Of a DNA stretch of 33,461 nucleotides, positions 1 through 33,461 are shown in pieces. Each line of letters begins with the position of its first letter. The stretch's first letter is position 1. The notes beneath the pieces are model-generated. The model did no database searches and was not told the DNA's origin. It saw nothing but the letters and a program-made list of their open reading frames with translations. The DNA comes from Bacteroidales bacterium (GTDB lineage Bacteria; Bacteroidota; Bacteroidia; Bacteroidales; F082), in NCBI GenBank assembly GCA_027022105.1, contig JALVZH010000220.1, forward strand, positions 37,928 through 71,388. Direction: 5' to 3'. The position numbers were made by a program, and so were the translations under genes.

Positions 1-510
1 TGGTCACGTACCTTTGCGGGCAACGAAGGAATACGGATGACGTGGCTTAAAAACGGAAATGTCGGTATCGGAACCCAAACTCCTTCATACAAGCTCCAAA
101 TCGGCATTGCCGGAGACGGAAGCCAGGCCCGTGCCAATGCGTGGAATACCTTTTCCGACAAACGCTGGAAAACCAATATCGTATTAATAGACAATCCTTT
201 GAAAAAACTTCAAAGCATTAACGGGTATTACTACAACTGGAAAAACGGTACGGACAAATCAACACAGGTGGGTGTTATTGCACAGGAAGTGGAAAAAGTA
301 CTTCCCGAAATAGTCTCTACCGATGATGAAGGGTATAAATCGTTGGACTACTCAAAACTGGCCCCGTTACTTATTGAAGCCGTAAAGCAGCAACAGCAAA
401 TCATCTCAAAACAAAACGAACAAATATTACAGCTTCAGAAAAAAATAGCCGAAATAGATGCTTTAAAGCACGATTTAGAAGCCCTGAAAAAGAGACAAAC
501 CGACAGGTAG
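1..510 (+). CDS. S74 intramolecular-chaperone (tail fiber domain) protein, 5'-truncated by window
   Basis: The reading frame is open from base 1 to the TAG at 508-510, so only the C-terminal 169 residues are visible; the ATG at 37 is probably internal. The visible part begins with the NGNVGIGTQTP motif typical of Bacteroidota secreted tail-fiber-domain proteins. It continues into a peptidase S74 (endosialidase-type intramolecular chaperone) domain starting at SDKRWK, with the Ser and Lys of the autocleavage dyad at window residues 52 and 57, then VGVIAQEVEKVLPE. The C-terminus is a Gln/Lys/Glu-rich coiled coil. In this family the domain trimerises a beta-structured stalk and then cleaves itself off; that role here is inferred. 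It shares its architecture with the protein at 2660-5335. A hairpin terminator follows 13 bp after the stop. Confidence 0.85.
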   Translation, partial: WSRTFAGNEGIRMTWLKNGNVGIGTQTPSYKLQIGIAGDGSQARANAWNTFSDKRWKTNIVLIDNPLKKLQSINGYYYNWKNGTDKSTQVGVIAQEVEKVLPEIVSTDDEGYKSLDYSKLAPLLIEAVKQQQQIISKQNEQILQLQKKIAEIDALKHDLEALKKRQTDR

Positions 511-522
511 GAACTTTGGTTT

Positions 523-560
523 ACCCCGGCATCAGTATCAGGCTGATGTCAGGGTTTTTA
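523..560 (+). terminator. Intrinsic terminator after the S74 gene
   Basis: Bases 523-535 pair with 543-555 around a 7-base loop, with one mismatch and one G-U pair. The stem is followed on the + strand by TTTTTA. On the - strand there is no U-tract, so it probably stops only the + transcript, although it also lies just past the end of the convergent gene at 567. Confidence 0.75.
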
Positions 561-566
561 ATTAAA

Positions 567-2327
567 TTATTTCACAACAAACCGCACCACGGAAATTCCG
601 CCGGAGATACTGACCTTACAAAAATAGATTCCCGGGGTCAAAGAAACCGTATTGTAACGCACCGTTTGCAATCCGCCATTACTAATATCAACGGTTTCAA
701 TTGTTCTTCCCCGCAGGTCGGTTATTTGAAAAGATTGTATTCGAATGTTTTTATCAATTGCTTCAAAGTTGATTGTTGAAATTGAGGGATTAGGATAGGC
801 ATTGATTAAGTTTTTGTTGAAATATTGTTCATTCACCAGGGGTAATGGCCCGGCATCAAACTCGTATGCACCAATATCAACAATTGTATTGCCGTCGTTA
901 TTTCCGTCCCAAACCCTGAAATTATCAATAATATCTCCCAAAGGAAGGTCGATCCCTTCATCAGTTCCCGCATCAATACATGGCGAACCTTCTGTAATGG
1001 AATAGGGCTTTTCATCACCCGTTATAAACCCGGGGTCTGCATTTAAATTTCCGTCGCCCTCTGTTAATTCCGAATCTTCGGAGACACCGATTTGAGATGG
1101 CCCACCCTGAATATCACAATAGCTTATTTCAAGGGTTCCTCCCTGATTATCATAAGAGGTAAGTGCAATCTGGTCGGGCGAATTATTCCAAAAGATTGAA
1201 TTAACAGCTTTGGCAATACCTCCGCCACCAACTGTTAATGCTGCACCTACAGAGGCCTTATTGTCGGCAAAAACGCAATTTACAAACTCCGCTTCGGCAA
1301 AACTCCATACGCTTACACCCCCCGAGTTATATCCGTTGCCCGATAAATCGGCATTGTTGGAATTGAAGATACAGTTGTAAAAAGAGCCTGAGCATTCGTT
1401 GGAAAGTGAGACCCCTGCAGCATAATTATCGGCTTTGTTAAAACTGAAAACCGTATTATAAACATCGTAAAATAAGTTATTGCCTCTGATATTCAAACCG
1501 CTTCTTTGTGCTGCATTGTTATTATCGAATTTTGACTTGTCCATTTCGAAGGTTACGGTAGTGCCGTTGGATGCATCATTTCGCACCATAAGTCCGGCTG
1601 TATTTTCCTCACAATAATTGTTTAAGAAATTACTGATATTTACAATAAGGGTGTGGTTGTCTGCCGAATTGTCGTTGTTGGCAAAAAAAACAGCTCCGGC
1701 ATGCTCTTTAGCCTGATTGCCCGAAAAATCGCAATATTCAATTTCAAGATCCGAATTTTTAGAATAAATTCCACCTCCCCTTGTTGCCTTGTTGTTCTCA
1801 AAAAGGCAGTTACTTATAATCATTTCCGAATTGTACATAAAAATACCTCCGCCATATACGGTTCCTTCAACTCCCTGAAGATTGTTTACGATTTTGTTGT
1901 TGCTTAATGTTGCTTCCGATTCGATACAATAAATGCCTCCGCCCGACCTTGTCCCTTCGGGGTCAGGAAATGTACCACCTCCATTGCGGATTGTAAAACC
2001 ACTAATAATTGTTGCCCTGTTTTCTCCGGACACAAGTTCAATTACCGATGCCTTATCAGGGTCGGCAGCTTTACTGCCATCAATAATTGTATTGTCAATA
2101 TGGCTTTTATCACCATCAATTAAATAGTAGCTTGCAAGTGTTATCTCTTTGCCAAGCAGGTTTATGTTTTCGAAATATATTCCATCTGCAACAAGTACGG
2201 TATCGCCATTGGCTGCAATTTCAATTCCGGCTTGAATTTCCGGCTGGTCTCCGGGAACATGAATAACAGTTGCAAAACTGCTCATGACAAGAAAAAGAAA
2301 AGATGAAAGAAAAAAAAGATGTTTCAT
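567..2327 (-). CDS. Secreted right-handed beta-helix protein with T9SS sorting domain
   Basis: 586 aa. A signal peptide (about residues 1-19, MKHLFFLSSFLFLVMSSFA) precedes the IHVPGDQPEIQAGIEIAANG motif common at the start of right-handed parallel beta-helix surface proteins. Residues about 90-400 carry irregular Asn/Gly-rich coils of the type 'NCxFxNNxA..GGGI', as in pectate-lyase-like or polymorphic outer membrane proteins. Residues about 430-490 (NLNADPGF, SPCIDAG, DIGAYEF) match a choice-of-anchor Q type ending. The last roughly 75 residues (YPNP...GIYFCKVSISGG...FVVK) are a type A T9SS sorting domain, so the protein should cross the outer membrane and be surface-attached or released. Catalytic residues and substrate cannot be assigned. 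A good Bacteroidota promoter lies upstream. Confidence 0.88.
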   Translation of the reverse strand: MKHLFFLSSFLFLVMSSFATVIHVPGDQPEIQAGIEIAANGDTVLVADGIYFENINLLGKEITLASYYLIDGDKSHIDNTIIDGSKAADPDKASVIELVSGENRATIISGFTIRNGGGTFPDPEGTRSGGGIYCIESEATLSNNKIVNNLQGVEGTVYGGGIFMYNSEMIISNCLFENNKATRGGGIYSKNSDLEIEYCDFSGNQAKEHAGAVFFANNDNSADNHTLIVNISNFLNNYCEENTAGLMVRNDASNGTTVTFEMDKSKFDNNNAAQRSGLNIRGNNLFYDVYNTVFSFNKADNYAAGVSLSNECSGSFYNCIFNSNNADLSGNGYNSGGVSVWSFAEAEFVNCVFADNKASVGAALTVGGGGIAKAVNSIFWNNSPDQIALTSYDNQGGTLEISYCDIQGGPSQIGVSEDSELTEGDGNLNADPGFITGDEKPYSITEGSPCIDAGTDEGIDLPLGDIIDNFRVWDGNNDGNTIVDIGAYEFDAGPLPLVNEQYFNKNLINAYPNPSISTINFEAIDKNIRIQSFQITDLRGRTIETVDISNGGLQTVRYNTVSLTPGIYFCKVSISGGISVVRFVVK

Positions 2328-2385
2328 GGCAAGTTGATTTATGTTAATAAAGAATCAATAATTTTCCCGGGAGATTATCATTGTA

Positions 2386-2416
2386 CAAACATAATAAATA
2401 ATTTAATGTAAATCAA
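2386..2416 (-). promoter_or_regulatory. Bacteroidota-type promoter for the beta-helix gene
   Basis: Read on the - strand, TTG at 2416-2414 is followed after exactly 20 nt by TATGTTTG at 2393-2386. This fits the phylum consensus of a -33 TTG/TTTG and a -7 TAnnTTTG. It would start transcription near 2380, giving a leader of about 50 nt before the ATG at 2327. Confidence 0.7.
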
Positions 2417-2431
2417 TTATACCATTTTTAG

Positions 2432-2459
2432 TTCCAAATTTCAGATTGGGAATTTGGAA
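2432..2459. repeat. Short inverted repeat upstream of the beta-helix promoter
   Basis: TTCCAAATT (2432-2440) and AATTTGGAA (2451-2459) form a perfect 9-bp inverted repeat with a 10-base centre, about 15 bp upstream of the -33 element. It could be an operator or a chance AT-rich palindrome. Confidence 0.35.
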
Positions 2460-2536
2460 ATTTTATTATGGTAAAGGCTAATCAACCTGAGGAGGGCAGG
2501 TATTACAGCAAAACGAGCAAATTGAACAGGGATTAT

Positions 2537-2566
2537 GGTTGAGACGAACGGACGTTCGTCTCAACC
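2537..2566. repeat. Near-perfect 30-bp intergenic palindrome
   Basis: The 14-base arm GGTTGAGACGAACG (2537-2550) is followed by GA and its exact complement (2553-2566). No U-tract follows on either strand. The GAGACG...CGTCTC arrangement resembles dispersed intergenic palindromes known from cyanobacteria and Bacteroidota. It sits between the beta-helix promoter and the terminator of the next gene. Confidence 0.75.
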
Positions 2567-2595
2567 CCTGTAATCTTTTAATATCTCAGTTATAA

Positions 2596-2636
2596 TGAAT
2601 AAAAAGCCTGCCGGTAAAAAATACCCGACAGACTTT
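2596..2636 (-). terminator. Intrinsic terminator after the large S74 protein gene
   Basis: Bases 2603-2616 pair with 2622-2636 (AAAGCCTGCCGGTA against a matching arm with G-U pairs and one bulge). The - strand transcript continues into UUUUUAUUC. The hairpin lies about 25 nt past the stop codon at 2660. Confidence 0.7.
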
Positions 2637-2659
2637 AACGACCAAATTCCTACCTTTGG

Positions 2660-5335
2660 TTAATTATCTTTCGACAACAATTTTTCAAGTTTTTCCACCC
2701 TCTGTTTTAAAACCTCCATTTCTTTAAGTTGTGCTTTTAATCCGGCAATGGTTTGTTGCTGTTCTTCAATTTTATCTTCCTGTTCCTGCACGGCTTTTAC
2801 CAGTGGCACCACAAACTCGGCATAGCGCAAACCGTAGTAATCATTACTGTTTTTAGGTTTGTCAACTCCTGAAAAATCGTATCCTAACGATTGAGCGGCC
2901 TTTTCCACTTCCTGCGCAATAAATCCCGTGCGTAATTGTTTTGTGGATTCAACTGCAGCTGCCTTAATCAGGGGATCATTTATGTACTCTTCTGGAAGAC
3001 CTGTAAATTCGTCCAGTTTTTCCACATCAAGATGATAGGTAACAGGTCTTAATTTTTTAATAAAATCCAGCCCGGGCACATTTTCGGAAACATCAAATTT
3101 AAATCGTCCGTCAGATATATTTGTCCAATCCTGAGGACCTCCGATACTGGATACATTATGTCCGATACGTACCTGACTGTTTGCCGTAATAGCCACGGCA
3201 TCTCCCAAAGCAGTTGAATTGGAATAATTACCTGTTCGGTAAGCATAATGCCCGAGTGCCGTATTCCAATGGCCGTCTGTTACCGCTTCCATGGCTTTAT
3301 ACCCGATGGCCGTATTGTCATAACCGGTGGTATTTGCTGTTCCTGCATTATAACCTAAAAAAACATTAAAGTTATCAGAAAGATCATCATTACTTCCCGC
3401 ATTTTCGCCAAGAAATACGGACTGGCCGGTGGAAGTTTGCCAAATATGACCTGCAACATCAAGGCGGGCACCGGGGGTAACGGTTCCAATGCCAATAGAA
3501 TCGCTATCAAAGAAGATACTATCATTAAACACTGCATTACCACTTTTATAAATAATAAGGGCATCGCTTTTACTACTTGAATTTTCCCCATTACCTACCA
3601 CAAACAAACGGTCGGAAGCATTCCAGCCTGTACTGCTTGAAGGAGTATAATCAGTATTATAACTACCCATAGCTATTTCCTTATATGAAGGAGTTGTAAT
3701 GCCCAAACCTATTGCTGTTGAATGACTACCGGATGCAGTAGCCCCGTAAAAAGATGTAGAGTGAAAACCGGAAGCAGTGCCTCCAAATGCATATGAAGAT
3801 TCACCGGAAGCAGTTCCATTAATAGCTGTTGAATGATCACCGGATGCCGTACCTCCAATGGCAATAGAAGTGTTACCGGAAGCATTTGCCGATGAACCTA
3901 TTGCTATGGCAGAGGTATTCGATGCATTTGCCCACTGTCCCATTGCTATGCCATACGATGCCGTTGCAGATGTTGTTGAACCAATACCGATTGCCGTGCT
4001 TTGGCTTCCATTGGCTGAGGTTTGCTCGCCAATTGCCACACTACCGAATCCGGAAGCTTTCGCACTATATCCAAGCCCGACAGAATAATCGCCAACATTG
4101 GAATTATCCCATTCATCTGCAAATGCATATCCGGCTCTGAAGGCTGCTTTCCGGGGGTTAAAAAACATGCGGGTACCTTGTCCGCTTACGTTAACCGTAT
4201 CGCCGCTTCCAAAAGTACCGGTAACCAACAAACCATCCGTACCGGCAATGTGTACCGCACCTGCATCTGCGGTAATGCTTTTCCCGGCACCGGCACCGCC
4301 TTTATCATAAGCTTCGTCAAGAGTATTGCTAATTACCGATGCATCTGTCCAGCCTGCATTGCCCGAGGCATCTGATGTTAATACCTTTCCCGAGGCTTCA
4401 TTGCCATCGGTTAACTTAAATGTACCCGAAACATCCAGTGTAGCCCCCGGCGATGATGTGCCGATACCCACTTTATTGCCGGTAACAATAAATGTTGCGT
4501 CATTGCTCAGGCTCTCTTCCATCATCTCCGCTTCATTGATTTGCACATAATTATCAGAAACCCCTTTGTTATCCGATATATTAAACCGGTAATACCTGTA
4601 ATTTGTAATATTGGAGAAAGTGTATTCTTTCCAGGCATTGGAGGCCCATCCCTGTCCTGTCTGAGTATCCAGTATTGTCCATGTACTTCCATCGTTAGAT
4701 GCTTCAAAAGTCCAGTCGTCGGGTGAGTGATCATACGATGAAGAAGGATGCTCATAATACAATCTGTATTTCGAAATTCTTTTCTTATTTCCATCACCAA
4801 AGTCATACTGTAATGTGGAAGGCAAGGCATTGTTACACAACCATTCGGTGGAAGCATCATTATCAAAAGCTCTGTCAGGAGTAGAGGTGGTGTAAGACGA
4901 TGACGCCGAGGGTGTTCCCCCGGTACATACATCGCTGCCGTATGTTCCGCTGTGTTTAATAGTTGCCACCTCAAAAGTTCCTGAAGGGGATGATGTACCT
5001 ATCCCAACGGAGTAGGTGGTATCGGATACCGTTAAATTACTACCGGATAAATTCCAGTTGTCAACACCATTTTTAATGGGTATCCATTTGATACCTGAAT
5101 AAAAATAAAACGTATTGTCATCCGTAACAAAAACCATCAGTCCCTGTGCGGGATTGTTAATTGCATCGCGCTGTGTGGCGGTCATTCTGGGAATAAGTAT
5201 TCCTGCCGTATCGGAACTAACATCAAGCATGGCCGAAGCATCGGCACTGTTGCCATTGGAGTTTACAGCTACCTGAGCATAGCCAGACAAGGTATTGCTC
5301 AGCACAAAAATTAAAATTAATAAGCGATTCTTCAT
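2660..5335 (-). CDS. Secreted multidomain S74 adhesin-like protein (discoidin-like, YadA-head-like, S74 chaperone)
   Basis: 891 aa. The signal peptide (residues 1-21, ending SGYAQ) is followed by the family-typical SADASAMLDVSSDTAGILIP and FYFYSGIKWIPI. Residues about 125-275 look like an F5/8 type C (discoidin) carbohydrate-binding domain (GTPSASSSYTTSTPDRAFDN, WTFEASNDGSTWTILD, YRYYRFNISDN). Residues about 420-580 are Ser/Ala/Gly repeats with recurring 'SxAIG..AxASG', like the left-handed beta-roll of YadA-type trimeric adhesin heads. From about 735 an S74 domain begins at SDGRFK, with Ser741 and Lys746 as the autocleavage dyad; the C-terminus (about 840-891) is a strong coiled coil. No T9SS domain is visible. 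A trimeric, self-processed surface fibre is inferred. The start is 28 bp downstream of the small ORF at 5364-5585, so the two may be cotranscribed. Confidence 0.85.
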   Translation of the reverse strand: MKNRLLILIFVLSNTLSGYAQVAVNSNGNSADASAMLDVSSDTAGILIPRMTATQRDAINNPAQGLMVFVTDDNTFYFYSGIKWIPIKNGVDNWNLSGSNLTVSDTTYSVGIGTSSPSGTFEVATIKHSGTYGSDVCTGGTPSASSSYTTSTPDRAFDNDASTEWLCNNALPSTLQYDFGDGNKKRISKYRLYYEHPSSSYDHSPDDWTFEASNDGSTWTILDTQTGQGWASNAWKEYTFSNITNYRYYRFNISDNKGVSDNYVQINEAEMMEESLSNDATFIVTGNKVGIGTSSPGATLDVSGTFKLTDGNEASGKVLTSDASGNAGWTDASVISNTLDEAYDKGGAGAGKSITADAGAVHIAGTDGLLVTGTFGSGDTVNVSGQGTRMFFNPRKAAFRAGYAFADEWDNSNVGDYSVGLGYSAKASGFGSVAIGEQTSANGSQSTAIGIGSTTSATASYGIAMGQWANASNTSAIAIGSSANASGNTSIAIGGTASGDHSTAINGTASGESSYAFGGTASGFHSTSFYGATASGSHSTAIGLGITTPSYKEIAMGSYNTDYTPSSSTGWNASDRLFVVGNGENSSSKSDALIIYKSGNAVFNDSIFFDSDSIGIGTVTPGARLDVAGHIWQTSTGQSVFLGENAGSNDDLSDNFNVFLGYNAGTANTTGYDNTAIGYKAMEAVTDGHWNTALGHYAYRTGNYSNSTALGDAVAITANSQVRIGHNVSSIGGPQDWTNISDGRFKFDVSENVPGLDFIKKLRPVTYHLDVEKLDEFTGLPEEYINDPLIKAAAVESTKQLRTGFIAQEVEKAAQSLGYDFSGVDKPKNSNDYYGLRYAEFVVPLVKAVQEQEDKIEEQQQTIAGLKAQLKEMEVLKQRVEKLEKLLSKDN

Positions 5336-5363
5336 ATTAATAAATTTTTACAGTAGATTCGTG

Positions 5364-5585
5364 TTAAACTTTCAAGCGTCTTTTTTCCTTCTGTCCGTCA
5401 TAATTTATTGTTATATTCATCCCTCCCTTTAAATTTTCCTTTTTTATTTTAATAAAAGAAGTCTCTTTATATTTTTTCTGAAAAATTTTATTTCGTTTTT
5501 TATCGAAGACTGTTATTTGTACCTGTTCAATTATCTTATCAAATTGAATGGCGATGTCTTTTTCGATATTTAACAGTAGAAGCAC
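5364..5585 (-). CDS. Small beta-sandwich ORF, DUF3244/sorting-domain-like, probably a truncated remnant
   Basis: 73 aa from a GTG codon, with an in-frame TAA four codons upstream and no ATG option. There is no signal peptide. The pattern 'IAIQFDKIIEQVQITVFDKKRNKIFQKKY...GGMNITINYDGQKEKRRLKV' matches the strand-turn-strand rhythm of DUF3244-type small secreted proteins and T9SS C-terminal domains (V.I.V.D..GN.I....G...I.I....G). Members of those families normally have a signal peptide, which is missing here, so this may be a decayed gene or one whose true start is in a damaged upstream region. It ends 28 bp before the large S74 gene. Confidence 0.4.
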   Translation of the reverse strand: MLLLLNIEKDIAIQFDKIIEQVQITVFDKKRNKIFQKKYKETSFIKIKKENLKGGMNITINYDGQKEKRRLKV

Positions 5586-5645
5586 GTTTGATTTTTAAAA
5601 ACAGTACAAATAACCTGACTAATATTTGTTTTTCAAAAAAAACAG

Positions 5646-5667
5646 GGTCATCAAAAGGTCATCAAAA
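5646..5667. repeat. Tandem duplication of an 11-bp unit
   Basis: GGTCATCAAAA occurs twice back to back (5646-5656 and 5657-5667) in the spacer downstream of the ATP synthase terminator. It is probably replication slippage; no function is evident. Confidence 0.8.
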
Positions 5668-5679
5668 GAGACTTTTTTC

Positions 5680-5718
5680 AAATAAAAAAGGGTTACTGCA
5701 AGAAGCAATAACCCTTTT
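5680..5718 (-). terminator. Intrinsic terminator of the ATP synthase operon
   Basis: Bases 5686-5699 pair with 5705-5718 (AAAAGGGTTA..TGC arms, one mismatch) around the loop AAGAA. The - strand transcript ends in a U-run after the stem. It lies 20 bp past the atpG stop at 5738 and closes the operon cleanly. Confidence 0.85.
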
Positions 5719-5737
5719 AAACCGGTTTGTACGGTTT

Positions 5738-6628
5738 TTATCCTTTCAGCGCTTCGGCACCCGAAACAATCTCCAGAATTTCGTTGGTAATGGCTGCCTG
5801 ACGTGCTTTGTTGTACGAAAGTTTCAACTCTTTCAACAGTTCGTCGGCGTTGTCGGTTGCTTTGTGCATGGCTGTCATACGTGCTCCGTGTTCGGCGGCA
5901 AAACTGTCAATCAGCGCTTTATACAACTGAACCTTTAATGATTTGGGAATTAATTCGCTTAATATCTCCTCTTTTCCAGGTTCAAAAATATAGTCTGCGC
6001 TTTTGTGTTCTTTTTCAGTGGCGTTTTGTTCTTCGTCTGACGAAATGGGGAGAAATTGTTCTGTTTTCAAAATTTGCACTGCTGCATTTTTAAACTGATT
6101 ATAAATCAAAATAACCTTGTCGTATTCTCCCTCTGCATATTGTTTCATCAGTTCTTCCGACAAAACAACCGTATTGTCAAAAGTAAGATTATCGAATATT
6201 TCGGTATTTATTTTTACCGGGACAAAACCCCGGCTTTTCAGTAAATCGGCTCCTTTTTTCCCGATACAAAACAGATCGACCTTACCGCTTTTATGCAAAT
6301 CGGCAAATTCTTCCTGAATAAGGGTTACGGCTTCTTTTACCACATTAATATTAAACGCACCGCAAAGTCCCCTGTTTGAGGTTACCGGAACAATAAGCAC
6401 TTTGCTCAGCTCCCGTTCCTGTGCATAAACATTTTCGTTGGAACCTTCGAGACTTTTACTAAGGTCCTCCATTATCTCTTTTAGCTTGGAAGCAAAAGGA
6501 CGGAGAGCCAAAATAGCATTTTGTGCTTTTCTCAGTTTTGCTGCGGCAACCATTTTCATGGCACTGGTAATCTGCCGTGTAGATTGTACCGACGCTATTC
6601 GTGTTCTTACTTCCTTAAGGTTAGCCAT
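5738..6628 (-). CDS. atpG: F1Fo ATP synthase subunit gamma
   Basis: 296 aa. The gamma subunit is the central rotor shaft of F1 and couples c-ring rotation to catalysis in alpha3beta3. Both conserved ends are present: the N-terminal helix MANLKEVRTRIASVQSTRQI with TSAMKMVAAAKLRKAQ, and the C-terminal helix from about 250 (AEHGARMTAMHKATDNADEL...YNKARQAAITNEILEIVSGA). The middle segment (about 200-225, SSDEEQNATEKEHKS) is a charged insertion of the kind seen in Bacteroidota gamma subunits. It is the last gene of the operon, 19 bp after atpA, and is followed by an intrinsic terminator. Confidence 0.97.
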   Translation of the reverse strand: MANLKEVRTRIASVQSTRQITSAMKMVAAAKLRKAQNAILALRPFASKLKEIMEDLSKSLEGSNENVYAQERELSKVLIVPVTSNRGLCGAFNINVVKEAVTLIQEEFADLHKSGKVDLFCIGKKGADLLKSRGFVPVKINTEIFDNLTFDNTVVLSEELMKQYAEGEYDKVILIYNQFKNAAVQILKTEQFLPISSDEEQNATEKEHKSADYIFEPGKEEILSELIPKSLKVQLYKALIDSFAAEHGARMTAMHKATDNADELLKELKLSYNKARQAAITNEILEIVSGAEALKG

Positions 6629-6647
6629 ATTTTAAAAAGCTATGTTG

Positions 6648-8231
6648 TTAATCTTTATACTTTTCAGCAATATCTACCGCAACTTTTGTTAAAGTTTCCG
6701 TTGCATTATCCGTTAGTTTACCCGAAGCAAGTTCATCCAAAACATCCTTATGTTTTTCTTCCATAAAATGGAGAAATTCTGTCTGGAAGTTGATAACCTT
6801 ATCTACCGGAACATCTTTAAGCAGGTTTTTGGTCCCGCAGAAAAGAATAGCCACCTGTTTTCCTACCGTCATAGGTGTGTATTGAGGCTGCTTCAGGATT
6901 TCCACATTTCGACGACCTTTATCCAATACGGCGAGTGTAGCTGCATCAAGGTCGGAACCGAATTTGGCAAAAGCTTCCAGCTCGCGGAACTGTGCCTGGT
7001 CGAGTTTCAGTGTACCTGCCACTTTTTTCATCGATTTTATCTGTGCCGAGCCACCCACACGCGATACCGAGATACCTACGTTAATGGCCGGACGAATACC
7101 CGAGTTAAAGAGGTTTGTTTCGAGGAATATCTGCCCGTCGGTAATGGAAATAACGTTGGTGGGGATATATGCCGAAACGTCGCCTGCCTGTGTTTCGATA
7201 ATAGGCAATGCGGTTAACGACCCGCCGCCTTTTACCTTATCTTTAATACTTTCGGGAATGTTGTTCATCTGTTTGGCAATGGTATCATCGTCAATAATTT
7301 TTGCTGCACGCTCCAACAAACGTGAGTGCAAATAGAAAACGTCGCCCGGATAGGCTTCACGTCCCGGAGGACGACGCAGCAGCAGCGAAACTTCGCGGTA
7401 TGCCACAGCCTGTTTCGAAAGGTCGTCGTAAACAATTAATGCGGGGCGGCCGGTGTCGCGAAAATACTCTCCGATGGCAGCACCGGCAAAAGGAGCATAA
7501 AACTGCATGGCTGCAGGGTCGGAAGCGGTAGCCGAAACAATTACGGTGTAATCCATGGCGCCGTGCTCTTCCAGTGTTTTTTGTATCTGTGCCACCGTAG
7601 AACCTTTCTGTCCCGAGGCCACATAAATACAATAAACGGGCTCTCCTTTTTCGTAAAACTCCTTCTGGTTGATAATGGTATCAATGGCAATGGCTGTTTT
7701 ACCTGTCTGACGGTCGCCGATAATCAACTCACGCTGGCCGCGGCCAATGGGAATCATGGCATCAATGGCTTTGATACCGGTTTGCAGCGGTTCGTTTACC
7801 GGCTGACGGAAGATAACGCCGGGAGCTTTACGTTCGAGTGGCATCTCAAACAGTTCTCCTTCAATGGGGCCTTTACCGTCAATGGGTTCGCCCAGTGTAT
7901 TGACAACACGTCCCAACAATGCTTCCCCCACTTTTATGGAGGAGATACGTCCGGTACGTTTTACTTTGTCGCCTTCGTTAATGACTTCGGCATCACCAAG
8001 AAGTACAACCCCCACGTTGTCCTCTTCAAGGTTCAGCACAATACCCATAAGGCCGTTTTTCTCAAATTCAACCAATTCGCCCTGCTCGGCATTGGAAAGT
8101 CCGTAAACACGGGCAATTCCGTCACCGATCATTAATACGGAACCGATCTCTTCAAGTGTGGCTTCCGTTTCAAAGCCTGCAAGTTCCTGTCGCAGTATGG
8201 CCGATATTTCAGCCGGTTTGATGTCTGCCAT
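6648..8231 (-). CDS. atpA: F1Fo ATP synthase subunit alpha
   Basis: 527 aa, close to the usual family length of about 500-525. The P-loop GDRQTGKT is at residues 172-179, with the following [11 protein letters not shown]. Other hallmarks are [19 protein letters not shown], the [12 protein letters not shown] strand, [20 protein letters not shown], and the arginine-finger region [13 protein letters not shown]. Alpha forms the non-catalytic nucleotide sites of the F1 hexamer. It lies 24 bp after atpH and 19 bp before atpG. The partner beta subunit gene (atpD) is not in this window. Confidence 0.98.
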
Positions 8232-8255
8232 AGTTTGTCCTTTTTATCTTATATT

Positions 8256-8813
8256 TTAAAATTGTTTTACATATAAATTTTCCGAAAACTCTTTTTTCAA
8301 CCGCTTCAGTTGATTTGCAATACTGGCATCGTATTGATAATCTCCCATTCTCAATACAAATCCGCCGATAATATCATCATCAACGATTTCTTCCAGTTCA
8401 ATGTTTTTATCCGTTATGTTTTTCAGTTTTGTGATAATATCTTCACGTATCTCCTTGTCTGCTTTTATGGCCGTAATAAGTTCTGCCGACAATATATTTT
8501 TGTGTTCTTTATAAATTTCTCCGAAAGCATAGCATATGGCCAACAGATAAGAGGCACGTCCTTTTCGCGAAATAAGGTGCAAAAACCTTTTTGTCAGTTT
8601 TTGGATATTATTACCGAAAATTTTCACCAGCAACGTTGCTTTCTTTGCATCGTCAAGCACCGGATTTTCAAGAACCTTTCTGAGTTCGCGGTTCTGTTCC
8701 AGCACCTTCCCGATAAAAGACATGTCTTTGGCAATCTTATCGGTCGATTTGTCTTCAAGACTCAATTCGAAAAGAGCCAGTGCATAACGTTTGGCAAGCA
8801 GGTTTACTCTCAT
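8256..8813 (-). CDS. atpH: F1Fo ATP synthase subunit delta (OSCP)
   Basis: 185 aa. The delta subunit joins the peripheral stalk b subunits to the top of F1. The N-terminal helical domain has the family opening LAKRYALALFELSLE and the C-terminal part carries IIGGFVLRMGDYQYDASIANQLKRLKKEF. Length and position are standard: it starts 6 bp after the atpF stop and precedes atpA. Confidence 0.95.
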   Translation of the reverse strand: MRVNLLAKRYALALFELSLEDKSTDKIAKDMSFIGKVLEQNRELRKVLENPVLDDAKKATLLVKIFGNNIQKLTKRFLHLISRKGRASYLLAICYAFGEIYKEHKNILSAELITAIKADKEIREDIITKLKNITDKNIELEEIVDDDIIGGFVLRMGDYQYDASIANQLKRLKKEFSENLYVKQF

Positions 8814-8819
8814 TGTCTT

Positions 8820-9314
8820 TTAGTTTAAGTTGGATTCTTCTAACAGCTTACCGATATATTCTTTCTGTTTTTTTGCATCACCAAGCTTCTCTCTGAGAAT
8901 TTTTTCGGCAATTTCGATGGAGTAATCGGCAATGGTATTTTTAATTTCAACCATTGCAGCCATCTTTTCGCTTTCAATTCTCTTTTTTGCGCTTTCCACA
9001 ATGCGTGCAGCCTCTTCGTTGGCTTTTTCTTTAGCATCCTCCACTATTTTCTCCTTTATTTTCCGTGCTTCGCGCAAAATGGCATCACGCTCTTCCTTGG
9101 CTTCTTTCAGAAGTTTTTCGTTATCCAGTTTCAGAAGTTTCATCTCTTCATGTGCTTTTTTAGCAGCATCAAGAGCGTCCTGTATGCTTTGCTCACGCTC
9201 GCGCAAACCATTCAAAATGGCAGGCCAGGCATATTTTCCCAATACAAAAAGCACAATGGCAAAAGCCAGTGTCATCCAAAAAATAATTCCTATTCCCGGG
9301 TTAATTAATGGCAT
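8820..9314 (-). CDS. atpF: F1Fo ATP synthase subunit b
   Basis: 164 aa. A single N-terminal membrane helix (about residues 8-30, IIFWMTLAFAIVLFVLGKYAW) is followed by a long Lys/Glu/Ala-rich helix, which forms the peripheral stalk dimer binding delta. The start ATG at 9314 lies 93 bp downstream of the atpE stop, and that gap holds a strong hairpin with a U-tract (9350-9388). All other spacings in the operon are 6-43 bp. Confidence 0.95.
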   Translation of the reverse strand: MPLINPGIGIIFWMTLAFAIVLFVLGKYAWPAILNGLREREQSIQDALDAAKKAHEEMKLLKLDNEKLLKEAKEERDAILREARKIKEKIVEDAKEKANEEAARIVESAKKRIESEKMAAMVEIKNTIADYSIEIAEKILREKLGDAKKQKEYIGKLLEESNLN

Positions 9315-9349
9315 CTTTTTATTGTTTTGTTAATGATTTATCATTTTTT

Positions 9350-9388
9350 TTAAAAAAGTACATCCCGGCCAACCGCCGGAATGTACTT
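9350..9388 (-). terminator. Hairpin plus U-tract between atpE and atpF (attenuator or partial terminator)
   Basis: On the - strand transcript, bases 9388-9375 pair with 9369-9356 (AAGTACAT.CCGGC arms, 13 of 14 pairs, 5-base loop CCAAC on the + strand). The 3' arm runs into UUUUUU. This is a textbook intrinsic terminator shape 19 bp after the atpE stop. Because atpF-H-A-G lie downstream with no obvious promoter, it probably lets only part of the transcripts through, or acts as a processing or stability hairpin that raises atpE relative to the rest. Confidence 0.75.
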
Positions 9389-9407
9389 CGAAATTTTGTC
9401 CGGCTTC

Positions 9408-9680
<273 letters not shown>

Positions 9681-9711
9681 TTAAAATTAGTAATACAAAA
9701 TTTATTTCTTA

Positions 9712-10827
9712 TTAATGATGTTCCGGTTCTGCCGTTGCCATTCCGAAATAGAGGGCCGACAACAGTGTGAACACATATGCCTGGATAAATGCCACCAACA
9801 ATTCGAGCAAATCCAGAAAAATAGAAAAGCCGACGGAAATTATGGATACGCCGTATCCAAGTCCCATGCTAATCTTCCCAAAGATAAATACCAGCGAAAC
9901 AAACCCCAAAATTACCGTATGACCGGCACTCATGTTTGCAAAGAGACGGATCATCAGTACAATGGGTTTGGTAAAAACGCCCATTACTTCAACAATAGGC
10001 ATCAACGGTACCGGGATTTTCAACCACCATGGTACGCCGGGGGTGTTAAAAATATCAACCCAGTAATGTTTGTTGCCGCTTACGGTTGTTATCACAAAGG
10101 TAAAAGCAGCCATAACGCCCGTAACACCTATATTCCCGGTTACATTTGCACCACCCGGAAAGAAAGGAATAATTCCCATAAGGTTACTTAAAAAGATAAA
10201 GAAAAACAGGGTGAGCAAATAGGGAAGATAACGCTCGTAACGCTTCTCGCCGATGGAGGATTTGGCCACATCATCGCGAATGAACAGGATTAAAGGCTCA
10301 ATAAGCGATTGTAATCCTTTAGGGGCCTGTCCTTTCCGACGTTTGTACGATTTGGCAATCGACATAAATATCCAAATTAGCAAAAAGGCATTAATCAAAA
10401 TGGCAAACACCGTTTTGGTAATGGAAATATCAAGTTGCGGACGCACCTCTTCTCCGTTTTTCCCTTTCTTTACAATTTTCCCCTCATTTGGACCAGGCTC
10501 TTCCGAAACATAAAAACCTTTATATTCCGAATGCCCGTGATGAAATTTTGAGGATGAGAAAACATACCAGTTTCCTTCGTCGTAAATAATTACCGGCAAC
10601 GGAATGGAAATATGGTGTTCACCCACGGTCATTATGTGCCATTCGTACGAATCGGTAATATGCTCAATAATCATTTTACCAACCTGCAACTCCTCTTCCT
10701 CGGCCGATTTTACCTTATTTTCAGATGATTCATGCCCTTCCGCAAGTACGGAATTAACCCCAACGAAAGCAAAGGCAACGAACAATGCTAATGTAAGTAA
10801 TTGAAAAACAGTATGTTTTTTATCCAT
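9712..10827 (-). CDS. atpB: F1Fo ATP synthase subunit a, with long N-terminal extension
   Basis: 371 aa against about 270 in E. coli. The extra length is N-terminal: a signal-like hydrophobic stretch (residues 8-29), then an acidic and His-rich region to about 130, as in other Bacteroidota. The conserved core follows from about 140, with FFFIFLSNLMGIIPFFPGGA and the essential arginine at Arg294 in IVLMIRLFANMSAGH. Subunit a forms the two half-channels next to the c-ring. It is the first gene of the cluster; no atpI lies upstream, and atpD/atpC are absent here. Confidence 0.96.
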   Translation of the reverse strand: MDKKHTVFQLLTLALFVAFAFVGVNSVLAEGHESSENKVKSAEEEELQVGKMIIEHITDSYEWHIMTVGEHHISIPLPVIIYDEGNWYVFSSSKFHHGHSEYKGFYVSEEPGPNEGKIVKKGKNGEEVRPQLDISITKTVFAILINAFLLIWIFMSIAKSYKRRKGQAPKGLQSLIEPLILFIRDDVAKSSIGEKRYERYLPYLLTLFFFIFLSNLMGIIPFFPGGANVTGNIGVTGVMAAFTFVITTVSGNKHYWVDIFNTPGVPWWLKIPVPLMPIVEVMGVFTKPIVLMIRLFANMSAGHTVILGFVSLVFIFGKISMGLGYGVSIISVGFSIFLDLLELLVAFIQAYVFTLLSALYFGMATAEPEHH

Positions 10828-10981
10828 GTATCTTCGGGATGATTCTTATTAATAATTGGGTGCAATTTTACAAATAATTACTGAAATACGAAATGCTTTT
10901 TGAAAAAAAGATAAACGATGCTGAAACCGGCTTTTATGTAAGTCACTGTTTTGTTGTTTTATTGATGGCGTCCGGACAGGC

Positions 10982-11049
10982 TTGCAGTTGCATGCTGCCA
11001 GGCATCGCAATCTGATTGTAGTTGCATGCCTTCAAACATCGCAAAATAC
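10982..11049. repeat. Two tandem 34-bp imperfect repeats
   Basis: Units at 10982-11015 and 11016-11049 share TTGYAGTTGCATGC, then 7 variable bases, then CATCGCAA, in perfect register. GTTGCATGC is itself near-palindromic. They lie upstream of atpB and could be protein-binding sites or remnants of a dispersed repeat. Confidence 0.7.
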
Positions 11050-11207
11050 TGTATGCTTATAGTCCTTGCCGCCTGGGGCTGCCGCTCCCATCCCTGTCGC
11101 TAAAAAAATTCAAACCCGTTAACAACAAACCCTGTTTAATAGTTAAATATTGTTAATACATTGACTATAAGATTATTTAGACGATACAACGAAAGGGACA
11201 CAGGCAT

Positions 11208-11215
11208 TAATTTTG
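11208..11215 (+). promoter_or_regulatory. Candidate -7 element TAATTTTG
   Basis: TAATTTTG at 11208-11215 matches TAnnTTTG and lies 33 bp before the ATG at 11249. No TTG is found at the usual 19-21 nt upstream; instead AAAGGGACA is there, so this may be read by an alternative sigma factor or be a weak housekeeping promoter. Confidence 0.4.
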
Positions 11216-11248
11216 CGGAAAAAGTGTCAAACGTAAAATTGTAATGCC

Positions 11249-11725
11249 ATGAAAAAGTATTTTTTTATTGCCATGATGATGCTGGCCGCAATAACGGTTT
11301 CGGCGCAAAACCTGATTGATACAACACAATGGAATGGAAACAAACCGCAAATCAAAATTAAAGTAAACAAAATATATGATGAAAACGGAAATGTGATAGG
11401 ATACGACTCAAGCTATGCCTGGTCGTGGTCGAACGTTATGGGAGATACATCTTTTTTTATAAATCCCGACAGTCTGTTCGGTCGTTTCCGTCCCTATTTC
11501 GACGAACATTTTATGCATATTCCCGATCCGTTTTCCAACCGTTTTTTCAACGATTCGTCCATGTATTTCGATTTTTTCAACAACGACCACTTTTTTGACA
11601 CCTGGCAGGATGAGTTGTTTCATTTTAAAAAAGAGATAGAACGGATGGATTCGCTGAAACAGCATTTCTTCAGAGAATATCTTGAGAAGGAGAAAGGAAA
11701 ACGAAATAAGGGAAAAATCTATTGA
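11249..11725 (+). CDS. Small secreted protein of unknown function, aromatic and Asp-rich
   Basis: 158 aa; family not recognised. A clear signal peptide (residues 1-20, MKKYFFIAMMMLAAITVSAQ) precedes a beta-like stretch (KPQIKIKVNKIYDENGNVIG) and then a strikingly Phe/Asp/Asn-rich centre (about 70-120, for example FDEHFMHIPDPFSNRFF). The C-terminal 40 residues are a charged helix (HFKKEIERMDSLKQHFFREY) ending in a basic tail. No lipobox and no T9SS domain, so a periplasmic location is likely. It is a single-gene unit with its own terminator, and divergent from atpB. Confidence 0.8.
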   Translation: MKKYFFIAMMMLAAITVSAQNLIDTTQWNGNKPQIKIKVNKIYDENGNVIGYDSSYAWSWSNVMGDTSFFINPDSLFGRFRPYFDEHFMHIPDPFSNRFFNDSSMYFDFFNNDHFFDTWQDELFHFKKEIERMDSLKQHFFREYLEKEKGKRNKGKIY

Positions 11726-11732
11726 TATTAAT

Positions 11733-11756
11733 GAGGGGAACAACCCCTCTTTTTTT
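11733..11756 (+). terminator. Intrinsic terminator of the small secreted protein gene
   Basis: GAGGGG (11733-11738), loop AACAA, CCCCTC (11744-11749), then seven T. It begins 7 bp after the stop codon. Confidence 0.9.
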
Positions 11757-11757
11757 G

Positions 11758-11954
11758 AAGTTGTTTAAAGTTAACGTGATGACAATGAGTATAAAATATT
11801 GAAAACCAGAAAATGAATTCCACTATTCCCCTCCTTGGAGAGCTTGTCCCGACTTTACGTCGGGAGGTGCAGGGGTGGGTTTGTTAAATAAGATATTCAC
11901 TTTTCTGGTTTTCAATATTTTATAATTCATCTAATGTTGAGACTTTAACAAGTT
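11758..11954. repeat. Palindromic intergenic element, copy 1
   Basis: Inner arms 11791-11818 and 11895-11923 match over 23 exact bases; the outer arms continue with lower similarity to about 11758 and 11954 (TTTAAAGTTAAC-like at the left, CTTTAACAAG at the right). The centre is a 57-bp core (11826-11882) containing CTCCTTGGAG, the hairpin TCCCGAC-TTTAC-GTCGGGA (11847-11865) and GGGGTGGGTTT. The core differs from copy 2 at one base in 57. The left outer arm matches the solo arm at 17192-17231 at 35 of 40 positions. Confidence 0.9.
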
Positions 11955-12074
11955 TTATATTTCCTTACTGCGAAACTTTTGGTTTTGCTTTTTTATCCGG
12001 AAATTTACACTTCCAAAAAAATAGTTCCGTAGAAACGACATAGAAGAAACCAACCGTTTTGAAACTTTATCCTG

Positions 12075-12106
12075 TTTGACAATTCTTCAGGAATTTAGTA
12101 TTTTTG
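12075..12106 (+). promoter_or_regulatory. Bacteroidota-type promoter of the 1280-aa C10 protease
   Basis: TTTG at 12075-12078, a 20-nt spacer, then TATTTTTG at 12099-12106. Both boxes and the spacing fit the phylum consensus. The predicted start site is about 20 nt before the ATG at 12135. Confidence 0.75.
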
Positions 12107-12134
12107 ACAAAATATCCATCAAATCCAAATTGTC

Positions 12135-15100
12135 ATGAAAAATAAACTTTACTTTTTACTTTTGGTGTTTTTGTTTCAAACGGGCATTGCCGAAGCAGCT
12201 TTTGTTAATAAGACCAAAGCCCGCAGGGTCGCCCGGAACTATTACTACCTGCATACCGGAACAGCTTCCCATGAGATTTTATTTGTCAACGACTATGTTG
12301 TAGCAAACAACGGAGTACCTGTTTATTATGTTTTTAATATTTCCGGAGGAGAAGGCTTTGTAATTGTAGCCGCCGAAGACAACGTACTGCCTGTATTAGG
12401 ATTTTCCACCGAAGGAAATTATTATCCCGACAATCAGCCCCCGCAGTTTGTTTCCTGGATGAACAACTACAAAGAGCAAATTATTTATGTAAGAGAACAC
12501 CACCTGAAACCGGAAAGACTTATAAAAAGTCAATGGAGAACACTTGTGAAGAAACCGGAAAACAAGATGATGAACGGTTCGCGCAATATTGTGGGCCCGC
12601 TGCTCGAAAACATACGATGGAACCAGGATTGCCTTTACAACGATTCCTGTCCGGCGGATGCAGCAGGCCCTTGCGGACATGCCTATGCCGGGTGTGTTGC
12701 CACAGCCACGGGTATGATTATGAAATACCATTCACATCCCCATACCGGCACCGGCACCCACAGCTACTCGCATCCGGTTTACGGAACCCTTTCCGCCGAT
12801 TTTGGCAATACGGTTTACGACTGGGCAAATATGACCTTTACGGGCAGCGACGAACAGGTAGCGCAACTGCTTTATCATATTGGTGTTGCCGTTGAAATGA
12901 ATTACGGCCCCAACGGGTCGGGAGCCTATACAGGTGACGCAATTACCGCATTAACAACCTATTTTTCATATGATGCTTCCGCTTACTGGGCACAAAAATC
13001 GGGTTATTCCAATTCTACCTGGGAAAACATGGTAATGGGTGAAATAAACAACGACAGACCTCTTTTATACCGTGGCGATAATGCCGGAAGCAACGGCCAC
13101 GCATTTGTTTGCGATGGTTATGACGACAGTGGCAGCCCGGTAATGTTTCATTTCAACTGGGGATGGGATGGAATTTATAACGGATATTTCCCGTTAACCG
13201 CTCTGAATCCCGGAACCCATAATTTTACCGACAACCAGGCTGCAGGATTTAATATTATGCCTGATGCTTCTTCCGCACCTGTTGCCGATTTTACTTCCGA
13301 CGGTCCCTGTCCCTGTTCGGGAGATACGGTTAATTTCTACGATCAGTCTTCTAACGGACCCGCGTCGTGGAGCTGGACTTTTGCAGGCGGCACCCCCACC
13401 TCTTCAACCGATGAAAACCCTGCTATAGTTTACAGCAATACGGGAAGTTATAACGTTTCGTTAACGGCTTCCAATACTGCCGGCTCCGGTAGTGTTTCAA
13501 AAACAGATTACATAACCGTTTACAATTCTCCCGCAACTCCCTCATGTACCCTGTCAACACAAACGCTGGGAAACTACTGGTACGGTATCCTGAATGTAAC
13601 CCTCAACAACCTGAATCATTCCAGTGGTGATACTTATTCCGATAACGGCTGCAAAGATTTTACCTGTCACTATTCCACAACACTTACCCCGGGCACCACT
13701 TATAATATGAGCATTACTGTAAAAGTAGGCAGTTCGGGCAATGCCCACACCTATGCTTACATCGATTTTAACAACGATGGCGATTTTACCGATTCGGGAG
13801 AAAAAATTATTGATAATGAGGTGAGCAGTACGGCAAATTCAGCAAATACGTTTACCGTCTCTGTTGCCATGCCTTCCAACCCCACACTCAACCAGTTGTT
13901 GCGCATGCGGGTTGTTACCGATTATACAACCATGTCGTCGCCATGTACCAACCCCATTATCGGGCAATCCGAAGATTACGGAGTTTATTTTGAGGCGGCA
14001 CCCCCTGTCCCGGTGGCAACGGCAGCTTCCAATATTACCCAAACATCGTTTGATGCCAATTGGAACGCGGTCTCAGGTGCTACAGGATATTATCTTGATG
14101 TGGCTACCGACAATTCATTTACCAATATGGTGAGCGGATATGATAACCTGAATGTGGGTAATGTAACCACCTATTCGGTTACCGGTTTAAGCGATAATAC
14201 CGATTATTATTACAGGGTAAGGGCCTACAACAGCAACGGTACCAGCGGCAATTCAAATATAATCAGCGTTACCACGCTTCCTTATGCTCCTTCGGCACCT
14301 GTGGCTACTGCGGCCACCAACATTACCCAAACGTCATTTGATGCCAACTGGAATGCCTCTGCGGGAGCAACAGCTTATTATCTCGATGTGGCTACCGACA
14401 GTTCGTTTACCAGTATGGTAAGCGGATACGACAATTTGAATGTAGGAAATGTTACCACATACACCGTTTCGGGACTTACGGCAGGCAACACTTATTATTA
14501 CAGGGTAAGAGCAACCAATGCGGGTGGAACCAGCGGTAATTCCAATACCATTTCGGTAACAATGCTTCCCGCGACACCCGCTGCACCGGTAGCCACCGCC
14601 GCTACCAATATTACCCAAACATCATTTGATGCCAACTGGAATGCCTCAGCGGGTGCCGACGGTTATTATCTTGATGTAGCTACCGACAGCTCTTTTACCA
14701 ATATGGTGAGCGGATACGACAATCTGAATGTGGGAAATGTGACCACCTATTCCGTTACGGGACTGACGGCCAATACAGATTACTTTTACCGGGTAAGGGC
14801 ATTCAATACGGGTGGAACCAGCGGCAATTCCAATGTAATAGATGTGACAACCCTTGCCGATATACCTTCGGCTCCGGTAGCCACCGCTGCCACCAATATT
14901 TCGCAAACCACTTTCGATGCCAATTGGAATTCCGTTTCGGGAGCCGACGGATATTATCTTGATGTAGCCACCGACAGTTCATTTACCAATATGGTAAGCG
15001 GATACGATAACCTGAATGTGGGCAGTGTACTTACCTATACCGTGTCAGGGCTTACTCCCGAAACAGAATATTTTTACCGTGTAAGAGCTTATAATTCAGG

Positions 15101-15977
15101 CGGTACCAGCGGCAATTCCAACGTTATCAGTGTTACTACCCTGCCCAATAATCCCGGTGCTCCGGTGGCAACGGCAGCAACCAATATTACACAAACATCA
15201 TTTGATGCCAACTGGCAGGCTGTAAGCGGAGCTATTGGTTACTATCTTGATGTAGCTACCGACAATGGCTTTAGCAACATGGTTCCGGGATACGACAACC
15301 TGAATGTGGGCAACGTTACCACCTGGCCTGTTACAGGTCTTACGCCCAATACCAACTATTTTTACCGTGTGCGGGCCGAAAACAGCGGAGGTATCAGCGG
15401 AAACAGCAATGTAATCAGTGTGACAACCCTGCCTGCAGTCCCCCAACCTCCTTTGGCTCTCGATGCAACGGATATCACCGAAAATTCATTTACGGCTAAC
15501 TGGGAGAGTTCGTCCGGTGCCGACGGTTATTATCTCGATGTAGCTGTCGATAGTGGTTTTGGCAGTTACGTATCGGGATATGAGAACCTGAATGTGGGAA
15601 ACGCAACCTCTTACACAGTAAACGGATTGACCGCTGCAACGGAATATTTCTACCGGTTAAGGGCTTTTAATGTATCGGGTACCAGCGGAAATTCCAATAT
15701 AATTGGTTTGATAACACTTCCTGTCGGTATTTCCGAGAACAGTGCCGGTAGTGTTAAAATTTTCAGTGAGAAAGCAACAATTGTTGTAGATATAAAAATT
15801 GCAGAACCTGTTAAGGGTGAAATTTCCGTGTTCACCTTAAGGGGAGAAAAAATATCCACGACCAAAGCCGGTAAGAGCGGATTGTATCGTATTTCCCTGC
15901 CCGGTTATCACGGAATTATTGTGGTACGGGTAATTGTTAACGGACGTTATTATACAGGAAAAGTCTTTCTTATGTAA
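12135..15977 (+). CDS. Secreted C10-family (streptopain-like) cysteine protease with PKD, GEVED and six FN3 repeats
   Basis: 1280 aa. The signal peptide ends near residue 22 (GIAEAA). A Spi-type propeptide precedes the peptidase, which has the nucleophile Cys187 in AGCVATATGMIMKYHSHP, the catalytic His322 in GSNGHAFVCDGYDD, and FHFNWGWDG after it. A PKD domain (about 380-461, SWSWTFAGG...TGSYNVSLTASN) and a GEVED domain (about 515-625, AYIDFNNDGDFTDSGE, GQSEDYGVYF) follow. Six FN3 repeats have QTSFDANW-type landmarks at residues 636, 732, 828, 924, 1020 and 1116, exactly 96 residues apart. The last roughly 80 residues resemble a T9SS sorting domain lacking the usual YPNP. It likely degrades protein outside the cell. 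It ends 6 bp from the convergent gene. Confidence 0.92.
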   Translation: MKNKLYFLLLVFLFQTGIAEAAFVNKTKARRVARNYYYLHTGTASHEILFVNDYVVANNGVPVYYVFNISGGEGFVIVAAEDNVLPVLGFSTEGNYYPDNQPPQFVSWMNNYKEQIIYVREHHLKPERLIKSQWRTLVKKPENKMMNGSRNIVGPLLENIRWNQDCLYNDSCPADAAGPCGHAYAGCVATATGMIMKYHSHPHTGTGTHSYSHPVYGTLSADFGNTVYDWANMTFTGSDEQVAQLLYHIGVAVEMNYGPNGSGAYTGDAITALTTYFSYDASAYWAQKSGYSNSTWENMVMGEINNDRPLLYRGDNAGSNGHAFVCDGYDDSGSPVMFHFNWGWDGIYNGYFPLTALNPGTHNFTDNQAAGFNIMPDASSAPVADFTSDGPCPCSGDTVNFYDQSSNGPASWSWTFAGGTPTSSTDENPAIVYSNTGSYNVSLTASNTAGSGSVSKTDYITVYNSPATPSCTLSTQTLGNYWYGILNVTLNNLNHSSGDTYSDNGCKDFTCHYSTTLTPGTTYNMSITVKVGSSGNAHTYAYIDFNNDGDFTDSGEKIIDNEVSSTANSANTFTVSVAMPSNPTLNQLLRMRVVTDYTTMSSPCTNPIIGQSEDYGVYFEAAPPVPVATAASNITQTSFDANWNAVSGATGYYLDVATDNSFTNMVSGYDNLNVGNVTTYSVTGLSDNTDYYYRVRAYNSNGTSGNSNIISVTTLPYAPSAPVATAATNITQTSFDANWNASAGATAYYLDVATDSSFTSMVSGYDNLNVGNVTTYTVSGLTAGNTYYYRVRATNAGGTSGNSNTISVTMLPATPAAPVATAATNITQTSFDANWNASAGADGYYLDVATDSSFTNMVSGYDNLNVGNVTTYSVTGLTANTDYFYRVRAFNTGGTSGNSNVIDVTTLADIPSAPVATAATNISQTTFDANWNSVSGADGYYLDVATDSSFTNMVSGYDNLNVGSVLTYTVSGLTPETEYFYRVRAYNSGGTSGNSNVISVTTLPNNPGAPVATAATNITQTSFDANWQAVSGAIGYYLDVATDNGFSNMVPGYDNLNVGNVTTWPVTGLTPNTNYFYRVRAENSGGISGNSNVISVTTLPAVPQPPLALDATDITENSFTANWESSSGADGYYLDVAVDSGFGSYVSGYENLNVGNATSYTVNGLTAATEYFYRLRAFNVSGTSGNSNIIGLITLPVGISENSAGSVKIFSEKATIVVDIKIAEPVKGEISVFTLRGEKISTTKAGKSGLYRISLPGYHGIIVVRVIVNGRYYTGKVFLM
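14016..15715 (+). repeat. Six in-frame 288-bp FN3-coding repeats
   Basis: The same coding landmark recurs at 14040, 14328, 14616, 14904, 15192 and 15480, an exact 288-bp period without any indel. Units share phrases such as GYYLDVATD, VSGYDNLNVGNVTTY and GNSN. The sixth unit is the most diverged. This indicates tandem duplication within the gene. Confidence 0.92.
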
Positions 15978-15983
15978 ATACAA

Positions 15984-17126
15984 CTACTTCTGTACGGAAT
16001 AGGTATTTATAAACGAATTGAGCTTTTCAAGCAGTTGACCCAATTCCTGCTTCACAGCCGTATCTTTTTCGGTGTTGTATGCTGTTTTCATATCCGGCAA
16101 TGCATCGGTATATTCCGTTTCCACAAGATATTTTGCGGCGGCAAGCCTCACTTCGGGGGAATTGCTGCGAAGCAAACCGATGGACCAGCGGATTGAGGGT
16201 CTGGAATAGATGGAATGCAGGTTGTTCATGGCGCTGATTACCGTATCCTGATTTTCGTCGAACAGTTGCCAGAACCATTTTTTTTCATTGGCAATTACTT
16301 GGGGATAATACAAAACTTCATGCTTGTATATGGAAGGTCTGACAACTTCTTTATCATAACCGGTTAATTCTCTGCCTGCCGCCCAGCGTGCCATGCGGGG
16401 AACAATCCAGCGCATACCGGGTGTGGCTTCCGGGTGGCCCACCGAAACGATGGCTCTTCCTTTGCCGTATTTTACGGTAAAAAAGGCCGGTTTGCCCGGT
16501 GTTACCCCTTTGGGATCACTTTTTTTGGGAGTGATGTCCGTAGTAATAACAGCCAAAACTTTAATGGGTGAATTTTCCGGAATTTCATACATGGGACCGT
16601 CGTAATACTGATAAAACGCCGTATCAATATTTTTCAGTTCGGGAAAAATTTTCCTGCCTTCATCGTTTACCGAAAAGCCGATAAGTGCTCTTCCCCGGTT
16701 GTAATGGTCGCGAATGTCGGGGGCAGGCATAATTTCCAGGCTGGGATATCCGGGAGTGGTGGAAAAAAGGTATCCTCCGGCACAAATTCCCACAAGCCCC
16801 TTTCCGTTTTCTCTGGCAAAAGCTTTTACCTTTTCTGCAGCCTGTGCACCCAGATTGTTGTACTCTTTACTTCCGCTTCCGCCCGGAAAAACCAAAACAT
16901 CGAGTTTATCAAGTGCATCATTCATGATGTCATATGCGCTAACTTCAACAGGAAAAATACCCTTGTCGATTTTCAACGCTTCCATGGTTTCGATAATACA
17001 AACCGGACTTGCCCCGTTGCCGTTAAAAACTCCCACACGGATTTTATGTTGCGGAATGTTTTTTTGGGCAAACAGGGTGGAAAACAATCCCGCAATTAAA
17101 ATAAGAAGATATAACCTTTTAATCAT
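15984..17126 (-). CDS. Secreted class I glutamine-amidotransferase-like (BPL_N type) protein
   Basis: 380 aa. A signal peptide (residues 1-20, ending LFSTLFA) places it outside the cytoplasm. Residues about 28-240 match the GATase-like fold of the biotin-protein-ligase N-terminal (BPL_N) family: RVGVFNGNGAS, LDVLVFPGGSGSKEY, and the nucleophile elbow GICAGGY with Cys115. His231 and Glu233 in SVGHPEATPG complete a full triad, so hydrolase or amidase activity is possible. The C-terminal third (about 245-380) is helical and HEAT-like (VRLAAAKYLVET). The substrate is unknown. It lies 110 bp downstream of the C45-like hydrolase gene; the gap contains a solo arm of the palindromic element. Confidence 0.82.
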   Translation of the reverse strand: MIKRLYLLILIAGLFSTLFAQKNIPQHKIRVGVFNGNGASPVCIIETMEALKIDKGIFPVEVSAYDIMNDALDKLDVLVFPGGSGSKEYNNLGAQAAEKVKAFARENGKGLVGICAGGYLFSTTPGYPSLEIMPAPDIRDHYNRGRALIGFSVNDEGRKIFPELKNIDTAFYQYYDGPMYEIPENSPIKVLAVITTDITPKKSDPKGVTPGKPAFFTVKYGKGRAIVSVGHPEATPGMRWIVPRMARWAAGRELTGYDKEVVRPSIYKHEVLYYPQVIANEKKWFWQLFDENQDTVISAMNNLHSIYSRPSIRWSIGLLRSNSPEVRLAAAKYLVETEYTDALPDMKTAYNTEKDTAVKQELGQLLEKLNSFINTYSVQK

Positions 17127-17191
17127 TTATTTAATTGATTGTTAATGATTTCTTAAATCACTTAGATTGAAGTCGTTTAAGTCTAAACAAT

Positions 17192-17231
17192 AATATTTTA
17201 TATTCATTTTCATTATGTTAACTTTAAACAG
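17192..17231. repeat. Solo outer arm of the palindromic element
   Basis: The reverse complement of 17192-17231 matches the left outer arm of copy 1 (11761-11800) at 35 of 40 positions, including TGTTTAAAGTTAAC and TATAAAATATT. No core is present, so this appears to be a half-element or an excision or deletion remnant in the 110-bp gap between two - strand genes. Confidence 0.75.
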
Positions 17232-17236
17232 CTTCA

Positions 17237-18451
17237 TCACAAACCAAATTCCATAGTGTATGTTTGAATAATCATCCTGTCTGCACCCCCGTAAAATTCT
17301 TTTATTTTTTTGTCATTAAACCCTTTTTCTCTCATCAGGTTGAGCAGTTTATGTCCTTTGAAAATAAGTTCGTCATCCAACGGTTTCAATTGTTGCATTA
17401 TGCCGGTTCCGTCGGCATTGAGCAAAGCATTTACATTGATATAATGTTTGGCACTTTTGCCCCAATTGTAACAATAGACACGTTTTTTCAATTCAAGTGC
17501 ATAATGGCACAACGGGGAATCTTTTAAGTCATTATCATAAACCAACACCTTTGGCAATGTATCATCTTTTGTTATCCATACGGGAATGGTTACCGACGCC
17601 AGCGGCCAGCCCACAACCGACCACATGGTAACAAGGCGGGGATCATCGCCCGGTTTTATTCCTTCCACAACGCAGGATGAAGAGCTTCCTCTGCGGGGGA
17701 TAAAATCCTCGAACCAGACAAACTTTTTGTGCCCTGCCGGAATATTTTCATAATCCCACAAATTTTCGCCGGTAAGCGAGTGGGTAAGGTTTCTCGAAAG
17801 TCCCTGCAAAATATCTTCAACCCCGATTCCGCCGCTTTTCACCGCTTCGTCAAGGTAGTTGTCGGCTGTTACATAACGGATGTAACCGGCGCCGTTTTTT
17901 GCCGTTCCGCTAAACGAGTAATTGGAACGGACAATGTATCCCATGGGGGCTGTTGCCGGATCGTTGGCATCAAATTTTACAACTTTGAAATTGCTTAACT
18001 CAAAATAGGCAGCCCCGCCCTTTCCGTCAATTACGCCGAAGTTGGCTTCCAATCGGGTGGGTTTGGGCATGTCGTTGAGCATTTTTTCAAAATCATCAAC
18101 GGTAGCACAGGTTTGCAGTGCCTTTTTCATTACCCTGCCTTCCAGTCCCGACTGCTTTATGGTATCGTTGTTCAGGTTATAACTTGCGGAATTCATAATG
18201 GCAAATCCGGCACTGTTGTAACCAATCCAGATACTTTTGCCTTTTTTGTCTTTGGAATTTACCAGCCCGACATAATCGTATTTCCCGTCATGGAAAATCA
18301 TTATTTTGTTGTTTACGGCCCAGGTATCGCGGTGTTTCCAAAGCAACGGCCTTCCGTCTTTTGTATATTTTCCCGATACCACTGCCGTGGTGCAGGCAAA
18401 TGAAGCCGCAGTAAACGAAACGAATAACAGGATGAGGATGAGTTTTTTCAT
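17237..18451 (-). CDS. Ntn-type Cys hydrolase, C45/linear amide C-N hydrolase-like
   Basis: 404 aa. A signal peptide (MKKLILILLFVSFTAASFA) is directly followed by Cys20 in CTTAVVSGKYTKDGRPLLWKHRD. That is the N-terminal nucleophile arrangement of the penicillin acylase/choloylglycine/C45 acyltransferase superfamily, where signal-peptide removal exposes the catalytic Cys. GYNSAGFAIMNSASYN and LEANFGVIDGKGGAAYFE are further family-like segments. It would cleave linear amide bonds of a small substrate in the periplasm; the substrate is unknown. The lipobox alternative (SFAC) is poor because there is no Leu at -3. It lies downstream of susD, separated by palindromic element copy 2, and may be part of the same locus. 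Confidence 0.82.
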   Translation of the reverse strand: MKKLILILLFVSFTAASFACTTAVVSGKYTKDGRPLLWKHRDTWAVNNKIMIFHDGKYDYVGLVNSKDKKGKSIWIGYNSAGFAIMNSASYNLNNDTIKQSGLEGRVMKKALQTCATVDDFEKMLNDMPKPTRLEANFGVIDGKGGAAYFELSNFKVVKFDANDPATAPMGYIVRSNYSFSGTAKNGAGYIRYVTADNYLDEAVKSGGIGVEDILQGLSRNLTHSLTGENLWDYENIPAGHKKFVWFEDFIPRRGSSSSCVVEGIKPGDDPRLVTMWSVVGWPLASVTIPVWITKDDTLPKVLVYDNDLKDSPLCHYALELKKRVYCYNWGKSAKHYINVNALLNADGTGIMQQLKPLDDELIFKGHKLLNLMREKGFNDKKIKEFYGGADRMIIQTYTMEFGL

Positions 18452-18489
18452 TTTCAGATAAATTAAAGTTTCATTTTTATAACTGTAAT

Positions 18490-18619
18490 AAAATCTTGAA
18501 AGCCGGAAAAGTGAATACCTTTATTCCCCTCCTTGGAGAGCTTGTCCCGACTTTACGTCGGGAGGTGTAGGGGTGGGTTTAGCATTGAATATATTCACTT
18601 TTCCAGTATTCAAGATTTT
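18490..18619. repeat. Palindromic intergenic element, copy 2
   Basis: Arms 18490-18516 and 18593-18619 form an imperfect 27-bp inverted repeat with 3 mismatches. The 57-bp core is at 18524-18580 and differs from copy 1 by one base. Weaker outer arms continue to about 18463 and 18648. It fills the gap between the susD stop (18654) and the C45-like gene start (18451), so its RNA would form a long hairpin between the two. Confidence 0.9.
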
Positions 18620-18653
18620 GCATTTACTTATTTTAGGTTATTTTTAAATAAAT

Positions 18654-20144
18654 TTATTTTTTACTCGGGAACCAACCGCCGTTTGAGGTATTAATTCCGT
18701 CGGCATTTTCCTCTCCGCCAAAGGTGTAAATCGGCATTTCCATCACCATCAACTCTTTGGCAGGAATGGGGAAGTGAAGCATGGTACCGTATTGCAACAT
18801 GTCTCTACGGCGCATATCGAAAAAAGCTATACCGAATCCTGTTTGAATCAACTCGATATCCCTTTCGTAAAAGATTGCTTTTAGAACTTTTTCCTTATCG
18901 GAATGAATGTTCAACGGCGACAGTCCGCCTCTTTCCGTCCGGCTGCCATTGTTTATTATATCTATTGCCGTTTCCAAATCGCCGAGTTCGGCATGGGCTT
19001 CGGCTTTTATCAAATCCAGTTCGGCCAGCGAAAAGTCAACTACTTCACCGGTATTAGTGGTAATGGCGTAAGGATACCTGACATATTCATAATTGGAGAA
19101 ATGGTAATAACCTCTTTCAGGTTTCATATTGTTCACCGAATTAAACTTAAAATCGGTATTTAAGCGTAAATCGTCTGACTGTGCCGGTGAGGGGTTGTGG
19201 CCGTCGTCGGGGAAGCGCCAGGGATAGCGCGGATCCATCAGGTTAATAATCCGGCAGTCTATTCGTGCCCAGCCCGGACGAACTGTATAACGGTGGAAAT
19301 AATTGATCCATGTTGAATTATCCATGTAAGGAGCCAGGGGACGTTCTATTCCGTCGTTGGCATACTCAAGAACCCGGGACCAGTCAATTTGGGCATTTTC
19401 AGCTTTATTGCGGGGCATGTAAACCAAAAACCTTGCTGCAAACGAATTTGCCAGTTGCCTTAACTCTTTGCTTGAATAGGACGAACCGTTAATCCAGTCG
19501 TCCGGAATAGTAAAAATACTGCTTTTACATACAGCCACACAACTGTCGAGACTGCGAATGGCCTCGGCGGTTCCCTCCTGATAACTTACCAGAGGAATAT
19601 CGCCCTCTTCGCGATAAGGATCAACAATATAAACCCTGTCGTAAACCATGCTTAAATATCCCATGGTAATGCCATGTACAAAATAGGCGAACGCCTTTAC
19701 CATCTGCGTTTGATCATCCCCGTTGGTTTCTATGGTCATCCCGTTTTTCAGTTCCACAAGAATATTTTTCGTTTGATTGAGGGTAGCATACATGTCTTCA
19801 TAATAGGTCTCGAAAACATAGGCATAAGTATAAGACGTTGAGTTGTTAAAAGCTTTGCGTGGTTCCGAAGAGAGGTGATACATACCGCTGTTGGCCCACG
19901 AGCAGGTTCCCTGATCGGCCATAACCCACATGGACATTCTCGGAGAAAGACTCGAATTAACGGCCATATACCAGTTATAGAATGAACTTTTGGCAATGCT
20001 GTAAACATTTTCCGGGTCGGTAAATACCTGATCCTTATCCGGTTTGTTTTTGTATTCAACATCCAAATCTTTGGCACATGATACGAACAAAAGAACCGGT
20101 ATTAGAAATATAATTATCTGTTTTATTTTCATGGTTTCTCTCAT
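18654..20144 (-). CDS. SusD/RagB-family nutrient-binding outer membrane lipoprotein
   Basis: 496 aa. The N-terminus has a lipoprotein signal with Cys23 in VLLFVSCAKDLDV; the internal Met5 (20132) gives a more typical signal peptide and could be the real start. The helical body has SusD-like features: the N-terminal YNWYMAVNSS and NQTKNILVELK helices, and the C-terminal LAELDLIKAEAHAELGDLETA...IINNGSRTERGG and IFYERDIELIQTGFGIAFFDMRRR. SusD lipoproteins form the lid over the SusC barrel and bind substrate. It lies 3 bp after susC, so the two are certainly cotranscribed. Sequence alone cannot tell glycan from peptide specificity, but the neighbouring protease favours peptides. Confidence 0.92.
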   Translation of the reverse strand: MRETMKIKQIIIFLIPVLLFVSCAKDLDVEYKNKPDKDQVFTDPENVYSIAKSSFYNWYMAVNSSLSPRMSMWVMADQGTCSWANSGMYHLSSEPRKAFNNSTSYTYAYVFETYYEDMYATLNQTKNILVELKNGMTIETNGDDQTQMVKAFAYFVHGITMGYLSMVYDRVYIVDPYREEGDIPLVSYQEGTAEAIRSLDSCVAVCKSSIFTIPDDWINGSSYSSKELRQLANSFAARFLVYMPRNKAENAQIDWSRVLEYANDGIERPLAPYMDNSTWINYFHRYTVRPGWARIDCRIINLMDPRYPWRFPDDGHNPSPAQSDDLRLNTDFKFNSVNNMKPERGYYHFSNYEYVRYPYAITTNTGEVVDFSLAELDLIKAEAHAELGDLETAIDIINNGSRTERGGLSPLNIHSDKEKVLKAIFYERDIELIQTGFGIAFFDMRRRDMLQYGTMLHFPIPAKELMVMEMPIYTFGGEENADGINTSNGGWFPSKK

Positions 20145-20147
20145 TTT

Positions 20148-23100
20148 TTAAAAAGTTAAACTTAATGAACCTGTAATAACCCTGTAATTGGGATAACCGA
20201 AGTTATCGAAAGGATAATTGGTTAAATCGCTGCCCGAAGCCACTTCGGGGTCATAACCGAGGTATTTTGTCCAGGTAAACAGATTGCGTGTTTGGATACC
20301 TATTTTAAATCCTTTTATAAATCCGGCATTGAGCCGTTCCAACTGACTTTTATTCAGAGAGTAAAACAGAGAAAGTTCCCGCAGTTTTACATAGGAACCA
20401 TCCTCGATAAAGTAGGAATTGATACCTGTTCCGTCGTAAAAATTATTGTAATAGTTAATGGTTTTCTTTTCGGAGTCAGGTTTTCCGTACTGGTCGAACA
20501 CCAAATCACGTTGGTCACGGAAAGTGTATTGACGGGTATAATTATAGATATCGCCGCCGTTTTTCCAGGAAAAGAGAAAATAGAGGTCGAAATTGTATAT
20601 TTTAAATGAATTGCCCAGTGAGAGATTAAAGTTGGGGTTCCCGTCGCCTATTTGAACTTTGTCGGGCAGACCGTCACCGTCCACATCCAGTTTAACGGCA
20701 AGTTCCTCTGTTGTTCCCTGCGAACCTTTGGGTACAACGTAACCTTCGGAGTTTATTTCATAATCGTCAATGGTTTTTCCTTCGGGCAACTGGTTTGCCA
20801 TTACATCCAGCGAGCGCACCCATTTGTATCCGTAAATAATTCCGAAAGTTTCACCGCTTTTAATGTAAAAAGCATTTCTTGGGCCTGTGGTATATTCAGG
20901 GATATCAAGATGTACCACCCGTTGTCTTACCCTGTCGAAAACAAGATTGGCTGTCCAGCCGAAATTCTTCTTGTTGATTAATCTGCCCGAAAGATTGGCT
21001 TCCCAGTCGTTGGATTCAAGTGTTCCCACATTTTTCCATTGTCCCGGAAAACCGTATTGCGAAGGTAGAGGAGCAAGAGCAAAAGCATTGCGCGTAACAG
21101 CATCGGAATAGGTGGCTTCAAAGGAAAAAATACTTAAAAAATTAACGTTGAGACCAATCTCCTTTTCGGTGGTTTCCGAAGGTCTCAGGTCTTTGTTTCC
21201 CAACGTGGAAGGAACAATATTTCCATTGGTAATATCGTAAGTTTCATACTGATATGAAAAACCGGGCCGTTGGCCTGAGGTACCTATGGATGCTCTGATT
21301 TTGAGTTCATCAATGCCGGGAATGTCAAAGTCCTCGCTAATTCGGTAACCCAACGACAAACGGTAATAAGGGTTCCAGCGAACATTTACTCCGAATAACG
21401 ATGAGCCGTCCATGCGAAACAGGCCTGAAAAGAGGTATTTGTCTTTGTAATCAACATCCAGAATACCAAAGTAATCAATGGCAACAATTTTTCCTTCATA
21501 GGAATTAAGTTCTGTTTTTGTAGGGTCGGTATTGTTCAACTGCGGTACACCCGAGACAACAAAATCTTTTCCCAATACCCAATAGTTACCCCATGTTGAA
21601 TTTTCGTACAGGTAACTTAATTTTAGTTTGGTTGTGAAATCGTGTAGTTGTTTGTTAAAATTGAGGGTAAACTGAAAATTTTGGTTAAACTCTTCATAAG
21701 TTCTTTTGTACAGTGTCCCTCCGATATATTGTTTATTGTTTCCCAGATAACCTTTGGGGGTATAGGTGTTCCAGTACTTGTTTCTGTACTCGTAGGTATA
21801 TTTTGCATTGGCCGATAACCATCTGAACGGGTTCCATTTTCCCATAATATTACCGATAATACTTCTCCTTTTGGCTGTTTTTTCCCTGTAATACAGGGGA
21901 TAAAGCGGGTTTTCGGCAACGCTCCAGGGGTCAGGTAAAATCTTGAATAACGAACTGTCTTCATTGGGAGCTTCCAGGTCAACATCCGGAGAAACAAAAA
22001 GCAAATCGTTAAATGATTTGTATGAACCCGGATTGTTGGAATTGGTAAAAAGAATAAGATTAGACGTTGAAAGTTTTAGTTTGTCGGTAAGATTATGGTC
22101 GAGGTTTACACGGAAATTGTCGCGCGTATATCCTCCTGTGGAAAAAATGATTCCTTCCTGTTTGTTGTGTTCGTAAGACACCAGAAAATTTGTTTTGTTT
22201 TTATTCCCTGCCACCGAAAGGTAAATGGTTGAATATTTTCCGTCTTTATAAAACTTTCTTTGATGGTCGATGAGCCGGGCATAGGGCTGGTCGGCCCAGG
22301 CACTATCGGTAACGTGGCGACTACCGCCAAGCACATTTCCCAGCGAGTCGTACAACACTCCGTAATATTTTGTGAAATTAGGGTAATCCTGCCAGTCGTC
22401 AGCAAGCTTGTAAGGATGATGTTTGGCTTGTTCAATATAGTGGGGGATTTGCTGGGTGCCGTAATCGGAGCGAAAAGTAACGCTGGTGGCATTGTGCAGG
22501 TTGGCTCCGCGTTTTGTAGTAACCACCAGCACACCGTTTCCGGCACGTGAACCGTACAGTGCGGCAGCGGCAGCTCCTTTTACCACTTCGATTGATTTAA
22601 TGTCATTTACATTAATATCAGCGAGGTTTGTATTTACTATCACACCGTCAATCACTATCATTGGCGACTGATTTCCGGTAAGCGATGTTGATCCTCTCAT
22701 CCTGATGGCGGCCCCGCTTCCCGGAAGACCGTTGGCCTGAACAACGGTAACTCCTGCAACTTTTCCTTGCAATGCCTGAACGGGCGAGGGTGCCGGTGCC
22801 GTATTCAATATGGAATCGTTAACTTTGGAAACGCTGATGGTAAGGTTTTTCCGGGGAGTTTCGGCGGCTACCCCGGCCACAATTACCTCGTCAAGGCCGT
22901 AAGCATCTTCTTTGAGTGAAACATCTATTTTCGTTCTGTTGTCAATAGATACCTCTTTCGTTTTTAATCCTACAAATGAGAACACAAGCGTTTTTGCATC
23001 CGGTGTGATTTCAATTTCATAATTTCCGTCCAAATCGGTAACCGTACCACTGTAAGTTCCTTTAACCCTTACAGTGGCACCAATTACCGGCGAACCGTCC

Positions 23101-23519
23101 GACTCGTAGCTTACATTTCCTTTTATAATGCGTTTTGCAGGTTTAACCTTAAACAAAGTATCTTTAACAGGTTTAACCTTTTTTACGGGTTTGCTGATGA
23201 CAAAATAATCGGAGCGCAATTTGCGATACTCCAATCCGGTTCCTGCCAAAAGTAAATCCAACGCTTTCTCAATGGTTTTGCTGTTCAGAATCTCTTTTTC
23301 CGAATCCGCACTAACTTCTCCGGTTATATCCATATCGACCGTTATGGAAACATCGAAACTGTTTTCAAGTTCCTTTACAACGGCTGTAATATCTCTGGAT
23401 GAAGCGGGTTGCTGATGCAAAGGTGTCCCAAGCGCTGTTGCCTGAAACGCCGGCAAAACCAAAGACATAAAGAAAGTTGCAAACACAAGTGTAAAAACTT
23501 TTGTTTTCATACTTATCAT
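20148..23519 (-). CDS. SusC/RagA-family TonB-linked transporter with STN signalling domain
   Basis: 1123 aa. The start is probably Met4 (MKTKVFTLVFATFF), giving a normal signal peptide. An STN (secretin/TonB N-terminal) domain spans about 42-110 (DITAVVKELENSFDVSI, ALDLLLAGTGLEY), followed by a Lys/Pro linker (109-130), a CarboxypepD-regulatory-like domain (about 131-205, GSPVIGATVRVKGT, GTVTDLDGNYEI), the DEVIVAG motif, and a plug (about 220-340, IDGVIVNTNLADINVNDIKS, GSRAGNGVLVVTTKRG). The rest is beta-barrel ending SLSLTF. An STN domain in a SusC protein usually signals to a FecR-type anti-sigma factor, and such a gene lies just upstream. It imports substrate delivered by the SusD lid. Confidence 0.95.
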   Translation of the reverse strand: MISMKTKVFTLVFATFFMSLVLPAFQATALGTPLHQQPASSRDITAVVKELENSFDVSITVDMDITGEVSADSEKEILNSKTIEKALDLLLAGTGLEYRKLRSDYFVISKPVKKVKPVKDTLFKVKPAKRIIKGNVSYESDGSPVIGATVRVKGTYSGTVTDLDGNYEIEITPDAKTLVFSFVGLKTKEVSIDNRTKIDVSLKEDAYGLDEVIVAGVAAETPRKNLTISVSKVNDSILNTAPAPSPVQALQGKVAGVTVVQANGLPGSGAAIRMRGSTSLTGNQSPMIVIDGVIVNTNLADINVNDIKSIEVVKGAAAAALYGSRAGNGVLVVTTKRGANLHNATSVTFRSDYGTQQIPHYIEQAKHHPYKLADDWQDYPNFTKYYGVLYDSLGNVLGGSRHVTDSAWADQPYARLIDHQRKFYKDGKYSTIYLSVAGNKNKTNFLVSYEHNKQEGIIFSTGGYTRDNFRVNLDHNLTDKLKLSTSNLILFTNSNNPGSYKSFNDLLFVSPDVDLEAPNEDSSLFKILPDPWSVAENPLYPLYYREKTAKRRSIIGNIMGKWNPFRWLSANAKYTYEYRNKYWNTYTPKGYLGNNKQYIGGTLYKRTYEEFNQNFQFTLNFNKQLHDFTTKLKLSYLYENSTWGNYWVLGKDFVVSGVPQLNNTDPTKTELNSYEGKIVAIDYFGILDVDYKDKYLFSGLFRMDGSSLFGVNVRWNPYYRLSLGYRISEDFDIPGIDELKIRASIGTSGQRPGFSYQYETYDITNGNIVPSTLGNKDLRPSETTEKEIGLNVNFLSIFSFEATYSDAVTRNAFALAPLPSQYGFPGQWKNVGTLESNDWEANLSGRLINKKNFGWTANLVFDRVRQRVVHLDIPEYTTGPRNAFYIKSGETFGIIYGYKWVRSLDVMANQLPEGKTIDDYEINSEGYVVPKGSQGTTEELAVKLDVDGDGLPDKVQIGDGNPNFNLSLGNSFKIYNFDLYFLFSWKNGGDIYNYTRQYTFRDQRDLVFDQYGKPDSEKKTINYYNNFYDGTGINSYFIEDGSYVKLRELSLFYSLNKSQLERLNAGFIKGFKIGIQTRNLFTWTKYLGYDPEVASGSDLTNYPFDNFGYPNYRVITGSLSLTF

Positions 23520-23535
23520 TTATAAAATTAAAAAA

Positions 23536-24447
23536 TTATTTTACTTCTAAATTACTGTGTGTGATTTGGCTTAATGCTTTAATAATCAACCGCGGATCGT
23601 CGGAAGGTGCCGAACCGTACAGTTTTTTCTGCAAAACGTCGCCGTTGTCAATACTGACGGTCAAGCCGTAACTATCCTGAAGAAAATCGATTAGCTCTTT
23701 AACGGTACATTTGTCAAAAAAGAGTTTCTTTTGAGTCCACGAGGCATAAAGCTTTTCGTTTACGCGGTTGTGCTTATAAATACCCTTGTCGTTTACCAAT
23801 ACCTGTTCTCCCGGGTTATTAATAACTATTCCGTTATCTTTTTCCTGCGTCGAAATCCGTACTTTTCCTTCGGTAAGAAATACCTGTGTATGGCCTGAAA
23901 GTTCGTTAACCGTAAACCGGGTGCCGAGAACTGTAACTTTTACTCTTTCGCCATTTACCGTAAAAGGATGTTTGGCATCTTTTGTTACGTGAAAAAATAT
24001 TTTTCCTTTCATGGAAACATTCCGATGAAAATCACCAAAAATTCCTTTGGTGTAAGAAAGAACAGTGTTTTGTCCAAGAATTGCTTCGGTATTATCGGGG
24101 AGAACAACATGCATGGTTTGTGCGGTTGTATTGCTGTAAACCACACTGTTGTTTTTGTTCAGAAGCCAAAGAGAAGCCGCTATTACCATTAAGCCCGCAA
24201 ATACTGCGGCAGCTTTTAATGCAAATGAAAGGGTAATTTTATGTGATGAAATGGCTTTCATCAACCGTTTTTCGGCTTTTTTTACATCAAAACTCTTTTG
24301 TGCAAAATGATTTTTATTGTAAACATCCCTGTATTGAGAATAGAGGCCGGGATGTTCAGCTTTAAATTTCATTACCCGTTGTTTCTCTTCGGGAGAAGCT
24401 TCTCCCGACAGATACTTTGCAATTATATTTTCAATATTATTTTCCAA
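23536..24447 (-). CDS. FecR-family anti-sigma factor (inner membrane)
   Basis: 303 aa. The cytoplasmic N-terminus (LSGEASPEEKQRV...) is followed by one membrane helix (about 72-96) and a periplasmic FecR domain (about 105-200, VLPDNTEAILGQNTVLSY, RNVSMKGKIFFHV, HPFTVNGERVKVTVLGTRF). The C-terminal DUF4974 segment (about 235-303, FDKCTVKELIDFLQDSYGLTV) resembles the STN fold that contacts SusC. FecR proteins normally follow directly after an ECF sigma factor gene. Here the preceding gene, 4 bp upstream, is a C10 protease and no sigma factor is in the window, which is unusual. Confidence 0.93.
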   Translation of the reverse strand: MENNIENIIAKYLSGEASPEEKQRVMKFKAEHPGLYSQYRDVYNKNHFAQKSFDVKKAEKRLMKAISSHKITLSFALKAAAVFAGLMVIAASLWLLNKNNSVVYSNTTAQTMHVVLPDNTEAILGQNTVLSYTKGIFGDFHRNVSMKGKIFFHVTKDAKHPFTVNGERVKVTVLGTRFTVNELSGHTQVFLTEGKVRISTQEKDNGIVINNPGEQVLVNDKGIYKHNRVNEKLYASWTQKKLFFDKCTVKELIDFLQDSYGLTVSIDNGDVLQKKLYGSAPSDDPRLIIKALSQITHSNLEVK

Positions 24448-24451
24448 TGGT

Positions 24452-26083
24452 TTAAATTTTAATCGCTTTGAAAGAGACAGTACTATTATTTTGAACTAAC
24501 CGGATAATATAAATTCCTTTATCCCAGTTACCTGTTTCCAGGTTGATTTGATTGCCGTTTACTTTTCCGCGGTACACTTCCTCTCCTGCTGCATTAAAAA
24601 TCCGTAATTCACCTGATAAAGCTTTGTCAAAATCAATATGCAAATACTTATTAAAAGGATTGGGATAGCATTTGAAAGCGTTTTCCGGAAACTCTTCCGT
24701 TCCCACATAGGTTCGTTTAAGGTGTGCTATGGCACTCCAACTGTTTTGGTACCATTTGCCGTTTGTTTTTGCACGTACCCTGAAATCATACTCTTTTTCG
24801 GGGTCAACCAAAATGTGCAAAGCCGTATCGGTAATATCGTCGCTAATGGTAATCCAGTCGCCGTTGTTTATTCTTTTCTGTACCTGAAAAGCTTCGGCTT
24901 CAGCTTTTTCGGGATAGCTCCAGGTCAGATCAAACTCAATTGAGTCGGAATCGATTACCGGTTCTTCAATCATGGGTTCGGGGATAATATTCATGGCGGC
25001 ACCGATAATGCGGTTGTATCCGCCGGCATCGAAAGAGCCGCGGATTTTGTACCAGCCGTTGGTATTTCCCCACCAGCCCATATTGAGGTGATAAAAGTAG
25101 TTCCCCTCCTCATCAATTTTCAAACCGTCGCAAACCACCGAGTGTCCGCCGCCGCTGCTGTTTTCCACAGCCAATACAGCCGGTTTTTTGTAAACCATAT
25201 TGCTGTCGAGCAGGCTCCAGAATGTGGATGAACTTTTTGAACGGTAAAGGGCGGTAAACCGGAAATAGTTGGCAAGTGCCGAAGGTATGCGGTTTACATT
25301 TGAGGTGGAACCGTCGGACTCAAAATCCATACGAAGTGCAATGGCAGCATGATAAGCAAGCAAACCGGCTGCTTCCCTCTGCTCAACAGTTGATGTTTTG
25401 CCACGGTAACGCTCCAGCATCAAATCCCACCGGTATTGAGTGGTGTCGAATTTAGCGGTATAAGAACCGTGCGAATTTCCCGAATTATCATTGTCGGTGT
25501 AAGAACCCACTCCTTTGGGCGGCCACTGATAATGATGTTGAATGGTTGACTGCGACACGGCAACACAACCTACGGCATAATGATTCGGTGTATAAATATT
25601 TGTAACGTTAATCAGGTTTCCGTTAATATCGTGGCAGTTAACCTGCCCCCACATAGTGTGCACATAAGGCCCGTACAAAACATTTACATTTTTTGTGCTT
25701 CTTTGTGCTTCGGGATGTTCCGAATCGTTTTGATTAACAAGAACAGCTTCTTCCAATATTGATAATACCGTTTCTGTCCGTTCGGTATTTCCTTCCAAAA
25801 CAAAATCGTTGTCAAAAGAATATCCGTTTATTACGGCTTTGTTTTTTATAATTGATACAACAACAAACCCTTCCGGATTCAGGTTTACAAGCCATGTTTC
25901 CGGAATGTCCTGCCTTTCTGCAAAAAGTCTGACAGTATTTTCCGTGGTAAAGCCGGAAACTTTTTCTTTTATCAGAAATTGTTTTGCTGCCGTTACCGGC
26001 GAAACAGGTTTCGTTTCACCGGCATTGGCATAGGTTGACAATAATAGTGTTATTAAAAGAAGTATGTTTTTTATCGTTCTCAT
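24452..26083 (-). CDS. Secreted C10-family cysteine protease with FN3 and T9SS sorting domain
   Basis: 543 aa. The signal peptide ends near residue 21 (LSTYANA). A Spi-like prodomain (about 25-130, TAAKQFLIKEKV, GFVVVSIIKNKAVINGYSFD) precedes the streptopain-like domain with Cys173 in HYAVGCVAVSQSTIQHHYQWPP and His314 in GGGHSVVCDGLKIDEEGNYF, followed by NMGWWGNTNGWY. An FN3-like domain (about 380-465) and a type A T9SS domain (last roughly 75 residues, CYPNPFNKYLHI...GIYIIRL) end the protein. It is 4 bp upstream of fecR, making it the probable first gene of the protease-fecR-susC-susD operon. A surface protease feeding peptides to the SusCD pair is inferred, by analogy with gingipains and RagAB. 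Confidence 0.92.
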   Translation of the reverse strand: MRTIKNILLLITLLLSTYANAGETKPVSPVTAAKQFLIKEKVSGFTTENTVRLFAERQDIPETWLVNLNPEGFVVVSIIKNKAVINGYSFDNDFVLEGNTERTETVLSILEEAVLVNQNDSEHPEAQRSTKNVNVLYGPYVHTMWGQVNCHDINGNLINVTNIYTPNHYAVGCVAVSQSTIQHHYQWPPKGVGSYTDNDNSGNSHGSYTAKFDTTQYRWDLMLERYRGKTSTVEQREAAGLLAYHAAIALRMDFESDGSTSNVNRIPSALANYFRFTALYRSKSSSTFWSLLDSNMVYKKPAVLAVENSSGGGHSVVCDGLKIDEEGNYFYHLNMGWWGNTNGWYKIRGSFDAGGYNRIIGAAMNIIPEPMIEEPVIDSDSIEFDLTWSYPEKAEAEAFQVQKRINNGDWITISDDITDTALHILVDPEKEYDFRVRAKTNGKWYQNSWSAIAHLKRTYVGTEEFPENAFKCYPNPFNKYLHIDFDKALSGELRIFNAAGEEVYRGKVNGNQINLETGNWDKGIYIIRLVQNNSTVSFKAIKI

Positions 26084-26122
26084 TAAATCCGCTTTCTGTT
26101 AGCTTATTTAAAAAATGTGTTG

Positions 26123-26252
26123 TAAGATGTTGGGAACCGGAAAAGTGAATATATTTATAATAAACCCACCCCTGCACTTCCCGACGTAAAGTCGGGATAA
26201 ACTCTCCAAGGAGGGGAATAATGGAACTCATTTTCCGGTTTTCAACATCTTA
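26123..26252. repeat. Palindromic intergenic element, copy 3 (core reversed)
   Basis: Arms 26123-26150 and 26226-26252 form an imperfect inverted repeat (TAAGATGTTG...ACCGGAAAA). The 57-bp core is at 26162-26218 in the opposite orientation to copies 1 and 2 and matches copy 1 at 54 of 57 positions. It sits directly upstream of the protease-fecR-susCD operon, so it is in the 5' region or leader of that operon. Confidence 0.9.
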
Positions 26253-26288
26253 ATCTTTAATGTTAGTATATTAATTTCATAAAATTCA

Positions 26289-28352
26289 TTACCTAAAAAC
26301 AATTTTTCCGCTTAACGGATTACCGTCTATTTTGAGATTGTAGAAATAGATGCCGCTGTTTATATTCATGGATGATTTATTAAAACGGAACCGGTGTTGT
26401 CCTTTGGATTGAACTCCCAGATTTTGTTCCAGAATTTTTTGTCCGGTTATGTTAAAGAGTTCTACGGTAACATTGGAGCCTGCTTTTAGATTGTATTCAA
26501 GCGTTGCCGTACCGGTTGCGGGATTGGGATAAAGAGCCGTAATGTTTCCGTTTACAGCTTTAACCTCTTTTATATCCATAAGGTTTTTGAACCATGACAA
26601 TACTTGGTTAAATATTTCCGCAGTATGCGTTTCCGTATCAATTCGGGCAGTTTCGAATGCCCAGCTCATAATTATACCTTTGCCCGGTTTGTTATACAGA
26701 CCGCAGGCTTTTCCGTAAAACGGATATCCGTTGGGCCCCATCTCATAAATAGCATGAGCCGAAGAGGTGATATCGAAAGCATCGGCATACCACAGCCCTT
26801 CGGAATAAACCCATTTGATTGGAGTATAAGTACAAACCCCGTTACCGGATACGGCATCAAGCTGCAACAAATTAATTCCTTCGTCATCAACATGAGACTG
26901 TCCGACATAGTTGGCTATACCCATGTAATCGTAAATAAACTGTCCGGCATGAAACTCGTCGGGAGCCTTACCTACAACATCATACATAAAATCGAGGCCT
27001 TGCACCCATACATTTCCGCCGTAATCGATGTATTTGATTAAATCGCTATTGAATTTATAATCGTTTGTGTCGCTGACATCCCAAAGGCGCAGGCCTACAC
27101 CGTCGTTTCCGGTGTACCACATTACCAGTTCGTATTTGCTCAAATCCACAAGGTCGGGGCTTTTTCCCATTTCATCGATATCATAAATGGTGTAGTCGTA
27201 ATCAAGCATTTGCATTACCGTGTCAATATCCTGAATACGAGGCGGATTGGAATGGTTATCATCGTTTACAAGCAGTATGTTAAACCCTTCCGGGCTCACC
27301 TGGTTCGAAATGGTAACTTCCATTGAATCGGCAATACCGCCGTCGGCAGAGCTGGCTTTTACCCATACGGTTCCGTTACCTATATTCGAACCGGAGGCAG
27401 TGAGCAAACCGTCGTTACTTATACTTGCATAAGCAGTACCGGGCGTTACCGACCAGAAAACAGCTTTGTTGGTTGCCGAATCGGGCGTTACATTGGCATA
27501 AAACTGCAAAGTTCCTTCGTTTTCGGTAATGGTATTTTCACCGTTTTCGGTGTACACTTCAACGCCTGTAACATGAATGATTTCACCCTGTCCGAATTGT
27601 TTGAAATAATCGAGCCCCTCTTTAAACAGTTCGGCAGTATTTTCAGGAGTATCCAAACGTGCTGTTTCAAAAGTAAACGTTAACACTTTGCCTTGTCCTT
27701 TTTCAAAATAGAGTCCTGCAAAGTAATCGTAAAAGTCATAACCTTCGGGACCCATGCGATAAACCGGAGTTGCACCGTCAACAGGGTCAAGTGCATCCAC
27801 ATACCACATGGCATCGTAAGTCCACAATACGGGATTTAAAGTAAAAATTCCGTTTCCGGAAACAACATCAAGTTCGGGAACTCCGTCGGAAAAGAGACCG
27901 TCGTCGATGTGCGACTGGCCCACGTATTGCGAAATACCGAAATAGTCGTGCATCATATCGCCTTCGTAAAAGTCGTAGGGAACCTCTTTGTATCTGTCGT
28001 ACAGAAAATCAAGCCCCATCAACCAGAACATACCTCCATTGTCAATGTATTGCTTAATCTCTTCATTATCGGAATCCGACCCGTTCCAAAAATAGAGCCT
28101 CGATGCATCATTGGCCGTGTACCAGATTACAAGGTCGAAATTGGACATTAGTGAATACGAGGGCGATCCTCCTTCGGTGGATGCATCATAATAGGAATAA
28201 TCGTATCCCGCATCGGAAATGGCCTGTTTAACCACATCGGTTCTGGTAATATCGGCATTGTTGTCGTTAACCAAAAGGATACTCAAACCGAATCCTTTTA
28301 GAGAAAACAATATTAATAAAGCTAAAACGATTAAATTGTAATTCTTTTTCAT
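26289..28352 (-). CDS. T9SS protein with two GATase/ThuA-like modules and a bacterial Ig-like domain
   Basis: 687 aa. The signal peptide (about 1-22) is followed by a first module (about 24-255: ILLVNDNNADITRTD, FDLVIWYTANDASRLYFWNG, YIDNGGMFWLMGLDFLYDRY, GQSHIDDG, FETARLDTPENT). Next comes a Big_2-like Ig domain (about 265-350, NKAVFWSVTPGTAYASI), a second module (about 355-590), and a T9SS sorting domain (about 606-687, ALYPNPATGTA...GIYFYNLKIDG). The module pattern resembles class I GATase/ThuA-like Rossmann domains found at the ends of some secreted peptidases. The usual nucleophile Cys is absent, so a binding role is more likely than catalysis. It is a shorter paralogue of the gene immediately upstream. 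Confidence 0.82.
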   Translation of the reverse strand: MKKNYNLIVLALLILFSLKGFGLSILLVNDNNADITRTDVVKQAISDAGYDYSYYDASTEGGSPSYSLMSNFDLVIWYTANDASRLYFWNGSDSDNEEIKQYIDNGGMFWLMGLDFLYDRYKEVPYDFYEGDMMHDYFGISQYVGQSHIDDGLFSDGVPELDVVSGNGIFTLNPVLWTYDAMWYVDALDPVDGATPVYRMGPEGYDFYDYFAGLYFEKGQGKVLTFTFETARLDTPENTAELFKEGLDYFKQFGQGEIIHVTGVEVYTENGENTITENEGTLQFYANVTPDSATNKAVFWSVTPGTAYASISNDGLLTASGSNIGNGTVWVKASSADGGIADSMEVTISNQVSPEGFNILLVNDDNHSNPPRIQDIDTVMQMLDYDYTIYDIDEMGKSPDLVDLSKYELVMWYTGNDGVGLRLWDVSDTNDYKFNSDLIKYIDYGGNVWVQGLDFMYDVVGKAPDEFHAGQFIYDYMGIANYVGQSHVDDEGINLLQLDAVSGNGVCTYTPIKWVYSEGLWYADAFDITSSAHAIYEMGPNGYPFYGKACGLYNKPGKGIIMSWAFETARIDTETHTAEIFNQVLSWFKNLMDIKEVKAVNGNITALYPNPATGTATLEYNLKAGSNVTVELFNITGQKILEQNLGVQSKGQHRFRFNKSSMNINSGIYFYNLKIDGNPLSGKIVFR

Positions 28353-28433
28353 ATTTTTTTGTTTTAATGATACACTAATAAGACGTTAATAAATTCTTTT
28401 TACCCCTATGTTTTTAATAAATGAAATCCCGTT

Positions 28434-28468
28434 TTGCGGTACCGGATAAAAACATCACAATACCGCAA
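28434..28468. repeat. Inverted repeat between the two modular paralogues
   Basis: TTGCGGTA (28434-28441) and TACCGCAA (28461-28468) are perfect 8-bp arms with a 19-base loop, 16 bp after the stop at 28484. There is no U-tract, so it is not a convincing terminator. It could be a processing or regulatory hairpin between the cotranscribed genes. Confidence 0.4.
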
Positions 28469-28483
28469 GACAGGAACAGAAAA

Positions 28484-31400
28484 TTAATGTTTGATTATTT
28501 TACCGCTGTAAACCTTGTTATTGAGAACCACCCTGTAAAAATAAATTCCGCTTGTATAAAGCGACAAAGGTAAAATGACTTTATGTTCATCCCCGACAGT
28601 TAACTGTTTATTAACAATATTACGGCCGTTAAAATCAAATAATTCCACCGAAACGGAACCGTTTTCTTTATCCATATTTGCGGGCAGTTCAATGTTTATA
28701 TTATCGGAAACCGGATTGGGATACACTTTTAACGAGTTATAAGAAATTCTGTTTTCTTCCATTCCGGTATAAAGCCTCAGATATTCAATAACTTCATGGA
28801 ACAGTTCCTCTGTATGCTCGCGTGTATCTATTCGTGCGGTTTCTATTGTAAACGTTACAATAATTCCGGGGAATAACTCTTTTTTAAAGGCACAATAGTA
28901 ATCGGAAAAAGTGTAATCATCGGGCCCCATGGTATAAATTCCGTCGGTTTGCGGTGCCAGAGCTATGGCATCGGCATACCAGAGGGTGGTATAAACCCAC
29001 TGCACAGGTGTCAGGGTACAAACTCCGTTTCCGGGAACAACATCCATTTGGGGAAGCCCTTCGCCACCATCATCGGCATACGACTGGGCATGGTATTCCT
29101 GAATACCCATGTAATCGTAAATAAACTGTCCGGCTGCGAGGGTATCGGGTGCCGAGCCATAAATATCGTACAGAAAATCAAGCCCCTGAACCCAGACATA
29201 TCCGCCGTTGTCAACATATTGTTTCAGCGGTGCATTAAATTTGTAATCGGACGAGTCGGAGGTATCCCAAAGGTAAAGATCGACGCCGTCGTTTCCTGTG
29301 TACCAAATCACAAGATTGTAATTTGACAGTGTTGCCGAATCGGGGAAGTCTTGTGTGTCAACGGTATTATATACATCGTAGGTATATCCCAGATTGTACA
29401 GTGTGGTGTCGATAACAAGGTAACGGTCGGGATCGTTGGCATTGTCGTTTACCAGCAATATGGTAAAATCGGAACCTGTACCCTGATTGGATATGGTAAT
29501 CATTACCGAGTCGGCAACACCCGAACCGTCGGCAGCAACGGCTTTTGCCCAAACGGTACCATTGCCGGAAGGGGTTCCGGTAGCCTGCAACAATCCGTCG
29601 GCACTAATGGCAGCCGTTGCCGTACCGGGTACCACACTCCAGATAACATCTGTATTGGGTGCAAATTGAGGAAATACATCGGCATACATTTGCAAAGTTC
29701 CGCTGTCCTGGGTAATGGTTGTGGCACCGTTTTCACCGTAAACATTAATGCTGTCCACCGTAATGGTATTGTTCAAATAATACTCGAAAAAGCTCAACCC
29801 CTGACCTATTAAGGTATCGGTATTGGCCTGTGTATCAATACGTGCGGTTTCAACGGCAAAGCTCATCAAGATACCGCCCGAAGTTTGGTATTTATACAAT
29901 CCGCATAAATAGCCCGAAAAAGTATAGGATGCCGGTCCCATGTGATAAACTCCGCGTGCGTCGTCGCCTGCAACAAGGGCATCGGCGTACCAAAGTTCGG
30001 GATAAGTCCACTGAACGGGACTTAACGAAAAAATACCGTTATACAAAACCGTATCCATTTCAGGTAATCCCGTACCTCCGTCATCTACATGCGACTGGGC
30101 ATGGTATTCGTCAATACCCATGTTGTCGTAAATAAACTGCCCTGGTGTAAAGGTGTAAGGAGCATTACCTGCCACATCGTAAAGAAAATCGAGCCCTTGC
30201 AACCATACAATACCGCCAAATTCGAGATAATAGCGCAGAGGAGCATTGAATTTGTAGTTATCCGGATCGGAAGTATCCCAAAGTTTCAAATCCACACCGT
30301 CGTTGCCGGTGTACCAGATAACAACGTCGTAGTTTATTAAAAATGCGGAGTCGGGATAGGTACCGGTGGTAACGGTATTGTATATATCGTGGGTATAACC
30401 GAGATCGGTAAGTGCCGTATCCAGTTCAAGGTAGCGGTCGGTTCCGTAATCATTGTCATTTACCAGCAAAACAAAGAAATCGTTGCCTGATCCCTGATTT
30501 GAAATGGTTATCATCACCGAATCGGCGGCACCGCCTCCGTCGGCAGCCGTCGCTTTAACCCAGACGGTACCGTTTCCGGCAGGTGTTCCGGTAGCCTGAA
30601 GCAAGCCGGTACTGCTAATGGTGGCTGTGGCCGTACCCGGAACAACACTCCAAATAACCGTGGTATCAGGGGCACAATAGGGAAATACATCGGCATACAT
30701 TTGCAAAGTTCCGTTGTTCTGTGTAATTGTGGTTGCACCATTCTCACCATAAACATAGATGCTGTCCACAAAAACCGAATCTTTTAAATATTTATCGAAA
30801 AACCTTAATCCCTGATCGATAAGCGTATCGGTATTGTCCTGGGTATCAATGCGGGCTGTTTCCACCGAAAAACTCATAACGAGTCCGCTGGCGGTGTTGT
30901 ATTTATACAATCCGCAAAAATAATCGGAAAACTGATAGCTGTCGGGGCCCATGTTATATACCCCCTTGGCGCCGGAAGCCGTTGTGAGCGCATCGGCATA
31001 CCAAAGTTCGGAATAGACCCATTGCACCGGATTAATGGAAAAGATACCGTTTAGATATACGGTATCCATCTCGGGCATTCCGGTACCTCCGTCATCGGCG
31101 TGCGATTGTGCATGATACTCGGCAACACCCATATAATCGTAAATAAATTGTCCGGACGAGAAACTGTCTGGAGCCTGTCCGAAAATATCGTAAAAATAAT
31201 CGAGACCCTGCAACCAGACAATTCCGCCGTTATCAATATAGTCAATCAAAGGTGCATTGAATTTATAATCGGAAGTATCGGACGTATCCCAAAGTTTCAG
31301 GTTAACACCATCGTTTCCGGTGTACCAGATAACAGCCTCGTACCTGTTAAGTGTAGCCGTATCGGGAAATGTATCGGTAACCACCGTATTGTAAATATCG

Positions 31401-32563
31401 TAATTGTATCCCAAATCGGTAAGGGCGGTGTCCAACTCCAAATATCTATCGGTACCGTAGCCGTTATCGTTTACCAGCAACACATGAAAATCGTAGCTGC
31501 TTCCCTGGTTTGATATTACTATTTCCATTGAGTCGGCAACACCCGACCCGTCGGAAGCTGTGGCTTTTACCCAAACATTGCCGTTTCCGGCTGGTGTTCC
31601 GGTGGCTTGCAGCAGTCCGTTGGCATCAATGGTAGCGGTAGCAGTGCCGGGCACAACACTCCATACTACCGTAGTATCGGAAGCATTGGAAGGGAAAACT
31701 TCGACCTCCATTTGTAAGGTTCCGTTATCGCTGGTTATGGTACTGTCACCGTTTTGAGAGTAAACATGCAGGCTGTCAACCAAAACATTTACCGTTACAA
31801 ATTGCTGAAAATAGGTTAATCCTTCACCAATATATGTATCGGTATTTGCCTGGGTATCTATTTTGCCCGTTTCGGCAGCGATACTTAAAATTTTACCGCT
31901 GTTTTTTTCAAGATAGACACTGTTGTAATAGTGGTCGAAAACATAACCTGCCGGTCCCATTCGGTAAATGGAATCGGCATTCGCGGTTGGTACCAGAGCA
32001 TCGGCATACCACAGGGTTGTCCAAACCCATTTCATGGGAGTAAAGGTAAATATCGGATTTCCGGGAACAACATCCAGTTGTTCCACGCCGGTGCCGCCGT
32101 CGTCAACATGCGACTGTGCATGATACTCTTCTATTCCGAGATAATCATAAACGAAATCTCCGGCTGTAAAAGTATCGGGAGCGGTTCCGTAACGGTCGTA
32201 CAGGAAATCGAGCCCCTGCAACCAAAACATTCCGCCGTTATCTATGTAGCTTTTGATGTGCGGATTGTCGGAATCGGTTCCGTTCCAAAACCAGAGCCCC
32301 ACACCGTCGTTGCCGGTGTACCAAATTACCAAATCGAAACCCGACATATAAGTGGAATCGGGGCTGGAACCGAGGTTCTCCGCATCGTAAAGTGTATAGG
32401 TATAACCATTGTTGGTAATGGCATTTTCAATGGGTGTAATCCGCTCGGGATTGGCACTGTTGTCGTTTACAAGCAAAATCGACATTTGTCCGTACACTCC
32501 GGAATTCATCCCGAATAAGACAATCATTGTGATAATGAATGCATAATGTAATTTTTTAAACAT
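28484..32563 (-). CDS. Large T9SS protein with four GATase/ThuA-like modules and three Ig-like domains
   Basis: 1359 aa. The signal peptide (about 1-25, ending SGVYGQ) is followed by modules starting near residues 29, 358, 696 and 1032, each with ILLVNDN or VLLVNDN, VIWYTGNDGV, a 'GG.VW.QGLDFLYD'-like turn, 'YHAQSHxDDGGTG' and 'ETARIDTQxNTDT'. Between them are three Big_2-like Ig domains (TLQMYADVFP, VVPGTATATI, GNGTVWVKATAADG). The C-terminal 86 residues are a type A T9SS domain (KVYPNPVSDNINI...GIYFYRVVLNN). Two successive repeat periods are exactly 1011 bp. No Cys occupies the GATase elbow. It is probably a surface binding or structural protein; the ligand is unknown. The short gap to the 687-aa paralogue suggests one transcript. 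Confidence 0.83.
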   Translation of the reverse strand: MFKKLHYAFIITMIVLFGMNSGVYGQMSILLVNDNSANPERITPIENAITNNGYTYTLYDAENLGSSPDSTYMSGFDLVIWYTGNDGVGLWFWNGTDSDNPHIKSYIDNGGMFWLQGLDFLYDRYGTAPDTFTAGDFVYDYLGIEEYHAQSHVDDGGTGVEQLDVVPGNPIFTFTPMKWVWTTLWYADALVPTANADSIYRMGPAGYVFDHYYNSVYLEKNSGKILSIAAETGKIDTQANTDTYIGEGLTYFQQFVTVNVLVDSLHVYSQNGDSTITSDNGTLQMEVEVFPSNASDTTVVWSVVPGTATATIDANGLLQATGTPAGNGNVWVKATASDGSGVADSMEIVISNQGSSYDFHVLLVNDNGYGTDRYLELDTALTDLGYNYDIYNTVVTDTFPDTATLNRYEAVIWYTGNDGVNLKLWDTSDTSDYKFNAPLIDYIDNGGIVWLQGLDYFYDIFGQAPDSFSSGQFIYDYMGVAEYHAQSHADDGGTGMPEMDTVYLNGIFSINPVQWVYSELWYADALTTASGAKGVYNMGPDSYQFSDYFCGLYKYNTASGLVMSFSVETARIDTQDNTDTLIDQGLRFFDKYLKDSVFVDSIYVYGENGATTITQNNGTLQMYADVFPYCAPDTTVIWSVVPGTATATISSTGLLQATGTPAGNGTVWVKATAADGGGAADSVMITISNQGSGNDFFVLLVNDNDYGTDRYLELDTALTDLGYTHDIYNTVTTGTYPDSAFLINYDVVIWYTGNDGVDLKLWDTSDPDNYKFNAPLRYYLEFGGIVWLQGLDFLYDVAGNAPYTFTPGQFIYDNMGIDEYHAQSHVDDGGTGLPEMDTVLYNGIFSLSPVQWTYPELWYADALVAGDDARGVYHMGPASYTFSGYLCGLYKYQTSGGILMSFAVETARIDTQANTDTLIGQGLSFFEYYLNNTITVDSINVYGENGATTITQDSGTLQMYADVFPQFAPNTDVIWSVVPGTATAAISADGLLQATGTPSGNGTVWAKAVAADGSGVADSVMITISNQGTGSDFTILLVNDNANDPDRYLVIDTTLYNLGYTYDVYNTVDTQDFPDSATLSNYNLVIWYTGNDGVDLYLWDTSDSSDYKFNAPLKQYVDNGGYVWVQGLDFLYDIYGSAPDTLAAGQFIYDYMGIQEYHAQSYADDGGEGLPQMDVVPGNGVCTLTPVQWVYTTLWYADAIALAPQTDGIYTMGPDDYTFSDYYCAFKKELFPGIIVTFTIETARIDTREHTEELFHEVIEYLRLYTGMEENRISYNSLKVYPNPVSDNINIELPANMDKENGSVSVELFDFNGRNIVNKQLTVGDEHKVILPLSLYTSGIYFYRVVLNNKVYSGKIIKH
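29449..31480 (-). repeat. In-gene 1011-bp module repeats
   Basis: The conserved TTACCAGCAA landmark (on + strand) starts at 29449, 30460 and 31471, two periods of exactly 1011 bp (337 codons). The equivalent site of the first module starts at 32467, 996 bp away. Each unit is one GATase-like module plus one Ig-like domain. Differences between units look largely synonymous, so the repeats are old enough to diverge but selected at protein level. Confidence 0.88.
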
Positions 32564-32654
32564 CTTTTTTGTTTTTTGAGTTATAATTCCTTTTTATTTT
32601 AAACTATTCAATAATTTATTAATTTCACTTATTATTTTTTTTTAAAGACTTATT

Positions 32655-32802
32655 GGAGTTATGAAAATGTATAACCCACCCCTACCTCCCGACGTAAAGT
32701 CGGGACAGGCTCTCCAAGGAGGGGAATTTCCGTTTCCAATATAGATTCTACTCATATTTAACACTTTTCATCCATTTAACGGTTATGTTTTGGTTAACGG
32801 TA
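32655..32802. repeat. Palindromic element, copy 4, with shared flanking arm
   Basis: The core (32672-32726, 55 bp, same orientation as copy 3) has the CCCGAC-GTCGGG hairpin and lacks two bases relative to the others. The left arm before it (TATTGGAGTTATGAAAA) and the right arm after it are degenerate. The right arm (32727-32802) resembles the copy 1 outer arm and ends in TTATGTTTTGGTTAACGGTA (32783-32802), found again exactly at 33441-33460. Confidence 0.8.
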
Positions 32803-32808
32803 CCCATC

Positions 32809-33379
32809 TCCCCTCCTTGGAGGGGATTAAGGGGTGGGTTTACTATGTTTTTCATTTTCAAAATTTTCAATCCAGCCCTCAATTGTTCTCAAAACATTTC
32901 TCATATCTTTTCTTACTTCTCTGTCATCAAACCGTAAAAACCGAACTCCCAATTTTTCCAAACGTTTTTGTCTTTCTAAATCATTTACAATAACATCTTC
33001 AATATCATGTGATATACCGTCTATTTCTATGGCAAGTTGTAAATCTTTACAATAAAAATCGACAATGTAATTATCAATCGGGCGTTGCCTGTCAAAATCA
33101 TATCCTTTCATTTTTTTGTTTTTCAGTTCATTCCAAAGAAGAATCTCAGCAAAAGTCATGTTCTTTCGTAGTGCTTTCGCAAGTGGTTTAAGTTTTGGGT
33201 TGTATGGTATGATTTTTCTACGCATTAATATTTTTTTAAACGTTTTTTCGTAATATAGTGTATAACCCTTATTGTCAAATCATACAGCCTGCTCATTACT
33301 TTAGTTATTCTGTTTTTTCTAAATCTTCATAGTTAAATGCCATTGTTTAACCCACCCCTCCGCCCCTCCGAGGAGGGGA
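32809..33379 (-). mobile_element. Putative 571-bp nuclease-carrying element with about 35-bp inverted ends
   Basis: Bases 32809-32843 and the reverse complement of 33345-33379 both read TCCCCTCC-T-[T/C]-GGAGGGG, a short variable stretch, then GGGGTGGGTT. These ends are the same sequence that forms the core of the palindromic elements elsewhere in the window. Between them lies one gene, a DUF559/Vsr-like nuclease. A 20-bp exact direct repeat (32783-32802 and 33441-33460), within about 80 bp of weaker similarity, lies outside each end. No clear target-site duplication is visible. Confidence 0.6.
32827..33225 (-). CDS. DUF559 / Vsr-like PD-(D/E)XK endonuclease domain protein
   Basis: 132 aa. 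The N-terminus has the family pattern KPLAKALRKNMTFAEILLWNELKNK and GYDFDRQRPIDNYIVDFYC. The restriction-endonuclease-like core carries Asp56 (VDFYC), Glu67 and Asp69 (AIEIDG), fitting a D...ExD metal site, followed by NDLERQKRLEKLGVRFLRF and the EV helix. Its length is normal for the family. The last residues KPTP and the stop are encoded by the GGGGTGGGTTT part of the inverted repeat, so the gene and repeat are fused. The function of DUF559 proteins is not established; DNA nicking or mobilisation of the repeats is a hypothesis. Confidence 0.85.
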   Translation of the reverse strand: MRRKIIPYNPKLKPLAKALRKNMTFAEILLWNELKNKKMKGYDFDRQRPIDNYIVDFYCKDLQLAIEIDGISHDIEDVIVNDLERQKRLEKLGVRFLRFDDREVRKDMRNVLRTIEGWIENFENEKHSKPTP

Positions 33380-33461
33380 ACTGTTTCCGTTTTCAGTTAA
33401 ATTTTATTCTCATTTTGTACAATTTCATTCCATTAAACGTTTATGTTTTGGTTAACGGTAA
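33379..33461. repeat. Flanking arm, second copy, running off the window
   Basis: This segment repeats 32727-32802 imperfectly in the same orientation, ending with the exact 20-bp TTATGTTTTGGTTAACGGTA at 33441-33460. Its reverse complement also resembles the outer arm of the palindromic elements (AATGAGAATAAAAT, GAAAACGGAAA). It continues beyond the window, so its full extent is unknown. Confidence 0.75.

Follow-up and report, generated by a model that had tools for sequence, protein, structure and literature searches.

A DUF559 nuclease gene between inverted triplex-motif repeats points to a possible class of small bacterial mobile elements

What is a gene for a predicted nuclease doing between inverted copies of a palindrome that is dispersed through the rest of its genome? 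The question is raised by one end of the 33,461-nt stretch of Bacteroidales DNA analyzed here (the window), which carries a 132-aa ORF assigned to DUF559, a widespread domain of unknown function (Pfam PF04480, E 6.8e-30). The original prediction drew a parallel with RAYT/REPIN pairs, with a PD-(D/E)XK enzyme in place of the Y1 transposase. We find that the flanking layout agrees with this parallel, and a Pfam scan of the ORF returns DUF559 and MTES_1575 only, with no Y1 tyrosine transposase domain. The ORF is the single DUF559 match in the host genome (3.88 Mb).

The gene is bounded, as predicted, by two inward-pointing units of a dispersed core (Table 1). Each unit comprises a hairpin (p-p') and, after it, a G-rich block (q) mirroring p', and in the window has the form CCCCTCC-nn-GGAGGGG-(3-5 nt)-GGGGTGG, at 32808-32837 and, on the opposite strand, 33352-33379. 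In the left arm, these blocks are CCCCTCC (32810-32816), GGAGGGG (32819-32825), and GGGGTGGG (32831-32838), and the last codons and stop of the DUF559 ORF fall within the unit. The host genome holds 151 matches of the pattern CCCCTCCN{8,38}GGGGTGGGTT and 0 of a reversed control pattern. These copies form a short and a long class, the latter with an extra CCCGAC/GTCGGG hairpin. The CCCGAC-TTTAC-GTCGGG hairpin had been assigned to the shared core; this part of the prediction is rejected, since the hairpin is missing from both arms flanking DUF559 and belongs instead to the long copies.

In the host genome, the arms are part of a longer element of the form q'p'p - ~85-bp linker - pp'q, so that DUF559 lies between two direct-orientation copies of it. 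A 70-bp direct repeat (32733-32802 / 33391-33460) brackets the gene, and the linker of the left copy, element B, is multicopy in the host genome. The far end of the right copy is broken by an assembly N gap just past the window end (L001, about 2085-2094); as this gap lies inside the next repeat unit, the repeat array around the gene is incomplete.

Table 1. Positions of the DUF559 gene and of the repeat units and linkers in the window.
Feature	Position	Strand	Basis or remark
Solo unit, core 11828-11881, within outer hairpin (arms 11790-11813 / 11901-11924)	11790..11924	+	
Solo unit, core 18526-18579, within outer hairpin	18490..18619	+	
Solo unit, core 26163-26216, within outer hairpin	26121..26252	-	
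Long-class unit with inserted CCCGAC/GTCGGG hairpin; outer end of left element B	32673..32724	-	
Linker of element B; direct repeat of the stretch right of the gene	32725..32809	.	76% over 70 nt
Left triplex-motif unit p-p'-q, pointing into the DUF559 gene	32808..32840	+	Triplex scan, pattern match
DUF559 (PD-(D/E)XK, Vsr-like) nuclease gene	32827..33225	-	Pfam, conserved active site, model
Right triplex-motif unit p-p'-q, pointing into the DUF559 gene	33349..33379	-	Triplex scan, pattern match
Second linker copy, reaching the window end	33380..33461	.	Next unit has assembly N gap

Other searches of the window gave little. Rfam returned no match at E <= 1, and a reading of the window as a defense system was dropped because PADLOC gave two weak matches only. 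A search of a phage collection matched 2 records, at 36-41% identity. Two large repetitive genes also lie in the window: the one at 28484-32563 encodes a protein with a Por_Secre_tail domain and has internal repeats of ~1011 bp, and the ORF at 12135-15977 contains tandem repeats of 288 bp.

We find that the mirror relation between q and p' is a rule of these repeats. We took all perfect 8-bp pyrimidine/purine hairpins around 104 DUF559 loci (125 sides from 37 loci, where one hairpin may count on both strands). A perfect 8/8 mirror of p' was present on 43/125 sides, compared with 11 in the parallel sense and 2 in shuffled sequence. The rule is kept where the blocks vary (GGAGGGG with GGGGTGG, AGAGGGG with GGGGTGTG, and GGGAGGG with GGGAGGGG). 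Judged from its sequence, the repeat thus has the architecture of the BoxC/PIT “intrastrand triplex motif” (TM) of Escherichia coli: a C-rich stem, a loop, a complementary G-rich stem, a second loop, and a mirror-related G-rich third strand. E. coli BoxC/PIT/TM repeats are described with the same order of parts and are likewise dispersed and variable among strains (PMC4666352). The consensus of the TMECO class has 9-nt stems (CCCTCNCCC...) and no known enzyme partner (PMC4666352), whereas the window units have 7-nt stems, another sequence, and DUF559 as neighbor; the window repeat is therefore a member of the TM architecture and not of the TMECO class.

Repeats of this kind have been known from E. 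coli since the 1990s, and the account of them in PMC4666352 gives neither an enzyme nor a route of spreading. Holder et al. (2015, PMC4666352) report 3610 TMECO copies in 262 proteobacterial genomes, state that mobility genes were never found near TMECO sites, and describe finding no support for a stable triplex in vivo. The main text of that paper contains neither the word “endonuclease” nor “ycjD”.

Many solo units also sit within longer hairpins. Among 35 host-genome copies that we read, the outer arms pair with a score of 12 or more in 27, and in 22 of these 27, an arm pairs best with its own partner when compared with the arms of the other 26. Across the solo units of the window and of L002-L031, the arms of the outer hairpin vary among copies and are complementary within each copy. 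Such terminator-like hairpins, with arms that pair within the copy, are what one would expect if TMs served a stand-alone DUF559 gene as regulators or terminators and travelled with it by ordinary horizontal transfer, with nothing mobile about them. We regard this explanation as very improbable: the host genome has 151 repeat matches and one DUF559 gene, and in-frame insertions into proteins (see below) also speak against it.

DUF559 loci generally carry the repeat. From a scan of one genome per species (84,980 species), we took the best 80 of 400 relatives of the window protein. These are mostly from Bacteroidota and, by record names, also include Brocadiaceae, Scalindua, Neomarinimicrobiota, Parcubacteria, Paceibacterota, Chloroflexi, Ignavibacteria, and Chlorobiota. 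For 74 of these 80 loci (6 with short flanks were left out), inverted flanks scoring at least 12 were present in 58, compared with 10/444 random placements in the same loci; for a score of at least 14, the counts were 48/74 and 1/444. By the triplex rule, which was applied to 69 of the best 80 loci (11 with incomplete flanks were left out), a TM lies within 250 bp of DUF559 in 61/69 loci but of only 7/198 control ORFs in the same loci, and TMs lie on both sides of 45/69 DUF559 genes compared with 1/198 control ORFs. The TM scan found none within 250 bp in 8 of the 69. The inward layout is the commonest, with 24 pure cases of 69 compared with 2 pure outward and 6 and 1 in the two direct orientations; the remaining loci that have a TM are one-sided or mixed.

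As the best 80 had been picked by similarity to the window protein, distant relatives were sampled too: 24 of 34 matching records of a plasmid collection (some of them chromosome-sized), from Alpha-, Beta-, and Gammaproteobacteria, Cyanobacteriota, and Deinococcota. Here, a unit lies within 300 bp in 19/24 loci, inverted flanks score at least 14 in 14/24 (2/144 placements), and a TM or strong inverted ends are present in 23/24, leaving 1/24 with neither. The inverted arms of the Sinorhizobium meliloti locus reach a score of 104 (over 100 bp). On Deinococcus plasmids, DUF559 genes are located within hpa and paa catabolic gene clusters (L213, L215, and L217). The partnership of DUF559 and TMs thus reaches Proteobacteria, Cyanobacteria, and Deinococcota.

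Closer samples agree. Among 20 loci from four multi-copy Bacteroidota genomes, 12 score at least 12 (0/120 placements). Among 31 loci of the host genome and near relatives, compared over 350-bp flanks, 21 score at least 12 and 10 score below it (shuffles 1/93). The exact core of the window occurs in only a few of these 31, so repeat sequences differ among genomes. The original prediction would have failed if DUF559 homologs generally lacked the repeats; most carry a TM or inverted ends, and repeats are far commoner beside DUF559 than beside control genes. In the window itself, the ungapped inverted flank match scores 14.5, which 0/500 random placements in the window reach; with gaps allowed, 3/500 placements reach the window's score. 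The gapped control is the one result that leans toward a chance juxtaposition in a repeat-rich genome. For the DUF559 family, this reading is contradicted by the enrichment of inverted flanks (48/74 vs. 1/444) and of TMs (61/69 vs. 7/198) over controls and by the distant and multi-copy loci, and we give it practically no weight.

If the enzyme and the repeats belong together, repeat number might follow the presence of the gene. We counted the pattern CCCCN{3,7}CCYCYCCN{2,5}GGRGRGG, which covers one unit class only, in 295 genomes besides the host and scored DUF559 as strong at E <= 1e-15. At least 2 matches were present in 49/125 genomes with strong DUF559 compared with 14/170 others (Fisher, P = 1.6e-10), and at least 8 in 21/125 compared with 4/170 (P = 1.1e-5); the remaining 76/125 genomes with strong DUF559 have fewer than 2 matches of this one class. 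Since cassettes themselves add pattern matches, the higher thresholds are the fairer test. The reversed control pattern matches in a few of the Bacteroidota genomes. Among the 149 nearest genomes, host included, at least 2 matches occur in 25/58 with DUF559 (E below 1e-9) and in 6/91 without. When DUF559 was shuffled within families, 1, 0, and 1 of 5000 shuffles reached the observed value (thresholds 1, 2, and 4); within genera, 532, 491, and 131 of 5000 did so, and the within-genus association is thus weak. Genomes with the enzyme thus have more repeats, as expected from the prediction, although this relation is confounded by ancestry.

The same holds for E. coli. The K-12 gene ycjD (354 nt), located between sapF and fabI, belongs to DUF559 and has triplex units 3' of it; a query of ycjD plus these units is covered to at least 80% in 3364/5426 genomes. 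For 59 of 60 rows spread down this ranking (one plasmid-sized row was left out), we counted matching places, that is, BLAST matches to the K-12 ycjD stretch, not units verified singly. Genomes with ycjD (n = 37) have 14-31 such places (median 22), compared with 2-23 (median 6.5) in those without it (n = 22; Mann-Whitney, P = 4e-9; P = 4e-8 when two places are subtracted for the ycjD locus). This comparison is confounded by ancestry. According to PMC12817139, ycjD marks phylogroups A, B1, and C (plus ST69 and ST182), and B2, D, E, F, and G otherwise hold the eef operon at its place. By the counts of Holder et al., strain 55989 has 29 motifs and IHE3034 a single one (PMC4666352). Depending on the E. 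coli lineage, the place between sapF and fabI is taken by ycjD or by an RND efflux operon (L200-L202). No clean ycjD empty site was obtained in E. coli, where two strains without ycjD have the efflux operon beside fabI, and differences among ycjD-carrying strains look like deletion or slippage.

The acidic active site of the window protein is conserved: E27, D56, E67, D69, G70, H73, and D82 are each present in at least 100 of 101 sequences of the DUF559 alignment (D56, E67, and H73 in 101/101 and D69 in 100/101). By these sequence features, it can be placed in the DUF559 / PD-(D/E)XK family. Its predicted structure (pLDDT 91) is closest to 3hrl of Neisseria gonorrhoeae, followed by the homing endonuclease I-Bth0305I (PDB 3r3p; E 1.4e-3, probability 1.00), Vsr (0.96), and TnsA (0.87); all fold matches other than 3hrl have E above 0.001. 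Further matches of the model (ranks 4-6, probability 1.00, E 0.01-0.02) are to mitoribosomal proteins of Toxoplasma and Tetrahymena, which are perhaps related nuclease-fold domains. The likeness to I-Bth0305I suggested by the model would lie in the fold and in being a nuclease of a mobile element; to our knowledge, I-Bth0305I is not flanked by dispersed palindromes. YcjD has been placed in the PD-(D/E)XK superfamily, with its similarity to Vsr noted (PMC1189080). Vsr and Caulobacter VsrA are nucleases of the same DUF559 / PD-(D/E)XK kind, and VsrA is responsible for the SOS response in a methylase mutant (PMC12907096), so at least one DUF559 member seems able to damage DNA in vivo. The role proposed for VsrA is T:G mismatch repair, described without reference to repeats (PMC12907096).

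DUF559 domains also occur inside coding genes. By Pfam assignment of the hosts, they interrupt leucyl-tRNA synthetase (LeuRS; L054), HsdR (L066 and L136), chorismate synthase (L096), and Eco57I-type methyltransferases (L172 and L211). One lies near the C-terminus of an N6/N4 methyltransferase (L180), and others are C-terminal fusions to a ThiE-type protein (L071) and a GNAT protein (L189). Most such hosts contain repeat-like stretches translated in frame (e.g., KVLPFGEDLGGV, TPPHPSPKGREQ, and PTPNPSQEG). The palindromic elements of Rickettsia are likewise found in frame inside protein genes, and we know of no enzyme for them. Restriction and methylation genes (HsdR, Eco57I-type, N6/N4 methyltransferase, and the PglX neighborhood) recur as hosts or neighbors (L066, L069, L136, L172, L179, L180, L188, L205, L207, and L211). 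A second LeuRS insertion site, after GRSSFVYRVN or similar, holds degenerate DUF559 domains (L175-L178 and L185); all five are without EIDG..H (e.g., EVRRVQ), and are thus probably catalytically dead and fixed.

Enzyme and repeat appear to be matched. Loci with more similar proteins tend to have more similar units: across 67 loci, the two identities are correlated (Mantel r 0.45, P = 0.0005), as they are without Mucilaginibacter-type loci (n = 39, r 0.34, P = 0.0005); host relatedness contributes to this correlation. Two congeneric genomes with several DUF559 genes each are instructive. Their cross-species pairs (80%, 78%, and 61% identical) share the same repeat type, and their paralogs (41-54% identical) have at least three repeat types between them, with a CCCCCTT-type common to three of six in one genome. 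The 78% pair also shares its flank and so was inherited in place.

The main sceptical alternative is that TMs are fragile recombination hot spots that shuffle their neighbors, with DUF559 a Vsr-like repair or restriction accessory carried along by chance. It could draw on the local instability that Holder et al. (2015, PMC4666352) tie to TMs, on the Vsr-like action and DNA-damage response of Caulobacter VsrA (PMC12907096), and on the restriction or methylation genes among the hosts. However, fragile sites of this kind would not explain why TMs are rare beside control genes of the same loci (7/198), why enzyme and repeat similarity correlate, why the inward inverted layout is the commonest (24 pure cases of 69), or why cassettes with readable edges contain DUF559 as their single gene. 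We therefore consider such hitchhiking unlikely.

Cassette edges coincide with the outer TMs. Genome G252 has two DUF559 genes, 93% identical, at two sites. A ~490-bp block common to both loci is delimited by the outer edges of the two TMs (AAA.GTCCCCTCTC...GAGAGGGGACTTT); beyond it, the loci share only further repeat copies. No target duplication was seen by eye at these two copies. In comparisons with two other species of the genus, the edges agree within 1-3 bp (1147-1633, 1149-1636, and 1148-1634). One locus of this species comparison, L253, has a further stretch that is 65% similar to L229 but lies at a different distance. As L253 and L254 have a flank in common, the two were counted as a single site. 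Near-identical copies within a genome are rare: the four multi-copy genomes have one 93% pair, and the rest are 40-65% identical. The window cassette recurs in four congeneric genomes (G002, G004, G005, and G007), with the inward TM-DUF559-TM layout in 4/4 by eye; in 3/4, the match stops where the downstream unit has its outer edge. Outside the cassette, the window shares only 31-33-nt repeat matches with these genomes (E <= 1e-8); about 575 bp are common to G002 and G004. A cassette position fixed across relatives would have counted against mobility; instead, sites differ, although certain copies (the LeuRS ones among them) are inherited in place.

Two sites reveal presence and absence within genera. 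At the LeuRS site, 16/18 searched genomes were readable: 3 are empty (G053, G020, and G137), 3 have palindromes only (G019, G038, and G012), and 10 have DUF559. Filled sites coexist with empty or palindrome-only sites in each of five genera (g2, g6, g9, g10, and g15). The resident nucleases look alike and are thus read as the outcome of few events with later loss; the LeuRS copies and several others are vertically inherited. At an intergenic site of another genus (around L235), we scored 16/20 regions, leaving out L261 (the reference's own), L268, L274, and L280. Six regions have one DUF559 type with 3-5 units, two have an inverted unit pair only, one has other sequence plus a pair, three short regions have neither, and four have other sequence with no unit by scan. 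The sharp alignment edges around L235 coincide with the conserved flanking genes and were not used as insertion boundaries. The empty sites called for by the original prediction are thus present within genera, but no recent empty site with near-identical flanks, as needed for exact junctions, was found among the genomes compared. Its suggestion of MITE-like internal-deletion derivatives also gains substance: the palindromes of G012 LeuRS are accompanied by a stretch that looks like a DUF559 C-terminal remnant, and a truncated DUF559 adjoins a unit elsewhere in the host genome (G000:C312).

These sites bear on the main mechanistic rival, homing into existing units, whereby DUF559 cuts a gene-less TM or TM-like site, repair of the break from a DUF559-carrying copy, with the TM arms as homology, inserts the gene, and the TMs spread by other means. 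The predicted fold is compatible with such a role, as I-Bth0305I and Vsr are its closest matches after 3hrl, and at the intergenic site, some relatives have TM pairs where others have DUF559. At L174, a weak DUF559-like match (E 3.9e-4) is followed in frame by an intein-end-like stretch (VAHNC), an intein-like frame hinting at a homing role for DUF559 relatives. Yet units occur at sites that are TM-less in relatives (G053, G020, and G137 at LeuRS; G482, G479, and G493 at the intergenic site), unless they were lost there, and homology stops at the outer TM edges with different flanks beyond, which homing at homologous sites alone would not give. We consider homing somewhat unlikely.

The REPIN-like reading of the nuclease and its palindromes is supported overall. 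The comparisons show the association of DUF559 with TMs, the layout and borders of the unit, its varied sites in related genomes, its presence or absence within genera, its in-frame insertions, a conserved active site, and the correlation of enzyme and repeat types; that DUF559 itself moves the repeats is inferred. TM-DUF559-TM is probably a small mobile element, autonomous in the window, in which DUF559 acts on TMs, and solo or paired TMs are its non-autonomous or decayed relatives. The TM would be a REP-like unit whose G-rich strand q could fold back on the p/p' hairpin as a purine-motif triplex. DUF559 might recognize the TM when extruded as a hairpin or triplex, for instance in the lagging-strand template, and nick at its outer edge; the freed or broken end could then be copied or joined elsewhere without a recognizable target duplication. 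Insertion would often be at other hairpins or in flexible protein loops. Internal deletion would leave TM pairs or single TMs, serving as non-autonomous substrates or persisting as decayed relatives of TM-DUF559-TM.

REP/REPIN-RAYT systems likewise have a gene between two inverted palindromic units, many dispersed copies, several agreeing enzyme-repeat types, and arrays of alternating units at some loci (Nunvar et al. 2010, PMC2817692). The first of these features is present in the window, and 45/69 DUF559 loci have units on both sides. They differ in that the RAYT enzyme is a Y1 transposase and DUF559 a PD-(D/E)XK Vsr-like nuclease, and in that the DUF559 unit has a third strand besides its hairpin and enters coding genes in frame. 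RAYT repeats have a GT(A/G)G head directly before the palindrome; the q block of the window units contains GTGG, 3-5 nt away from the hairpin. The original prediction named no described system of this kind. The repeat class, the nuclease fold, and the REP/RAYT analogy are in fact already known, the repeat belonging to the described BoxC/PIT/TM class, but the DUF559-TM partnership appears new: searches of the open literature for DUF559, ycjD, intrastrand triplexes, and Vsr with mobile elements listed no paper linking DUF559 to repeats (subscription papers and preprints were outside their scope).

We see even chances that DUF559 nucleases, YcjD included, are the missing enzymes of BoxC/PIT/triplex dissemination across Bacteria and that TM-DUF559-TM is a mobile-element class of its own. 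If so, the element would consist of a Vsr-like nuclease with triplex-forming ends, in autonomous and non-autonomous forms, with several enzyme-repeat specificities per genome and the capacity to insert in frame into essential genes. Genome parasites of the REP/RAYT kind would then have a second, unrelated enzyme class, and there would be an explanation for the palindromes inserted in frame into leucyl-tRNA synthetase and other essential proteins. The link between DUF559 and TMs offers both an orphan repeat and an orphan domain a hypothesis that is testable in K-12.
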